Positions 1 to 64,000 of a stretch of 64,000 nt of DNA are shown here, one piece after another. Under the pieces are notes generated by a model. The model was not told the origin of the DNA and searched no databases. It was given only the letters and a program-made list of their open reading frames with translations. The stretch comes from Planctomycetaceae bacterium (GTDB taxonomy: Bacteria > Planctomycetota > Planctomycetia > Pirellulales > Thermoguttaceae): NCBI GenBank assembly GCA_009778035.1, contig WRKP01000006.1:1-64000 (forward strand), read 5' to 3'. The translations under genes were made by a program, and so were the position numbers. Every line of letters begins with the position of its first letter. Position 1 is the first letter of the stretch.

Positions 1-3000
1 CGAGAACGGTAATTCCCTCGGTGGCCGGCTCTCCATTCGCCCGGTACCACGTAAACGTCGTCGTGGAAAGGTAGGTCCCGAACGAATAGAACGTGGAGAG
101 GTCAATCGTGCGGTCAGACCGGGAATATGGAGTAAGTGCCAGATCGTCGTTGATGAACATTTCCGCCCCCACCGGCAATGACTGCCAAATCTCCACCAAT
201 TCCGCGAGGGGAATGAGATTATTGGAAACATCCAGTTGCGTCAGGCCGGCCGGGAAGGTCAGATTGAGTGCCGTCAACTTGTTATTGGACACATCCAGCA
301 CTCTCAGGCTGTCCGGGTAGTCCCCTTGGAGTGCCGTCAGTTGGTTATTGGACACATCCAGTACATTCAACTCCGTCAGGCTGGAAATATCCAGTTTCGT
401 CAACTCGTTGCCGGCAACATCCAGGAGCGTCAAATTCGGCAGATCCAAGTACGCCCAGTTACCGTAAGCACCACTAATCGAAAAACTAATTCTATTCATT
501 TCCGTCAACGGCGTGTCGGTAATCTTCAGCGACTCCAGGCTCGGCATGGAAAGATACAAAGCCGGCTGGGCACCACTCGTCAAATTGCTAAATCCGGTCA
601 ATTCCAGTTCCTTCATCTGGGACTCGATGGTGTCTGTGAAAGATATCCGTATCGACCTCAATTCAGGCAGGTTGGTCCCGTTCAATCCCGTGAAGGTTTC
701 CAGCGATGATCGACTCATAAGGCCGGTGAAGGAGTGCGAGAGCACCAGGTGTTGCAGTTTTGACAGTCCGGTCAAGTCCAGGTCCGTGACGTTGTTGCGG
801 ACATTACTGAGAGTGAGTTTTTCCAGGTTTATCAGGCCGGAGAGGTCCAGTTGGAATCCAGTCCCGCTCTGCCCCACTCCCGAGAGGTCAAGTTCTTTCA
901 AATTTTCCAGGTCTTTGATATGCAAAGCGCTGAGGAGCTGGAGACTGTATATCTGAAGATTCTCCAGTTTTTCGCAACCGCGGAGGTCTATCTCGCTCAC
1001 TTCGAGGCGATCAAGTAGAACCGACCTCAGTTCCGTGAAGTTGGAAAAGTCGAGCGTTTGAATCGGGTAGAACTGGCCGGCGTTTGTATCTCTGATGACG
1101 ACTTCGGTGAGCCGGAATTGGCCGTCGATGATTGACCATACGGCCGGTTGTGAATAATGTGGGCCAGGCTTGTCGAGGCCATGTTCCATCACGAAGGCAT
1201 GTTCCCGTTCATTATACAGGGAATAGACCTCGGAGGGTTCGGAATAATCACCACTTTCGCTGATGGTAACGAGCACGATTCGGAGATTACTTCCGTCCGT
1301 CGGCACGTCGAATTCATACGAACGATTTGTCATTTTCAGCACGCTAGTTACCACGTCAGAATCGCCTTCATAGACCCAGAGTTCGTACCCGACGGCACCC
1401 GGGACGGCATCCCAGGAAAGCGTCAGTTTGCTCGACGTCAGGTGCGCGGTGGGTTTGGGCGGCGTTGCCGTCGGGAAGACCCCGACCGTTATTGCCGTCG
1501 ACACCATATTCGTTGCACGAGGATACGCCTCATTCTCCATCTTGACAACGAAGGATGATCCCACATCGAGGGTCTTATTGAACTCGAAGATGCCGTTGCC
1601 GAGATGGGTAATCAAGTCCGCCGATACCGGCGTGGTTAAATTACCCGCAGCGTACCAGGTGAACACGGTTTCATAGGTGGTAAAGACCTCTTCGGAGGTG
1701 AGATTCGCGAGAGTTAACCCCTGGGCCGCTAAACTTTGCACGAGACTGTCATCAAAGTCGAATGTCCCGTTGGGATAGCGAGTAACCAAACTGGGGTCCA
1801 CCTGAGTGCCGTCGGGATAAAACCAGAGAACATCCGACAGCGCCTCGAACTCGAATTCCGAGGAGAGGTCAACGGTGCGGTTATTGCTCGTGATGAATTC
1901 GGGAAGTTCCGGCGTTTGGTTAGGGGAGAAGCGACGATGGACGTCCACCCACCCAGAGGAAGGATTCCACCAAACGGGATAGAGAATCGGCTCGACGGTC
2001 CTGTAAATCTCATCCAATGTGGACAGGAAGAAGCGGTTCCCTTCGAGCCTTATGTTGTTTAACACACCTTCAATAGTGTCAAGGCCCCGCAGGGTGGTCA
2101 GTTCGTTATTCCACAAGCCTATGCTTATCAGTTTCGTGAGTCCCGTCAGGTCCAGTTCCTTGATTGGGAAATAGAGGATTTGGATGACTTGCAAATTGAC
2201 CAGTGCGGACAGGTCAAACGAGGTATGTTGGGGACCATCAGGAATCCTGGTGAGCGTCAGAGTATGAAGCCCTGTTAGCCCTGTCAGCCCTGACAGGTCG
2301 CTAATGTAGGTACCAGAGTTGTGGAAAGTATGCAAATTTGTTGTCAGTTGCGACCAGTCGAGTTCCGTGATGAGCGTCATGTTGATGTTCAGCCATTCCA
2401 ATTTTGGGCTGTCGGCAAGGTCGAGTTCCGTGACTGGGCTTGTTTCCAAGCCCAGGTATGTCAGATTCACGCAGCCGGTCAGGGTGATGGCCGTGATACC
2501 GGGGTTGCTGTCTAAACGCAGCCTTGTCAACTCCGAGCAGCCGGAGAAGTCAAACGCGCCGGAGATGCCCTCGGCGTGGGCATTGATTTCGGTGAGCCGG
2601 TGCTCGCCGTCGATTTGCCTCCAGGTGGCGTATTCCTGGAGTCCCTGGGATTGCACGAGGTTGTATTCGTGTTGGTTGTATGTTCTTCCGTCGACGACTA
2701 TTGTGGAGCCGCCGGGAGCGGGTTGCGTATCGATTCCGCCGGAAGTGCTGGAAATTTCGACGAACGGGCCGTATTCGGGCTCTTCGCAATCGTTCCCGCC
2801 ATCGCCGAAGGGTGTGGCACTGAGCATTTCGCGGCCTTCGAGTTCCTCGATTCGGCAGGCTCGGCCGCGTCTGCGTTTTTCGGCCCGCTTTTTGTCTAGA
2901 GAGTTGTTATTTAGAGAATTGCTGCGGGAATCACTATTGCCCCCCCCCCCCATTTTGTCTATTTTAACATTTTCGGAAAGCGATTTGAGGAGGGATTCGA

Positions 3001-3013
3001 TAATAGAAGGCAT
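1..3013 (-). CDS. Secreted leucine-rich-repeat surface protein, 3' end outside the window
   Basis: The reading frame is open from 3013 to the left edge (about 1004 codons; I checked the frame for stops), so the C-terminus is missing. The N-terminus has a basic stretch (KKRAEKRRRGR) followed by LEGREMLSA, the type of motif found at the start of large planctomycete exported proteins. After it come irregular leucine-rich repeats (for example LTELDLSG and LDVSNNQLTAL), then a fibronectin-III-like stretch around 1200-1450 (SWDAVPGAVGYELWVY), then more LRRs. A module reading roughly NRTVDLSS with FTWY occurs twice, near 1600-1900 and again near the left edge, and looks Ig-like. It is probably a cell-surface adhesin or binding protein; the ligand cannot be read from sequence. 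The start is uncertain: ATG at 3013 or ATG at 2953. Twelve consecutive G residues lie at 2940-2951, at the 2953 start or about 20 codons after the 3013 start. Confidence 0.85.
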   Translation of the reverse strand, partial: MPSIIESLLKSLSENVKIDKMGGGGNSDSRSNSLNNNSLDKKRAEKRRRGRACRIEELEGREMLSATPFGDGGNDCEEPEYGPFVEISSTSGGIDTQPAPGGSTIVVDGRTYNQHEYNLVQSQGLQEYATWRQIDGEHRLTEINAHAEGISGAFDFSGCSELTRLRLDSNPGITAITLTGCVNLTYLGLETSPVTELDLADSPKLEWLNINMTLITELDWSQLTTNLHTFHNSGTYISDLSGLTGLTGLHTLTLTRIPDGPQHTSFDLSALVNLQVIQILYFPIKELDLTGLTKLISIGLWNNELTTLRGLDTIEGVLNNIRLEGNRFFLSTLDEIYRTVEPILYPVWWNPSSGWVDVHRRFSPNQTPELPEFITSNNRTVDLSSEFEFEALSDVLWFYPDGTQVDPSLVTRYPNGTFDFDDSLVQSLAAQGLTLANLTSEEVFTTYETVFTWYAAGNLTTPVSADLITHLGNGIFEFNKTLDVGSSFVVKMENEAYPRATNMVSTAITVGVFPTATPPKPTAHLTSSKLTLSWDAVPGAVGYELWVYEGDSDVVTSVLKMTNRSYEFDVPTDGSNLRIVLVTISESGDYSEPSEVYSLYNEREHAFVMEHGLDKPGPHYSQPAVWSIIDGQFRLTEVVIRDTNAGQFYPIQTLDFSNFTELRSVLLDRLEVSEIDLRGCEKLENLQIYSLQLLSALHIKDLENLKELDLSGVGQSGTGFQLDLSGLINLEKLTLSNVRNNVTDLDLTGLSKLQHLVLSHSFTGLMSRSSLETFTGLNGTNLPELRSIRISFTDTIESQMKELELTGFSNLTSGAQPALYLSMPSLESLKITDTPLTEMNRISFSISGAYGNWAYLDLPNLTLLDVAGNELTKLDISSLTELNVLDVSNNQLTALQGDYPDSLRVLDVSNNKLTALNLTFPAGLTQLDVSNNLIPLAELVEIWQSLPVGAEMFINDDLALTPYSRSDRTIDLSTFYSFGTYLSTTTFTWYRANGEPATEGITVL
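2940..2951 (-). repeat. Poly-G tract of 12 at the 5' end of the LRR gene
   Basis: Twelve C residues on the plus strand read as twelve G residues in the LRR gene, giving Met-Gly-Gly-Gly-Gly. A gain or loss of one base would shift the whole downstream frame. Tracts of this kind act as slippage switches in other bacteria; here that is an inference. Confidence 0.9.
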
Positions 3014-5945
3014 CGTGCGTAAAGTGTGTTGGGTAAGGGGGTGTGATTGGAGCGGGCTTCCGGCCCTGCCGGATATGATAGCATAAACCGGAGAATCCCG
3101 CAAGAGTAACCGGATGATACGGCCATCCATCGCACCTGCTTGAGCGATACCGGCTACTACAGAATAACATGCCAACCGTTACCAACGGCACAATTTTCCA
3201 AAAACTTAGCCAATGCTTCTTAACTGTTCCATCCTTCATATTGCTGGTTCTCTCATTGATTTGCCAGTTTAGTTGGCCTCGTTCAATATATCCGCGTAAA
3301 ATCTTCACTATGTCCTTCTTGCCGTTAAGAAGAGTCCTATCAGGCCGTGAGAGCAGATAATTTTTGAGTTCAATCTGAGGAAAAGTAGAGCCGATGCCCA
3401 CTCTGTACTTGTTGCCGTCATTATCCACACAATAGAAATCTGACTTACCACTTTCGATTAACCGCAATTCTTCAAGTAAATCATCCATGTTATCTTCGTG
3501 TAAGTGTTCAGTCCCGTATTTTGTAGTGGCTTTATATCTGTCGACTTTTAGAGCCATCAAGTGATTGTACCAGTATGCGTGGACACGGGGAGACAAAGAG
3601 AGCCGCTTAAACTTTGCCTCATCTTCAGGATTGAACGCTGCATTATGCCCACCCTTTGACTCTCCCGCTCCAAGATAAGCGAATTTACGGATATAACTTT
3701 GGTTCAGAGGTATTCTTAATGTATTTGTCATCACGATCAAGAGGCTGCGAATTTCTGCGGTCTCCTCATTGGAATAGAGACTTCGCTTCGTATCGAAGGG
3801 AGCATCACAGATGTTTTTCAATACACCCAAGTCTGCCTTTGACAGGTCTTCCGATTCATCTGCGATTACGACCGATGAGTGGAACAGCGAGACGCATCCG
3901 GGCCTTCCGATTTCTAATTTATCTAAACTGTTTCGGCTTACGCCTGCGATGATGTTCCAAATGGCTAGGGAAAGGTCTTTTTTTGCCGTCCCGCCATCAT
4001 CCGCTATCAGAATAGTGCAAGGCCTGCCGTGCTTGCGATAAAGCCCTTGAACCATGTAGGCTAAAGAGTTCTCCAGATAGTCCCAGTCTCCACTGTACTT
4101 GCCATCCCTGTTCTCTTTCATCTGTTGCCAGTACCAACAGCAGTCTTCGTCCGTGACTTCAATTTCATCCTTATAAGTGGTGGTGCGAAATCGCGGTGTG
4201 GACATCGTGTTATGAGTAATAGTGCGAAGACCGATATCAATTTCCCACTCGTTCGGATTTGCGGGGTTGTCATCACGAACATAGGTGTAGCTATCTTCCG
4301 ACTTGAACGATTTTAACCAATTAGCTATTTGGCCGTCCACCGAAGTAATACTAGTCTTTGCATGCCATTCAAAATTCGCATCTCCTTGCAGGTAAAGGGT
4401 TAAATAATGCTTTGTGCCTCCCACTACACGCAGTGAAAGTGACTTGTTACTTTGATTTCTAAAAGTATTTGAAATTATGGGTTCTCCGTCTTGCAGTATC
4501 ATCACTTTATGTGTATCTGGTTTATTATTACTTTCTCTAAAAAAAGTAACAGAAGTAACAAATAATCCGTTTGCCTCTAGGATTTCACTGGTTTCACCAG
4601 TGTTACTTTGTGTGTTATTTTGTGTTACTTTCCCATACTTGGTCAGATATTCCTTCCAAACCGTCCGATCCTGTTTTACAATGAGTTCACCATTGTAGAG
4701 ATACACGCACCAGTCGGCCCGCCAACCATCATTGACTTTTGAGGTTGATATTTCCGAAGATTCGACCTTTGATTCTGGTGCATATCGCTCGTTCCGTTTC
4801 AGAGCAACAGATTTCGCAACGACATTCTCACCGTGAAAGTAGTTACGCGTCGTCTTCAAGTTCCGATGTCCGGCAACATGCTGGGCGGCCTCAATGCCAT
4901 GCTCAAGACCAACATTGGTAATGCCAGTATGTCGCAGTCCATACGGAAACCAGTGTGATACACATGCCCGCTTGCAAGCCCGCTCGATAGCCCGGTGATA
5001 AGCGTCAGCAGTATAGCAATCGTTGAAATGCTGTCTTGGATTTTTTGCCCTACTCGCATCTCTCTTCTGACGACTTGGTGTCTTCTTTTTTGACTTTGCC
5101 GCTTCCTGGCGTTTGACCTTGGTCTCTGCTACTGCATCTTGCGGACGGAATACACAGCCCTCTGTCCGGTTTCCAATAATCGGCAGGAGCAACTCTATCT
5201 CCGGCTTGGCCAAGTACAAAAATTTGTCATCAAAGTCCTCACGCCAATCGTTTTTATGTTCCGGCAATCGGACAGTCCATAAATCAGGATTACTTCGGTC
5301 GATATTTTCTATTTTCATTTCACAAATCTCGCTCGGCCTTGCGGCAGTAGCAAGATGGATACGAACCATTGTAGCAACCGTCGGTGTTAGTTCGGCCAAT
5401 GTCCGTTCAATATGTTCGCTCGGTACTACTTCACGTTTTTTACCTTTGGGAGCAGTAGTCTCGCCCTTCTTGAGTGGCTCTACAGTTCGCAAAGCACTCC
5501 ACACACTTTCTGCAAGGAGTTTGCGGCTCACTCCCCATTTGAAAATCGTGCGGACAAGACTTGCTCGCTTGTTGCACTGCTGCCGGACATAGCCTAACTT
5601 GACAAATTCGGCCTGCAAAGTTCGCAGTTTATTTGGAGAAAACTCGCTTGCCGGTAGTCCGCTGTATTGTAGCAGAATGATTTCGACCAGTGATTTGTAG
5701 TGTTCCAGTTGCTTGACAGCGATTTTGGATTTCCTGTCCTCCAGAAATCGCAGGCAGAGTTCATCGACCGTGATGCCGTTTTTATTTCTTGGCGGCTCGA
5801 GGGCATTGGCATGAAATTGGGCGATAACCCGGTGATATTCCCGTTTGGCTTCGGCGGTGCCGTGTGCTCCAAGATAGATTTTGCGTCCGTGAACGCGGAC
5901 ATAGGCAAGATTGCCCTGTTTGCATAGTTTCGGTGTTTTTGACAT
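2964..5945 (-). CDS. Tyrosine recombinase fused to an SF3-helicase-like ATPase
   Basis: One uninterrupted 993-residue frame. Residues 1-390 form a tyrosine integrase: an N-terminal arm/core-binding region, the first catalytic Arg in TAARPSEI (203), the RHTG box (LRHTG, 338-341) and the terminal AGH...NYF box with nucleophile Tyr369. Residues 390-600 are unassigned. Residues 640-760 resemble a superfamily 3 helicase of phage/plasmid replication proteins: a Walker B-like VVIADES (692-697), an LKNICDAPF segment, and a motif C-like LLIVMTNT ending in Asn741. The Walker A position reads DDGGTAKK, without the canonical GK[ST]. The last roughly 70 residues look unlike protein-coding sequence and overlap the LRR gene start by 50 nt. 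The gene is visibly AT-rich relative to neighbours and sits next to the 3' end of tRNA-Ala, as integrases of tRNA-targeting elements do. Integrase assignment is firm; the helicase assignment is moderate. Confidence 0.82.
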   Translation of the reverse strand: MSKTPKLCKQGNLAYVRVHGRKIYLGAHGTAEAKREYHRVIAQFHANALEPPRNKNGITVDELCLRFLEDRKSKIAVKQLEHYKSLVEIILLQYSGLPASEFSPNKLRTLQAEFVKLGYVRQQCNKRASLVRTIFKWGVSRKLLAESVWSALRTVEPLKKGETTAPKGKKREVVPSEHIERTLAELTPTVATMVRIHLATAARPSEICEMKIENIDRSNPDLWTVRLPEHKNDWREDFDDKFLYLAKPEIELLLPIIGNRTEGCVFRPQDAVAETKVKRQEAAKSKKKTPSRQKRDASRAKNPRQHFNDCYTADAYHRAIERACKRACVSHWFPYGLRHTGITNVGLEHGIEAAQHVAGHRNLKTTRNYFHGENVVAKSVALKRNERYAPESKVESSEISTSKVNDGWRADWCVYLYNGELIVKQDRTVWKEYLTKYGKVTQNNTQSNTGETSEILEANGLFVTSVTFFRESNNKPDTHKVMILQDGEPIISNTFRNQSNKSLSLRVVGGTKHYLTLYLQGDANFEWHAKTSITSVDGQIANWLKSFKSEDSYTYVRDDNPANPNEWEIDIGLRTITHNTMSTPRFRTTTYKDEIEVTDEDCCWYWQQMKENRDGKYSGDWDYLENSLAYMVQGLYRKHGRPCTILIADDGGTAKKDLSLAIWNIIAGVSRNSLDKLEIGRPGCVSLFHSSVVIADESEDLSKADLGVLKNICDAPFDTKRSLYSNEETAEIRSLLIVMTNTLRIPLNQSYIRKFAYLGAGESKGGHNAAFNPEDEAKFKRLSLSPRVHAYWYNHLMALKVDRYKATTKYGTEHLHEDNMDDLLEELRLIESGKSDFYCVDNDGNKYRVGIGSTFPQIELKNYLLSRPDRTLLNGKKDIVKILRGYIERGQLNWQINERTSNMKDGTVKKHWLSFWKIVPLVTVGMLFCSSRYRSSRCDGWPYHPVTLAGFSGLCYHIRQGRKPAPITPPYPTHFTHDAFYYRIPPQIAFRKC

Positions 5946-5969
5946 TGATTGCGTACCTTTACCGCCGGA

Positions 5970-6014
5970 AAGTCCATAGTGGACTTTTTTTACCGGCGTA
6001 ACTTGTGGTTACGC
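5970..6014. promoter_or_regulatory. Two adjacent inverted repeats upstream of the integrase gene
   Basis: AAGTCCA-TAG-TGGACTT lies at 5970-5986 and GCGTAAC-TTGTG-GTTACGC at 5996-6014, both perfect. They lie between the integrase start and the tRNA-Ala 3' end. Likely roles are an operator for integrase autoregulation or recombinase/excisionase binding sites in the attachment region; the sequence alone does not decide. Confidence 0.5.
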
Positions 6015-6062
6015 AACAGATTCAATTTCCGCAACTCCTGAATCTACAAGATATTACACCAA

Positions 6063-6135
6063 TGGAGGATAACGGACTTGAACCGATGACCTTCTGGCTG
6101 CCAGCCAGACGCTCTCCCAACTGAGCTAATCCCCC
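6063..6135 (-). tRNA. tRNA-Ala (anticodon GGC)
   Basis: A complete 73-nt cloverleaf on the minus strand. The acceptor stem GGGGGAT pairs with ATCCTCC and contains a G3:U70 pair, the alanine identity element. The anticodon loop is CTGGCAG, giving anticodon GGC; the T-arm contains GGTTCAAGTCC. The discriminator is A and CCA is not encoded. The 3' end faces the integrase gene, the usual arrangement when a tRNA serves as an integration target. Confidence 0.95.
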
Positions 6136-6152
6136 ACGGAAAACAAGTCCGA

Positions 6153-6180
6153 ATTATACCAAATAATTAACACCGTGCAA
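6153..6180 (-). promoter_or_regulatory. Promoter of tRNA-Ala
   Basis: Reading the minus strand, TTGCAC (6180-6175), a 16-nt spacer and TATAAT (6158-6153) match a sigma-70 promoter. The predicted transcription start lies about 10 nt before the mature tRNA 5' end. Confidence 0.7.
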
Positions 6181-6351
6181 AGGGGAGCGTCATCCAAATC
6201 AGGGATTGCTCCAAATACCAGAAACTGACGCAAGACCAGCGGATGCACGTAATTGTTGTAGTGTCGGCTCATGTTCAAGTAGTCAACACTGTCGCTACAA
6301 ATCGTAGGAATGGCGCATTTTCGCCAACTCTGATGGCACTGCCACGAAAAA

Positions 6352-7314
6352 TTACGGTATCTCGAACATATCAGATACAAAAGTGAATTCATATGCGAAT
6401 TCTTCCTGTATTTTGTGGCTTCGCCCCCATGCCACATAACGCATCTCTGTTTGTGCAGTATAGGACACAGGAAGCCCATTAGAGGTGTTAATTACGAGTT
6501 TACCTTCCGAAAAAACAACGACATCGTCATACCGCATAGGAAACGGTCCTCCGAAATCCAATCGGTTCCTGTATGTGTCTATCTCTATTTTGAGTACGGC
6601 AAAAACAGTGTCGTCCCTGTCACTTTTTTCAATTTTTTCGAACGTCACAACTGCATTTAGTGCATGAGATTTTCTGGCAATCGTGGCTTCAAGAGCCAGT
6701 GGTTTCATAATTGGCCGTTGCCACGAATCTCCAATTTTAACTCTTTTTTCTGGAAGCAAAGCATGGATGTTATTTATAACGTCGAAAGTGCTGTCAAAAT
6801 ATCTATCACCAAACGAATCGCTGGGATGTCCCTGTGTAATGACTGTTATATTGCCAATTTCTCGAAAACTATTGAGAAAACTTGCTTTCAATTTTGTCCC
6901 CACTTTTGGGCCTGCAAGCGAGGACAACAATATTGGGCTCAAACTTTCTTTACATACTCTCTCATGTGTCTCGATGGTATAAGGTATTTCTGCACCGGTG
7001 TGAATATCACTATTATATGAAACCTCAAATAGGTTGTTTTGGTGTGTATGTGTCCTTTTTATTAGTTCGAGTAATATCCTTTCACAACACTCACGACAAC
7101 TTGCTGTTATATTCCACACCTCTTCCCCTGAAAACGCAAAAAGCGCAAAAGCCGTCGTGTCGTCGGTCGTTCGGTGCGTTTTATTTGATATTTTCAATGT
7201 ATATTCTTCTGGAAGAAAATTCATATACAGATGATGCCGGTCATCGGGTGGCATACAGCCTAACTGCATGAATAAAACGGCAACGATGGCCAGAAGTATC
7301 ATTTTTTTAGTCAT
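6352..7314 (-). CDS. Lipoprotein of unknown function
   Basis: 320 residues. The N-terminus MTKKMILLAIVAVLFMQLGC is a lipoprotein signal with lipobox QLGC and acylated Cys20, so the protein is probably membrane-anchored and faces the periplasm. The remainder is mixed alpha/beta with no domain I recognise; five Cys residues follow the lipobox in the first half, including a CRECC cluster near residue 95. It is transcribed toward the tRNA-Ala gene, and the 216 nt between them contain no supported gene. Start is the only ATG consistent with the signal peptide. Confidence 0.75.
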   Translation of the reverse strand: MTKKMILLAIVAVLFMQLGCMPPDDRHHLYMNFLPEEYTLKISNKTHRTTDDTTAFALFAFSGEEVWNITASCRECCERILLELIKRTHTHQNNLFEVSYNSDIHTGAEIPYTIETHERVCKESLSPILLSSLAGPKVGTKLKASFLNSFREIGNITVITQGHPSDSFGDRYFDSTFDVINNIHALLPEKRVKIGDSWQRPIMKPLALEATIARKSHALNAVVTFEKIEKSDRDDTVFAVLKIEIDTYRNRLDFGGPFPMRYDDVVVFSEGKLVINTSNGLPVSYTAQTEMRYVAWGRSHKIQEEFAYEFTFVSDMFEIP

Positions 7315-7416
7315 TGTTAACGTCGTATAGTTTTAGGGGCTGGCATAGACACTGCCCTGGCAGTTAAAAAATCCACAGCGGACTAAATTTGCTTAAATAA
7401 CCAACTGGCAGAAAAG

Positions 7417-8049
7417 TTAAAAATTGCCCGTTTGACACCTTTCATTCCCGGCGAAGGCCTTGCACAGAGCGGAACTCATCGCGATGCGATTGATGCCTGT
7501 TCGGAACACTTCGGGCAAACGCTCCTCCGTGATGCCGCCGATCGCAAAGGCCGGAATCGCAATCTCCGCCGCAACTTCTCGCAAATAATCCAATCCGGGA
7601 AATTGCAAAAACTGCTTCGTCGACGATGCAAAAACCGGTCCCGCTCCAATGTAATCCGCACCATCCTGCACCGCCTGTCGGGCTTGCTCGATTGAATGAG
7701 TCGAAACGCCGACGAGCATCGGGCCGACAATCCGGCGAACCAACTCGACCGGCAACTCTTCCTGTCCAACGTGAACGCCGTCCGCTTCGGCAAGCACGGC
7801 CAAGTCTGGCCGATCGTTCATAATGAACAGTACCGGCTGGCCAGATGCCGTGATACAATCCTTCAAGATTTGGCTTCGAGCGAGGAGTGTTCGGTCATTT
7901 GCCTGTTTGTCGCGGAGTTGGATGATATTGATGCCGTATGCGATGATGTCGGCGATGAATCGCTTAAATCTGGCCTCATCGAGTTGAGCATCGACGAGGG
8001 CATAGAGCCGGGCAGTGGTCAGCAGGTCTTTGGCGGAATGGGTTTGCAT
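7417..8049 (-). CDS. thiE: Thiamine-phosphate synthase ThiE
   Basis: Joins hydroxymethylpyrimidine diphosphate and thiazole phosphate to make thiamine monophosphate in the cytosol. The 210-residue TIM-barrel protein has the family motifs in order: QLRDK (44-48, phosphate/metal site), MNDRPDLA (77-84), DGVHVGQ (90-96), GVSTHS (114-119), GADYIGAGPVF (130-140) and IGGI (170-173). The frame continues upstream to 8226, but the extra residues are not ThiE-like. The ATG at 8049 gives the family length and lies 7 nt after a TATAGA box. The other thiamine gene, thiC, is about 20 kb away. No TPP riboswitch was found upstream. Confidence 0.93.
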   Translation of the reverse strand: MQTHSAKDLLTTARLYALVDAQLDEARFKRFIADIIAYGINIIQLRDKQANDRTLLARSQILKDCITASGQPVLFIMNDRPDLAVLAEADGVHVGQEELPVELVRRIVGPMLVGVSTHSIEQARQAVQDGADYIGAGPVFASSTKQFLQFPGLDYLREVAAEIAIPAFAIGGITEERLPEVFRTGINRIAMSSALCKAFAGNERCQTGNF

Positions 8050-8056
8050 AAACAGA

Positions 8057-8062
8057 TCTATA
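8057..8062 (-). promoter_or_regulatory. -10 box 7 nt before the thiE start
   Basis: TATAGA followed by 7 nt and the ATG. Transcription would begin at or next to the start codon. A second TATAAT occurs on the same strand around 8088-8093. Confidence 0.45.
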
Positions 8063-8224
8063 CCGCTTTTGCTTGGGATTTCCTCGATTATATCGAAAAA
8101 GAGCGAAATTACAGCCGCGCAACCGCCTTGCTCTTGATTTTTCCTATCCGGCGGGTACAATAGACGCTCGGGGGTCTTTCCAAAAGAAGACTGCCGCCAA
8201 GCACTCTCGCAACAGAAAACGCAC

Positions 8225-9505
8225 ATGTTCTTTCCCGAAATCGTCGAATCCGCTCTCCAACCGTCAAACTGGCTCCCCCTTGACCATGCTGCTCTCCTTG
8301 CCGGAATCGTCGGCCTGACTGCTGGATGCGCCCGAAAAGATGACGAAGATGTCGATCTCGATGAACTTGAAAAACGCGTCGGACAACTCGAAAAAATCTC
8401 CCCAAAAACACAAGAACAAAACAGCGAACTTGCCGCTCACTATGCCGCCTGGGCCGTTACGCTCTACAATAATGACGAGGGAGAACTTGAAGATATTTTA
8501 GAATTGTTTGCCAAAGCCGAGGAAATTTATAAAACCAGCCTCGAACAAGACGATATTCACGAAACCCGACGGCAACTCGGCAACGTCTATCTCGAATGGG
8601 GCGTCGTACATAATGAATACGGCGAACTGCCTTCCGCCGTTGAGGCGTATGATAAAGCGATTAAAGTGCTCAAGCCGGTAAGCGATTCCGGCGACGGCGA
8701 AGCAAAATACGATATTGCCGGCATTAAATTGAACCTCGGAATTGCCTACAGCGAACTCGGAATGCTTGATGAAGCCAAAGCCAGTCTCGATGAGGCATTT
8801 ATCGAATATCGTGCCATCGAAAAAATCAGTGCGCTCGACACTCGGCTGTACATGGCAGTTGTCAGCGTGCAGCAAGGGAATATCCTGCACGAAATGGGGG
8901 ATAAACTCGACAATATCGTTGATGCGTATAACCGGGCCATGCGGCTTTATGTCGAAGTCATCGAAGACCAAAACCAAATCGAACTGGAACGCGATTTGGC
9001 CAATGTTTTGATTGACCGCTCTACGGTGATCTATGAAGATTGGGCAAATAAAAAGTTTGAATCTGCCAAGGAACGGATGCAGGTCGTCGACGATGTGTTG
9101 CTTGACATTGACCGGAGTATTCAACTGCTTGAAAAGCAACAGCAGGGAGGCGACGAAATCATACGGTATGATTTGTTTCATGCGGTTGCGTTGCAGGGCA
9201 GGGTATTATGCGATGCGGAATACTTTGAACAGGCGAAGGAAGTCCTTGATCGGGCGATTGAGGAGTTTGCCGACCTCGTGGAAGAAGAAGATGCGGTCAT
9301 GATGCAAATGGCGATGGCGTATGCCACTCGGGCGATTGTTCAGATGGGGCTCGGCCATCGGGATTTGAGCGAACAGGACTGTTTGAAGGGTTCCGAGTTG
9401 ATTAACCAGTTTCTCCAGTCGGATGGCGGCGATGCGGAAGTTCAGGAACTCAAACAGCAGTTTCAGGCAATGCTGGAAGCCCTGGCCGAAGTTGAGGAAA
9501 AGTAA
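8225..9505 (+). CDS. TPR-repeat protein, possible lipoprotein
   Basis: 426 residues rich in tetratricopeptide-like helical pairs from about residue 60 to the end (for example LGNVYLEWGVVHNEYGELPSAVEAY and LGIAYSELGMLDEAKASLDEAF). TPR proteins act as protein-interaction scaffolds. A stretch ending LTAGC at residues 31-35 resembles a lipobox, but the preceding N-terminus lacks the usual positive charge, so export is uncertain or the true start is different. The gene is divergent from thiE and lies 38 nt upstream of gspK. Function unknown. Confidence 0.78.
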   Translation: MFFPEIVESALQPSNWLPLDHAALLAGIVGLTAGCARKDDEDVDLDELEKRVGQLEKISPKTQEQNSELAAHYAAWAVTLYNNDEGELEDILELFAKAEEIYKTSLEQDDIHETRRQLGNVYLEWGVVHNEYGELPSAVEAYDKAIKVLKPVSDSGDGEAKYDIAGIKLNLGIAYSELGMLDEAKASLDEAFIEYRAIEKISALDTRLYMAVVSVQQGNILHEMGDKLDNIVDAYNRAMRLYVEVIEDQNQIELERDLANVLIDRSTVIYEDWANKKFESAKERMQVVDDVLLDIDRSIQLLEKQQQGGDEIIRYDLFHAVALQGRVLCDAEYFEQAKEVLDRAIEEFADLVEEEDAVMMQMAMAYATRAIVQMGLGHRDLSEQDCLKGSELINQFLQSDGGDAEVQELKQQFQAMLEALAEVEEK

Positions 9506-9539
9506 GCACAGAGAACATCAACCGAGTTGCGAGATATGC

Positions 9540-9545
9540 TATAAT
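9540..9545 (+). promoter_or_regulatory. TATAAT box 7 nt before the gspK start
   Basis: TATAAT at 9540-9545, then 7 nt, then ATG at 9553. The spacing supports the 9553 start over the ATG at 9544, which would overlap the box. Confidence 0.5.
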
Positions 9546-9552
9546 GCACCCT

Positions 9553-11280
9553 ATGCAATCCAGGCGTGGCATCATTTTGGTCGTCGTTCTCATCGTCATC
9601 GTCTTGCTGACGCTGGCCGTGTTCGCGTTCTCCAAATTCATGTCCGCACAACACCGGATTGCAAGCACCTCTCTGCGGCAAACGCAAACTCGGCTCCTTT
9701 CCGAATCAGGAATCGAATATCTACGCGCCATCCTCTTTCTCGACCAATGGACGTTGCTCGAACTCGGCGGACTCTACGATAATTCCGAACTGTTCTGCGG
9801 TCATATCATTACCGACGGCACCATTTCGCTTTCCGGCTTCGCCGCCGGTACGCAAACCGCCTACGGGCTTGCCGATTCCCGACACATCGGACGGTTTTCC
9901 GTTGTTGCACCCGCCCTGTCCGAAGACGGCGTGCTTCGCGGCGAGTTCACCCGTTACGGACTCGAAGATGAATCCGCAAAAGTGAATCTGCGTTGGATAC
10001 TTCAACTGGATTTGCAACAGCCCGGCATCGGCCGCATGATTCTTATGCGTTTTCCCGGCGTGAATGAAGAAATTGCCGACGCCATTCTTGATTGGATAGA
10101 TGATAGCAGTTACGAACCCCGGGAATTCGGTGCGAAGGATGAATACTACACCAACCTTGACCCGCCGTACTATACCCGAAATGCAATGCCGGACTCCCTC
10201 GACGAACTCCTGCTCGTTCGCGGTGTTACGCCGAAATTGCTCTACGGAATTGATTGGAACCGAAACGGCATCGTCGATCTCGGCGAGCCCAGCGAGTACA
10301 CTCTGGATGAATTCGATGTGCTCGACGGCTCGCTCAACCTCGGCCTGATTTCGTACCTCACGCTGGACAGTCGGGAATCGATTTTCACGCCATGCGGACT
10401 GTATTACAAAATCAACGTCAATATCGAAGACTTGGCGGAATTGCAGACTTTGCTGACCGAACGGTTTGACGAATTGGGGCTTGATCCCAGTTGGGCGAGT
10501 TATATCATTTCCTTTCGTCAACAGGCGAATCAGGCCTCGCAGGCTCCCAATGCGAATGCGGGCGGCAATGCGGGATTGGGGAATATCATCCAGGGGATGT
10601 TGACCGGCAACACGGGTACAGGCACGGCGGGCAATGCCGCATCCTCGGCGACGAATGCCGACGGAACCCTCAATTCGCTGCTTGCTCTTGTTGGCGGGCA
10701 GGGATCGCCGTTTGCGGATGATCCTGATGAGATGATTGAGTATATGCCGATTTTGTATGATCATTTGATGTTGAGCGATACGCCGTTGGTAGGCCGAATT
10801 AACATCAATCAGGCATCGCGGACGGTTTTGGAACTTTTGGTTGCTTACGAGGATGAATTGACGGAGGCGGCCCTGCTTGCGGGCATTACGGCGGATATGA
10901 TGCTTGATACCGCATTTTCGGCGATGGATATGCTGAATATCATTGATGGAATCATCGAATTGCGGGAGAGCAATCCGCATTGGAATTGGTTGGAGGCCCC
11001 GGAAATGAATTATCCGTTTTGGCCGTATGTGCATGGAATCATTGAGGATTTGGCAACGATGCAGCAGTTGGAGCCGTATTTTTGCACACAGGGAGCGGTA
11101 TTTAAGGCAACGGTGATAGGCCGATTTGACGAGCGTTCGCCGGTTTCGCGGAAAGAGGTATGGTTGGACGCCTCGGAGGGCGAGCGATTACCGAGGATCA
11201 TCCGCATACGGGATATATCGGATTTGGGTCCGGGTTATTCTGCCGAGTTGCTCGGTGCCGATGAAGCCTATGCCCGGTGA
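9553..11280 (+). CDS. gspK: GspK-like minor pseudopilin
   Basis: 575 residues. The N-terminus MQSRRG-IILVVVLIVIVLL is a type III prepilin signal cleaved after Gly, followed by the hydrophobic pilin helix. There is no Glu at mature position 5, a hallmark of GspK among pseudopilins. The body has the alternating helical and loop segments of GspK, with the DAILDWIDDSS and GRININQAS motifs. A Gly/Asn/Ala-rich low-complexity insertion lies around residues 330-370. GspK caps the pseudopilus tip of type II secretion systems; no other secretion genes are in the window, which is common in planctomycetes with scattered T2SS genes. Confidence 0.85.
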   Translation: MQSRRGIILVVVLIVIVLLTLAVFAFSKFMSAQHRIASTSLRQTQTRLLSESGIEYLRAILFLDQWTLLELGGLYDNSELFCGHIITDGTISLSGFAAGTQTAYGLADSRHIGRFSVVAPALSEDGVLRGEFTRYGLEDESAKVNLRWILQLDLQQPGIGRMILMRFPGVNEEIADAILDWIDDSSYEPREFGAKDEYYTNLDPPYYTRNAMPDSLDELLLVRGVTPKLLYGIDWNRNGIVDLGEPSEYTLDEFDVLDGSLNLGLISYLTLDSRESIFTPCGLYYKINVNIEDLAELQTLLTERFDELGLDPSWASYIISFRQQANQASQAPNANAGGNAGLGNIIQGMLTGNTGTGTAGNAASSATNADGTLNSLLALVGGQGSPFADDPDEMIEYMPILYDHLMLSDTPLVGRININQASRTVLELLVAYEDELTEAALLAGITADMMLDTAFSAMDMLNIIDGIIELRESNPHWNWLEAPEMNYPFWPYVHGIIEDLATMQQLEPYFCTQGAVFKATVIGRFDERSPVSRKEVWLDASEGERLPRIIRIRDISDLGPGYSAELLGADEAYAR

Positions 11281-11295
11281 GAGGGAACAGGTCTG

Positions 11296-12096
11296 CTACC
11301 GCACGACTTTTTGCACGATATTTTTATCGAAGTAGTTAATTTCCATTCCGGCATCGACGATGATTTTTTGAGCAACGATTCCGCTGGAACGCGGACTCAA
11401 CAGGAATACGGCCGCCGCCGCCGCTTCGTCCGTTTGCACCGCCCGACTACGCGGAATCGCCTGCTCCGCAAACAGATACGAATCCGCATAGCCCGGAATG
11501 CCCGCCGATGCCGATGTTTTCAGCAAACTTGGAGCAACCGCATTGAACCTGATTTCCGAAAATTGACTGAACGACTTCGTGAGAAAAGCCAGCGACGAAT
11601 CCAATGCCGCCTTGATAGGGGCCATATATCCGTAATTTTCGCTGGCCATCCGCGTCGTAGAAATCGAAATCGCCACGACGGAGGCCGTCTTGCTTAACAG
11701 TCCGGCAAGTTCGCGGCACAGGGCAATGAGCGAAAAACAGGAAATGTCCAACGCCTGCAAAAACGCTTCTTTCGGTGTTTCGTGGAACGGCTTCATTTCG
11801 TTGCCGTAATCTGCAAACGCGATGGAATGGACGAGTCCATCGTATTGCGGGTTCCCATCGGCTTCGAGGGTTTGGCGTAGTTTGATTATTTCGAGTTCTT
11901 TTTCGACGTTGCAGACGAACACTTTTTGTTTGGGCAGGAGGAGTCGGACTTTTTCGGCAATCATCTCATCGCGGACGACGAGATCGACGACGGCATTTTC
12001 GCTCAAAAGCATTGTCGCGATGCTGTAGGCGATGCTTTTTTTGTTCGCAATGCCGAAAATTAAGAAGCGTTTATTTTTAAGTTGTAGGAAGTCCAC
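11296..12096 (-). CDS. fabI: Enoyl-ACP reductase (FabI family)
   Basis: NADH-dependent reduction of trans-2-enoyl-ACP, the last step of each fatty-acid elongation cycle. The 266-residue short-chain dehydrogenase has the FabI nucleotide-binding segment FGIANKKSIAYSIA near the N-terminus, and the catalytic Tyr-x6-Lys in YGYMAPIK (about 155-162). The start is GTG at 12096, giving VDFLQLKNKRFLIFG, which aligns with other FabI N-termini; no in-frame ATG fits. TATACT lies about 30 nt upstream. The gene converges with gspK, 15 nt apart. Confidence 0.92.
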   Translation of the reverse strand: MDFLQLKNKRFLIFGIANKKSIAYSIATMLLSENAVVDLVVRDEMIAEKVRLLLPKQKVFVCNVEKELEIIKLRQTLEADGNPQYDGLVHSIAFADYGNEMKPFHETPKEAFLQALDISCFSLIALCRELAGLLSKTASVVAISISTTRMASENYGYMAPIKAALDSSLAFLTKSFSQFSEIRFNAVAPSLLKTSASAGIPGYADSYLFAEQAIPRSRAVQTDEAAAAAVFLLSPRSSGIVAQKIIVDAGMEINYFDKNIVQKVVR

Positions 12097-12167
12097 GCCG
12101 CATTGGAAAAGGTCTGCAAGCGACGTAGTATAGCATGATTGCGTTTAATTTGCCATTGGCGGCTGGT

Positions 12168-13403
12168 TTACAAAAGCCGAAAAACATCCAGCACGCGTTT
12201 GACATACAAATCGTCGATAATACCCGGATGCCCGACAAAGGGAAAACTACGCATCCGCAATATCGACGCCTGGGAATCTCCGACATCAACCACCGCAACG
12301 AACACTTCCTCGCTGCGTGTTCGGCCCGGCTGGCCCTCAGGATAGGCTCCGATCAATAAAAGATAATCCGCATCGAACATCTTACGGCCTATTTCAATCA
12401 TCCTCTCGGGAGTAATCGGCGTTCTCGGCGGAACAACAATACCGCCCAAAAAGCACGCTGCCGACTCCGCGGAACCGCCCAAGGCCGCCGCCAGCAAGCC
12501 CCGTGTGCCGGATTCAACGACCGCAATCTTCTTATTTTGGAATTTGACAATTCGGCACACAACATCCGCCAACGTGTCCGTTCCTTCGCCGAAAATCCGG
12601 TCGCCCAACGTTTCGTAAATCAACATTGCGACGGGTTCAATGAGAGCAACGCACTGATCTTCCGACTCCGCTTCGGCAACGATTCGCAGCGTAATCGTCC
12701 CCTGCGTTGCCGTGATGCCGACTTTGGGAATATGGTCCCGAGCCACCAAACCGGAAAGCATGTTTTCGACCACGCTCTCGCCCAATCCAAAGGAGTGAAT
12801 CAGCCGGTCTTTGATAGTATGTTGCTCGCCTTTTAATTGTCTGTGCAGGGCCAAAATCGTTTGTCGGCCTGTATCATTCCACATTTCAACCATTTCGGCA
12901 GGCACGCCGGGATAGGCCAAAAGCCGAACGAAATCCGTGTGCGTCGGAGCATTTGCCGCGTCGCCTGCGACGGGCCGTTTGACGGTCAAATCGATTCCGG
13001 GTGCGGTGCCGTTGGGATTGCGGATCGGCGATGCTCCTTTTGGCAGAAACATTTGCGTTCGGGCATTGGGCGGGATTTCCGTGCCTCGTCGGGCGTATAT
13101 TTCTTCCAGATGTTGGCGAGATTCGGCATTTTCCAAGAGGGGAACGCCGACGGCATCGGCGAAGGCTTGCCGGGTGAGGTCGTCGGCGGTGGGGCCAAGT
13201 CCGCCCGTCGTGATGACAATATCGGCTCGGTTCATGGCGATTTGGAGCACGTGAACCATAGATTCGAGTTCATCGCCGACGGCGGTATGATAGAGAACGG
13301 AAACGCCGAGGGCTTCGAGTTCTCGGCTGAGCCATTGCGAGTTGGTATCGAGGATTTTTCCGCTGGTAATTTCATCGCCGTTTGCGATAATTTCTGCGAG
13401 CAT
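12168..13403 (-). CDS. CinA-family protein with a degenerate C-terminal amidase domain
   Basis: 411 residues. The N-terminal two thirds is a MoCF/CinA domain: AEIIANGDEITSG at the start, NSQWLSREL, and TTGGLGPTADDLT near residue 66. The C-terminal third has the outline of the PncC (NMN deamidase) domain, but the usual AESCTGG reads VESGTRG, and the segment that normally contains the Tyr and Lys of the active site reads IVVPPRTPIT. The C-terminal activity is therefore probably lost while the N-terminal domain (ADP-ribose pyrophosphatase in characterised CinA) may remain. Start ATG 13403 gives the normal CinA N-terminus. Confidence 0.85.
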   Translation of the reverse strand: MLAEIIANGDEITSGKILDTNSQWLSRELEALGVSVLYHTAVGDELESMVHVLQIAMNRADIVITTGGLGPTADDLTRQAFADAVGVPLLENAESRQHLEEIYARRGTEIPPNARTQMFLPKGASPIRNPNGTAPGIDLTVKRPVAGDAANAPTHTDFVRLLAYPGVPAEMVEMWNDTGRQTILALHRQLKGEQHTIKDRLIHSFGLGESVVENMLSGLVARDHIPKVGITATQGTITLRIVAEAESEDQCVALIEPVAMLIYETLGDRIFGEGTDTLADVVCRIVKFQNKKIAVVESGTRGLLAAALGGSAESAACFLGGIVVPPRTPITPERMIEIGRKMFDADYLLLIGAYPEGQPGRTRSEEVFVAVVDVGDSQASILRMRSFPFVGHPGIIDDLYVKRVLDVFRLL

Positions 13404-13506
13404 TGCCGAAAAGGGGGATTGGGATGTGTTTTGGATGCGTTTATCTTACCAAATTTTCGGTCGATGTTGACAATGAAATGCAATAGGATAAAATGGGAGT
13501 CGGCTC

Positions 13507-14001
13507 TTGTGCCATCGGGAATTGGATACGCTCGATACGCCCTTGCAGAGCCAAACTTTTGCAAGCCCCGTTATTAGGCAACTTCAACTTCGTTTGACAG
13601 ACAATCAAGACAGCCCCTTCGCGGAATGTCCCTGTGAGGGAACGACGCTGGATAAACTAATCCAGCCCGCTGTGCTTGCGATTCTTGCCAAAGGACAAAC
13701 CCATGGATACGAACTCGCCCGAAAAATCAGCGATATTCCGCATTTTCTCTGCGAGCCGCCCGATGTTTCCGGTATCTATCGCATACTCAAAACTTTGGAA
13801 ACACGCGGTTTAGTAACGTCGGATTGGGATGTTTCAAAGAACGGTCGGCCAAAACGGATTTTTACGATTACCGATACGGGCAGGCAATGTCTTGAGCATT
13901 GGATGAACACATTGGAGAACTATCATCGAGCGATTGCATCGTTGCTTGAAACGACCCGCGATGCCCTGGGGCGTATCCCGGACCCATTTGGGACATGCTA
14001 G
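13507..14001 (+). CDS. PadR-family transcriptional regulator
   Basis: Residues from about 50 onward form a PadR winged helix: LAILAKGQTHGYELARKI (helices 1-2), then SGIYRILKTLETRGLV and a wing ending GRPKRIFTITDTG, followed by a C-terminal dimerisation helix. The start is uncertain: the frame opens with TTG at 13507 and has no in-frame ATG before the domain, so an internal TTG (13522 or 13540) is equally possible. It precedes the large PQQ gene by 68 nt and could control it, but a separate TATAAT precedes that gene. Ligand unknown. Confidence 0.8.
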   Translation: MCHRELDTLDTPLQSQTFASPVIRQLQLRLTDNQDSPFAECPCEGTTLDKLIQPAVLAILAKGQTHGYELARKISDIPHFLCEPPDVSGIYRILKTLETRGLVTSDWDVSKNGRPKRIFTITDTGRQCLEHWMNTLENYHRAIASLLETTRDALGRIPDPFGTC

Positions 14002-14029
14002 AAATATGGAATCACTGCGATACTTTCGC

Positions 14030-14035
14030 TATAAT
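14030..14035 (+). promoter_or_regulatory. TATAAT box upstream of the PQQ/TPR gene
   Basis: TATAAT at 14030-14035 predicts transcription from about 14042, leaving a leader of roughly 28 nt before the ATG at 14070. No clear -35 hexamer is seen. Confidence 0.45.
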
Positions 14036-14069
14036 AGACTTGTTCGGAAACTCGTAAAAGTCGTCCGCC

Positions 14070-17000
14070 ATGTACCGTTTAATATCTTTCCTGCTTGTTT
14101 GCGTCTTGTCGCCGCTCGCCCTCGCTCAAGAAGCCGACACGCAACGAGTGAATACGCTCTACGAATCCATCCTCACGCCGGATCGACCACTTGAACGCCG
14201 AATCGAACAAGCCAATCGACTTTTCGAAGCCGGTCGTGACTCCGAAACCGCTCAACTGCTCGGCGGCATTCTCGAATCCGCAAACTTCGCCTTCGTCCTG
14301 CCCGACAGCGAAGAGGACCCGCAACCCCGTACGCTTCATCGTACCATCAACGATTACATCATCCAGCGAATTCGCAGCCTGTCCCGCGATGCCCAGGATT
14401 CCTATCATTTTCAATTTGAACCGACCGCCCGTCGGCTTTTGGAAAATGCCGCCGCCGCCGGCTCGCTCGATGATGTTCAAGACATTGCCCGCAAGTATTT
14501 TCCCACTCCGTCCGGTGCATCCGCAACGTTTCTCGTCGGCCTCACCCAATTTGAACGCGGCGACTACACCGCCGCCCGGCTCACGCTGGAACGACTGAAA
14601 CGCCTGCATCCGGCAATTCCCGACTCGCTCCAACCCGCTCTCGACGCGATGCTTGCCAGCACACTTGAAGAGCCGCAAGTCCAACTGCACATTTCGCAGT
14701 CCGCTTGGCTCGAGCAGACCGGTTGGCGTCTTCCGGCCGGTGCGCCCGCTCAAAATGCCGACACCCAAGCGACCGCTCCGCTTTTGGAAACGAATTGGAC
14801 CGTCCCGATGTTCAATCGGCAAAGTCAAGCCGCCGATATTGACAATCTTGCCCGAATCGTTCGGCACGGTGGCGATGTGTACATTCCGGCCTCGCAACCG
14901 CTCGTCGTCGGCGATATGCTCATCACCCGGCTGCCCGGCGAAACGTTGGCCGTCGATGCGAATACAGGCAAACGGCTTTGGATTGCCGCCGCGCCGGAAT
15001 ACCGTACGCCGAATAACAATGTTGCTCTCCCGTCGTATCAGACGAATTTTGGCCGCAACACTCGGACATTTCAGCGGCTTTTCTTTTGGCATGACCGGAT
15101 TTCCCAACAGTTAAGCAGCGACGGCGACCGGCTTTTCGGGATTGACGAACACGATCTTTTCGGCGGCGGTTCCGTCGCGTTTGGCCGTCCGGCCCCGAAT
15201 TTGCTGGGCCGGGGGGAAGACCTTCGGCATTCACCGGGCAATACACTGACCGCCCGCGATTTGCGAACCGGCCAGATTCTCTGGCAAGTCGGCAAGTTCC
15301 CCTACGTGCAAAAGTATATCGACGCCCTTTTCTCGCAACCCCGAAATGCTTCGCAGGAACAGGGCAATCTTGCCGAAAACCTGTTTACCGAAGACGAAAA
15401 GGCATTTTGGGAGACTTTGTTTCTCGGTGCTCCGCTCCCGCTCCAGGGTCGGCTCTATGTAATCGGCGAAACCGACAGCGTGCTCCAATTATTTGCATTG
15501 GAAAGTCAGACCGGTCGGCTCATCGCCCGGCAACCCTTCGCTCAAACGGCCAATGCGTTTGGGCCGGGTGCAGTCCGCCGGACGTATCCGTTGTTCCCCT
15601 CGGCCTCGGAAGGGTTAATTATCTGCCCTACAGGCATCGGCCTCGTCGTCGCTTTAGATGCAACAACGCTCGCGCCGGTTTGGTGTTTCAGTTACGCTCC
15701 GGCTACCCGAGCCGTTCCGCAGGTGCCGCAGAATCAAAATCCGATTCCGTTTAGGCCGAATGTCATGCTCAATCAGCCGATGCTGTTCCAAAGGGCAACG
15801 AACGAACTCGCCCTCAAACAAATCTTTGCCGACAGCGGTTGGCAGGTTCCCGGCATCGTCATTGACCGGCATCGCGTTTTGGTCGCTCCGCCGGATCGTC
15901 CCAACCTGTATTGTCTCGATCTGCGGTCGGGAGAATTGCTCTGGGAGCAGTCAATTTCCCGGGCGAATGCTCTGTACGTTGCCGGAATTTACAACGATAA
16001 GGCTTTTTTGGTGACGCCGGTCAACATGATGACGATTGATATGAATACCGGCCAAAATATCACGACGTCCGAAAGCCGATTTCCCGCCGCACTCAAACCG
16101 GCGGGCGTCGGCGTGCGGAACGACAATCAATACTTTATCCCCTTCACGGACGGGCATTTGGCCGTTGCGGATTTGAACGATGGGACATTAACTTGGCTCG
16201 ACGCGTCGGGTTCGGCAACCGTGTTGCCGGAAGAATTAACGCTTGCCGTCGAATCGAACACCCCGCAGCCGCCAAACATCCAGCCGAATATCATTCCACA
16301 CGAAGCAATACCGCTCGATGCCCTCGACGGCAGAATGCTGCAAGGGCAAATTCAGGGTCGTTTAGAGTTCCGTATGGAAATGCGATGGGAAGGGGGAATT
16401 ATGGTCGATCGGCAAGTACAATTTTCGGGCCTTCCCCCGAACCCGAATGCCGTGTCCTCCGTCCCGCCGCCGAACGATACGATCCCGCAGGCGATGCAGT
16501 TAGGCAATCTCGTCGGAATCAAAGGCCGATTCTTTTCGCAGTCGCCGACGCAAATTGCGAGTTTCGACCAAAAAGACGCATTGCGCCAGCGATCCGAAAT
16601 GTTGCTTCAAGCCGACGCGAACGATCCCGACGGATTGCTGAAACAAGGCCGAATCCTCAAATCGGAAGGCCGATTGGCCGAAGCGATTGACTCATTTCGG
16701 GCTTCGCTTTCCGCAAAGCACAGCATCGAAGCCGCGGACGCCCTGCGGCGCAGTTTGCTGGAAGCGATGCGGACGGACTTTCCCGCCTGGGCCGACGCGA
16801 GTCAGGAACTCGAAGCCTTGGCCGGCCCGGAATCGGGAGCAGGACCCGAAGACTGGGCCGCAATCCTGCACGCTCAAGTCGAAGGTATTATCCAATCCGG
16901 CCAAACGGATGCGTTGGAATCCGTTTTGGAAAAGGTATTTGCTTTCGGATTGAACCATTCGATTTTGATTCCGGTCGGCGAAGGACATTCAACGCAACTC

Positions 17001-19013
17001 CATCGGGCACTGGGCGGCTTGATCGAGCAAAACATTGTACGCGGAAACCGCCCGGAACTCCGGCAGGCTTGGGAAGAACTTGCCGAAACATTTTTGCAAC
17101 GTTTTGCAACGCCCGGCGGATTTACGCCGTCGGCTTACACTCCGCCAGCCCTTGCTCAATCATTTCGATTCTTCAACAATACCGTCAATTTGCCGCCGGA
17201 AATCCGCCGTTGGTCCATGTTTATGCAGGTTTTCCGCAACACGTCGGCAGCGAACAGAGCAAGCGAAATCCTCCGCGAAGAGTATGTTCGGCATCGGCTG
17301 CCGATTGCCTTGCATCTTCGGGCTCTGCATTCCCCAGGGACGCCGTCGATCATCCCCTGGGCGGAACTTCCGGCCCCGTTTGATTGGGGACCGAACGTTG
17401 ATGTCCAAGTTGTTCCGACCGTCGCACATCTGCAAAATCTGCCCCCAATGCAGCAGGACGCCGCCCGGACCGAAATCGACCGAATCGTCAATCGGCTCGT
17501 CGCATCCGTTCAAAATCCCGGCGTGTCGCGGCCGGGCGAAACATTTTCGCCCATCCCGTTTTTTGGCCGCTCGGACTCGCAGCACATAGACTTTAACTAT
17601 GTCATCAAGCAGGAAATGTCGGGCTTGGTTTTTTGCCGGACGGACCTCGCCGGTCGGGAACAATGGCGGTTGGCCTTGCCCGCAACGATTACGTCGGGAT
17701 ACCATGAATCGCAGTCAAACCGATACAGCGGCGAGCATACGACATTTATCAAAGCCTTCCCAAATTACCGACTGCTCATCCACGGGACCTCGATGACGGC
17801 AATCGACACAACACCGCAGTCAGAACGAATCCTTTGGACGCGGACGCTGGCCTCAATGCCCGTGATGCAGCAGGGCGGCGTGCGGCTGAACAATCCCAAC
17901 CAAAGGCCTAATCCCGGCTTTATCACGTTCCCTAAAAAATCCGTCTTTATCTCGCCGCAAGCCGTGTGTTATTGGGATACAAACGGAATTTACGGTCTCG
18001 ACCCGATGACCGGCCAAACGCTGTGGATTCGCCAACGGAACTTTGAAAATTGTACCATTTTAGGCGATGATGAACACATGTTTTTGGTGTTCCCGGATAG
18101 TCGGCAGGTTCGTGCTCTTGATCCGACGAGCGGCCGCGAACTCGCCGATGGGCCGCTGCCCGATGGCGGAACGCACGTTTTCGGAACCAACATCGTGTTT
18201 ATACAACGGCAGGGAAATGACTGGACGCTCCGAATTGCCGACCTTCGGGATCTGCATGACAGACGCCGCCGGGCGTTGATGTTGACCGCTTCGCCGACCA
18301 GCGATTTTATGCCGCCGATCCCCACGGAGGTGCTTCATGGCTCTTTGCCAGGTACGGCAATGCTGCAAACATTCCAAAATGACCGATTCCTTTCCGTTGC
18401 CGACTGGAATGCAAAATCGCTGGACATCTACGATTTGCAAACGAAAAAAAACATTTTGCCGGCGGAAAATCGTATCCTGCAATTTGTCCCGACGGATGTT
18501 GCGCATCAAACCCGATGCGATGTCGAATTGATTGGCGACCATATTTTGGTGCTTTTTGCACAGGACACGCAATTACGCAATACGGCAATGTTGCAGCCGG
18601 ATGAAAGAGGGACGATGGTTCGTCGAACGTATCGGCAGGTGAACGGCGTGTTGGGATTTCCGATTGACCGTGGCGTGATGATGCTTTTCGACTCGGCGGG
18701 CACTCCCTGTTGGCCGGAGCCGGCGCAAATCGAAAAAATGGCCCGCATCTTGGATGTGCCGGATGGATTGCCGGTGATGTTGTTTGCGGTAGGCATTGAG
18801 GAGACGGTGCATGCGACGGCGAATCGCCATTTAGGCACGCGAATCATGGCGATTGACAAGCGGACGGGCGAGACGCGTTTCCGCAAGGAGGTCGATATGC
18901 GTCAGGTTCCGTTGCAACCGTTTCGGGTGAGTGTTGATTCGTCGGTGCAGGAAATTATTTTTACGAATTCCAGCGTTACGCCTCCGCGAATTATAAAGGC
19001 CAGTTTTCATTAG
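14070..19013 (+). CDS. Giant exported PQQ-like beta-propeller and TPR protein
   Basis: 1647 residues beginning with a signal peptide (MYRLISFLLVCVLSPLALA, cleavage before Gln). A helical TPR-like region occupies about residues 30-200. PQQ-type blades follow (AVDANTGKRLW near 292, CLDLRSGELLW near 613), then a second TPR-like region near 855 (LLKQGRILKSEGRLAEAIDSF), and a second set of blades in the last third (GLDPMTGQTLW near 1308, RALDPTSGREL, MAIDKRTGETRF near the C-terminus). The repeats are the BamB/PQQ structural kind and no enzymatic motif is seen, so it is more likely a scaffold or surface protein than a PQQ enzyme. It is followed directly by a palindromic repeat. Confidence 0.85.
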   Translation: MYRLISFLLVCVLSPLALAQEADTQRVNTLYESILTPDRPLERRIEQANRLFEAGRDSETAQLLGGILESANFAFVLPDSEEDPQPRTLHRTINDYIIQRIRSLSRDAQDSYHFQFEPTARRLLENAAAAGSLDDVQDIARKYFPTPSGASATFLVGLTQFERGDYTAARLTLERLKRLHPAIPDSLQPALDAMLASTLEEPQVQLHISQSAWLEQTGWRLPAGAPAQNADTQATAPLLETNWTVPMFNRQSQAADIDNLARIVRHGGDVYIPASQPLVVGDMLITRLPGETLAVDANTGKRLWIAAAPEYRTPNNNVALPSYQTNFGRNTRTFQRLFFWHDRISQQLSSDGDRLFGIDEHDLFGGGSVAFGRPAPNLLGRGEDLRHSPGNTLTARDLRTGQILWQVGKFPYVQKYIDALFSQPRNASQEQGNLAENLFTEDEKAFWETLFLGAPLPLQGRLYVIGETDSVLQLFALESQTGRLIARQPFAQTANAFGPGAVRRTYPLFPSASEGLIICPTGIGLVVALDATTLAPVWCFSYAPATRAVPQVPQNQNPIPFRPNVMLNQPMLFQRATNELALKQIFADSGWQVPGIVIDRHRVLVAPPDRPNLYCLDLRSGELLWEQSISRANALYVAGIYNDKAFLVTPVNMMTIDMNTGQNITTSESRFPAALKPAGVGVRNDNQYFIPFTDGHLAVADLNDGTLTWLDASGSATVLPEELTLAVESNTPQPPNIQPNIIPHEAIPLDALDGRMLQGQIQGRLEFRMEMRWEGGIMVDRQVQFSGLPPNPNAVSSVPPPNDTIPQAMQLGNLVGIKGRFFSQSPTQIASFDQKDALRQRSEMLLQADANDPDGLLKQGRILKSEGRLAEAIDSFRASLSAKHSIEAADALRRSLLEAMRTDFPAWADASQELEALAGPESGAGPEDWAAILHAQVEGIIQSGQTDALESVLEKVFAFGLNHSILIPVGEGHSTQLHRALGGLIEQNIVRGNRPELRQAWEELAETFLQRFATPGGFTPSAYTPPALAQSFRFFNNTVNLPPEIRRWSMFMQVFRNTSAANRASEILREEYVRHRLPIALHLRALHSPGTPSIIPWAELPAPFDWGPNVDVQVVPTVAHLQNLPPMQQDAARTEIDRIVNRLVASVQNPGVSRPGETFSPIPFFGRSDSQHIDFNYVIKQEMSGLVFCRTDLAGREQWRLALPATITSGYHESQSNRYSGEHTTFIKAFPNYRLLIHGTSMTAIDTTPQSERILWTRTLASMPVMQQGGVRLNNPNQRPNPGFITFPKKSVFISPQAVCYWDTNGIYGLDPMTGQTLWIRQRNFENCTILGDDEHMFLVFPDSRQVRALDPTSGRELADGPLPDGGTHVFGTNIVFIQRQGNDWTLRIADLRDLHDRRRRALMLTASPTSDFMPPIPTEVLHGSLPGTAMLQTFQNDRFLSVADWNAKSLDIYDLQTKKNILPAENRILQFVPTDVAHQTRCDVELIGDHILVLFAQDTQLRNTAMLQPDERGTMVRRTYRQVNGVLGFPIDRGVMMLFDSAGTPCWPEPAQIEKMARILDVPDGLPVMLFAVGIEETVHATANRHLGTRIMAIDKRTGETRFRKEVDMRQVPLQPFRVSVDSSVQEIIFTNSSVTPPRIIKASFH

Positions 19014-19123
19014 AGCGTATCCAGAATTGGTCTGGACGCCCCCCGTCATCCCGGCGAAAGCCGGGAACCAGGGAAACGGAATGCACGCTGTTCGGCTGGA
19101 TTCCGGCTTCCGCCGGAATGACG
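19014..19123. repeat. Intergenic palindromic repeat, copy 1
   Basis: Starts at the stop of the PQQ gene with GTATCC and ATTGGTCTGGA, then CGTCATCCCGGCGAAAGCC and an inverted counterpart ending GCCGGAATGACG. The two halves can pair into a long hairpin. Related copies lie at 24755-24834 and 52260-52380, each after the stop codon of a plus-strand gene. It may act as a transcription terminator or 3' stabiliser, and may be a non-autonomous mobile repeat. Confidence 0.85.
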
Positions 19124-19208
19124 ATTTTTTGTCCAAAGCAAAAATGAATACGCTTCAGAGCGAGTTTCAACTGGCGGCGCACGCCGGGAGTCGGCCAGGC
19201 AAAACATA

Positions 19209-19712
19209 TCACTGTTCTGGATCGCAGATTTTAGAACCGTCGGCGGCAACGGCAACCTCAAAAACACGCAATAGCCGCATCATCTGCACCATGTCGCCAT
19301 CCGCAAAAAGAGATTGATCGGAAAATTCACTGCCCAAATGCGCAAACATCAACTCGCCTTCGGCAATCAGTTCCCCATTTCGGTACGCCCAAGCCGACGC
19401 AACCCCGCCCGCCTCACTAAATGTTTCCAACTGCACCTTGTAATTCAACGCATCGCCAGGACGAACATCCACATGATGAAAGGTGAATTTCGGTATTTTC
19501 GCCAAGACGACCTTTTCCTTGTATCCCTTCGCTTCGTGAAGTAAGAGACCGGCGGTTTGGGCGATACCCTCGATAATGAGCGAGCCGGGCATCATCGGGA
19601 CAAACCTGAAATGATCGTGCAGATGATCTTCGGCCAGCGTTACCATCTTGACGGATTCCGCACGCTTTTGACTTTCAAACACCGTAATACGATCAATCCA
19701 AAACCAGTGCAT
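19209..19712 (-). CDS. fabZ: FabZ-like beta-hydroxyacyl-ACP dehydratase
   Basis: 167-residue hot-dog-fold protein that dehydrates 3-hydroxyacyl-ACP. The active-site segment HFRFVPMMPGSLIIEGIAQ (34-52) contains the catalytic His34 and Glu48 at the family spacing; the middle of the consensus HFPGxPVMPG is altered but the PG is kept. It lies 18 nt downstream of the acyl carrier protein on the same strand, so the pair is probably co-transcribed. It could serve primary fatty-acid synthesis or a dedicated acyl modification with its neighbouring carrier. Confidence 0.87.
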   Translation of the reverse strand: MHWFWIDRITVFESQKRAESVKMVTLAEDHLHDHFRFVPMMPGSLIIEGIAQTAGLLLHEAKGYKEKVVLAKIPKFTFHHVDVRPGDALNYKVQLETFSEAGGVASAWAYRNGELIAEGELMFAHLGSEFSDQSLFADGDMVQMMRLLRVFEVAVAADGSKICDPEQ

Positions 19713-19730
19713 GGACTCATAAAAAGCGGC

Positions 19731-20123
19731 CTAGATGCCAAGTTTTTGTTCGACGAGATGGCACATATCCTTTACGGTCAGAATCGTCGTAAGGTTCTGG
19801 ACAACGGGATTTTTTTCGAGGGCGGAAATGTCGGCAAAGGGGATACGTTTTTTGATTTCTTCCAAACCTTTTGCGGTCAATTTTCCATCGACGACGTAGA
19901 TACCTTGCGTATCATTCACGACGTCATCAGGTACGAGTTCGCCTCGGTCAATTTTGATGGAGAAATGCTTTTCCAAGCGATAAACGATGTCGAGAAGGTC
20001 GATGGATTCAGCACCGAGGTCTCCCATAAGAGTTGCTTCGGGCGTTACTTGGTCATCATCGACGGCCAGTGCTTCGATCAACTGTTCTTTAATACCAGCG
20101 AAAACTTCCTCTTTTGACGGCAT
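19731..20123 (-). CDS. Acyl carrier protein with a long C-terminal extension
   Basis: The carrier domain is clear: LGAESIDLLDIVYRLEKHF with the phosphopantetheine-attachment Ser40. At 130 residues it exceeds a standard ACP (about 78) because of a C-terminal part ending KDMCHLVEQKLGI. ATG at 20123 is preceded by GGAG at 9 nt, one of the clearer ribosome binding sites in the window; the longer TTG-initiated frame is not needed. It is followed by fabZ. It carries acyl chains as thioesters for FabZ and probably other enzymes encoded elsewhere. Confidence 0.88.
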   Translation of the reverse strand: MPSKEEVFAGIKEQLIEALAVDDDQVTPEATLMGDLGAESIDLLDIVYRLEKHFSIKIDRGELVPDDVVNDTQGIYVVDGKLTAKGLEEIKKRIPFADISALEKNPVVQNLTTILTVKDMCHLVEQKLGI

Positions 20124-20310
20124 ACAATAATTCTCCAAACGGACAGTATCGGTCGGGCAAAACCCGTTTGCGTAGGGAAACAGTCCCTATTCATCAGCCG
20201 GGCACCACGTCCTACGGGGTGTATTTTATCAAAAAAAAATCTATCGGCAAGCCCGGGGGCACGCGACAGTCCGTCGGCAACTCCCTATCGGGTAGGCAAC
20301 ATCGGCGCAA

Positions 20311-20333
20311 CCGACCGCCGCCCAAGAGGTCGG
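20311..20333. terminator. Hairpin between the hypothetical gene and ACP
   Basis: CCGACC (20311-20316) pairs with GGTCGG (20328-20333) with an 11-nt loop. There is no adjacent U-tract, so terminator function is weakly supported. The 246 nt between the two genes otherwise hold only short GC-rich palindromes and the ACP leader. Confidence 0.3.
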
Positions 20334-20369
20334 CGGCTGTCTCGTAGAACATCGGCGGCCTGCCTGAAA

Positions 20370-20930
20370 TCAAAACGCACACAGCGGCTGGGGCAGGTCG
20401 CGGTAATGCGGCGGAATTTCCTTCGGCGGCAACACCTTGCCCGTACAATTCTGGAACTGTTCCCGTTCATCGTCGGATGCGTAAAAACGAAGCCAAACAT
20501 CGTTGTCTCCACACGAACAATCCCAATGAATGAACCCATTCCGATTGCGAAGGTTCTTCTCCCGAGACGGCAATATGTCGCGGAAAATGAGCGAATACAG
20601 TTCTCTGTCGGAAAGATGATCCGTAAAATCGAGGATCAATTTTTTCTCGAACAGTTGAGCGACTACAGTTTCGAGGATTTTCAAGACTTGTTCGTCGTTC
20701 AATTTTTCCGGTGCGGGAATACACAATTCCGGCGTGAACCATCGAGAGATCGGCTCGGCGGGGGAAATTTCCCAATCAAGCATCCCTGCGAGAAATTCGT
20801 TTTCGTGTCGTAATGATCGATGTTTTAGGCTAACACGGCTTATGGATTCATCGGCATAAGGCTCTAGTTCCATCCGTAGTTCAGCGTTACGCATCAATTC
20901 TTCGACTTCGGCATAAGCACTATTCGACAT
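20370..20930 (-). CDS. Conserved-looking hypothetical protein
   Basis: 186 residues, acidic, no signal peptide and no membrane segment. The N-terminal half is helical; the C-terminal half contains a DCSCGDNDVW segment and ends with RDLPQPLCAF. I do not recognise the family. The frame is clean, the start is ATG and codon use resembles its neighbours, so it is probably a real gene. It lies upstream of the ACP-fabZ pair on the same strand with a 246-nt gap. Confidence 0.65.
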   Translation of the reverse strand: MSNSAYAEVEELMRNAELRMELEPYADESISRVSLKHRSLRHENEFLAGMLDWEISPAEPISRWFTPELCIPAPEKLNDEQVLKILETVVAQLFEKKLILDFTDHLSDRELYSLIFRDILPSREKNLRNRNGFIHWDCSCGDNDVWLRFYASDDEREQFQNCTGKVLPPKEIPPHYRDLPQPLCAF

Positions 20931-21217
20931 GTTTTAGAATTGCATACTGCATAAAAATCGGCCTGCAAAAGTCCTTACTTTGCAAACCCAGGGGCATTAT
21001 CATACCGGATATACGTAAAAATGCAAGGGTTCAATACAAAATTTTCCCGATTTTCCAAAAAATTTCGGAACTTTTTTGGAAATTGGCGGTATAAACGGCA
21101 TATTTATTACAATCCGGCCATATTGAGGCGTGCGGATTTTCGGAATTCCGTCGATACGACAGACTGCGGAGCAGACAAATGCCGGAAAATGGCCTACTTT
21201 CTTCCGGTTTTTTTCGC

Positions 21218-21223
21218 TATAAT
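21218..21223 (+). promoter_or_regulatory. TATAAT box 8 nt before a start codon
   Basis: TATAAT at 21218-21223, 8 nt, then the ATG at 21232. There is no room for a ribosome binding site downstream of the expected transcription start. Confidence 0.5.
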
Positions 21224-21231
21224 GCACTACG

Positions 21232-22524
21232 ATGGCTGTGCTCTTGCTTATAATTCTGTTGGTCGTGATCATTCCGCTCGCAGAAGGGGTGTTGCTCGCG
21301 TTCCTTTTACGGGAAATCTACAACAAGCATCCCCTCCCGCTCGGCGGCACCATCGGCAAACGCGAACCGCCGCAACCCAAGGTGCGTATCGTTGAAGAAG
21401 ACGTTGCCGAGGAGGCCGAAGAGGAGGTCTCCGAAGTCGATTCACCACCCGAAGACCCGGCGGAGGAGGAAAATGAACCCGAGGAGGCCCCTGATGAAGA
21501 GCCGCAGGCGAAGCCATCGCCGGAAAAAGACGATGAAGACGCGTCACTGACAGGCCCTGATGGTTTGCCCGTCAGCGATGTGTTGGCCGAAATGATGGCA
21601 GAAATTGAAGCAGCCATTCCGGGCGATTTGGAACGCACCATCGAAGAAGCATCGTTGTCGCCTGACGCTCTTTTGCCGAAAATGCAGGCTCTTGACGAAG
21701 AACAGCAGGAAAAAGAGCAATATGATGAGGATCTGCAGGCGTTGGCGGATACGTTGCAGGAAGAAAAAATTGATCTTGCGGAAGAATTCGACGGGTTTGA
21801 CGGCGATGCGGAAGATTCGGGTGCGATTTCCTCCTTGGCCAAAGACGTACTCGGCGAAGATTTTGATTTCGACTCGCTCACAAAGCAACCGCTTGAACAA
21901 TCTGAATCGTCTGCCGACGAGCCGGATTCCGAAGGCGTCGGCGAATCGGACGAACCGAACTATGCCGGCTTGCCAGACATCCCGGATGTTTTCGATGACC
22001 TGCCGGAAACGATGCCGGATTTGTCGGATGCTGCATCGGAACCACTGGATGCGTCCGACGACCTGCCGGAAACGATGCCGGATTTGTCGGATGCCGCATC
22101 AGAACCGCCAGATGTTTCCGATGACCTGCCGGATATGATGCCGGATTTGTCGGATGCCGCATCGGAATTGCCGGATATTTCCGCCGATTTGCCGGAAATT
22201 GCGGCAGACCTTTCGGATGAGACCGCGGAGCCGCCGGAAATTATTTCAGAGCAATCGGGGGAAGCAGAGTATGCGGAATTGCCGGAGTTAGAGATTTTTG
22301 AGGATGAATCCGGCACGGTGCAGGTATCGAGCCCTTTTATATCGTCGGTCATTCCGCAGTTGGCGGATTTTTCGGCACCGCAGACGATAGTTCCGACGTT
22401 TTCGAGCGACTGGATTCAGGAGTCGGCCAGCGTATTGGAACCCTTCGAGGGCGATGTCTCACAATTTTGTTATACCGAAGAGTCCCGACCGATGTTCGTG
22501 CGCAGGAAAGGAGGTCCGCGTTAA
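21232..22524 (+). CDS. Membrane-anchored, highly acidic protein with 21-residue tandem repeats
   Basis: 430 residues. Residues 2-27 form one membrane helix (AVLLLIILLVVIIPLAEGVLLAF), followed by a short basic segment and then a long Asp/Glu/Pro-rich, probably disordered region. Between about residues 255 and 338 there are four 21-residue repeats of the type DDLPETMPDLSDAASEP, progressively diverged. The C-terminal 70 residues are less acidic and may fold. No family recognised. The sequence suggests a stalk-like linker or a protein-binding surface attached to the membrane; which side it faces is not clear. Confidence 0.75.
   Translation: MAVLLLIILLVVIIPLAEGVLLAFLLREIYNKHPLPLGGTIGKREPPQPKVRIVEEDVAEEAEEEVSEVDSPPEDPAEEENEPEEAPDEEPQAKPSPEKDDEDASLTGPDGLPVSDVLAEMMAEIEAAIPGDLERTIEEASLSPDALLPKMQALDEEQQEKEQYDEDLQALADTLQEEKIDLAEEFDGFDGDAEDSGAISSLAKDVLGEDFDFDSLTKQPLEQSESSADEPDSEGVGESDEPNYAGLPDIPDVFDDLPETMPDLSDAASEPLDASDDLPETMPDLSDAASEPPDVSDDLPDMMPDLSDAASELPDISADLPEIAADLSDETAEPPEIISEQSGEAEYAELPELEIFEDESGTVQVSSPFISSVIPQLADFSAPQTIVPTFSSDWIQESASVLEPFEGDVSQFCYTEESRPMFVRRKGGPR
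21994..22245 (+). repeat. Four 63-bp in-frame tandem repeats
   Basis: Units at 21994, 22057, 22120 and 22183 each encode a 21-residue acidic module. The first two are most alike at the DNA level and the fourth most diverged, as expected from successive duplication. Confidence 0.85.
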
Positions 22525-22593
22525 TGCCTTGACATCGCATCCAATTAGACTAAAATCGCCTTTTCGCCGACTCATTTTCATTCCGCCGGTTCT

Positions 22594-24276
22594 ATGACGG
22601 ACAATCCACAAGACAAAGCCCAACAGGCCAAAATCCAGCAGGAAATCCAGCATCTGCAAGAAATTGCCGCACGACCGCCCGTCCCGCGAGCACTCGGATA
22701 CATCAAACTGACCGGGCCCGGCCTGCTGCAAAGTGCTATGACACTCGGTGCAGGCAGTGCCGCCGCCTCCGTCGTTGCCGGAGCATCCTTCGGTTACAAA
22801 CTCCTTTGGGTGCAGCCCGTTGCGATGTTCCTCGGAATCATGATGTTCGTCGCTCTCTCAAACATCGTCTTGACAAACAAAGAACGACCCTACTGGGGAT
22901 TTATGGGGGAAATGGGGAAAATTTGGGGCCCGTTGGTCTGCCTCGTCTTCTTTTGGGCACTCGGGACCGTGATGGCTTCCGTCATTTGGCACTTCCCCCA
23001 ATACGGCCTCGCCGCCGGGGCCGTGCGGAGCGTTGTGCAACAATTTGCACCCACCAAACCGCCCGTTGAAGATGAAGCACTCATCAAAGGGGAATGGAAG
23101 ATGGTAGACGGCAAAAAAGTCGAAATCCAAGATAACTGGAAATTAATCCAAGATGAAAAAATCCCTGAACGAGATTGGTTCGGTTTCGGTAATGTCGTCG
23201 TAGATAAAGAAACCGGAGAACCGAAAATGACGACGCAATATACTTCATTCGGTTACGGCATTAGTTTCGCTGCCGGATTGGTAATTTTGCTGATAAACAT
23301 GCTCGTCGTTTTCAATTACGGGCGGGGCGGCGTCGGAATCCGCATCTACGAATGGTTCCTACGCTGTATGATCGGCCTGGTCTTCTTGACCTTCCTGATG
23401 GTTGTGGTATTGAACTTCCACAAAATCGACCTTGTCGAAATGGGAAAAGGCTTTATCGGCTGGTATGCCTGGGACGGTACGTTGCTAAACGATCCGGCAA
23501 CAATCACGCTGATGCTGGGAATGCTCGGTGCCGCCGTCGGAATCAATATGACGTTTATGTATCCGTATTCGCTCCTCAAAAAAAATTGGGGAACGGAACA
23601 TAAAACCCTGGCCAAATGGGATCTTGCGATGACGATGTTCATTCCATTCACCGTCATCACTTCGCTCATTATGATCGGAATGACGGTTTCTGGAATTTAC
23701 GACGGAAGCGATGTCGTCAAGACGGCGATTAGTCCGTTGCAGGCGGCGGCGGCACTGGAAGGCGGATTTATTTCGCAACAAGTTGCAACGATTATCTTCT
23801 GCGGCGGATTGATCGGAATGACATTCGGAGCAATTAGTGCTCATATGACGTGTTGCGGATTCGTGATGAATGAGATGTTCAAATTGGAGCCGACGACCTG
23901 GCGTTTCCGATTATTTGCATTGACGCCGTCGATTGGGATTTTTGGAGTTGTTTTTCAACTGCCGTTTTGGTTTCCCGTTGCGGCATCGGCAGTTTGTTTG
24001 ACGATGCTGCCGATTGCGTATCTGTTGTTCTTGATATTGAACAATCGGCGGTCGTACATCGGCGATGCGGTCGGTCAGGGCTGGAAACGGCTGGTATTCA
24101 ATCTTTTGTTGGTCATTGCACTGGTGATGGCAAGCATTGGGGCGTACATTCAGGTCAAGGCCCGGGCGGTTGATCCGGTTCGCAATTACTTTTTCCCGCC
24201 AGCGGTTCTTGAGCGGATTGATGTTGTCCCCGCGGCTGCACCGATTGATGGCGGGTCGCCTGAAGATGCGAATTGA
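22594..24276 (+). CDS. Nramp-like membrane transporter lacking the metal-binding motif
   Basis: 560 residues with about 11 membrane segments. The first helix region, GPGLLQSAMTLGAG followed by FGYKLLWVQPVAMFLGI, matches the Nramp layout, but the DPGN of helix 1 that binds the metal reads GAGS, and the helix-6 MPH motif region reads MTFMYPYSLL. A roughly 80-residue hydrophilic insertion (residues 150-220) follows the third or fourth helix. It belongs to the Nramp/APC-fold superfamily, but Mn/Fe transport cannot be assumed. ATG 22594 is taken; TAAAAT lies about 40 nt upstream. An exbD gene starts 9 nt after its stop. Confidence 0.8.
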   Translation: MTDNPQDKAQQAKIQQEIQHLQEIAARPPVPRALGYIKLTGPGLLQSAMTLGAGSAAASVVAGASFGYKLLWVQPVAMFLGIMMFVALSNIVLTNKERPYWGFMGEMGKIWGPLVCLVFFWALGTVMASVIWHFPQYGLAAGAVRSVVQQFAPTKPPVEDEALIKGEWKMVDGKKVEIQDNWKLIQDEKIPERDWFGFGNVVVDKETGEPKMTTQYTSFGYGISFAAGLVILLINMLVVFNYGRGGVGIRIYEWFLRCMIGLVFLTFLMVVVLNFHKIDLVEMGKGFIGWYAWDGTLLNDPATITLMLGMLGAAVGINMTFMYPYSLLKKNWGTEHKTLAKWDLAMTMFIPFTVITSLIMIGMTVSGIYDGSDVVKTAISPLQAAAALEGGFISQQVATIIFCGGLIGMTFGAISAHMTCCGFVMNEMFKLEPTTWRFRLFALTPSIGIFGVVFQLPFWFPVAASAVCLTMLPIAYLLFLILNNRRSYIGDAVGQGWKRLVFNLLLVIALVMASIGAYIQVKARAVDPVRNYFFPPAVLERIDVVPAAAPIDGGSPEDAN

Positions 24277-24285
24277 GGTTCCCTG

Positions 24286-24711
24286 ATGAAACATAAACCG
24301 CACCGCACCCAGGCGGCAGAACTCAAAATGACGCCGATGATCGACGTCATTTTTCTGCTGTTGGTTTTTTTCGTCTGTACGGCCAACTTCGTTCCGCCGC
24401 AGGAGTTGCTGCCGATGGATACCACCCTGCCCGGCAATGTTGCCGCAGATATTGTGCTGCCCGACCTGGCCGAACTCGATGTCGTGCTCATTCGGATTGC
24501 CTTCGATGCCGAACTGCATTGGCAGATTGAGGGAAACCAATTTTCCTCGCTGCACGACGTTCAAAATCTTTTGCGGCTGATTCAGAGCATCAAGCCGGAC
24601 GTGCCTGTTGTCATTGAGAGTGCGGACAATGTTCCGATTGAAAATGTGATCGACGTGTACGACGTATGCCGCCGAGTGGGCCTGATGCGGATACAATTCG
24701 CGGCGGATTAG
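24286..24711 (+). CDS. exbD: ExbD/TolR-family protein
   Basis: 141 residues: a short basic N-terminus, KMTPMIDVIFLLLVFFVCTA (the single membrane helix with the conserved Asp20 that couples to proton flow), and a small periplasmic domain. ExbD normally works with ExbB as a proton-driven motor for TonB or Tol. No ExbB is adjacent; instead the gene follows the Nramp-like gene by 9 nt, suggesting co-transcription. GAGG precedes the ATG by 7 nt. Confidence 0.9.
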   Translation: MKHKPHRTQAAELKMTPMIDVIFLLLVFFVCTANFVPPQELLPMDTTLPGNVAADIVLPDLAELDVVLIRIAFDAELHWQIEGNQFSSLHDVQNLLRLIQSIKPDVPVVIESADNVPIENVIDVYDVCRRVGLMRIQFAAD

Positions 24712-24754
24712 CGTAAACCCGTCCTTCCGGCACTCCCGTCATTGCGCCTCTTCC

Positions 24755-24834
24755 CGTCATTCCGGCGAAAGCCGGAACCCAGAAGAATCGGCTTCGCACG
24801 CAATGCCTGGATCCCGGCGTGCGCCGGGATGACG
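24755..24834. repeat. Intergenic palindromic repeat, copy 2
   Basis: Same family as 19014-19123: CGTCATTCCGGCGAAAGCC at the left and GTGCGCCGGGATGACG at the right, able to fold back on itself. A partial extra CCCGTCATT precedes it. It lies 43 nt after the exbD stop. The rest of the 421-nt gap before the next start contains a T-rich tract, a promoter and a structured leader. Confidence 0.85.
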
Positions 24835-24945
24835 GCATTCCCGCCCGCGAAAACGGAAAAATTCGCACCATCCTTTCTGTTTGCCTATTTCCTCTCGTTT
24901 GCCTATCTTCCCCAAATACCCCCTCTTGTCTGTTTTTTTTTTTTC

Positions 24946-24951
24946 TATAAT
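24946..24951 (+). promoter_or_regulatory. TATAAT box with upstream T-tract
   Basis: TATAAT at 24946-24951 is preceded by a run of about 13 T (24932-24944). Transcription from about 24958 would give a leader of roughly 176 nt before the ATG at 25134. Confidence 0.5.
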
Positions 24952-24981
24952 CTGCCTAGATTGGTAAACAGCCGCATCGGA

Positions 24982-25032
24982 TTGCCATGTCTTCGCTGCA
25001 CGGAAAAGCAGTAAAGAAGCTTCGCATGGCAA
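24982..25032 (+). ncRNA. Structured 5' leader, candidate cis-regulatory RNA
   Basis: TTGCCATG (24982-24989) is exactly complementary to CATGGCAA (25025-25032). Nested inside are CTTC (24991-24994) with GAAG (25016-25019) and CTGC (24996-24999) with GCAG (25008-25011). This stacked hairpin lies in the long leader between the TATAAT at 24946 and the gene at 25134. It matches no riboswitch class I recognise. Confidence 0.4.
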
Positions 25033-25133
25033 GCCGCAATGCTGGTTGCCGATCGCACTGAATGGGTGTTTTTACAGCAAGATCAGTTTCCTGCGGCACG
25101 CATTCCATTATCCCTACTATAGGAGAGATTTTT

Positions 25134-26138
25134 ATGAAAAAAGCAATTTTGATTGCAACTGCACTCGTTTGTGCATCCTTACTCGCCGTCGGCTCCGCCG
25201 CCGCGCAATCACGGCAAATTATGTTCACTTCACAATCCCCTGCCCCGGTCAAGCCGGCCGTCAGGACACCCGTTGCCGGATACAGTCCCAATTTGGCCGC
25301 GCCACAACCCGCGACAAGGGAAATTTTGGCAACAGATGCCAACCGCCTTATCCGCTGGCAAGGCTGGCTGGATGTCGATGCCTTCTCCGTTTCCGTGCTC
25401 AACCAAATGCAGAAACGACTTGGACGTGGTATCGAAGTCGGTGCGTATACGATTGAAGAACCCGGAATCGCCGAAGCCGTTATGAAAGCCAGTGCTGCCG
25501 ATCCGACTTTTGTTATGTGCCCGATCCTTAAAGAGGGCGATGCGGTACAGTTCGAGGGCACTCCGACTCTTTACGTTTGGACGTATCGCCATAATTTTGC
25601 GGATAGAGGACTACACCAACTGTACATATCAGCAAAAGGCAAAATGTTCATTGGCCATGGAACCAGAGGCTATCGTGGTGAAGAGCCGGTAGAGCATAAA
25701 GATATCCAATCTATCTACTACGAATTTGGCAATCTCGGTCCAGGCGTCACCGAACGCACTGTACGTCGTCCCGTTATCGTCGATGTTGAAATTTGGCGTG
25801 GCGCCGTTGTCTTCGTCGATCATACCGGTACACTAAGAATCGCTGGGACTGAAAATGTCCTTGACTTGCCAGTCGGTAGCGTACCCGGTGGCCTTGTACC
25901 GTTGGATATGCACACACCAGTTGCGGCAGCCCCGATGTCTGATTGGGAACGAGCCCCTTCGCTCATTTGCAATCCCAATTACGATCCGCGTCGCGCGACC
26001 GGAGCGGCTTTTGTTGAGCCGTTGGAGCGGACTCGCACCATTCGAGAAAACTCGGTACAACTGCGAGCTGGCGACGTGCAAAAACGCGTCAGGACGGTAA
26101 CGCCGTTCCAATTCCGTGCTGCGCCTCCCCGGTGGTAG
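25134..26138 (+). CDS. Secreted protein of unknown function
   Basis: 334 residues with a signal peptide (MKKAILIATALVCASLLAVGSAAA). The mature part starts with a Pro-rich segment and continues as a mixed alpha/beta domain with no recognised family. The C-terminus contains GDVQKR followed by TPF, a motif repeated at the end of the next gene's product. The frame is open upstream to 25062, but ATG 25134 is chosen because it begins the signal peptide and has AGGAG upstream. Confidence 0.75.
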   Translation: MKKAILIATALVCASLLAVGSAAAQSRQIMFTSQSPAPVKPAVRTPVAGYSPNLAAPQPATREILATDANRLIRWQGWLDVDAFSVSVLNQMQKRLGRGIEVGAYTIEEPGIAEAVMKASAADPTFVMCPILKEGDAVQFEGTPTLYVWTYRHNFADRGLHQLYISAKGKMFIGHGTRGYRGEEPVEHKDIQSIYYEFGNLGPGVTERTVRRPVIVDVEIWRGAVVFVDHTGTLRIAGTENVLDLPVGSVPGGLVPLDMHTPVAAAPMSDWERAPSLICNPNYDPRRATGAAFVEPLERTRTIRENSVQLRAGDVQKRVRTVTPFQFRAAPPRW

Positions 26139-26218
26139 TTTTGACCGATGCAACGAGCGGATGCGTACCAGTACACGAGCAGGAGGCGTGCAAGAGTGAG
26201 GGGAAGTGTGCCAATAAC

Positions 26219-26238
26219 CCGGAGGCTAACGCCTCCGG
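26219..26238. terminator. Hairpin downstream of the secreted-protein gene
   Basis: CCGGAGGC-TAAC-GCCTCCGG is a perfect 8-bp stem with a 4-nt loop, 80 nt after the stop. There is no T-tract, so it may be a processing or attenuation structure. Confidence 0.4.
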
Positions 26239-26336
26239 CTCTTGCGCTACCCCTTGGCTCCTGCGCTACTCCCCTGGCTCTTGCGCTATGCCCTTGACTC
26301 TTGATCTTGCGCCCCTGGCTCCTGATCTTGCGATGA
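26237..26336. repeat. Imperfect tandem repeats of about 20 bp
   Basis: About five units of the form GGCTCTTGCGCTACCCCTT, varying as GGCTCCTGCGCTACT and GACTCTTGATCTTGCG. They fill most of the gap between two secreted-protein genes and are non-coding as far as I can see. Confidence 0.7.
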
Positions 26337-26411
26337 CGTATCCAGCCCGGATGCTGTTTTATACGGCACATTTCACATGAGATTTTTTCTACAACCTCGA
26401 AGGAGTATACT

Positions 26412-27023
26412 ATGACCTTAAAGAGATGTTTGAATTACGGATTGGCTTTTACGATTGCGTTATCGCTTGCGATGGCGAATGTAAAAGCGGATGACCCGGA
26501 GATGGATGTGTACGAATACAATGCGTATTACGGCCACACCGCAGAGGAATTGGCTTTTGTTGCGGCACTCAATGAGTATCGAGCAACGCGTGGATTGCAT
26601 CCCGTCGGAATCAACAGCGAATTATCCAATGACTGTCGCCGATGGTCCAGTCAAATGCGGCAGAGAGGACAGTTAACGCATGATCCCCGTGGCGGGACGG
26701 AGATTATCGCTCAAATTGCCTACGAGAGCGGAGCGCGAGCACTGTATGTATGGCAGCGAAGTCCGGCTCATAATGCCATTCTTTTATCATCGCGTATTGA
26801 TACCATCGGTATCGGCAGTGATGGTATTTGGTGGACGATGCGTGGGACTCAGCGTGGCATATCGCGTTCAGTATTTTATACTGCTCCGGCAAATGCAGAA
26901 ACGGAAGAAGGGGAAGAGGAGATGATAGGCCGAGTGCCGATGGGTGTTTTGGAATACCGATCGGTTGGCGATGTTCAGCGGCGAGCGAGTTCGCTTTCTC
27001 CTTTCCGAAACCGCATCCGATAG
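26412..27023 (+). CDS. Secreted CAP (SCP/PR-1) domain protein
   Basis: 203 residues with a signal peptide (MTLKRCLNYGLAFTIALSLAMANVKA). The CAP domain shows LNEYRATRGLHPVGIN at its start, LTHD, and SPAHNAILLSS near residue 120, corresponding to the family's H-x-x-x-[LIM] region. CAP proteins are secreted and bind lipids or ligands; enzymatic activity is unproven for most. The C-terminal tail GDVQRR...SPF resembles that of the preceding secreted protein. AAGGAG lies about 8 nt before the ATG. Confidence 0.83.
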   Translation: MTLKRCLNYGLAFTIALSLAMANVKADDPEMDVYEYNAYYGHTAEELAFVAALNEYRATRGLHPVGINSELSNDCRRWSSQMRQRGQLTHDPRGGTEIIAQIAYESGARALYVWQRSPAHNAILLSSRIDTIGIGSDGIWWTMRGTQRGISRSVFYTAPANAETEEGEEEMIGRVPMGVLEYRSVGDVQRRASSLSPFRNRIR

Positions 27024-27035
27024 TGTTGCACGCGC

Positions 27036-27064
27036 GGGGGGCGAGAGCCCCCCTCGGTGTTTTT
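27036..27064 (+). terminator. Rho-independent terminator of the CAP gene
   Basis: GGGGGGC-GAGA-GCCCCCC (27036-27053) followed by TCGGTG and five T. Strong GC stem and tract directly after the stop codon. Confidence 0.75.
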
Positions 27065-27115
27065 GAGACAGTGGCCGGAATTCCTTGATTTTCAGCACAA
27101 ATTCCAAATCGCCTT

Positions 27116-28423
27116 TCAGCGATCCGCCAGTTCCCGCAACTCCTGCGTCGTCTTCATCGCACAAAACTTCGGTCCGCACATCGTACAAAAACGCTCGTCC
27201 CCCCCAGAAACATTACAACTGCCGGATTGCCGAGACTCCTCGTAATACTCCCGTGCCCGATCAGGATCAAGTGCCAATCGAAACTGCGATTCCCAATCAA
27301 ATGCAAACCGCGCACGAGAGATCGCATCGTCCCGATCCCTTGCATGCGGCCGCTTGCGAGCAACATCCGCCGCATGGGCCGCTATTTTATAGGCAATCAC
27401 TCCCTGCCGGACATCTTCCATATTCGGCAAGCCCAAATGCTCCTTCGGCGTTACATAACATAGCATTGCCGCCCCATAATACGCGGCCAACGTCGCGCCA
27501 ATCGCACTCGTTATGTGATCGTATCCCGGTGCTATATCGCACACCACAGGCCCCAAGACATAAAACGGTGCTCCTTTGCAAACCTCGATCTGCCGCTTGA
27601 TATTCATCTCGATTTCATCAAGCGGTATATGTCCCGGCCCCTCAATCATCACCTGACAACCGTGTTTCCAAGCCCGGTCGGCAAGTTCGCCCATCGTGTC
27701 CAATTCGCCGAATTGCGCCGCATCCGACGCATCGTGCAAGCAGCCCGGCCGCAATCCGTCGCCGATACTCCAGCATACGTCGTATTCCCGCATGATTTCG
27801 CACAGAGCATCAAAATGTTCGTAAAAGGGATTTTCCTTGCGGTGGGCGACCATCCATTTTGCCGTGAGACTTCCGCCGCGGGACACGATGCCGGCCAATC
27901 GGCTGTCGATCATCGGCAGATGTTTTCGGAGCAAACCGGCATGGATTGTCATATAATCGACGCCTTGTTTGGCTTGATGTTCGACGGCATCCAAAAAGTG
28001 CTGCGGGGTCATATCGAGAATGTCGTCCAATTCTTCGCAGACCTGATAGAGCGGCACGGTGCCGACGGGCACGGTTACGCCGTCGATGATTCGCTGTCGG
28101 ATGAGGTTAATATCGGAGCCGGTGGACAAATCCATGACGGTATCAGCACCGTATTTGACGGCGTATTGCACTTTAGCGATTTCGCAGTCGGCATTGCTGG
28201 AGAGGGCGGAATTGCCGAGATTGGCATTGATTTTAGTGCGTAGGGCGATGCCGATTCCGATGGGTTGGAGATTTTTTTGGAGATGGACTTTATTGGCCGG
28301 GATGACGAGTCGTCCCTGGGCGATTTCGTGGCGGACGGCTTCCGGTTCGAGGAATTCCGATTTTGCGACGGCGATCATTTCCGGCGTGATGTTGCCGGAG
28401 AGGGCTTCGGTGTATTGAGTCAT
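27116..28423 (-). CDS. thiC: Phosphomethylpyrimidine synthase ThiC
   Basis: Radical-SAM enzyme converting aminoimidazole ribotide to hydroxymethylpyrimidine phosphate for thiamine. At 435 residues it has the compact form without the N-terminal extension of some homologues. Visible are [31 protein letters not shown], and the C-terminal iron-sulfur motif CTMCGPKFC (Cys-x2-Cys-x4-Cys) that marks ThiC. ATG 28423 is 8 nt downstream of a TATAAT box. With that promoter the leader would be too short for a TPP riboswitch, and none is seen. Confidence 0.95.
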
Positions 28424-28431
28424 TCGGCTCC

Positions 28432-28459
28432 ATTATAGCAGACGTTTACGGAGCCGCAA
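28432..28459 (-). promoter_or_regulatory. thiC promoter overlapping the upstream hairpin
   Basis: TTGCGG (28459-28454), a 16-nt spacer and TATAAT (28437-28432) on the minus strand, then 8 nt to the thiC ATG. The -35 element lies inside the arm of the hairpin that covers the stop codon of the preceding gene. Confidence 0.6.
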
Positions 28460-28476
28460 TCTTACGGTTGCGGCTC
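28451..28476 (-). repeat. Palindromic repeat covering a stop codon (family 2)
   Basis: GAGCCGCAA and TTGCGGCTC form a 9-bp stem. On the minus strand it reads GAGCCGCAACCGTAAGATTG and contains the TAA of the membrane-protein gene. Closely similar sequence occurs at 40036-40059 and 34350-34371. Confidence 0.75.
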
Positions 28477-28788
28477 TGTTTTGCCGAGTCCGGCCTCATT
28501 TTTGGTACGCTCCAACTCCTCGATGCGGTTCAATAGTTCGGCCATTTCGGAGTGAATCCAGCTGATGGCCAAGGAAATGGCGACGAGATTCGTTGCTAAA
28601 AGCAGCGCAATCACCATCGCGGGAAGCCAGGCTCGTGGTTCCAGGTAATAAGCGAACCAAACAGAGACAGGGATGGCTACGCATACACCGGACGTGAATA
28701 AAATATCCGCAAAGACTCCCAGCAATCGCAGGGAGTTTTTCTTGTTTGGCTCTGTCGTAAGTTCGTTAGGTTGCAAAACATCTGTCAT
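28462..28788 (-). CDS. Small membrane protein with two helices
   Basis: 108 residues. Two hydrophobic segments (about residues 24-45 and 52-75) are followed by a charged C-terminal helix (SEMAELLNRIEELERTKNEA) likely to form a coiled coil. No family recognised. The last residues EPQP and the stop come from a palindromic repeat. It lies between purC and thiC on the same strand, but has a terminator-like hairpin upstream and the thiC promoter downstream. Confidence 0.65.
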   Translation of the reverse strand: MTDVLQPNELTTEPNKKNSLRLLGVFADILFTSGVCVAIPVSVWFAYYLEPRAWLPAMVIALLLATNLVAISLAISWIHSEMAELLNRIEELERTKNEAGLGKTEPQP

Positions 28789-28852
28789 CGTTGATTGGTT
28801 TTGTTAAGCCGGTAGAGCCGTGCTGCATCGCTGCCATTGTAAGGAATCTCGC

Positions 28853-28881
28853 AAAAAAAATAACCCCGGGGGCACCTCCGG
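28853..28881 (-). terminator. Terminator downstream of purC
   Basis: On the minus strand CCGGAG-GTGC-CCCCGG followed by GGTTA and eight T, 15 nt after the purC stop. The stem has one A-C mismatch. Confidence 0.6.
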
Positions 28882-28896
28882 CTCGTGCGGCGTGTT

Positions 28897-29562
28897 CTAA
28901 TAATTCCCTGCGCAAATCTTTTTCGCACACTCAATAGGACTTACCGATTTCCCGTCTTTGTCGAGCACTCGCCAAATGTCGCCGGAAATTTCATCCGCCA
29001 ACGTGACACCACCTTTAGAATCCAAACCGAACTCAACTTTGAAGTCAATAAGTTCATAACCGTACTTGAGCAACTCGCGAGCCAGGATGCCGCCAATCTT
29101 GCGTGTATGTTCCTCACAGAAATCATACTGCGCCTCGGTCAACTTGCCGAGTTTAATGCAGGCTTCCTTGTTGATTCGCGGGTCGCCAAGAGCATCATCC
29201 TTCAGCGTCGCCTCGATAAGTCCATTGAGCGGATACCCTTGCTCAATGCCGTACATTTTACAGAATGACCCCCAGGCTTTACTCCGCCAGATGAATTCGA
29301 CGGGAAGTATGCTCAGTTTCGTGCAGGTCATCGTTCCTTGTTCGAGATTTGACGAGATGTAATGCGTTTGAATTCCCGCATCCTTCAGGATGGGAAAGAA
29401 ATGTTGGCTCAATACGAGCGAGGCTCTCCCTTTTCCTTCAATGCTTAATCCGACCTGATTGGCACCGGGATCGAATACGCCGTTTTCGCCGCAAGCATCG
29501 TCTTTGAATATGAATGTACAGGTCCCGTCATTATTGACGGTGATGTCTTTGGTTTTTCCCAT
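28897..29562 (-). CDS. purC: SAICAR synthetase PurC
   Basis: Joins CAIR and aspartate with ATP in purine biosynthesis. The 221-residue protein starts with KTKDITVN (the KxK strand of the ATP site), continues with FKDDACGENG, EFIWRSKAWGSFC, and ends with FKVEFGLDSKGGVTLADEIS, where the conserved DE binds metal. Length is slightly under the family's 235-240. No other pur genes are adjacent. It is divergent from comEC with 180 nt between starts. Confidence 0.93.
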   Translation of the reverse strand: MGKTKDITVNNDGTCTFIFKDDACGENGVFDPGANQVGLSIEGKGRASLVLSQHFFPILKDAGIQTHYISSNLEQGTMTCTKLSILPVEFIWRSKAWGSFCKMYGIEQGYPLNGLIEATLKDDALGDPRINKEACIKLGKLTEAQYDFCEEHTRKIGGILARELLKYGYELIDFKVEFGLDSKGGVTLADEISGDIWRVLDKDGKSVSPIECAKKICAGNY

Positions 29563-29706
29563 TATTTATCGTTGTTGAGGGTTTATAGAGCACTATGCAG
29601 CACTATGGAAAGTTGCAAAATAGTTTAGCATATTTGGTTTGGTAAGTCAGTCCCCCTCGTTTTGCCGAAATGCGTGCTTTTTTAGCAAATAAAACGACGT
29701 CTCCGC

Positions 29707-29736
29707 TTGAGTGCAAGCCGTATTTTTTCCGATAAT
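29707..29736 (+). promoter_or_regulatory. comEC promoter
   Basis: TTGAGT (29707-29712), 18-nt spacer, GATAAT (29731-29736), then 6 nt to ATG 29743. The TTG of the -35 element could be misread as a start codon; the promoter argues for 29743. Confidence 0.5.
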
Positions 29737-29742
29737 TCCGCT

Positions 29743-32199
29743 ATGCAGACGCAAAGTCCCTACCAGCCCTTGGCGCCGCTGCTCCTGGCAGCAATCGGGG
29801 GGATTCTCTGCGACCGACTCTTTGCTCTGCCTGCGTTATTTTGGATATTTCTCGCCCTGACCGCTCTGGGCATTCTGTGTTTCCATCGCCAAAATGCCCT
29901 GCTTTTCGTCGCCTGTGCCGCTCTGTTCGGGTTTTGGCACCACCAGCATTGGTTCCGCTTTGCCGATAACGACATCGGTCATTACGCCGACCTGCAAGAA
30001 GAACCCGCCGCTCTCATCGGCACGCTCAAGCAAATGCCGAGGTTCTATCCCAAACCCCCGGCGTTTCCAGGACAAATTTTCGACCCCTCCGAACGGACGA
30101 TGTTTACGCTCCAAGCCGAACAACTCCGCGATGGAAATGATTGGATTCCCGTCCGAGGCAATGTGCTGATTACCGTCTACGACGATTGCCGAAATTTGCG
30201 TATCGGCGACCGGATTCAACTTTTCGGCATTCTCGCGACGCCGTCCAAGCCGAATAACCCCGGCGATTTCGATTACAACGATTATCTTCGCGGCCATCGA
30301 ACGCTCGCCCAACTCCGCGTGCCCGACAGTTCCGCCATCGAACTTTTGGACAGCGGCCGCTGGACATTTAGCCGAGGGATGGAATCCATCCGGCGAACCG
30401 GTTTGGCCAACCTCAATTTGCATCTCTCCGAACAAACGCGTCCGATTGCCGAAGCAATGATTTTCGGCGTTCGAGAATCGGTCGATGAAGGCGTTCGGCA
30501 AAGTATGCTCGATACCGGCACGCTGCACCTTTTGGCCATTTCCGGCCTGCACGTCACGCTGATTGCCGGTATTGCCGCCTGGTTCCTGCGGCTGCTCAAT
30601 TTTTCGCGAAAAACGACTGCCGTTACATTGATTGTCTTCGTGCTGTTTTATCTGATGCTGACTGACGTCCGCACGCCAGCAATTAGGGCCGTTGCCTTGA
30701 CATGTTCTGCGGCTGTTGCTCTGTATGTCATCAGGCCGGTATCCGCAAAAAATGTTTTCTGCGCCTCGGCCTTGGTCGTCTTGCTGGTTCGACCTTCGGA
30801 ACTTTTTCAATTCGGGGCACAACTTTCCTTCATTGCGGTCGCGAGTTGTTTTTGGCTGCCCCGATATGCAAGACTCAAAGCAATGGTTTACAAGCCCTAC
30901 CCCGACGATGCGGACACGCGGTCTTTACACGACACGCAATGGGCCGAATACGGCGGCTGGCGGTGGCTCCGCCGTGCAATGAAGTTATTCCGCCTGTCGG
31001 TTGAAGTTTTTCTCATCAGTTTCACAATTTGGCTCTTTTCGATGCCGATTCTGTTAAGCCAAATCAACCTGTTTACTCCGATTGCGGTGATCGTCAATCC
31101 GCTGACCGCATTGCCGTTGACCGCCGCAATGTCCTGCGGTTTTCTCACGGCAATGCTCGGGCAGATTCCGTGGCTCGGCAGCATGTTCGGATTCGGTGCG
31201 GACTGGTCATTCTGGATTCTGCTGGAATTGATCGCCTGGTTTCAAGACCTCGGCGGGCATTATTGGGTGCCGGGCCCGCCGGGTTGGTGGGTGCTGGGAT
31301 TTTATGCCGTATTCGCCTTTTTCACATTCTTGCCGATTCACCGCCCGTATTGGCTGGCGATGCTGGCCGTGTTGCTCGTTTGGGTATTGATTGGGCTCGG
31401 GGCGGGATATTATCGGGACTATGAACGGTTGCGTGATGACCGCCTGACGCTGACGGTGTTGTCGGTCGGACACGGGAATTGCGTGTTGATTACGACGCCG
31501 GATAAGCGGACGATAATATGCGATGCGGGCAATTTGACAACACCGCGATATGCGGCGGATGCGATGAGCAAGTCGCTGTGGCGGCTGGGCAAGACGCATA
31601 TTGATGCCATTTTGATTTCGCATCCTGACAATGATCATTTCAGTGCGGTTCCGTTTTTGCTGGACAGATTTTCCGTGGGTGTTGTGTTGATTTCGCCGTA
31701 TTTTCCGCAGGTTCACGAAGAGGAAATCCTGTCGCCGTGGTCGTTATTAAGGGCGAAAATTGAGGAACGGCAAATCCCGATTCGTGTTATTGGCCAGGGG
31801 GATGATTTAGCGGAATGGGGCCTTGCGGATTCCATCATTTTGCATCCGCCGAAGGAAGATTTTTGGGAATCGCACAATACGAATGCAGCGAGTTTGGTAT
31901 TGCGATTTGAGCATCGGGGAGAGGGAATCCTGTTACCGGGCGATTTGGATGGTCGGGAACCTTCGCCATTTTTGTTGCGGGAACCGATCCCGACGCAGAT
32001 CGTGATGGTGCCGCATCATGGAGGCCGTTCGATGCAGACGGAGGCCTTATTGGAATGGTCGCAGGCGAAAACACTGCTTTTTAGTACGGGAAGGTTGACG
32101 CACAATCTGGAGATGCTGGACCGGCGTAGGGAGCAGGGGTATGAAGTCCGTTGTACCTTTTGCGAGGGTGCAATCGTGTTTGAGATTGGGAGGCATTAG
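29743..32199 (+). CDS. comEC: ComEC/Rec2-type DNA uptake channel
   Basis: 818 residues. N-terminal membrane helices with a DUF4131 region, then the competence core with HLLAISGLHVTLIAG (about residue 261) and several further helices, and a C-terminal metallo-beta-lactamase domain beginning near residue 565 with SHPDNDHFSAVPFLL (about 625) as the metal-binding motif. ComEC forms the inner-membrane channel for transforming DNA, and the C-terminal domain degrades the non-transported strand. No other competence genes are in the window apart from the CinA-like one. Start taken at ATG 29743 from promoter spacing. Confidence 0.9.
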   Translation: MQTQSPYQPLAPLLLAAIGGILCDRLFALPALFWIFLALTALGILCFHRQNALLFVACAALFGFWHHQHWFRFADNDIGHYADLQEEPAALIGTLKQMPRFYPKPPAFPGQIFDPSERTMFTLQAEQLRDGNDWIPVRGNVLITVYDDCRNLRIGDRIQLFGILATPSKPNNPGDFDYNDYLRGHRTLAQLRVPDSSAIELLDSGRWTFSRGMESIRRTGLANLNLHLSEQTRPIAEAMIFGVRESVDEGVRQSMLDTGTLHLLAISGLHVTLIAGIAAWFLRLLNFSRKTTAVTLIVFVLFYLMLTDVRTPAIRAVALTCSAAVALYVIRPVSAKNVFCASALVVLLVRPSELFQFGAQLSFIAVASCFWLPRYARLKAMVYKPYPDDADTRSLHDTQWAEYGGWRWLRRAMKLFRLSVEVFLISFTIWLFSMPILLSQINLFTPIAVIVNPLTALPLTAAMSCGFLTAMLGQIPWLGSMFGFGADWSFWILLELIAWFQDLGGHYWVPGPPGWWVLGFYAVFAFFTFLPIHRPYWLAMLAVLLVWVLIGLGAGYYRDYERLRDDRLTLTVLSVGHGNCVLITTPDKRTIICDAGNLTTPRYAADAMSKSLWRLGKTHIDAILISHPDNDHFSAVPFLLDRFSVGVVLISPYFPQVHEEEILSPWSLLRAKIEERQIPIRVIGQGDDLAEWGLADSIILHPPKEDFWESHNTNAASLVLRFEHRGEGILLPGDLDGREPSPFLLREPIPTQIVMVPHHGGRSMQTEALLEWSQAKTLLFSTGRLTHNLEMLDRRREQGYEVRCTFCEGAIVFEIGRH

Positions 32200-32225
32200 C
32201 CGCGTCGCCCCGCTGGATTTTCCAG

Positions 32226-32231
32226 TATAAT
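32226..32231 (+). promoter_or_regulatory. TATAAT box 6 nt before the pfkB-type gene
   Basis: TATAAT at 32226-32231, 6 nt, ATG at 32238. Predicts a leaderless message for the kinase-aldolase operon. No convincing -35. Confidence 0.5.
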
Positions 32232-32237
32232 AGTGCC

Positions 32238-33206
32238 ATGACGTGTCTTTGTGCCGGTATTCTTTTTGCCGATGTTGCTTGCGATCCGATAGGCCGTATG
32301 CCAGCGGAAGGGGAACTCGTTCCTACAGAAAAAATCGAATTGAACCTCGGCGGATGTGCGGCAAACGTTGCTGTTGACCTGGCCCGGCTGGGAATCAATG
32401 TGATCCTGTCCGGCTGCGTCGGCGATGATGCGCTCAGCGATTTTATCGTACGATCTGTGGCTCGGCCAAAAATTGACGGCACTCATATTCAACAAGCGGC
32501 AGGCCGTTGTCCCGGGACGGCCATGCACATCAACGTACAGCGGCAAGATCGAAGATTTATCTGCACAACCGGGGCAAATGATGATTACGCATTGGATGAT
32601 ACACTATTCCAACTGCTTGCAGATACCAACTTGAAACAGCCGAAGGTGTTCTATCTCGGCGGCTTTTTTATGCTCCGAGCCTTGGAAACCGACCGGACGG
32701 TACAGTTCCTAAAAACAGCCCGTGAGTTTGGATGGATAACGCTATTGGACGTCGTGCTTTATGGCAATCGGCCGTACTGGGATGTGCTGAAACCGCTCTT
32801 GCCGTATGCGGATATTTTTTCGCCGAACGAACACGAAGGCGAAATCATCACGGGAGAATCGAACCCCGCCGATCAGGCAAAAAAATTTCTTGATGCAGGC
32901 ACCGGAGCCGTGATAATCACGCAGGGCGAGGCAGGAACGCTCTATTTTAGCAAGGCGGAATGCTTTCGCGCGGGCGTGTATCCGACGCACTACGTAAGCG
33001 GTTCGGGAGCAGGCGACGCTTTCAATGCCGGCTTGATTGCCGCATTGCTCGAAGGTAAAGACCGCCGTGATGCCGTGCGCTGGGGATGTGCTTTAGGGGC
33101 AAGTTGCGTGCGCGGGGTCAGTACAACCGGTAGCGTTTTTAACCGCAGCGAATTACTTGAGTTTGTCGGAAAACACGATTTACTGTTTGAAGAAATAAGA
33201 CCATAA
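32238..33206 (+). CDS. PfkB-family carbohydrate kinase
   Basis: 322 residues of the ribokinase/PfkB fold. The N-terminal signature LGGCAANVAVDLARLG (about residues 37-52) and the C-terminal GSGAGDAFNAG (catalytic Asp, about 259) are both present, as is the VIITQGEAGTLYF strand. Substrate is not determinable from motifs. The class II aldolase starting 15 nt downstream suggests the kinase makes a sugar bisphosphate that the aldolase splits, as in tagatose, fructose-1-phosphate or inositol-derived pathways. Confidence 0.9.
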   Translation: MTCLCAGILFADVACDPIGRMPAEGELVPTEKIELNLGGCAANVAVDLARLGINVILSGCVGDDALSDFIVRSVARPKIDGTHIQQAAGRCPGTAMHINVQRQDRRFICTTGANDDYALDDTLFQLLADTNLKQPKVFYLGGFFMLRALETDRTVQFLKTAREFGWITLLDVVLYGNRPYWDVLKPLLPYADIFSPNEHEGEIITGESNPADQAKKFLDAGTGAVIITQGEAGTLYFSKAECFRAGVYPTHYVSGSGAGDAFNAGLIAALLEGKDRRDAVRWGCALGASCVRGVSTTGSVFNRSELLEFVGKHDLLFEEIRP

Positions 33207-33221
33207 AAACGGGGAAAAAAT

Positions 33222-34073
33222 ATGCTCTGTACAGCCAAAGAAGTATTGAAAGATGCCCGAGAGAAACGCTATGCGGTTCCAGGCTTTAATTGCGTTGCCG
33301 ATGTGATGATTCGCGGGATTCTCGACCGGGCCGAACAGTGCCGTGCACCCGTGTTCCTGATGATCTATACCGGCGAAATTGATGAAAAAACCTGGTGGTA
33401 CTATCCCACAGTCATCCGCTCCGTCGCCTCGCGGTACACGATCCCGATTGTCATGCACCTCGACCACGCGACGGAACTCAATGTCATTCGTGCATCGCTC
33501 GATCATGGCTTCACTTCCGTGATGTACGATGGGTCGAGCCTTTCCTTTGACGAAAACGTTGCGATGACCCGAAAAGTCGTCGAACTTGCGGCTCCTTATG
33601 GTGCTTCCGTAGAGGCGGAACTCGGCCTGGTCGGCGGTTTTGATGCGATGGAATCCGAGCACGTCGCCAACATTCTCACGCAACCCGGCGAAGTTGAGGC
33701 GTTTGTCGAGCGTACCGGCATTGATTCCTTGGCGGTTTCTGTCGGCAACGCGCACGGCACCTATCAACAACTGCCGCAACTGGATATTGCTCTGCTCAAA
33801 GAATTGAATGCGGCCAGTAAGGTTCCGTTGGTTTTGCATGGCGGTTCCGGCACGCCGGACGATCAGATGCGTGCCGCCATCGAAAATGGGATATGCAAAT
33901 TCAACGTTTACACGGATATAAGGGTTGCCATGTGGAGTCGTTTCAAGGAAATCGCTGATGAAATACGGCGTAGCGATCCGTTGCCGAGTGGTTACATTGC
34001 GCAGTTGCAAGAGGCTCTCGGCAACATTGTCGAGGCCAAGGCCGCGTTGGCGGGCGCCCTCGGGCGAGGGTAA
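33222..34073 (+). CDS. Class II fructose/tagatose-bisphosphate aldolase family
   Basis: 283-residue zinc aldolase. Motifs in order: AVPGFNC near the N-terminus, MHLDHAT (first zinc His and catalytic Asp), EAELGLVGG, GNAHGTY, VLHGGSGTPDDQ, and KFNVYTDIR. Closest in look to the GatY/KbaY/IolJ group rather than the long FbaA. Forms an operon with the PfkB kinase (15-nt gap), so the pair probably phosphorylates and cleaves one hexose derivative to triose phosphates. Confidence 0.9.
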   Translation: MLCTAKEVLKDAREKRYAVPGFNCVADVMIRGILDRAEQCRAPVFLMIYTGEIDEKTWWYYPTVIRSVASRYTIPIVMHLDHATELNVIRASLDHGFTSVMYDGSSLSFDENVAMTRKVVELAAPYGASVEAELGLVGGFDAMESEHVANILTQPGEVEAFVERTGIDSLAVSVGNAHGTYQQLPQLDIALLKELNAASKVPLVLHGGSGTPDDQMRAAIENGICKFNVYTDIRVAMWSRFKEIADEIRRSDPLPSGYIAQLQEALGNIVEAKAALAGALGRG

Positions 34074-34160
34074 AAATAGCGGAAAAGGCCTGCACCACCC
34101 GCCGATCTCGCGAAACCGATATTGCCTCCGGGCCGGTTTTTCACTATGATTCGGCCCAAT

Positions 34161-36932
34161 ATGCACACCATCGGAAGGTTCCTATTACTCGGAATTGCAT
34201 CGCTGCTTACCATTGGATGCCAAACCATTACGCCAATCGGAATAACCGCCGATGCGCCCGATCCCTTCCGGCTCGCCCTCATTGCCAACCATCCGCCAGT
34301 TGCACAGGTTGCTTTCGATACACTCGCGGTCATTCAAATCGAACCATCCGAGCCGCAATCGGAAGATTGCGATCCTATACATACTGACGCTGATTCGCAA
34401 TCTTCCGATTGCGAATCCGAAAATTGCTCTGAAGAAGAGCCCGAATTTGAATTCGAATTCGAATCCAATCGCATCACGCCCCTCTCAGAAGCCGAGCAAA
34501 CAGAACTCCTCTCCCAAAATCAATGGAGCAAAAATTTTGCGGCAATCAATTTGGCCGATTCGGGCAAAACATCCTCTTCATCGGGGATTTCCGCTGCCGA
34601 GCGACAACAACGAGAACAAAGGGACCGGCTGAACCAAACAAGGCAAGAACAGGCCAATCGGCAAAACCGACAATTTGTTTACATCGACCCCTCTGCGTCC
34701 GATTGGCGTTGGTTGCACCGGGGAATTGATAAACTCCAGGCAATTCCGCCGGAAAATCGAGTAAGTCCCGAAATCTTTCTGCGAAATAAATACCGCGACC
34801 AAAAAATCCTGCAAGCCAATGCTGCCATTCTGCTGGGCCGCGATGGCGATCCCAAGGCAGGCCGACTGCTTCTCCAACTCGTCCAAAGCGAATCGGTTCC
34901 CCTGAATATCCGATGTGCGGCAGCGGAAGTTTTAGGCCGAATGCCGACGATTACCGCCGAAGATTTGATTCCCCTGCTCGATAACGTCAAGGATCGTACG
35001 GTCGAAACCGTAAACCGGCAAACCGGCGAACAGATTCGGCAGCATCGGCCTGGTATCGCGGAAATTTGGGAGGAACTGCTCATCGCGATTGCCGAAAAAA
35101 TCGCCCCCTGGGAGCATGAATGCTTTTTGGAGCCGTTTGACGCCTCGGTCGCGAACATCCGCATTGAAACGGCTAAATTATGGCGGCGAAAGTCCTTGCA
35201 GAACCTTGCAAACGGACAACGGCCCGAAGGCACATTGCCGGATAAATTCCTCGAAATCGCCCGTCGGGAACCCAACCAAACAGCCCGAGCGGAAATCATC
35301 CGAACGCTGGGGGCCTGGCGGGTTCCCGATTTGTACAAAATCCTGGAAAACGATTTAACCCGAAGCAATCGGACAGCCGAAGTCCGCAATGCCGCAATGA
35401 TTGCGTTGGCCGAATCGGGCTCTCAAGAATCGATTCCGGTGATTAAGGATCAACTGCGTGATTCCGGGCCAAATCGGGCGGTTGCGGTTTCGGCCCTGCG
35501 GAAATTGGGTGCGTTCGATGAAATGCTCAAAATGTCGAGCGATACGGATTTTCGCGTCCGCGTCGAAGTTGCCAAAGCCCTGTCCGACCGTTGCACGCCG
35601 CAAACCGCCCTGCTTGCAAGGACATACATCGCCGACCGCAGTCGGGATGTGCAGTCGGCAGCCCTTGAAGCGGTCGGCAGTTGGAGCATCGAAGAGTCGG
35701 GCGCGTTGTTCCTGACGGCGGCGAAGAGTATGCACCCAAATGTTCGGCATCAGGCGGTCGATATGCTTATGCAACGCGATGTTTTTTATTCCGGCTTCGA
35801 TCCCGATGCCAGACCGGATAGCCAAACCGCACAGTTTCAGGAATTGGTGCATATATTCCGCAACACCTTCGGTTTTGACCCGATTTTGGATGCGGATTCC
35901 AATGACCGCACTGCAACCGCGATGCTGACGCCGGGAAACCGTTCCGCGAACGTTCCCGATGAGGCAATCCTCGCGGAAGTTCGGCGATGCCTCGATGATT
36001 GGTCGGACAGAACATTGCCGCAAACCCAACGGCAACTGATTCATCACCGCCTGACGAAGCACGGCACTCGGCTGATGCCGGCGATTGACCATATTATGAC
36101 GGTCGAAAAGCGGAACATTTTGGAATCGCTGGATAGGGTGTTTGCCGAAGTGGACCCGATGTTTTGGGAAATCGAAAAACTGCGTTCGCTGGACATTACG
36201 GCCAAGCGGAATGCGGCTCGGGAACTTGCCCGGCTCGGTGCGTTGGATACCCCCTCGAAACTTGCGTCCAAGCGAATTATTGACTTGACGGCTCGGGAAA
36301 ACGACCCGATGGTGCTGGCTTCGCTGCTTTCCGCATTGAAAAATGCCGATCCCGACTTGGTATGCCAACTTGCCCGACCGTTGCTGCAATCGGAATCGCC
36401 CGAAGTTCGCAGGGTATCGTGCGGAATGTTGCAGCAGTTTGGAAGCAGCGAGGATATTCCGTTGTTGCAGGAATTATTGCGTGATCCTAACCGTGTTGTT
36501 GTTCGCGGAGCATTATCGGCGATTGATGCGTTATGGGATGAGACTGCCGACAATGCTTCTGTTTTAGCAACGTTGAAGACGTTATTGCATCAGGGCGATG
36601 CTTCATTGCAAACGGATGTGGCGGCAACGTTGCATCGTTTGGGCCAATCGGAGGGAACGGCTGCGATTCGTCGTTTGGCGGCATCGAGTGATTACCGCGT
36701 CAAAGTGCATGTTGCGGGCACGGTATCGGGATTGGAGGATGACGTTTTTGTGGACATATTGTTACGATTTTTAGATGACAGTAATGCAACGGTACGGAAT
36801 GAGGCATTGAAGGGATTGCCGCGATTGGTTGGCGAGGACATAGGCCGTAGTGGAACTTCGGCGAATTCGACGGTTGCGCAGACTCAGCAGCAGATTGACC
36901 GCTGGAAGGCTTGGGGCCGCGAGCGACGGTGA
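34161..36932 (+). CDS. HEAT-repeat lipoprotein
   Basis: 923 residues. MHTIGRFLLLGIASLLTIGC is a lipoprotein signal with acylated Cys20. A very acidic linker (residues 70-110) is partly made of a palindromic repeat. From about residue 210 to the end, HEAT/armadillo-type helical repeats occur (LLQLVQSESVPLNIRCAAAEVLG, AAIRRLAASSDYRVKVHVAGTVSG), which form protein-binding solenoids. Start: ATG 34146 overlaps a TATGAT box, so ATG 34161, 10 nt after it, is preferred. Likely envelope-anchored scaffold; partner unknown. Confidence 0.82.
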   Translation: MHTIGRFLLLGIASLLTIGCQTITPIGITADAPDPFRLALIANHPPVAQVAFDTLAVIQIEPSEPQSEDCDPIHTDADSQSSDCESENCSEEEPEFEFEFESNRITPLSEAEQTELLSQNQWSKNFAAINLADSGKTSSSSGISAAERQQREQRDRLNQTRQEQANRQNRQFVYIDPSASDWRWLHRGIDKLQAIPPENRVSPEIFLRNKYRDQKILQANAAILLGRDGDPKAGRLLLQLVQSESVPLNIRCAAAEVLGRMPTITAEDLIPLLDNVKDRTVETVNRQTGEQIRQHRPGIAEIWEELLIAIAEKIAPWEHECFLEPFDASVANIRIETAKLWRRKSLQNLANGQRPEGTLPDKFLEIARREPNQTARAEIIRTLGAWRVPDLYKILENDLTRSNRTAEVRNAAMIALAESGSQESIPVIKDQLRDSGPNRAVAVSALRKLGAFDEMLKMSSDTDFRVRVEVAKALSDRCTPQTALLARTYIADRSRDVQSAALEAVGSWSIEESGALFLTAAKSMHPNVRHQAVDMLMQRDVFYSGFDPDARPDSQTAQFQELVHIFRNTFGFDPILDADSNDRTATAMLTPGNRSANVPDEAILAEVRRCLDDWSDRTLPQTQRQLIHHRLTKHGTRLMPAIDHIMTVEKRNILESLDRVFAEVDPMFWEIEKLRSLDITAKRNAARELARLGALDTPSKLASKRIIDLTARENDPMVLASLLSALKNADPDLVCQLARPLLQSESPEVRRVSCGMLQQFGSSEDIPLLQELLRDPNRVVVRGALSAIDALWDETADNASVLATLKTLLHQGDASLQTDVAATLHRLGQSEGTAAIRRLAASSDYRVKVHVAGTVSGLEDDVFVDILLRFLDDSNATVRNEALKGLPRLVGEDIGRSGTSANSTVAQTQQQIDRWKAWGRERR
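34350..34415 (+). repeat. Palindromic repeat inside the HEAT lipoprotein gene (family 2)
   Basis: GAGCCGCAATCGGAAGATTG starts at 34350 and closely matches the repeats at 28451-28476 and 40036-40059. It is followed by a perfect hairpin, TTCGCAATC-TTCC-GATTGCGAA (34394-34415). Both are read through in frame and encode part of the acidic linker. Confidence 0.7.
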
Positions 36933-36936
36933 AGTG

Positions 36937-36965
36937 CAAAGCCCGTAACGTCAGTTGGAGACTCC
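36937..36965 (+). repeat. Short dispersed repeat (family 3)
   Basis: CAAAGCCCGTAACG followed by TCAGTTGGAGACTCCC. Similar to 59724-59752 on the same strand and to 40057-40086 and 62042-62059 on the other strand. It follows the HEAT gene stop. Confidence 0.5.
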
Positions 36966-37070
36966 CCATTTTTGTCGCATAAAACAAGAAAAATGGACAT
37001 TGCAATTCCGGCTCGCCCTTGCGTTTTTTGCCGTTTCGTGTAGAATCAGGCACACAGGAGCGTCGGATAT

Positions 37071-37400
37071 ATGTCGATTTCAATAACCCCAGCGGCCATA
37101 AACGAAGTAAAAAGCATCAAAACATCACAAAGTCTTGGAAGCGATACATTCTTGCGTATCAGCATCCTCGGTGGTGGATGCAGCGGATTGCACTATGCTC
37201 TCAACTTCGATACGGTATTCGATCATGCCCTGGATACAAAATATGATTTTGATGACGTAATGCTGGCTACGCAGAGAAAATTTGATCCGCACTTCGATGG
37301 CACGACAGTCGATTTTGTCGATTTGCCTACCGGACGCGGTTTTGCAATAGAAAATCCAAACTTCCCGAAGTCTGCCGGTTGCGATATGTGCGGACGCTGA
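37071..37400 (+). CDS. IscA/HesB-family iron-sulfur protein with altered C-terminal cysteines
   Basis: 109 residues. The fold is recognisable from TPAAINEVKSI at the start and ISILGGGCSGLHY, which contains the first conserved Cys37. A-type carriers normally end with Cys-Gly-Cys; here the tail is SAGCDMCGR, giving Cys104-x2-Cys107. A-type carriers deliver Fe-S clusters to apoproteins. The changed spacing may be natural variation or may alter cluster binding. No isc or suf genes are nearby. An AGGAG lies about 12 nt before the ATG. Confidence 0.85.
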   Translation: MSISITPAAINEVKSIKTSQSLGSDTFLRISILGGGCSGLHYALNFDTVFDHALDTKYDFDDVMLATQRKFDPHFDGTTVDFVDLPTGRGFAIENPNFPKSAGCDMCGR

Positions 37401-37450
37401 CACTCGATGAACCGCTATACTGATACACTAACCCCTTTTATTCGCTGAAA

Positions 37451-37759
37451 ATGTCTGAAACACAAACACCTGATCCTAACAGTGCTCCGTCGGCCATCCA
37501 ATTCGATGATTCCAGTGTTTGCGCAACGTATGCAAACTTTTGCCGTGTAACCGGCACGCCCGAGGAGTTGATCATTGACTTTGGCCTTAATCCGCAGCCG
37601 ATTGGCCTTCCAACATCGCCCATCAAGGTTACGAATCGAATCGTTACCAATTTTTATACCGCCAAGCGAATGTTGCTTGCTTTGCAGACGACAATTCAGC
37701 GGCATGAGCAAACGTTCGGCCCGCTCGAAATTGACGTACAAAAACGGGTCAAGCAATAG
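37451..37759 (+). CDS. DUF3467-family protein
   Basis: 102 residues. The pattern YANFCRVTGTPEELIIDFG followed by TNRIVTNFYTAKRMLLAL matches the small DUF3467 family known mainly from planctomycetes and other bacteria. No catalytic residues are evident and function is unknown. It starts 50 nt after the IscA-like gene and a TATACT lies about 30 nt upstream, so it may have its own promoter. Confidence 0.75.
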   Translation: MSETQTPDPNSAPSAIQFDDSSVCATYANFCRVTGTPEELIIDFGLNPQPIGLPTSPIKVTNRIVTNFYTAKRMLLALQTTIQRHEQTFGPLEIDVQKRVKQ

Positions 37760-37831
37760 ACTCGTTCGGCAATTCCGAAATCGTCCTTCCGGTGTTAGCC
37801 GCCGAGCCCTGCGACGCGACGCTCGACGGGT

Positions 37832-37847
37832 TTCGGCCTGCGCCGAA
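37832..37847. terminator. Hairpin between convergent genes
   Basis: TTCGGC-CTGC-GCCGAA, lying between the DUF3467 gene and fabF, which converge. No T-tract on either side; weak bidirectional terminator candidate. Confidence 0.3.
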
Positions 37848-37881
37848 CAGGCTCTAACGCGTGTTACGGCATCGCGACGGA

Positions 37882-39123
<1,242 letters not shown>

Positions 39124-39348
39124 AATATAGTGTATTTTTATACCGAATAGTCCGATTGTAACGCTTTTCCGTGCGGTTGTCAATGCGTTGGATGGCAGTC
39201 CAGCCTGTCCGGGGGACTGGCATTTTCAGCGTTTGATTTTCATAAGCCGTTTGTCGGCGTTTGTGTCCGTTTTCGTTGCCGCCGTTCTGCTTTTGTGATA
39301 GAATGGCGATGAATATCAACTGTTGCATTCGGTGAGTAGCGACAAACT

Positions 39349-39642
39349 ATGCTGACCCGAGAAGACGTTTTACAAATCCTGCGAGAAAACAAGGAACGTT
39401 TTGCAGAACAATACGGCGTAACAAAAATCGGTCTGTTCGGTTCCTTTGCTCGGGATGAAGCAACCGAAGAGAGTGATGTCGATGTTTGCGTGGAAATTGC
39501 CGAGCCGACATACAGCGGGATGTGTCGGTTGCGCGAGGAAATCATGGACAAGAGTTTACGTGATGTCGATATTGTGCGGGTGCGGCGAGGGATGAATGCC
39601 ATTCTGAAAAAATTTATAGATAGGGACGCTGTTTATGTCTAA
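39349..39642 (+). CDS. mntA: MntA-type nucleotidyltransferase antitoxin
   Basis: 97 residues of the minimal nucleotidyltransferase fold: GLFGSFARDEATEESDVDV, with GSF at 31-33 and the metal-binding Asp43-x-Asp45. In type VII toxin-antitoxin systems MntA neutralises the HEPN toxin by adding AMP to it. The stop overlaps the start of the next gene by 8 nt, the usual arrangement. TAGAAT lies about 50 nt upstream. Confidence 0.88.
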   Translation: MLTREDVLQILRENKERFAEQYGVTKIGLFGSFARDEATEESDVDVCVEIAEPTYSGMCRLREEIMDKSLRDVDIVRVRRGMNAILKKFIDRDAVYV

Positions 39643-40051
39643 AAAAACCGATTGGGAAGTGATCGAAGGGAAGTTGATAAATGTCCAAGGTGCGTTGGCG
39701 ACCGTTGAAAAACGGTTCCGGGAGGTTCCAAACGCTGATTTTTTTCGATCCGCAGAGGGAGAGGAAAGAAGGGACGGAATATGTATGTTATACCAAGCGA
39801 TAGGCGAGACATTCAAGCAAATCGACGAAAAAACGAACAAAGATTTTCTCTCGCGTTATCCAGAAATTATTTGGAAAGATGTCATCGGTTTTCGCAATAT
39901 CATCGCTCATGACTATTTCAGCATTGATGAGGAAGTGTTGTTTGCAATTTGCCAAACACACCTTCCGCTGTTGCAGGAAACAGTCAACCGTATGATTGAT
40001 GACTTGGAAAAACGTACAGACTTGCGAAATTTCATAGAGCCGCATTCGTAA
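39635..40051 (+). CDS. hepT: HepT-type HEPN ribonuclease toxin
   Basis: 138-residue helical HEPN (DUF86) protein. The active-site motif R-x4-H-x-Y is intact as RNIIAHDY (Arg87, His92, Tyr94), so the toxin is predicted to be active. It overlaps mntA by 8 nt, consistent with translational coupling. Its last residues (EPHS) and TAA stop lie within a palindromic repeat shared with another gene, so the original C-terminus may have been replaced. Confidence 0.88.
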   Translation: MSKKTDWEVIEGKLINVQGALATVEKRFREVPNADFFRSAEGEERRDGICMLYQAIGETFKQIDEKTNKDFLSRYPEIIWKDVIGFRNIIAHDYFSIDEEVLFAICQTHLPLLQETVNRMIDDLEKRTDLRNFIEPHS

Positions 40052-40059
40052 GATTGCGG
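40036..40059 (+). repeat. Palindromic repeat covering the hepT stop codon (family 2)
   Basis: AGAGCCGCATTCGTAAGATT and on to GCGG, nearly identical to the minus-strand sequence at 28451-28476. The hepT TAA is inside it. A related GCGGCTCTGTTAAC half occurs about 45 nt downstream. Confidence 0.75.
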
Positions 40060-40086
40060 AATCCCTGGCTGACGCCACGGACTCTG
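40057..40086 (-). repeat. Short dispersed repeat (family 3), minus orientation
   Basis: On the minus strand CAGAGTCCGTGGCGTCAGCC then AGGGATTCCG, resembling 59724-59752 at roughly 22 of 28 positions. It abuts the family-2 repeat at the end of hepT. Confidence 0.45.
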
Positions 40087-40122
40087 CGAACGCAATCTGA
40101 CGCCCGCGGCTCTGTTAACTGT

Positions 40123-41346
40123 TCACCCCTTCCTCAACACATCGGCCAGGATGTCCAGGCCCTCGGCCGCTATGCTCTCCTCTATCGTCATCGCCGGCAA
40201 TAAACGCAATACATTGCCCTGCGTGCAGTTGAGCAAAAGTCCACGATCCAAACACGACTTGACAAACGCTGCCCCCTCAACCGCCAATTCAATGCCGATC
40301 ATCAAGCCAACACCACGAACCTCCTCTATTAAATTGGAACTCTGTGCAAGTTGCTCCAATGCCGTAAAAAATAAATTGCTGATTTTCTTCGTGCGTTCGA
40401 GCAAACCCTCCGATTCAATCATCTGAATCGTTGCAATGCCCGCCGCCGCTGAAATCGGATTGCCGCCGTAAGTTGCTGCGTGCGTTCCCGGCCGCAAACT
40501 CTCCGCGATGTCCGACTTCGCCAACATTGCCGCACCCGGCAAACTGCCAGATACCGACTTCGCCAGCGTCATTATGTCCGGCTCCACACCAAAATACTGG
40601 TATCCGAACCAATGTCCCGTGCGTCCACAGCCCGTCTGGACCTCATCAAAAACGAGCAACAAATTATTGTCATCACAAATCTTCCGCAGGCCTTGCAAAA
40701 AACCGTCCGGCGGCATCCGCACGCCGCCTTCGCCTTGAATCGGCTCGATCATAATCCCCGCCGTCTCACTGTCGAGTGCATTTTCAACGGCCTGCAAATC
40801 GCCGTAAGGCACATAGGTAAAGCCAGCCAGCATTGGATGGACTCCTTCGTGATGTTTGGGCTGGGCCGTCGCGGAAAGTGCGCCCATCGTTCGGCCATGA
40901 AAACTGCCTTGGAAGGTGATGATTTTGTATCGGTCTTTGGACGAATGAAGCCGAACAAGTTTAATAGCGGCCTCATTGGCTTCGGCTCCGCTATTGCAGA
41001 AAAAGGCTTTTGCCCTTACCGTGGGGCTCACGCCGCCCCGCTCTTGTGAGGTGCTGCCGAAACTGCGTTCGGACAGGAGCCGAGCCCAAGTGCCTTGCAG
41101 TTCGGTATGCCAGGTATTGGGAACGTGAATCAGTTGGGCGACCTGTTTTTGGACGGCTTCGACGATAGGTTTTGGGCAATGTCCGAGGAGCCCGCAGCCC
41201 CAGCCGGGAAAGAAGTCGATATAGCGTTTTCCGTCGGCGTCCCAAATTTCGGAATTGGCACCGCGAACCAGCGACACTGGATATCGGGTATAGTTGCCGA
41301 TGACGTATTGGTCGAATAACGCGATGGTTTGTTTGGATGTGAGCAT
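40123..41346 (-). CDS. argD: Acetylornithine aminotransferase-like, class III PLP enzyme
   Basis: 407 residues. PLP-dependent transamination in arginine biosynthesis is the likely role. Motifs: FFCNSGAEANEAAIKL, GSFHGRT, EPIQGEGG, LLVFDEVQTGCGRTG, and the PLP lysine in MTLAKSVSG. A segment SFGSTSQERGGVSPTVRA just before FFCNSG is longer than in typical ArgD and corresponds to a small palindromic DNA insertion. ATG 41346 is chosen over TTG 41358. No other arg genes are near, so another class III specificity is possible. Confidence 0.87.
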   Translation of the reverse strand: MLTSKQTIALFDQYVIGNYTRYPVSLVRGANSEIWDADGKRYIDFFPGWGCGLLGHCPKPIVEAVQKQVAQLIHVPNTWHTELQGTWARLLSERSFGSTSQERGGVSPTVRAKAFFCNSGAEANEAAIKLVRLHSSKDRYKIITFQGSFHGRTMGALSATAQPKHHEGVHPMLAGFTYVPYGDLQAVENALDSETAGIMIEPIQGEGGVRMPPDGFLQGLRKICDDNNLLLVFDEVQTGCGRTGHWFGYQYFGVEPDIMTLAKSVSGSLPGAAMLAKSDIAESLRPGTHAATYGGNPISAAAGIATIQMIESEGLLERTKKISNLFFTALEQLAQSSNLIEEVRGVGLMIGIELAVEGAAFVKSCLDRGLLLNCTQGNVLRLLPAMTIEESIAAEGLDILADVLRKG

Positions 41347-41521
41347 ATCGGTCTGCAAGGTTAGAGTTGGTGTATGTTACTGCCCCGGCAAAAAAAAAAC
41401 AAGGGGCTAGGGCTGTTATCGCGTAGCCATTTCAAATGGCATACCTGCTGGTCGGGGAACAACGGCAAAACGGTGAAACATTTTTGCCGAAAAATTTCAC
41501 CATTGTTTCAATGCAAAACAT

Positions 41522-41776
41522 AACTTTGACACAACACCGCTACATAGTGCCGCCGATCATTCTAGTGTCGAAGTGTTGACATACCATATCGCCCAAGGTG
41601 CCGACATTAACCCAAGCCTTAATGATGGTCGAACACTACTGGACGTTGCCAACACGGAAGAGAAGAAGGCAATACTCCGAGCGGGGGGGCAGCAATGGGA
41701 TGCCCCTGCTGGCCCGCGTTGGACGTTTTTGTTTCGTCTGTACTACCAGCCGCCGTTCCTATGGGGTGTTCAATGA
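41522..41776 (+). pseudogene. Ankyrin-repeat protein remnant
   Basis: The plus frame reads DTTPLHSAADHSSVEVLTYH and continues AQGADIN...GRTLLDVA, a diverged ankyrin repeat. The frame is closed by TGA at 41474 and has no credible start or N-terminus, so it is a fragment. Its last 18 nt overlap the 3' end of the KAP NTPase gene on the other strand. The remaining 170 nt of the gap up to argD hold a GCCATTTCAAATGGC palindrome near 41430 and nothing else I recognise. Confidence 0.6.
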
Positions 41777-44014
41777 TGTTTTAAAGTAGTATCCCTGTAG
41801 TATCCCTGAATCAGATATTATTTTCTTGAAATCGTCATCTGTAATCACCTCCCTTGAAACAAATGATTCCAATACTCCCAGTATTTTTTCTCTAGACAGC
41901 GTACTTGGTAATCCGTGCCATCGGGTTAAATATATACCTTCACCGGCATCCTCCTTGACCTCATGCCGACGTCCAAAATAGTGAAGAACAGCAGCGCACA
42001 GAGAAATGTTCGGCAGGATTGCAGAAAAAATTGTTTCAAACCAAGGCAATAATAGTTCTGGTACTCTGTCTTTTTGTTCAATTCCGCCCACTATTCGTGG
42101 ATAATTCTTATCGCTTTCATAGTCACGCACTAAATGCCATTGCCGGCTCAATAACTTCAAGGGTACAGATGTATCAATTTTACTATCCGCAAGTTCCAGA
42201 ATCACCGCTTTTGTCAAATCCAACAGTGAAGCATCATTAACTGAAGATAACCAACGGCTGTGCAACTCTAAATATACTAGATCTGTACCAGCAATAATAT
42301 GTACAAGTGTTTTTCTATCGGTACTATGATTCCAATCCTCTATTGCTCGTAGTTGTTTTTGATCTCTTTCCACATCAGGAACGTGTTCATTGATAATCCT
42401 TGAGAAATAGTCTACGGGTTTTACGTTACGGATCCGGCGCGTAGTCTTGGACATCTTTATATTATCAAAGAATAACCATTCCAGTATCTGTGCGTGCCGT
42501 TTGTAGATTTCATTCTCCTTAACTATTTCTCTGATTTCATTATCTCGATTACGAAGTATGGACAAATTTTCCACAATAAAATCAAAAACTGAATTATCAG
42601 TATTGCGTAGAATCGTCAAGGCAAGCAGTTCCACATAGTCGCACTCACCACGCAATTTTCCCCACGTAACATCAAGGTCTCGAATGATTGTTTTGAATGT
42701 TCGTGGTGTATCAATTAATTCTAACAATGCTGAATAGACACCCACTTCTGTTAAATAGGGGATTTTTTCAAGTATTTCGTTATCGTCTTTTGGTTCCACT
42801 ACACCCTTGCTTTGATGTTTGGCGATTGTTGCCAGGCACGTAGACTTATCCCGAAAGGACATCACTGGGACTTCCTCGACATAATCGCAAATCTTCACAA
42901 AATCAAGCCGCTCTTCATTTTTACGATAGGAATCTGTAATGACAAAAGACACACATTCCGTGTTTCGTAAACGGCGCAGCGTTGCATCGACACTATCGTG
43001 TCGGATATCATTATTTTTGTTGCGGTCCAAATCTTCAAGGATTAAAACCATTTTTTTTCCTTCGGAACGCAACAAATTGTCAATCTTTTTTAGTACATTC
43101 TCCGGTATGTTCACCTCACGAAATAATTCGGTAATGATATCGAAAATGGTATGTGTCTTTGCCAATGCCCGAACATATTGTTGTGGAATATGAGTCAGGT
43201 GGTCGGTATCCAACCCAACCATGGTCATTCCATCAATGATTTTTTTGATAATATATTGCAATGCTGATTGCGAGTCTTCAAAACCCCAGCAATCCGCACG
43301 GACAAAGATAATGTCTTTACGTCCTTTCTTCTCTATTACGATATTTTCAACCAATTCCGTTATAGTCGATTTGCCGGAACCATATTGTCCACGCAAGCGA
43401 ATAGTGGCATTGCCTTTTATGTTGATACTGTTGATTAGGCGAGTAGCAATTTTTTCGGCTTTTAGAGTAAAATTAAAAAAATCCTCTTGGGGTGGGTTGT
43501 CATCTTTTGCCCAATCAAGCATTTCTTCAGAAGACAGTTCGAAAATGAAGCGTTGCTGTATTTCGACATATCTTTTTTCACGTTTTTTTTGGCAGAGGCA
43601 GGATGTTTCTCGAAAAATTATCAGTAAAACAAGAATAATTGCCCCGAACAGCCAATACCATTTCTTTATGCCATCCCATTCCTCAAAAAAGATGATTTGA
43701 TACACATAACCGCTTGCAATGATGGCGGCAACTGCAAAATAATCGGCTATTCTAGCCTCCCAACCTCTATAGGCGAACCAAGTAGAAAAATTATCCCATT
43801 TCCGGTATAGAAAAACAAATATGCCGCCAAATATAATGCTGAATAACACAGCAAGTGGGGCTACTTCTAATTTATCACTCTTACAAGCGATAACATCAAA
43901 ACGGTAGATAGCAAGCGGCACAATGGCAAAACAAGCATAGACACCAATCACAGCCGGCACTCTGCGGGCAATCATTCGACAAAAACGTAGAAATCTGTCA
44001 TTTTTTTTTGGCAT
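41759..44014 (-). CDS. KAP-family P-loop NTPase with membrane segments
   Basis: 751 residues. Four hydrophobic segments in the first 150 residues (about 22-40, 52-70, 90-110, 120-140) anchor it in the membrane. The KAP ATPase core follows, with Walker A GQYGSGKST (about 207-215) and Walker B VLILEDLDR (about 320). The C-terminal half is helical with no known domain. KAP NTPases are sporadic, often mobile, and several are linked to phage or plasmid exclusion. The gene is strongly AT-rich beside its neighbours and is flanked by an ankyrin remnant and a DUF362 remnant. ATG 44014 (MPKKNDRF) is chosen; the TTG 44059 extension lies in the remnant. Confidence 0.82.
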   Translation of the reverse strand: MPKKNDRFLRFCRMIARRVPAVIGVYACFAIVPLAIYRFDVIACKSDKLEVAPLAVLFSIIFGGIFVFLYRKWDNFSTWFAYRGWEARIADYFAVAAIIASGYVYQIIFFEEWDGIKKWYWLFGAIILVLLIIFRETSCLCQKKREKRYVEIQQRFIFELSSEEMLDWAKDDNPPQEDFFNFTLKAEKIATRLINSINIKGNATIRLRGQYGSGKSTITELVENIVIEKKGRKDIIFVRADCWGFEDSQSALQYIIKKIIDGMTMVGLDTDHLTHIPQQYVRALAKTHTIFDIITELFREVNIPENVLKKIDNLLRSEGKKMVLILEDLDRNKNNDIRHDSVDATLRRLRNTECVSFVITDSYRKNEERLDFVKICDYVEEVPVMSFRDKSTCLATIAKHQSKGVVEPKDDNEILEKIPYLTEVGVYSALLELIDTPRTFKTIIRDLDVTWGKLRGECDYVELLALTILRNTDNSVFDFIVENLSILRNRDNEIREIVKENEIYKRHAQILEWLFFDNIKMSKTTRRIRNVKPVDYFSRIINEHVPDVERDQKQLRAIEDWNHSTDRKTLVHIIAGTDLVYLELHSRWLSSVNDASLLDLTKAVILELADSKIDTSVPLKLLSRQWHLVRDYESDKNYPRIVGGIEQKDRVPELLLPWFETIFSAILPNISLCAAVLHYFGRRHEVKEDAGEGIYLTRWHGLPSTLSREKILGVLESFVSREVITDDDFKKIISDSGILQGYYFKTSLNTP

Positions 44015-44045
44015 TCCGATATTGTAGCAAAAGTTGGCGACGGCA

Positions 44046-44198
44046 AACAGGCTCGTCAATAACGAAGCTCGGTTTGATAACGACGTTCATTCCGGTTTTG
44101 AGCCGATTGCCGACGGCAGTTTCCCGTAGAAACGTGTGGGTCATCTCCGCTACGTCCGTACCGTAGATGATGGCGATGTCGCTCTCGGCAATTTTCTC
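44046..44198 (-). pseudogene. DUF362-family N-terminal fragment
   Basis: The minus frame reads EKIAESDIAIIYGTDVAEMT, then TFLRETAVGNRLKTG and MNVVIKPSFVIDEPV. This matches the start of DUF362 proteins (an initial beta strand, the EEMT helix, then a G-x-x-VxIKPNFV strand). It breaks off after EPV at the KAP gene and is closed by TGA at 43998; upstream it is closed by another stop with no ATG. It is therefore a broken gene cut at the KAP boundary. Confidence 0.55.
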
Positions 44199-44248
44199 AC
44201 AGGATAATTTTGCTCATTTTCACACGCCCGGCTATCGCGATTGTCCGA

Positions 44249-44277
44249 TTGCGACGGCGAAAACGTTAGAGTATAAT
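44249..44277 (+). promoter_or_regulatory. recG promoter
   Basis: TTGCGA (44249-44254), 17-nt spacer, TATAAT (44272-44277), then 6 nt to ATG 44284. The best-formed promoter in the window and it leaves essentially no leader. Confidence 0.7.
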
Positions 44278-44283
44278 CGCACA

Positions 44284-46428
44284 ATGTCCGACCCGCCACT
44301 CGAACTCCGCTCGCCCATTCAATTCCTCAAAGGAGTCGGTCCAAAACGCGCTGAAATTCTTAACCGAATCGGTATCCGAAAAGCCAGCGATCTGCTCTTC
44401 CACTTTCCACGAGATTACCAAGATATGACCGAACAACGAGAATTCGGCCAACTCGAAGAATCCAATAAACTCCAAACCATCGTCGGCTCCATCTCCGAAT
44501 GGAATCGAAAATCCACCCGACGGGGCGAAATGCTCTCCCTCTACGTCAACTGCGATAACAAAGGCTATCTCAAAGCCATCTGGTTCAATGCCTTCTTCGC
44601 CATCAAAGATTTTGCCAAAGATCGCAAAGTCATGCTGACCGGGAAACCCAAATTCGACCATCCCCACTGGACGATGATGTATCCGCAAATTACATATCTC
44701 TCCGATGATGAAGACGAACAAGCCGTCGAACCCTTCCTGCCGATTTATCCGCTGACCGAAGGACTTAAACAATTCCATCTTCGGCAAATTATGCGAAATA
44801 TGCTGCCGATTTTCACGCCGCTTCTCGAAGAAGTCTTTCCCGATGACTACTTAGAGGCACACAAATTGCTCCGCATCGACGAAGCCGTCCGGGCAATTCA
44901 TTTTCCGAAGGACCAAACGGAAAAGATTTGGGCACTGCGCCGATTCGTCTATCAAGAACTCTTCGTGTTGCAACTCGGTTTGGCCATGCGGCGTTTGCAG
45001 CATCAAACGTCGCTCAAAGCATCGCCGCTTAAATTGACGGACAGCATCAATTCCCAAATTCGCCAACGCTTCCCTTTTACCCTGACGAAAGCGCAGGAAC
45101 GTGTGATTGCCGAAATCGTACAGGATATGTCGCAGCCAATTCCGATGAATCGGTTATTGCAGGGCGATGTGGGCAGCGGCAAAACGATTGTTGCGGTCTA
45201 TGCGATGCTGCTTGCCGCTGCCAACGGATATCAATCCGTCTTTATGGCACCGACCGAAGTGCTTGCCCGACAACACTTGCGGACGCTGACGCGGATGTTG
45301 GAAAACGATTCGTTCAACATCGCGCCCGTCTTCGGCGGACAGAAAACGGCGGAACGCGCAAGAGTTCTCCGGGACATTGCGACCGGTTCGGCACAAATCA
45401 TCGTCGGCACGCAAGCACTCATTCACGGCGAAATCCCGTTTAACAAGTTGGGTTTGGTCATTATTGACGAGCAGCATAAGTTTGGCGTGATGCAACGGGC
45501 TGCACTTAAGTTAGCCGCCACACCCAACGCGGCAGACAGTCGTGTTGCGGCGAACACATCGTTCGATCCGCATTATCTCGTGATGACGGCAACGCCGATT
45601 CCACGCAGCGTAACGATGACGATGTTCGGCGATCTCGATGTTTCCATTATGAACGAAATGCCGCCGGGCCGGCAGCCTGTCAAGACGTACATTGCCGACC
45701 CGGAACACCAGCCCGCTTGGTGGGATTTCGTTGCTCGAAAGGTTGCCGAAGAACATTGGCAAGGCTATGTCGTCGTTCCGCTTGTTGAAGAGTCCGCCGT
45801 CCCAAAGGGGCAGGGCCTGGATGCACAAAGTCTCATCGAAGTATACGAACGTCTCTCGACGGGGCCGTTAAAAGGATTCCGGCTCGGGATGATTCATGGA
45901 CGTATGTCGACCGAAGAGAAGGAACGGATTATGTTCGAATTTCGGACGGGCGAGATACAAATTCTTGTTGCAACGACGGTCATTGAGGTCGGTGTTGATG
46001 TGCCGAATGCCAATTTATTGACGATAGAAAATGCGGAACGGTTTGGATTATCGCAACTGCATCAACTTCGAGGCCGAATTGGCCGGGGGAAGAATCCGGG
46101 ATATTGTACGGTATTTTATAATCCAAGTGCGGAGAATGCGCAAAAGCGGTTGAAGGCGTTTGAGAAGTTGTCGGATGGTTTTCGTTTAGCGGAGAAGGAT
46201 TTTGAGATCCGTGGTTCGGGCGACTTATTTGGTACGCAGCAGCATGGCATGCCGCCGTTTCGCGTTGCGGATTTGGTACGGGACAAGGAGATATTGTATG
46301 AGGCGCGTGGAGATGCGATGTGTTTGGTGCAAGGCGATCCTGGCTTGGCCAGGCCGGAGCATGCGAAGTTACGGAAGCAGATGTTGAGTCGCTACGGAAC
46401 GGTGCTCAATTTAGGCGACGTGGGGTAG
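44284..46428 (+). CDS. recG: ATP-dependent DNA helicase RecG
   Basis: 714 residues. RecG reverses stalled replication forks and processes branched DNA. An N-terminal wedge/OB region opens with LKGVGPKRAEIL, followed by the superfamily 2 helicase: GDVGSGKT (about 294), DEQHKFGV (about 395), TATPIPRS, LVATTVIEVGVDVP, and HQLRGRIGRG. The C-terminal SDGFRLAEKDFEIRGSGD segment is typical of RecG. ATG 44284 fits both the promoter and the family N-terminus; the longer frame from 44167 runs through the DUF362 remnant and should be ignored. Confidence 0.96.
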   Translation: MSDPPLELRSPIQFLKGVGPKRAEILNRIGIRKASDLLFHFPRDYQDMTEQREFGQLEESNKLQTIVGSISEWNRKSTRRGEMLSLYVNCDNKGYLKAIWFNAFFAIKDFAKDRKVMLTGKPKFDHPHWTMMYPQITYLSDDEDEQAVEPFLPIYPLTEGLKQFHLRQIMRNMLPIFTPLLEEVFPDDYLEAHKLLRIDEAVRAIHFPKDQTEKIWALRRFVYQELFVLQLGLAMRRLQHQTSLKASPLKLTDSINSQIRQRFPFTLTKAQERVIAEIVQDMSQPIPMNRLLQGDVGSGKTIVAVYAMLLAAANGYQSVFMAPTEVLARQHLRTLTRMLENDSFNIAPVFGGQKTAERARVLRDIATGSAQIIVGTQALIHGEIPFNKLGLVIIDEQHKFGVMQRAALKLAATPNAADSRVAANTSFDPHYLVMTATPIPRSVTMTMFGDLDVSIMNEMPPGRQPVKTYIADPEHQPAWWDFVARKVAEEHWQGYVVVPLVEESAVPKGQGLDAQSLIEVYERLSTGPLKGFRLGMIHGRMSTEEKERIMFEFRTGEIQILVATTVIEVGVDVPNANLLTIENAERFGLSQLHQLRGRIGRGKNPGYCTVFYNPSAENAQKRLKAFEKLSDGFRLAEKDFEIRGSGDLFGTQQHGMPPFRVADLVRDKEILYEARGDAMCLVQGDPGLARPEHAKLRKQMLSRYGTVLNLGDVG

Positions 46429-46454
46429 GGGTCCGATGTTAATGCTCCACATAA

Positions 46455-48215
46455 TCAATCAATCCAGCGCCGTTGATATAAAAACCATTCCACGACGGTC
46501 AACAACAATGCCAAACATGCCAAATAAAACCAAATCGGCCAGGCAAACCAACGACCAACCGCAATCTCAACTTGCATCGGCTCGCCATCCAACAAAAAAT
46601 TGCTCTCCGATGCACTGAATAAATTGCAGGCAATTCGTGCAAGTTCCCTGCCTGATTCCAACTCCAAAATTGTCCAAATACCCACTTCGCCCAGCCTGCC
46701 CAATGATACCAAACCATCACGACTCGGAAACACTTCTTCCCGGCCTGAGGGACTGCGAAGAATGATGCTTTGGCCAACCGTCGGCAACGACATCGTTGCC
46801 GCTTCCGCTGTCGAATATGCCTTTAATAATTCCTCGCTATTGCGAAAAGAGGCCAATGCCTGCGAAATCAACAGAGGAAAGGCCGTCCGCAATGCAAAAT
46901 CGCCCTGATTCAAATCCGCCGACAACACGAGCACTTGCCGATTCTCCGCCGTGAATTGCAGATACAACGGAAATCCCTCCGCCGTTTCAATAAGAATACG
47001 CGGATCGCCTTGCCGCGAAATCATCACCCTCGCATTGGCAAACATCAATCCCGGCGACAAAAAACGAACCAACGGACTTTCCGTATCAACATTTGCCGCA
47101 ATGGGCCAATCCAATCGGCCAGCGACTTGAAAGAAATCGCAATCATCCTGCGGATCAATCAGCAACACATTGCCCGACGGAAGGATTTCAGGAACTGACC
47201 GATGAAGCAATAAAACACTGTCCGGCGGAATGTATTCTGGAATACTGTCGATCACCGCAACTTCCGTCATTGGCAACGATTGCAACGCATGCCAAAGGAA
47301 AAAATTTTCCTGACCATAGAGCAAAATCCGTTGCACATACTGCTCGGACAAAAACGCAATGGCGGTATTATCCGTTGGGAATGGATCGCCGTCCGTTAAT
47401 CGTGCCCGAAACAATCCGCCAGCCGAAGATGTATTGCGGATAATCCGCGTCGTTGGCAAGTTCGGTTCCAATGCAAGCGTAATCACATGGATGAGTTCGT
47501 CATTGCGTTCGATTTCCAATCGGGTATGAATCGTCTGCGTGCCGAAGTTGACGACTTCGACAAAGATTTCATAGTCGGCAACGTGTTCGGGCAGGCGGCG
47601 AGGCTGAAAGCGAGTGATTGCTAAATTATCGAACGGCGGACCGCCGGTATAGATGTAAAGCATTGAATCTGGCGAGTCGGCCCGAAGTTGTTCGGCAAGA
47701 TGCAGAGCGGCGGGCAAGTCGCCGGGGAAATCCGTGCTGGGAATCTCGGCCAAGGCCCGACGCAGCATCGCGATTTGGTCGGTGAAGCCCGACACGATGA
47801 CCGGATTGATACTTGCCGTCAGGATTGCGACGTGCTGGCCGGACAGGTGATTTAACTGTTTATGTGCTTGACGTTTCGCAAGTTCTAAACGGGTCGTTTT
47901 GGAGTCGTCGAGCAGAGCATTCATGCTTGCGGAGTTGTCGATGATGATAATGTGTCGGATATTTGTAGGTTCGGAGAGAGCGGGATCGAGCACCGCAGCG
48001 GTCAAACAGGCCAGGAAAAGCAGGGCGAGGAGTAGGGAGATGAGGTGTCGGAGTCGGCGGTGTAGTCTTCGGTTGCGTCGTTCTTCAAACACTTGTTGCC
48101 AAAAGATTGCCGTCGCGACCGATTCTTTTCGGAATCGTATTTTGAGCAGGAAGAACAGGATGATGGGGACGGCCAAGAGGAGCAATCCCCAGGCAATCGG
48201 ATTGGCGACGGTCAT
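46455..48215 (-). CDS. BatA/VWA-type membrane protein
   Basis: 586 residues. The N-terminal BatA region (ANPIAWGLLLLAVPIILFFLL, then FRKESVATAIFW and a second helix near residue 62) is followed by a von Willebrand A domain with MIDAS motif IIIIDNSASM. A further extracytoplasmic region and a C-terminal membrane helix (WPIWFYLACLALLLTVVEWFL) complete it. Such proteins in planctomycetes and Bacteroidetes usually sit with a MoxR ATPase and DUF58 genes; none is adjacent here. Role probably in envelope protein assembly or stress, by family analogy. Confidence 0.85.
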   Translation of the reverse strand: MTVANPIAWGLLLLAVPIILFFLLKIRFRKESVATAIFWQQVFEERRNRRLHRRLRHLISLLLALLFLACLTAAVLDPALSEPTNIRHIIIIDNSASMNALLDDSKTTRLELAKRQAHKQLNHLSGQHVAILTASINPVIVSGFTDQIAMLRRALAEIPSTDFPGDLPAALHLAEQLRADSPDSMLYIYTGGPPFDNLAITRFQPRRLPEHVADYEIFVEVVNFGTQTIHTRLEIERNDELIHVITLALEPNLPTTRIIRNTSSAGGLFRARLTDGDPFPTDNTAIAFLSEQYVQRILLYGQENFFLWHALQSLPMTEVAVIDSIPEYIPPDSVLLLHRSVPEILPSGNVLLIDPQDDCDFFQVAGRLDWPIAANVDTESPLVRFLSPGLMFANARVMISRQGDPRILIETAEGFPLYLQFTAENRQVLVLSADLNQGDFALRTAFPLLISQALASFRNSEELLKAYSTAEAATMSLPTVGQSIILRSPSGREEVFPSRDGLVSLGRLGEVGIWTILELESGRELARIACNLFSASESNFLLDGEPMQVEIAVGRWFAWPIWFYLACLALLLTVVEWFLYQRRWID

Positions 48216-48416
48216 TGCGAACCGGAACGGACATACGTTTGATATGATGCGTTATACTCTACGGCAAGCGGTCTGGCAAGGGAGAGCGTTTTCGTTTTGC
48301 TCCTGACCGTCCAGTGCCGAAACCCATTTTTGAACTTTATTTCCGCTGGAAAGCATGCTACAATGGCCTCATCTGCTCGGCATTGATCCAGTATTTCTCC
48401 AGTATTTCTGAAAGGC

Positions 48417-49748
48417 ATGTCAAAAAATATCATCGCTCGCTTTTTCGCTCCATTGGCGATTTGTGCCTCATTTTCGACGGTGGTGTATGCCAACGACCCG
48501 TTGCGGTTGCAGGCTGCGCGGCTGTTCGAGGAGTGTGTTGCAGTCTCGAAAAAAATCGAGCGAGGAGAAATGCTACTTGCATTTTCGGTGCGAAACGAAC
48601 GGTACCCTGATATGTCGCATAAAAAAGAATTACACATCGTTTTTGATGGCGACAAAGCGTTGATCATTCGACAAGATGGTGGTAGTTTTATAGGCTATGC
48701 GTTTAACTGCTTCCAGCAAGATACCTTTGCCTACTTCAGAAGCAGCCCATCGTCGATGATGGGTACCCCGCTTCCCGCTGATATGAACATTTATGACATC
48801 CGTTTAGATCAGTTGGAAATATATCCCGCCGACTATTCGGTTGTGCTTAAAAATTCAAGAAATACCCTGGAATTCTCTATTCCGACTCCTCCGTATTTAT
48901 ATCGAATAGGAATGGTCGGCGGTTCGACAGGAAATATTGAAAGATTGCCATTAGGAGATTTCGTTGATATTCTCAAAGGGGAAGAAGGCAGATGGAAAAG
49001 CAATCTGGAGGAGGCCCTTCAAGATGATAAAGGAGGCTTTTTCGGTCTGAAGATAGAAGAGGATATTCTGGATGGTGATGCATGCATTAAAGTATCTTGG
49101 CATTGGGTTCTCGACATTATCGCGACAGATCGAAAAGTCATTGGCGATGATGGTCGAGAATTGTTCGGCAGTGAAAAAACCGAATATCTCCGGCCGAGCC
49201 GCACTCAGGGAACAAATACTGTATGGTTTGATAAGTTACGGCATCTGCTTCGAAAAGAAGTGGCTCTGACGCAATATGCCTACCCGTCGATTGATCCGAA
49301 TGCACATGAGTATTCACCAACAGTTGGAATTTTGGAGAATCGGCTAACACAGGATTCGGAAACAGAGTTATGGTATCCCTCTAGTTGGACATATACACAA
49401 ATTGAAGGAATAAGAGAAAAACTATACTCGCGTGAAGAAGGAACTTTGGAGTACATATCGATCAATCAATCTATTTCAGCAGAGCGTTTTGCGTTGGAAA
49501 ACATAGCACCACTAACACCTGATGCTCCGGTGCATTGGCACTTAGACTCCAAGCCGCCCGGTGTAGGAGAATTGGTCTGGGATGGCGAACGAATCGTAGG
49601 ATTGGGACTTGATTTAGAGTCGCTGGAGCGTGACGTTCGCAAACGACGCATACTTTTGATCGTTTTGTGTAATGTGCTATTGGTATCTGCGTTTGTTTTG
49701 TGGTATTTATACCGACTTCATTATTGTCAGTCAAAAGGAACTTTATGA
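48417..49748 (+). CDS. Exported protein with C-terminal membrane anchor
   Basis: 443 residues. Signal peptide MSKNIIARFFAPLAICASFSTVVYA, a large unclassified domain with many beta strands, and a C-terminal helix (ILLIVLCNVLLVSAFVLWYLY) followed by a short basic-polar tail, so probably held in the membrane with the bulk outside the cytosol. No recognised family. TACAAT lies about 55 nt upstream. Its TGA overlaps the ATG of a tiny downstream frame as ATGA. Confidence 0.75.
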   Translation: MSKNIIARFFAPLAICASFSTVVYANDPLRLQAARLFEECVAVSKKIERGEMLLAFSVRNERYPDMSHKKELHIVFDGDKALIIRQDGGSFIGYAFNCFQQDTFAYFRSSPSSMMGTPLPADMNIYDIRLDQLEIYPADYSVVLKNSRNTLEFSIPTPPYLYRIGMVGGSTGNIERLPLGDFVDILKGEEGRWKSNLEEALQDDKGGFFGLKIEEDILDGDACIKVSWHWVLDIIATDRKVIGDDGRELFGSEKTEYLRPSRTQGTNTVWFDKLRHLLRKEVALTQYAYPSIDPNAHEYSPTVGILENRLTQDSETELWYPSSWTYTQIEGIREKLYSREEGTLEYISINQSISAERFALENIAPLTPDAPVHWHLDSKPPGVGELVWDGERIVGLGLDLESLERDVRKRRILLIVLCNVLLVSAFVLWYLYRLHYCQSKGTL

Positions 49749-49849
49749 ACGTAATGCAAATTTGTCGTAATTATCCGTTGCAAGCGGGCATTGTCTTGGC
49801 TGGAATGGTTTGCTCGGCGTTGCCCAGGCTTGCACGCCCCGGCCATTGA
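49745..49849 (+). CDS. Possible 34-residue small protein, coupled by ATGA overlap
   Basis: ATG at 49745 overlaps the stop of the preceding gene. The 34 codons have a central hydrophobic stretch (QAGIVLAGMVCSALPRLA) that could be a membrane segment or the surviving signal peptide of a deleted gene. Too short for any homology judgement. Confidence 0.3.
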   Translation: MNVMQICRNYPLQAGIVLAGMVCSALPRLARPGH

Positions 49850-49944
49850 CATACCCCCCCATTATGGACTAGAATGCACTTGACCCTTCGCAGTCAAACG
49901 GATTGCCTGGTTAGTTTAGCCTTGGCTTAGCAGGACCGTACTTT

Positions 49945-52254
49945 ATGAAACTCTCCGACTACAAAATTTCGACGCAACTCGTCCTCGTTATCGCGTCCGC
50001 CGTCCTCTCCGTCTGCCTGCTGCTCTTGCTGTTCTCAACCTACAGCCTTCGCGTCATCACACAAACTGCAAGCAATAGCATGCAATCGGTTGAGGCCGAA
50101 TTGGATGACGCCATGTCCGCGATGGGAAACGCTATGACCAGCTCTTTCGCGACCGTTGTCAATAATACATCAGAAACCATTTCCGACTTGAGCAGCGAAC
50201 ACATGCATGAAATGGCTGGCGGCGTTGCCGCTCAAGTTCGAGCCGTTATCGAACTGGCGATGGATACCGCCCGAACACTGGCCTCCGCTGTCGAAGGGTA
50301 CAAAGCGGAAACGCCCGAAGATGAACTCGACCGACAGGTTGTCCTGCGGATGTTCGGCGGTGTGGTAAACCGACATCCCGACTTCGTCGGTGTTTGGATC
50401 GGTTTCGAGCCCGACGCCTTCGACGGCAGGGACGACGAATTTAAGGGAATGACCGATCTTGGATGCGATGACGATGGCCGATTTCTCCCCTGGCTTTTCA
50501 ACAACGAAGGACTCACGGGAACCGAGCCGCTCGTCGACCCGGATACCACCTCGTACTATGCCGGACCCAAACATTCCCGGCTGGAATTCGTTACCGACCC
50601 CTACGATTACGAAGGGATTTTTCTGATGTCGACCTCGGTGCCGATTATCGTGAACGGCGAAGTCATCGGAGTGGCCGGAGTCGACATTACTATGGACTTC
50701 ATCGACGATATTCTGGGACAATACAAGCCGCACGAGACCGGTTTCGTCTATTTGGTCAACCAAGACGGCATGTTCGTCGGCCATCCTGACAGGTCATTCG
50801 TTGTCGAAGAAAAAACGCTCCGAGATATTCCTGGTCGGCAACGGCTTCTCGAAGCCGTCAGGGCCGGTACGCCGTTTTCCCACGTCGCCAAAGATTTTCG
50901 CACGGGAACCATCGACTATTACGAAGTTCTTGCTCCGCTCCACATCGGGAAATTTCCAACGCCCTGGGGGATTGTCCTGACTGCGGAACAGGAAAGAGTC
51001 TTGAGCAAAGCGAATGACATCCAAACGGTGCTGAATAACCTGAATGCCGATGTGGCCGAACGCCTTGCAGGCATGATACAGACCGTCAAAGAAACCGACG
51101 TAAAAGCGAAGGGCGAATTGGGGAATGAAAGTTCCTGGGCGGTGCGCATGATGATATTTTTCGTTGCAGGCATTATCGTGATTGTGTTGCCGGGTGCATT
51201 TCTCTTCGGCAGGGCGTTTTCGACGCCTATTTCAGAAGGAGTCGAAATCTTGCGAGCACTGTCCGAACAGGGCGATCTCTCCGTGAATGTTCCGGGACAT
51301 CTTTTGGAGCGAAAAGACGAAATCGGCAACTTGGGACGCGGAATTAAGACCATTCTGCAAAGTGATACAAAAATTGCGGAATTAGCATCGCATCTTGCCG
51401 ATGGCGATTGGACGCATACCGTCAGTGCAAAGAGTGATGTCGATGTCTTGAACACTGCATTGGCAAAGATGATTTCCCAAGTCAACGAAGTTTTGCGTGA
51501 AATTGATGCCAGCGTAACGCAGGTTGCGACGGGTTCTAGCGAAGTAACGACTGCGGCTCAAAATCTTGCCGATGGGTCGCAGGAAACGGCGGCGAGTCTG
51601 GAGCAAATCACTGCGTCGATGAGCCAAATCAGCAGTCAGACGAAGCAAAATGCGGAAAATGCCAGTCAAGCGCGTAATTTGGCACAGCAGGCAAACCAAG
51701 CGGCGGCGGACGGCCAGGAAGCGATGACAGATATGACGGAATCAATGCGGCAGATTACGCATAATTCGGATGAAATTCAGCGGGTCATCAAGGTTATTGA
51801 TGACATTGCATTCCAGACGAATTTGCTTGCACTCAATGCGGCGGTGGAGGCGGCTCGGGCGGGGCAGCATGGCAAGGGTTTTTCGGTTGTTGCGGAAGAG
51901 GTGCGAAATCTTGCAGCCCGTAGTGCTAAAGCGGCCAAGGAAACCTCGGATTTGATTGCGAATAGCGGAACGGAGATTGAGCGTGGCGGGAAAATAGCGG
52001 ATCAAACGGCTGAAGTGCTCAATGCGATTGTGGAGAAGGTGAAGCAGACGACGGACCTTGTGGCGGGCATTGCCACTGCGAGCAATGAGCAGGCACAGGG
52101 AGTTGGCCAGATCACGATAGGTTTGCAACAAATTGATACGGTTACGCAGCAGAACACGGCGGTGGCGGAGCAATCGGCGAGTGCGGCAAACGAAATGTCC
52201 AGTTTGGCATCGGAACTGCAAAAATTGGTTGGCCGATTCAAATTGCATCGCTAG
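49945..52254 (+). CDS. Methyl-accepting chemotaxis protein with a Cache sensor domain
   Basis: 769 residues: membrane helix 1 (about 10-34), a large extracellular sensor region of the double-Cache type (about 60-380, containing [13 protein letters not shown] and [12 protein letters not shown]), helix 2 (about 395-420), a HAMP domain, then the cytoplasmic signalling coiled coil with the hairpin tip [20 protein letters not shown]. The latter contacts CheA/CheW. No che gene is in the window. The last residues (VGRFKLHR) lack the NWxxF receptor pentapeptide. A leader of about 65 nt follows a TAGAAT box. Confidence 0.93.
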
Positions 52255-52259
52255 GGTGT

Positions 52260-52380
52260 ATCCCACATTGGTCAGGAATCGCCCCGTCATTCCGGTCCCT
52301 CCGTCATTCCGGCGAAAGCCGGAACCCAGAGGAACTGGTTGCGAGTCGCTCGACTGGTTCCCGGCTTTCGCCGGGATGAC
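52260..52380. repeat. Intergenic palindromic repeat, copy 3
   Basis: GTATCCCACATTGGTCAGGA, a partial CGTCATTCCGG, then the full unit CGTCATTCCGGCGAAAGCC to GGCTTTCGCCGGGATGAC. It has the same leader as copy 1 and lies directly after the chemoreceptor stop. Confidence 0.85.
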
Positions 52381-52404
52381 AAAAAATGTCTATGAAAATT
52401 TGTT

Positions 52405-53481
52405 ATGTCAATGAAATCCGGCAACCATCCCATTAAAATTTTAACGCTCGAAACGACCTGCGACGAAACCGCCGCCGCCGTCGTTACCGATTCGCTCGAC
52501 GTCCTCGGCAGCGTCGTGGCAACGCAAGATGCCCTGCACCAAAAATTCGGCGGCGTCGTGCCCGAAATCGCCTCCAGAGCACACCTGGAAAATATCCTGC
52601 CTGTCATCGACGAAACGCTCCGCCGAGCAAATATCACCCTTGCCGACCTCGATGCCGTGGCCGTCGCCAATATGCCCGGACTCGCCGGCTCGCTCCTCGT
52701 TGGGCTCATCGCCGCCAAAACGCTCGCCCTCGCTTTGCAGAAACCTCTCATCGCCATAAATCACCTCCAAGCACATATTTACGCCTGCAAAGTCGCGTTC
52801 AAAGATGAGTTGGCTGACGGGGACATTTTTCCGTGCGTCGGTCTCATTGTCAGCGGCGGACATACCAGTTTGTACCGATGCGATGGAGCGATTGATTTTA
52901 CCTTTCTCGGCGGGACGATTGATGATGCGGCTGGCGAAGCCTTTGATAAAGTTGCGTCGATGCTCGGCTTGCCCTTTCCGGGCGGGCCGGCAATCCAAAA
53001 GGCGGCAACCGGCGGCAATCCCAAAGCGTTTGCCTTTCCGCGGTCGCTGTTGCACGAAGAGCGGCTGGCATTTAGTTTTAGCGGCTTGAAGACGGCGGTT
53101 CGGTATCATCTTTTTGGTCAGGGAAAAGTTTCGTTTGCCGCTTTGCCTTGCGAGGCGTACAGCGAATCGGAAATTGCGGATGTTGCGGCATCGTTTCAGG
53201 AAGCGGCAGTTGATTGTTTGGTCGGCAAATCGGTGCAAGCGTTGCAGCAGACGGGACTTTCGACATTGTGTGTTGGTGGTGGGGTGGCGGCAAACAGTCG
53301 ATTTCGGCAAAAGATGGAGGCGGCGGCTCAAGACAGGGGATTTCGCCTGTACATTGCTCCGCTTGCTTTGTGTACGGACAATGCCGTAATGGGAGCGATT
53401 GCGATAGAGCGTTATCGTGCGGGACTGTTTGAGCCGCTGGACTTGGATGTCTCGCCGGGCTTACTGCGGACGAATGCGTAA
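52405..53481 (+). CDS. tsaD: tRNA threonylcarbamoyladenosine transferase TsaD
   Basis: Transfers the threonylcarbamoyl group onto A37 of ANN-decoding tRNAs, with TsaB and TsaE. 358 residues of the ASKHA fold: LTLETTCDETAAAVV at the start, the metal ligands His120 and His124 in NHLQAH, VSGGHTSLY, GLPFPGGP, GGGVAANSRFR, and CTDNAVMGA with the third ligand. ATG 52405 or 52411; the former has TATGAA 8 nt upstream. TsaB and TsaE genes are not in the window. Confidence 0.95.
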   Translation: MSMKSGNHPIKILTLETTCDETAAAVVTDSLDVLGSVVATQDALHQKFGGVVPEIASRAHLENILPVIDETLRRANITLADLDAVAVANMPGLAGSLLVGLIAAKTLALALQKPLIAINHLQAHIYACKVAFKDELADGDIFPCVGLIVSGGHTSLYRCDGAIDFTFLGGTIDDAAGEAFDKVASMLGLPFPGGPAIQKAATGGNPKAFAFPRSLLHEERLAFSFSGLKTAVRYHLFGQGKVSFAALPCEAYSESEIADVAASFQEAAVDCLVGKSVQALQQTGLSTLCVGGGVAANSRFRQKMEAAAQDRGFRLYIAPLALCTDNAVMGAIAIERYRAGLFEPLDLDVSPGLLRTNA

Positions 53482-53493
53482 CGGGCCGCGTGC

Positions 53494-54210
53494 TTACTGC
53501 TCCTGTTCCAACAAGGCAATGGCTCCATCCTTGACGGACTTGTAAAAGAAAATGCAAACGATACATCCCGCAACGGTAATTAAAACGCTAAGAATCGAAT
53601 CATCAATCAAAGCAACCCAAGAAAGGACGCTGAAAATGGCACAGGATAGTCCCAAACCTTCGCTCACCTGATGTGATATTCCACGTTGCCGAAGCGTTTT
53701 ATTCAGGTCTTTGCTTAATCCAAAATAAGAGACAAAGCACCAGTAAAAATTGAAAAAGGGTATGAATAGAAAACCAACGGCGATGCCCGGTGTGGTTCTG
53801 GCAATATCTCGCGGAATCAGTTTCCATAACTGATAGTGCAGCATACAACAATAGACCAGCGAAACAATCAAAGTGATAACGCCAAAGGCAAGACCAATGG
53901 CGATGTGGTAGAACGGCGATGCGACTAATGCGACTACCAGCGTAATCCACATCACTTTGAAATAAGTGTTGAGTTTCTTGGTGGTATCGGCGGGAGAAGC
54001 ACCGACAAAGTCGCAACCGGTAACGAATGCCCCGCACTGGATGCAGATGACCTGTTCAGGATTGAGTTTCACACTGCACTGACGGCAGAATTTTTTATGC
54101 TCGAACGGTCGGGCTCCACAAGACATACAGACAATCGCCTGTTTGGCAACGGCATTTCCGCAGTTCGTGCAAAACGGCGGTTGGGGAGCGGCGGGCGTGG
54201 AATCGGTCAT
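53494..54210 (-). CDS. Membrane protein with double zinc ribbons
   Basis: 238 residues. The N-terminal 75 residues contain four Cys-x2-Cys pairs (FCTNCGN, CMSCGA, FCRQCS, CIQCGA), i.e. two zinc-ribbon modules. Four or five membrane segments follow (from about residue 90). Ribbon plus DUF-type membrane domain is a common architecture of unknown role, perhaps sensing or scaffolding. ATG 54210 is preferred. It lies between tsaD, which converges with it, and the kinase gene on the same strand. Confidence 0.78.
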   Translation of the reverse strand: MTDSTPAAPQPPFCTNCGNAVAKQAIVCMSCGARPFEHKKFCRQCSVKLNPEQVICIQCGAFVTGCDFVGASPADTTKKLNTYFKVMWITLVVALVASPFYHIAIGLAFGVITLIVSLVYCCMLHYQLWKLIPRDIARTTPGIAVGFLFIPFFNFYWCFVSYFGLSKDLNKTLRQRGISHQVSEGLGLSCAIFSVLSWVALIDDSILSVLITVAGCIVCIFFYKSVKDGAIALLEQEQ

Positions 54211-54303
54211 GGCATTTTTCACGATTTCGAACTGCATGCGCAGTGTAGCACAATTTTTAGCGATTGCAATGGTTCTGCGCCGGAAGGAGCGTCTGCGGCT
54301 CCA

Positions 54304-57300
54304 TTACCCCCATGCCGTAAGCAAATCGGATAACGCTTGTTGCAACGCATCTTGCGGAATCGTTCCGAAACCACTGTAGTCCATCTCCAATAAAATCCGC
54401 GCTGCAATCGCCTCATCAACCCTCGGCACCGCAATCCCATCCTCCGAATACAACGATAACAATACCAGCATTGCCGACTTCGCCTGCGGAGTGATCGACT
54501 GCCATTCCACAAATCGGTGATCCCACAATACTTCCCAAGCACGAACCACTCCATCCGCACAGCCCGTTACCAAACGGCGGCCCGATATTTCCAAACGCAT
54601 CGACGTGATCGCCGACGGATGCCCCTCTATCGTCGACGACGTCATCGGCACACCCGTCAAACTCCAAGTCTTGATCAAACCATCCTTTGCCGACGAAAAC
54701 AAAAACCGCGAATCCGCCAACAACTCCAAGCCGGTAATCTCGCCAGTATGCCCCTGAAAAAACTGTTCCTGCCGACCCGCTTGCAAATTCCGAACAGAAA
54801 TATATCCGCTCCGATCCGCCGAAAAACACCGCGTCATATCGAGCGACAACGTCGTTACCGTTACGGGAGATTGATGCTCGCGGATAATGTTGACCGGCAT
54901 ACTGCTTGAAGCACCATTGACCGACCAAATCATCACGGAACCATCATTGCCGCCGACGGCAAGATGCCGACCATCCCGGCTGAATCGAATTGCACTCACT
55001 CCGCCGTTCTGACTGGTCAGCCGGTCAACAACCGAATTCCCCAAAACATCCCAAAGGATTACCGTTCCTGACCCATCGCCGATCGCGACCGTTCGGCCCT
55101 GCGGATTGAGGGCGATTTTCGTCAGGGTCATAATCCGTTCGCCGAATTTCCGAACGGATTGGCCGGTGCTGATATTCCAAACCTGCACGCTTCCGTCCCG
55201 ACTGCCGGAAATCAAAAACTTGGAGTCCGTCGTCAAAACAACGCCGCGGACTTCGTCTTGATGGGCTTCAATATCCGCAACGCATTTTTGTTCGGCAATG
55301 TTCCAAACACGGATTTCTCCGTCCTGTCCCGCCGATGCGATTAAATTGGCATCCAGCGAGATGGCAACGCTGGAAATTGCCTCCTGATGTCCGCTTAGCC
55401 GATGCGTACACAATGCGGAATCGAAGGATTCCCGAACGGTGCGCCGCCGGATTTTATCGCCGATTCCTTCGAGTTCCAACGCATATCGGGCGGCCTCCCA
55501 ACCGGAGTGTTGCTTTGCCTTTTCCATCCAATCCAGGGCGATGCCGTATTCGCGTTTTTTGACGGCTTGGCGGATTTCATTGCACATTCGCTCCATTTCG
55601 GACTGTTGTCGGCCTGCTTCCTCGGCACTGGTTACGTGGGACAGTTGGAGCGGAGCCCGAAATGCCCGCGATCGGCATAAAACCGCCGTTGACCAAAGCC
55701 GAATCGACCCGTTTGCCGTTGCCGACAACGCGAACAATCCGCTGGGGTCGAGATACACGGCATCAATCGTCTGTTTGGGCATCGTAAACGTCCGCAAACA
55801 TCGGCAAGACGGCAACTCCCAAAGCCGAAGAGTACGGTCTTCGCCCGCCGTAAGTGCAAATCGGCCCGTCGTATTGAATGCGAAGGCCGTGATTCGGCCT
55901 TCGTGTCCTTGCAGGGTGCCGATTGTCCGTTTTGTGGTGATGTTGGAAATATCGACGCGGTTTTGCACCACATCGCCGAGCAGTGCTTTGTCCGGCAGAA
56001 TGACTTGATGGGAGGGTTTGTCGGTGCTAAATCGCCGGCCCCAATGAATTTGCCGAAAACTGTGGGCGGCTTCAACTCCGACGCGCCGTATCGACAATCC
56101 GTCCGGCTCCGCACAAAGTTCCCAAAGCAAGTCGGTGCTCAATGCGGGATGCTCCTGTGCAGATTGCCCCAAGGTCGATTGCGGCCCGCCGGGTGGCCCG
56201 TTCGGCATTTTGAACGTCCGACACAGTTCCCCGCTGGCGGTCGAATGGCAAACCAAAATCTGCGGCTCGCTGTAAAATACAATGAATTCCCCTTTGCGAT
56301 CGACATAAACTTTGCGTTCGGGAGCGTCGGCCAGGGCAAAATGATTGAGCAGTCTCGGTTCATCATTCGTCAACGGCTCCGTTGCGGCAATCGCCCGGCG
56401 GACATCATCGCGGTCTTGCATCGCCAGGGCTTCATTGAACGTTTCCAACGCCGACGCCAAACTGCCCCGTTCACGTTGGGCTAAACCAAGTGCATAATAC
56501 GCACTCGACTCCTGCGGACGCATCTTGATTAACGTCTCCAACTGCTCGATGACATCGAGGTCCGTCAGTTGGGCAAGCCGCCAGGACAATATCGTCCGGT
56601 TATACGTCACGGCGGGATGCCAAGGTTGAATCGCGATGGCCTGATTGAACAACTTGGCCGACTCTTCCGGCTTGTTCAAGTCAAGCAGCGAAACCGCTCG
56701 GTTGTTGATGCTGTCGGGCGTCCAAGTTGCATTGATTGGTTTGGGACGCGGAAATTCAGTGCCAACGACATCGCTGTAAATTTTCGTTAAAATGTCGGCA
56801 ACTTGCTCCATCGACTCGGGCCGACGGGTCGGCTCGTGCTCGAAGCATTGCATTAAGAGTTCCGCAACGGCATTGGGGACGGGCGGACATCTTTCCGGCG
56901 TCGGGTTGTTCAAAAATTCCTGAAATACGGTCCGAGCACTCTGCCCGCCTTGTCGATTGCACGGCGGGCCGCCGAAAAACATTCCGAATATGCTGACGGC
57001 CCAAGACCAAATGTCGGTTTGGACGGTCAACTTCGGAATCTGGCTAAACTTCTGTTTTTTGATGAGGTCAACGGAAAGATATTGTTCCGGCGAGCAATAG
57101 CCGGGCGTGAGCCCGACGGTGAGGTATTGGTCGGATTCCTGGTCGTCGCTTCCCATCGCAATTTGCGAGAGGCCGAAGTCCGAAACTTTGGCGGTTTGGT
57201 CGGACATCATCACGTTGGCGGGCTTCACATCGAGGTGCAGCAGCGATTGCCGATGGGCGTGATGAAGCCCCCAGGCGAATTGGATGGCAATGTTGAGTAT

Positions 57301-57909
57301 ACGGAGCAGGGATTCCTCTTTCCCGTCGTGATAGAGTTTGCCGTCGATGATCCAATCGCGGAGACTGCCTTCGGGAAGGAATTCGGCGAAAAGTCGGGGA
57401 ATCCCGCCGATGCGTCGGACGAGATAACACGTTACGATGTTGGGATGCAGGCCGAGTTCGATCCAAGTCTGTGCTTCTTGTTCGTAACTGCGTTTCCCGT
57501 GTTCGGACTGGAAAAATTGCGGTTTGGGACTTTTGACGGCGAGGTCCATATCCCATTCTCGGTGATAGATTCGATTCACGACGCCGACGCCGCCTTCGGA
57601 GTGTGTGATGCCTTCGGCGATGGGGCGAACTTCGTAGACGCCGAGAATGATGTCGCCGACGTTCCAGAGGCCGGATTCGGGCGAGAATTGTTCAACTTTT
57701 TTTACGGGAGCGTCGGCAACGGGCTGTTGCAGTTGAAAATCGCAGGTCGAATCCGCGTCGTTTGGAACCTGGACGGTCGTACCGTGAATTTCAACGGTTC
57801 TTATAAGTTCGAAGATTTGCCGACATTGTTTGCACGTTGCTCGTTTCCCGATGAGAGAGTCATCGAGGCTGTAGGCAAGCGAGCAATGAGGACAAACCGC
57901 CGTGAACAT
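54304..57909 (-). CDS. Ser/Thr protein kinase with TPR and WD40 domains
   Basis: 1201 residues. An N-terminal zinc-finger-like motif (CPHC at 6-9, CKQC at 26-29) precedes a Hanks-type kinase: glycine-rich loop region near 105 (GGVGVVNRIY), Lys126 in AVKSPK, HLDVKPAN (225-232) and DFGLS (244-248). TPR-like repeats occupy about 395-510. WD40 repeats follow from about 670 to near the C-terminus (LQGHEGRITAFAFN, LWELPSCRCLRTF, SGHQEAISSVAISLDANLIASAG split by a helical segment). No transmembrane helix is seen, so it is probably cytoplasmic. Substrate unknown; kinase-WD40 fusions are frequent in planctomycetes. TACAAG lies 5 nt before the ATG. Confidence 0.92.
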   Translation of the reverse strand: MFTAVCPHCSLAYSLDDSLIGKRATCKQCRQIFELIRTVEIHGTTVQVPNDADSTCDFQLQQPVADAPVKKVEQFSPESGLWNVGDIILGVYEVRPIAEGITHSEGGVGVVNRIYHREWDMDLAVKSPKPQFFQSEHGKRSYEQEAQTWIELGLHPNIVTCYLVRRIGGIPRLFAEFLPEGSLRDWIIDGKLYHDGKEESLLRILNIAIQFAWGLHHAHRQSLLHLDVKPANVMMSDQTAKVSDFGLSQIAMGSDDQESDQYLTVGLTPGYCSPEQYLSVDLIKKQKFSQIPKLTVQTDIWSWAVSIFGMFFGGPPCNRQGGQSARTVFQEFLNNPTPERCPPVPNAVAELLMQCFEHEPTRRPESMEQVADILTKIYSDVVGTEFPRPKPINATWTPDSINNRAVSLLDLNKPEESAKLFNQAIAIQPWHPAVTYNRTILSWRLAQLTDLDVIEQLETLIKMRPQESSAYYALGLAQRERGSLASALETFNEALAMQDRDDVRRAIAATEPLTNDEPRLLNHFALADAPERKVYVDRKGEFIVFYSEPQILVCHSTASGELCRTFKMPNGPPGGPQSTLGQSAQEHPALSTDLLWELCAEPDGLSIRRVGVEAAHSFRQIHWGRRFSTDKPSHQVILPDKALLGDVVQNRVDISNITTKRTIGTLQGHEGRITAFAFNTTGRFALTAGEDRTLRLWELPSCRCLRTFTMPKQTIDAVYLDPSGLFALSATANGSIRLWSTAVLCRSRAFRAPLQLSHVTSAEEAGRQQSEMERMCNEIRQAVKKREYGIALDWMEKAKQHSGWEAARYALELEGIGDKIRRRTVRESFDSALCTHRLSGHQEAISSVAISLDANLIASAGQDGEIRVWNIAEQKCVADIEAHQDEVRGVVLTTDSKFLISGSRDGSVQVWNISTGQSVRKFGERIMTLTKIALNPQGRTVAIGDGSGTVILWDVLGNSVVDRLTSQNGGVSAIRFSRDGRHLAVGGNDGSVMIWSVNGASSSMPVNIIREHQSPVTVTTLSLDMTRCFSADRSGYISVRNLQAGRQEQFFQGHTGEITGLELLADSRFLFSSAKDGLIKTWSLTGVPMTSSTIEGHPSAITSMRLEISGRRLVTGCADGVVRAWEVLWDHRFVEWQSITPQAKSAMLVLLSLYSEDGIAVPRVDEAIAARILLEMDYSGFGTIPQDALQQALSDLLTAWG

Positions 57910-57971
57910 AGGGACTTGTACAAAAACAACGTACGGTACTATTCTATCGGAATTTGCCGAATTAGTCAGCC

Positions 57972-58178
57972 CTATTTCATTCCTTCGTTGGCGATCCGCT
58001 GTTGGATTCGGACTTTGTGTATGGCTCGTAGCCGTGCTCGCCGCTTGGTTTCGCTCGGTTTTTCAAAATGTTCCCGCCGGCGCATTTCCCGTTTAAGACC
58101 GCTGCGTTCGATCAATTTACGAAATCGACGAACTGCTTCTTGGATAGATTCTTTATCTCGAATGACTAATTTGACCAC
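57972..58178 (-). CDS. rpsU: Ribosomal protein bS21
   Basis: Small-subunit protein that helps mRNA binding. GTG at 58178 ([19 protein letters not shown]) is chosen because AGGAG lies 7 nt upstream and the product is 68 residues, the family size; the longer ATG frame from 58235 runs through the leader. The basic C-terminus is typical. It is one of the few genes here with a canonical ribosome binding site. Confidence 0.93.
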
Positions 58179-58321
58179 AAATTTTCTCCTTTCTGCATTG
58201 TAATTGTTGTGGGGTAAGGTACGGATTTCGAGCAAATTGTACTATAAAAATGCCGTTTGTCCAGCGGGGGACGTTAAGCCCTCGGCGAATTCACGGCGAA
58301 ATAACCCGATAGGAAGCCTTC

Positions 58322-58349
58322 TTGCTTTTTTTTTGCGAAACGCTACACT
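58322..58349 (+). promoter_or_regulatory. Promoter of the HIT gene
   Basis: TTGCTT (58322-58327), 16-nt spacer, TACACT (58344-58349), 7 nt to ATG 58357. Confidence 0.5.
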
Positions 58350-58356
58350 GTTGACA

Positions 58357-58701
58357 ATGTCTGAAAAAACGATTTTCAAACGGATCATTGACAAGGAAAT
58401 TCCCGCTAACATTGTTCACGAAGATGAACTCTGTCTGGCATTTCACGACGTGAATCCCCAGGCCCCGGTGCATGTTTTGGTCATTCCGAAAAAAGAAATC
58501 GCGTCGGCCAACCAACTGACCGGGGATGATGCCGAACTGCTCGGACATCTCTTCGGCGTGATTCGCACATTGGCCCAAAAACTTGGCTTGGAAAACGGCT
58601 ACCGTGTCGTTACAAACTGCGGAAACGACGGCGGACAAACGGTTTACCATTTGCACTTTCATTTATTGGGCGGACGCCCGCTCGCCTGGCCGCCGGGGTA
58701 G
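58357..58701 (+). CDS. HIT-family nucleotide hydrolase
   Basis: 114 residues, the length of HinT-type proteins that hydrolyse nucleoside phosphoramidates. [19 protein letters not shown] at the start and the histidine triad HLHFHLLGG near the C-terminus, with His-x-His-x-His and the GGRPL that follows, are diagnostic. The frame extends to 58204 but ATG 58357 gives the family N-terminus and matches promoter spacing. It converges with ftsY, 10 nt apart. Confidence 0.93.
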
Positions 58702-58711
58702 AGCGATACGG

Positions 58712-59629
58712 CTAACATTCATCGAACAGAGCCTCGACGAACTCGTTGGCATCGAATACGGCCAAATCGTCCGCCGTTTCGCCCAAGCCCACAAACTTGA
58801 CCGGCAAGTCCATCTGCTTGCGAATCGCAATCGCGACGCCGCCCTTGGCCGTGCCGTCCAACTTCGCAAGCACCAAGCCCGTACATTGGACTGCCTCCGA
58901 AAAATGCGCCGCCTGACTAATCCCGTTTTGTCCCGTCGTTGCGTCCAAAATTAAAAGCACTTCGTGCGGTGCGTCAGGAACCTGTTTGCCGATGACGCGG
59001 CGGATTTTCTCCAATTCCTGCATCAGATTTTTCTGCGTTTGCAGTCGGCCTGCCGTATCGACAATGCAAACGTCGGCCTTGATTTCCAGTGCTTTTGCGA
59101 CGGCTTTGTGAGCCACACTGGCGGGATCGCCGCCGCTCTGCCCTGTAACAATCGTCGCACCGAGACGATTTGCCCAAACGGTCAACTGTTCGACGGCGGC
59201 CGCCCGAAAGGTATCCGCCGCTCCGAGAACCACACTTTTTTTTTCGGCGATGAGCATTGCGGTCAGTTTGGCAATCGTCGTCGTTTTCCCGCTTCCGTTG
59301 ACTCCGCAAACCATAATCACCGTCGGCCCGGACTCGGCAAAAACGATGGGAGCGGTCGGCTGGGCCATCGTGTTTTTGAGTTTTTCTTTGACGACGGCCA
59401 GGACTTCGTGCATTTCGGCAACTCGGCTTTGGAATTGTTGCCGCACTTCGTCGATAATTTCTTTTGCAACGGCAACGCCCATATCGGTTTTGACGAATGT
59501 TTCAAACATTTCGTTTAGGAAGGCATCGTCGACGAGTCGTCCTGACGATTTGAAAATATCTCGGATGTCGGTATTGAGAATCGAGACAGTTTTGGCGAGT
59601 CCTTGTTTAATTCGGTCGAAAAATCCCAT
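58712..59629 (-). CDS. ftsY: Signal recognition particle receptor FtsY
   Basis: SRP GTPase that docks ribosome-nascent-chain complexes at the membrane. 305 residues with a short helical N domain and no long acidic A domain. GTPase motifs: GVNGSGKTTT (P-loop), DTFRAAAVEQL, DTAGRLQTQKNLM, and TKLDGTAKGG (reads LAKLDGTAKGG), ending KFVGLGETADDLAVFD. ATG 59629 (MGFFDRIK) is used rather than the upstream one at 59650. Confidence 0.95.
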   Translation of the reverse strand: MGFFDRIKQGLAKTVSILNTDIRDIFKSSGRLVDDAFLNEMFETFVKTDMGVAVAKEIIDEVRQQFQSRVAEMHEVLAVVKEKLKNTMAQPTAPIVFAESGPTVIMVCGVNGSGKTTTIAKLTAMLIAEKKSVVLGAADTFRAAAVEQLTVWANRLGATIVTGQSGGDPASVAHKAVAKALEIKADVCIVDTAGRLQTQKNLMQELEKIRRVIGKQVPDAPHEVLLILDATTGQNGISQAAHFSEAVQCTGLVLAKLDGTAKGGVAIAIRKQMDLPVKFVGLGETADDLAVFDANEFVEALFDEC

Positions 59630-59664
59630 CGTGTGTTGGTTGGGCGGCAAGATTGCATCTTATT

Positions 59665-60234
59665 CTAGTTGTTGCGGGGTGTATTGCAAGGTGTTTGGAG
59701 GCGATTACAGACGACGCAACGCACAGAGCCCGTAACGCGAGCGAGGGACTGCCTATTAATCACCCATCGCTCAAAAGGCCGTTTCATCCGCGTGTACCAA
59801 TGCTCTTCCTCAGGATTGATCGGCGTTACCAAAATCGTAAAAATTTTGGCAAACTTGCCCGCCAAAATGTCCGCAAAAATCTGATCGCCAATGATCGCGG
59901 TCTCGCTTGTATTAAATTGATTCGCCTTGATTGCTTTCCAACAACCAAATGGCATCGGCTTCATAGCCGGTGCAATGAAGGGAAGTTTAACCTGCTCGGC
60001 AATCGGCCGTATCCTCGGTTCACGGCCATTGGAAAGCAGGCAAAATGCGATCCCGGATTTTTGCAGCGATTCGATCCACTGGACGGCATCCAGAGGGATT
60101 TCCGTTGCTCGATAGCGTTTAAGCGTCGAGTCGACGTCAAGCAAGAGCGAACGCAGGCCGTGCTGTTGGAGCAATTCCGGTGTAACGTCGAAGATGGAAT
60201 CGAGAATTAAATGGGGTTGAAATAGGCTGAACAT
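59665..60234 (-). CDS. YqeG-family HAD phosphatase
   Basis: 189 residues of the YqeG/HAD IIIA type (phosphatidylglycerophosphate phosphatase in some members). Motif I LLLDVDSTLKRY (nucleophile Asp and second Asp), motif II LLSNG, and motif III/IV AIIGDQIFADI are all present. The C-terminal 25 residues are Arg/Cys-rich and coincide with a dispersed repeat at 59724-59752, so the natural C-terminus may end earlier. ATG 60234 is preferred to TTG 60240. Confidence 0.85.
   Translation of the reverse strand: MFSLFQPHLILDSIFDVTPELLQQHGLRSLLLDVDSTLKRYRATEIPLDAVQWIESLQKSGIAFCLLSNGREPRIRPIAEQVKLPFIAPAMKPMPFGCWKAIKANQFNTSETAIIGDQIFADILAGKFAKIFTILVTPINPEEEHWYTRMKRPFERWVINRQSLARVTGSVRCVVCNRLQTPCNTPRNN
59724..59752 (+). 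repeat. Short dispersed repeat (family 3) inside the 3' end of the YqeG gene
   Basis: CAGAGCCCGTAACG followed by CGAGCGAGGGACTGCC, matching 36937-36965 at about 22 of 30 positions. Read on the minus strand it is part of the YqeG frame. Confidence 0.5.
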
Positions 60235-60372
60235 ATCCAATAAACGGCACGGAATTGAATGTTTTTACTTGTCTCGCACAAAACACAAGGCGCTGGCAGT
60301 AAAACCGGCATTTGCTCTTGACCAGTTTGGCGATATTACCTACCATGCCCGTCGGTCAACTTGCGCTTTAGT

Positions 60373-60378
60373 TAATAT
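60373..60378 (+). promoter_or_regulatory. -10 box 7 nt before kdsD
   Basis: TAATAT at 60373-60378, 7 nt, ATG 60386. Fits the leaderless pattern seen at several other genes. Confidence 0.45.
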
Positions 60379-60385
60379 ACCATAA

Positions 60386-61405
60386 ATGCTGGACGTTCTC
60401 ACGATTGGAAAACAAATTATTCAACATGAATCCTCGTCGATTTTGCAACTCGCCTCGCAACTCGATGCCCGATTCCTGCAAGCCGTCTATCGAATCCTCT
60501 ATTGCGAAGGAACCATCATCGTCTGCGGTATCGGAAAAGCCGGTCTCGTCGGACAAAAAGTCTCCGCAACACTCTCTTCGACGGGCTCGCCCTCGCATTT
60601 TCTCCATCCCGCCGAAGCCATTCACGGCGATTTGGGTAAAATCAAATCCGGCGATGTCATCATCATATTTTCCCAAAGCGGCGAAACCGAAGAAATTACA
60701 CGCATTCTGCCAACCCTCCGCTCGCTCCGCATTTCAATCATTGCAATTACCGCTTCGGATCAAAGCACGCTCGCCCGAAGTTCCGAAATCGTTCTGCCCA
60801 TTGGCCGGATTGCCGAAGCCGATGCGAATGGACTCGCACCCAGTACCAGTACGGCCGTGATGATTGCCCTGGGCGATGCCCTGGCTCTGACCGTCAGCGA
60901 GCGTCGGGGATTTCAAGCGGAACATTTTGCCAAACTGCATCCTGGCGGAGCGTTGGGACGCAAATTGAGCCTGGTGGATGAACACATGCGGGAATTGGAT
61001 CGTTGCCGAATCGCACCGGACTCGGAGAGCATCCGCGATGTCTTCACACGGCACAGCATATCGGGTCGGCGTTCGGGCGCGATTTTGTTGACGTGTCCCG
61101 AAGGCCGACTGTCGGGAATTTTTACGGACAGTGATTTGGCCAGGCTTTTTGAGCAGCGGCTGGAGCATTTTTTGGACATCCCGGTTCGCAGTTCGATGAC
61201 ATTGCGGCCGGCCTCGGTCAAATCGGGTACGCGGATGCTGGAGGCGATTGCGATGATGGGCGAAAAGCGGATCAGTGAATTGCCGGTTACGGACGAGCAA
61301 GGCATTCCGATTGGAATGATAGACATCACGGACATAGTTGCGGCATTTCCTGAGTACAGCGAAAGCGATGCGTTTGCCACACCGGCACTCAAGGTGGTTG
61401 CGTAG
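60386..61405 (+). CDS. kdsD: Arabinose-5-phosphate isomerase (KdsD/KpsF/GutQ family)
   Basis: Makes arabinose 5-phosphate for Kdo in lipopolysaccharide. 339 residues: an N-terminal SIS domain (VCGIGKAGLVGQKVSATLSS, FSQSGETEEI, TSTAVMIALGDALAL, HPGGALG) and two C-terminal CBS domains (EGRLSGIFTDSDLARLF, MMGEKRISELPVTDEQG). The arrangement is that of KdsD rather than SIS-only isomerases. It suggests the organism makes Kdo-containing lipid A, consistent with an outer membrane. The stop overlaps the start of a partial family-2 repeat (AGAGCCGCATTC from 61404). Confidence 0.93.
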   Translation: MLDVLTIGKQIIQHESSSILQLASQLDARFLQAVYRILYCEGTIIVCGIGKAGLVGQKVSATLSSTGSPSHFLHPAEAIHGDLGKIKSGDVIIIFSQSGETEEITRILPTLRSLRISIIAITASDQSTLARSSEIVLPIGRIAEADANGLAPSTSTAVMIALGDALALTVSERRGFQAEHFAKLHPGGALGRKLSLVDEHMRELDRCRIAPDSESIRDVFTRHSISGRRSGAILLTCPEGRLSGIFTDSDLARLFEQRLEHFLDIPVRSSMTLRPASVKSGTRMLEAIAMMGEKRISELPVTDEQGIPIGMIDITDIVAAFPEYSESDAFATPALKVVA

Positions 61406-61416
61406 AGCCGCATTCC

Positions 61417-61971
61417 CTACCCTTCGCCGCATTTGGCGAAAATCCGTTTGACAAGGGCCTTATCCTTGACGGGCGAGCCGACTTGAAGATGCAATTTATT
61501 GCGTTTCAACATCGGCAAGCCAAGGTCGGCATCCTTCATCGCCAAAATCGGATTGGCATCGCCCAAAAATCCCCGAATTTTGTATTCCGCAACCATTTCA
61601 ACTTCATTGGTTCGGCCATTGCGTTTGACGGCATTCAAAAACGAGCGTTGGAAAGCCAATACGCGTCGATGTTTGGGATGCACGCATTTCATTTTGATGG
61701 ATATTTCTTTGAGTGCATCCATAACGCCGGCGATGTCGACCGATTTGGGACAGCGTGTCGAACAGGTCAAACACGACACGCATTGCCAAATGGATTCCGC
61801 ACTTGCCGCTTTTTTGATTTCGTCATATTGGACTAATCGGATGACGGTACTGGGCAGGACATCCATTTGTTCGGCTCGGGGACAGCCTGCGGAGCATTTT
61901 CCGCATTGGTAGCAGTCTGCAACTTTTGTTTGGGCCAGAAATTCGACGTCGGCAACACTTGTAGAGTCCAT
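61417..61971 (-). CDS. hdrC: HdrC-like 4Fe-4S ferredoxin subunit
   Basis: 184 residues with two 4Fe-4S motifs, Cys20-x2-Cys23-x2-Cys26-x3-Cys30-Pro and Cys64-x2-Cys67-x2-Cys70-x3-Cys74-Pro, followed by a helical C-terminal domain. This is the HdrC subunit of heterodisulfide-reductase-like complexes or the equivalent domain of other electron-transfer complexes. HdrA and HdrB are not adjacent, so the partner cannot be named. AGAGGA precedes the ATG by 8 nt. Confidence 0.85.
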   Translation of the reverse strand: MDSTSVADVEFLAQTKVADCYQCGKCSAGCPRAEQMDVLPSTVIRLVQYDEIKKAASAESIWQCVSCLTCSTRCPKSVDIAGVMDALKEISIKMKCVHPKHRRVLAFQRSFLNAVKRNGRTNEVEMVAEYKIRGFLGDANPILAMKDADLGLPMLKRNKLHLQVGSPVKDKALVKRIFAKCGEG

Positions 61972-62041
61972 AGGGAAATCCTCTGAAAACGAAACACCGC
62001 CATTCTGAACGGAAAGGGAAGAAAAGTCAAGCCCGGCACTT

Positions 62042-62059
62042 GCTCACGCCACGGGCTCC
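62042..62059 (-). repeat. Short dispersed repeat (family 3), partial
   Basis: On the minus strand GGAGCCCGTGGCGTGAGC, the core of the family seen at 36937, 40057 and 59724. It lies in the 266-nt gap between hdrC and the barrel gene, which shows no supported gene. Confidence 0.4.
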
Positions 62060-62237
62060 GCAAATGGCCGTATCACATCCTTGCCGATTCCGCAACGAAT
62101 TTCGCCATCGCCGATGGCAGCGTTACCGTGAAAATCCCGCCCATTGGGAAATCGCCATCGACGCCGCAGATGACCAGACCGCCAACTTGCACAGGGGAAT
62201 TACAGGACTGTCTCCGAACGAGCCACTGGCGGCTCGC

Positions 62238-63413
62238 CTACCAACGAGTCGAAATGCCCATCTGCCCCTGCACGGCAAGAATACAACCCGTCGTGAACGC
62301 ATCTAAATCAACAAACCAGTTAAATCGGTGTCCGTATTCGCCCGAAGCCGTTAAACCGGCATTGGCTTCAAACCAGCCCATGTCGGTGCCCCGTAAATTC
62401 ATTGATGCACCGCCCAACGGAACGGTCGCCTCAACCCGCGAACGCCGATCACCGTCGAGCAAAATCGCGCATTGCAACCGACTTGCGACGTCAAATGTTC
62501 CCATCAGGAAAATGTCCCATTTACTGTCCACGCCGAAACGGAACATCGTTCGACTCATATTCGAGCCCGAGACCGACTGACTCCATTGATTGGAGTGGGG
62601 AGTTTCCGTGAATTTTTTCGTCCATGCCGTCTGGTGATCGACGGCAATAAGCGGCATCAGGGCAACAATATCTTCAAAACGCAGCATCTGTACGTACTCG
62701 ATGCTTGCATATCCTGCATCGCCGTTATAGGAGCCGCGGTGAACCGCATTACCGAAACCATTGCGTCGCAGGTTGTAGTGCTGATATCCGTATCCCAGAA
62801 ACGTGCTGAGCGTCCCTTGTTCAAAGAAGTTGTATTTTGAATACAGTCCGACGGTAATATCATCCCCGCAGATTTTTCCGAGCGAATTATCAATCGTCGG
62901 GAAGGCGTAACCAAACGCTCCGCCGAACTGCCAATGTTTGCTGTTTCCGTAATCAGCACCGAACATCGTCCCGGGTCGGGAAGTCGTATATCTGCGTGCG
63001 CCGGTTCGATCATCCGCACCAACAGTACCAAGCCGATAATACCCTTCTCCCCAGGTATGCCAACCTTTTTCATCTCGGAGCGTGCGGACTCGTTGGTGTG
63101 TAATATCCCAGGGCCTCCACAGGGCCATTGCAGCCGAACTGGCAACGAGTTCCGTCCCGCGAAATTGATCGACGGATTGGCGAGGATTGTTGACCAGCGG
63201 AGCGAATATCGTCGGATTTTCCGGTCCCCAAACGGCTTGGAGGTCGTTTAAGGCCGCGGCCGATTGCCGGGTATTGTAACTCCAACCGACGAAAATCGGC
63301 GTTTCGCTTTGCGCAAACCCGTTTTGGCCAGGAAGACAGAAAAGGAGCGCAAGTACGACGATGTGTCCGGTGAGGCTAAGAACTCGATGTTTTCCGATAA
63401 GCGTCCTTGGCAT
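62238..63413 (-). CDS. Outer-membrane beta-barrel (autotransporter-like) protein
   Basis: 391 residues. Signal peptide MPRTLIGKHRVLSLTGHIVVLALLFCLPGQNGFA, a short passenger of about 100 residues, then alternating amphipathic strands (WQFGGAFGYAFPTID, STFLGYGYQHYNLRR, FRFGVDSKWDIFLMG) ending in the aromatic C-terminal residue Trp (GISTRW), as in autotransporter-type barrels. The passenger contains GWSYNTRQSAAALNDL. ATG 63413 is chosen from the signal peptide and an AAGGA 8 nt upstream; the frame from 63662 is longer but its start is not credible. Confidence 0.82.
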   Translation of the reverse strand: MPRTLIGKHRVLSLTGHIVVLALLFCLPGQNGFAQSETPIFVGWSYNTRQSAAALNDLQAVWGPENPTIFAPLVNNPRQSVDQFRGTELVASSAAMALWRPWDITHQRVRTLRDEKGWHTWGEGYYRLGTVGADDRTGARRYTTSRPGTMFGADYGNSKHWQFGGAFGYAFPTIDNSLGKICGDDITVGLYSKYNFFEQGTLSTFLGYGYQHYNLRRNGFGNAVHRGSYNGDAGYASIEYVQMLRFEDIVALMPLIAVDHQTAWTKKFTETPHSNQWSQSVSGSNMSRTMFRFGVDSKWDIFLMGTFDVASRLQCAILLDGDRRSRVEATVPLGGASMNLRGTDMGWFEANAGLTASGEYGHRFNWFVDLDAFTTGCILAVQGQMGISTRW

Positions 63414-63573
63414 GGGATTTTTCCTTTTAACTTCGTTTTCCGGTGTTTTTTCCCTTGTGAGACAATGCACCACTCTCTTCGTATCGGCCAGCGGCCTTTG
63501 CGGACTAGAGAAAGCCCGGAAAGTACCGATTGTACGGGTTGTAACGGTCCGCAACGGGTAAAGGACGGGTTTA

Positions 63574-64000
63574 TTAGGCCCTTTTGGAGCGAATGACGAT
63601 TTCAACGATTTCGTCGGCCGTTCGGCAATCCGTATCGACCCGCTCGTGTGCAACTTCGCCATACAATGGTTGTCGTTGTCCCAATATCGCGATAATTTCC
63701 TCTCGCATTGGCAATGATGTCAGGTTCGGACGCATCGTTTCGGTGGCAACGTCGCTGGTAATTCGCTGTAAAATTGTGTCCGGTAACGCGGTCAGCCAGA
63801 ATACGCGTCCTGATTGGCGGAGCCGTTTTCGCGTATTTTCCCGTAAAATTGCTCCGCCGCCTGTTGCCAAAACAAGCGGACTCGTCGACTGCAAAATCTC
63901 TGCAATGACGGATTCCTCCGTATCTCGGAATGCGGCTTCGCCGTCTTGGGCGAAGATTTCCGCAATGCTTTTTCCTGATTGCCGTTGGATTTCCGCATCG
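63574..64000 (-). CDS. aroK: Shikimate kinase, 5' end outside the window
   Basis: Phosphorylates shikimate in the aromatic amino-acid pathway. The visible 142 codons run from DAEIQRQSGKSIAEIF (the shikimate-binding D-x-x-I-E-x-x-x-G region) through the LATGGGAILRE motif to the C-terminal adenine/lid region (MRPNLT, RQPLYGEVA). The N-terminal P-loop lies beyond the right edge. The stop is 161 nt upstream of the barrel gene start. Confidence 0.88.
   Translation of the reverse strand, partial: DAEIQRQSGKSIAEIFAQDGEAAFRDTEESVIAEILQSTSPLVLATGGGAILRENTRKRLRQSGRVFWLTALPDTILQRITSDVATETMRPNLTSLPMREEIIAILGQRQPLYGEVAHERVDTDCRTADEIVEIVIRSKRA

Follow-up and report, generated by a model that had tools for sequence, protein, structure and literature searches.

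A tRNA-associated tyrosine integrase joined in frame to a probable SF3 helicase-like domain in one planctomycete draft genome

Background

Class I tRNA integrases rebuild the tRNA that they target, and anticodon-loop sites have been described (PMC8371274). Helicases of known elements are either fused to a primase or encoded near one, and SaPI Rep and Cch2 have been proposed as replication initiators (PMC7581432). A public integrase catalogue discards tyrosine integrases above 800 aa, and long integrase fusions would for this reason be missed in it (PMC12884075). No report of an integrase-helicase fusion was found in the open-access papers searched.

Here we describe a frame of Planctomycetaceae bacterium (assembly GCA_009778035.1) that shares features with two kinds of described system. 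Its N-terminal half is like the tRNA-targeting tyrosine integrases of genomic islands (PF00589; phrog_1) in catalytic residues and in length. Further points of likeness are the site just past a tRNA 3' end and an orphan 3' half of the tRNA on another contig of the assembly. Known integrase relatives stop near residue 385-400, whereas this frame runs 535 codons further. The additional part has the same motif order and spacing as D5/P4-type SF3 helicases (DUF5906 PF19263, SaPI5 Rep, SCCmec Cch2, phage primase-helicases), and a winged helix after the ATPase is predicted likewise. Unlike these helicases, it has no Pfam match and no primase domain, carries a degenerate P-loop and is fused to an integrase.

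Results

Organization of the locus

The analysed stretch of DNA (hereafter the window) comes from a 79-kb contig, of which it is the first 64 kb; DNA to its left is absent. The contig belongs to a 2.46-Mb draft assembly of 76 contigs, 75% complete with 3.4% contamination. Neighbouring genes and the related genomes agree with a planctomycete-type host. A 993-codon open reading frame (2964-5945, minus strand) begins with ATG and has no internal stop. The first-pass annotation had proposed one frame uniting a tyrosine recombinase with a helicase-like region, and this frame is indeed present and uninterrupted. Its reported AT-richness is likewise borne out (GC 0.45-0.48 versus about 0.53 for the window). 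Base composition shifts at the integrase/helicase joint: the integrase half has a GC content of 0.49, which falls to 0.405 over residues 391-600. Coordinates of all features are listed in Table 1.

Table 1. Features of the fusion gene and its surroundings in the window
Feature	Position	Strand	Basis
Sigma-70-like tRNA promoter, TTTGCA-17-TATAAT, extended -10	6153..6181	-	consensus scan only
tRNA-Ala(GGC), presumed attachment gene	6062..6136	-	ARAGORN; Rfam RF00005 64.1 bits
Leader between tRNA-Ala and integrase, presumed attP arm and/or integrase leader	5946..6061	-	
Tyrosine integrase domain, residues 1-390	4776..5945	-	PF00589 7e-10; phrog_1 5e-26; catalytic residues; C-termini of relatives
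Unassigned linker/D5_N-like position, residues 391-560, most AT-rich part	4266..4775	-	no database match
TGTTACTT, five copies on both strands, possible iterons	4445..4630	.	p about 0.012 in a local simulation, without correction
SF3-helicase-like ATPase core, residues 603-743	3717..4139	-	aligned to D5/P4-type SF3 profiles
Degenerate Walker A, DDGGTAKK replacing GxGxNGKS, residues 649-656	3978..4001	-	alignment A4 (viral SF3 sequences)
Walker B VVIADES, residues 692-698	3852..3872	-	
SF3 motif C/sensor 1 LLIVMTN, residues 735-741, invariant Asn retained	3723..3743	-	
Predicted winged-helix-like C-terminal domain, residues 876-917	3195..3320	-	guided AlphaFold2, pLDDT about 78-86
Probable read-through into spacer before LRR gene, residues 926-993	2964..3170	-	codon-position GC pattern

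The gene was also said to abut the 3' end of tRNA-Ala. It does lie on that side of the tRNA, but not in direct contact, the start codon being 117 bp past the 3' end. The leader in between is conserved and structured (z = -4.0 in RNA folding). Comparison across the genus showed that synteny of the tRNA-Ala gene is not conserved and is uninformative here.

At the other end, the frame stops 11 bases short of the following gene's ATG. In codons 926-993 the second codon position is the most GC-rich, a non-coding pattern. Judged from this pattern, the true C-terminus probably lies near residue 925, and the last ~68 codons are probably read-through. Taken with the loss of a stop codon, the end of the frame looks like a result of read-through after truncation or rearrangement at about window position 3165.

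Integrase half belongs to a widespread family

The match of the integrase half to PF00589 (39.3 bits) exceeds the curated cut-off of 27.1, and Arg203, Lys231, Arg338, His339, His360 and Tyr369 are all in place. The description of this part as an intact tyrosine recombinase, based on residues such as Arg203 and Tyr369, is thereby confirmed. The first histidine position of box II is occupied by Tyr335; since Asn, Tyr or Gly stands there across the whole integrase family, this is not a defect of the window copy.

Relatives of the integrase occur in 46 of 119 genomes of the same family (E up to 1e-20) and in 221 of 398 genomes of the same class (E up to 1e-15). They are free frames of about 370-550 aa, whose C-termini all fall near residue 385-400 of the window protein. 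About 21 of 29 sampled loci are situated 100-200 bp past a tRNA gene; the tRNAs concerned are Ala, Val, Arg, Pro, Asn, Ile, Phe and Gly.

A second copy of the integrase is found in the same genome at tRNA-Val(TAC) (contig C2, L007 5663-8090). Its 117-bp leader is 97% identical to that of the window, and its first 126 codons show 92% DNA identity (dN 0.037, dS 0.275, dN/dS about 0.14). This copy is interrupted by IS630-like and IS1595-like sequences, the IS types being assigned by eye. That near-identical integrases lie at both an Ala and a Val tRNA of one genome suggests that the integrase has moved recently and is under purifying selection, and the presence of such similar proteins at two tRNA genes also makes the family of some use.

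C-terminal half probably descends from SF3 helicases

Searches with residues 391-925 retrieved nothing from Pfam, NCBIfam, PHROGs or PDB sequences, even at E 1-10, and noise only from 119 genomes of the same family, 392 genomes of the phylum, GTDB contigs, IMG/VR, phages and plasmids. DUF5906 (PF19263) did not match at E up to 10, and neither an AEP nor a TOPRIM primase domain was found by Pfam, NCBIfam or PHROGs.

More sensitive comparisons, which partly share query and related profiles and are thus not independent of one another, point to SF3 helicases. A profile built from DUF5906-type SF3 helicases of same-family genomes scores 9.3 bits against residues 669-744 (E 3e-5 for a single comparison); the match ranks second of 5,002, with one shuffle above it, and comes first when set among 1,085 background ORFs. 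When viral SF3 sequences were added, the score rose to 14.3 bits (HMMER E 8e-7, again for a single comparison) and topped all 5,000 shuffles. Using hhalign, 136-141 columns were aligned to SF3 profiles over residues about 600-745, with E of 2.3e-4 and 6.7e-4. The hhalign score of 36.6 stands above both controls: 150 shuffles reached at most 25.1, and the highest value among unrelated ORFs, 30.7, belonged to a ClpX-like AAA+ protein. The profile of the TARxLY phage helicase subtype gave no HMMER score, though hhalign E was 7e-4. On such remote statistics, SF3 homology of the C-terminal half is probable.

The motif strings named in the first-pass annotation are all located where it had placed them. 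In an alignment with 73 viral SF3 sequences, the C-terminal half retains K655 (99% conserved), the LK lysine K710 (99%) and N741 (100%), while the P-loop positions G649 and G654 (100% each) and S656 (97%) are replaced. With two invariant glycines and the serine changed, the Walker A motif GxxGxGK[ST] is absent; Walker B, the LK lysine and the motif C asparagine follow in the right order and register. R753 within YIRKF occupies a plausible arginine-finger position, where the alignments either stop short or put another arginine. An SF3 half with such a P-loop probably cannot hydrolyse ATP. The proposed SF3-like ATPase is supported by the weak in-register match to D5/P4 profiles, Walker B and motif C, and is let down by Walker A: residues 391-925 probably represent a divergent SF3 helicase-like domain that is likely ATPase-dead.

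Structure prediction by AlphaFold2 without alignment gave a pLDDT of 33 for the C-terminal half and was discarded. A model guided by an SF3 alignment reached 63 overall and 71-89 over the ATPase core and displays an SF3-like ATPase fold; because its alignment consisted of SF3 proteins, it indicates compatibility with SF3 and is no proof. Foldseek comparison of this guided model with PDB retrieved SF3 and AAA+ structures at E 3e-5 to 1e-3. Its neighbours include SaPI5 primase-helicase 7ola, papillomavirus E1, NrS-1, poxvirus D5 and ASFV PrimPol, besides ClpA/ClpB-type AAA+ proteins and RuvB, and for the most part viral primase-helicases in BFVD.

The fusion was found in one assembly only

No full-length integrase-helicase fusion was detected in 119 same-family genomes, 398 same-class genomes or viral loci. 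SF3 helicases of the same family are separate frames, and many of them begin with a primase-type region several hundred residues long. That integrase and helicase genes are separate in relatives, and the fusion absent there, goes largely against the first-pass proposal. One candidate for a second fusion, a 1043-aa frame of genome G554, was rejected, as the integrase reaches its stop and an unrelated ORF follows in the same frame.

The closest parallel is a locus of the same family (L036 1378-3502, contig G115:C74), where a member of the integrase family and an SF3 fragment lie next to tRNA-Arg(CCT). As in the window, the same integrase family and SF3 helicase sequence meet at a tRNA. Unlike in the window, both genes are truncated: the integrase ends after LRHS and is directly joined, in a different frame, to an SF3 half that lacks its N-terminus and has a normal P-loop (GQGANGKS). 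Judging by its sequence, this locus is a plain deletion remnant and a precedent for joining by deletion. By analogy, the window gene is most simply seen as a similar joining, but in frame and with the integrase left whole.

Boundaries of the element

A duplicate of the tRNA-Ala 3' end, expected by the first-pass annotation, does not occur in the window with up to 3 mismatches. A compact element ending at about 3165 was considered and dropped, as the left 6 kb contain no exact tRNA-Ala repeat of at least 10 bases.

In the whole assembly, the sole other copy of the tRNA-Ala(GGC) 3' half is a perfect 44-bp stretch on contig C67 (L014 8242-8285). It spans the region from the anticodon loop to the 3' end and lies two bases past the groES stop. 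This orphan has the form expected of a putative att scar. We did not adopt it as the far end of the window element: its neighbours (groES and others) are of chromosomal type, and linkage is not assumed. In a related genome, another tRNA-Ala(GGC) 3'-half orphan is present at L068 around 60-110 (G104:C668), with unrelated sequence on its 5' side.

Discussion

Our best reading of the locus is an in-frame fusion within a shrinking integrated element. Stated in full, an integrase of a widespread planctomycete-type, tRNA-targeting family has, in this lineage alone, become fused in frame to the helicase portion of an SF3 replication initiator of D5/P4 type, which now survives as a relic or an appendage; we give this account roughly even chances. 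The integrase half would recombine the tRNA gene with an attP site and so rebuild the tRNA; the attP core would equal the tRNA-Ala 3' half, anticodon loop through CCA. The helicase half would descend from a Rep or primase-helicase that formerly lay deeper within an element of this type, and loss of the intervening DNA, a stop codon included, would have placed it beside the integrase. The deletion event itself is suggested by one analogous locus. Along with its P-loop, the helicase half would have lost ATP hydrolysis. The integrase would then be the working part, and the helicase half a relic, or an appendage that at most binds DNA or oligomerises. Against a relic speak the about 535 stop-free codons of the helicase half, expected only if the relic is young or selected.

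Alternatively, the C-terminal half might have no relation to SF3 helicases and be a lineage-specific domain in which short motifs look SF3-like by chance, as the empty database searches at E 1-10 and the poor alignment-free model (pLDDT 33) would allow. We regard this as unlikely, given an in-register match of 141-150 columns that beats shuffles and other P-loop proteins, and a score that climbs with a broader profile, one subtype profile alone being scoreless in HMMER. A further explanation is a chimeric metagenome contig, in which assembly joined the integrase end to a foreign helicase gene. The draft is fragmented into 76 contigs, with the incompleteness and contamination given above; composition shifts at the joint, and the architecture is seen in this assembly only. 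An artefact is nevertheless improbable, as the joint is exactly in frame (chance 1 in 3) and the integrase half is native to the genome, with a C2 copy 92-97% identical.

The remaining possibility is a working bifunctional protein: the SF3 half would act on an origin, perhaps the TGTTACTT cluster, to replicate the excised element, and the integrase would insert and excise it. If active, the SF3 half would form a ring and, by analogy with SaPI Rep and Cch2, serve as replication initiator. The long open frame agrees with this, as do the colinear SF3 motifs with Walker B, motif C asparagine and LK lysine retained, the winged helix predicted where origin binding would be, and the repeat cluster within the AT-rich part. 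That cluster is a possible candidate origin, but it is statistically weak and chance is also able to explain it. The P-loop moreover lacks the GxGxGK[ST] features that are 97-100% conserved in SF3, neither a primase nor a fused relative was identified, and no distal att or whole element was found. Taken together, we consider a working initiator rather unlikely. The same degenerate P-loop and missing primase, fused relative and distal boundary leave the compact element of the first-pass annotation, with a single integrating and replicating protein, without backing. It seems quite doubtful that a minimal element of planctomycete-type bacteria carries one protein for both insertion at a tRNA and initiation of replication, or one in which a catalytically dead SF3 ring serves the integrase as a DNA-binding scaffold.

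The in-frame fusion is a curious one-off from one draft genome and no proven new kind of mobile element. If conserved and active, such a fusion would couple integration and replication of a mobile element within one polypeptide. Even as a relic, it points to integrase-side fusions being overlooked (compare the 800-aa cut of the integrase catalogue, PMC12884075).

Other features of the window and genus

A leader motif, AATGTTAAAATAG(G/A)CAAN2-4 with 8-14 consecutive G after it, occupies window positions 2937-2972 (minus strand). It is a repeat found throughout the genus at many loci (L110-L120); some relatives have dozens of copies in a genome, and type IV prepilin-like genes (FTLVELLVVIAIIG) often begin a short distance downstream. 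The window copy of the motif coincides with the start codon of the LRR surface-protein gene (ATG and 11 G, 2940-2951). It may serve as an unusual promoter or as a tract for phase variation.

Elsewhere in the window, an AT-rich stretch (41762-44086, minus strand, GC 0.39) carries a gene for a KAP-family P-loop ATPase and was likely acquired. A tandem repeat with a 63-bp unit in about 3.4 copies is located at 21982-22235.
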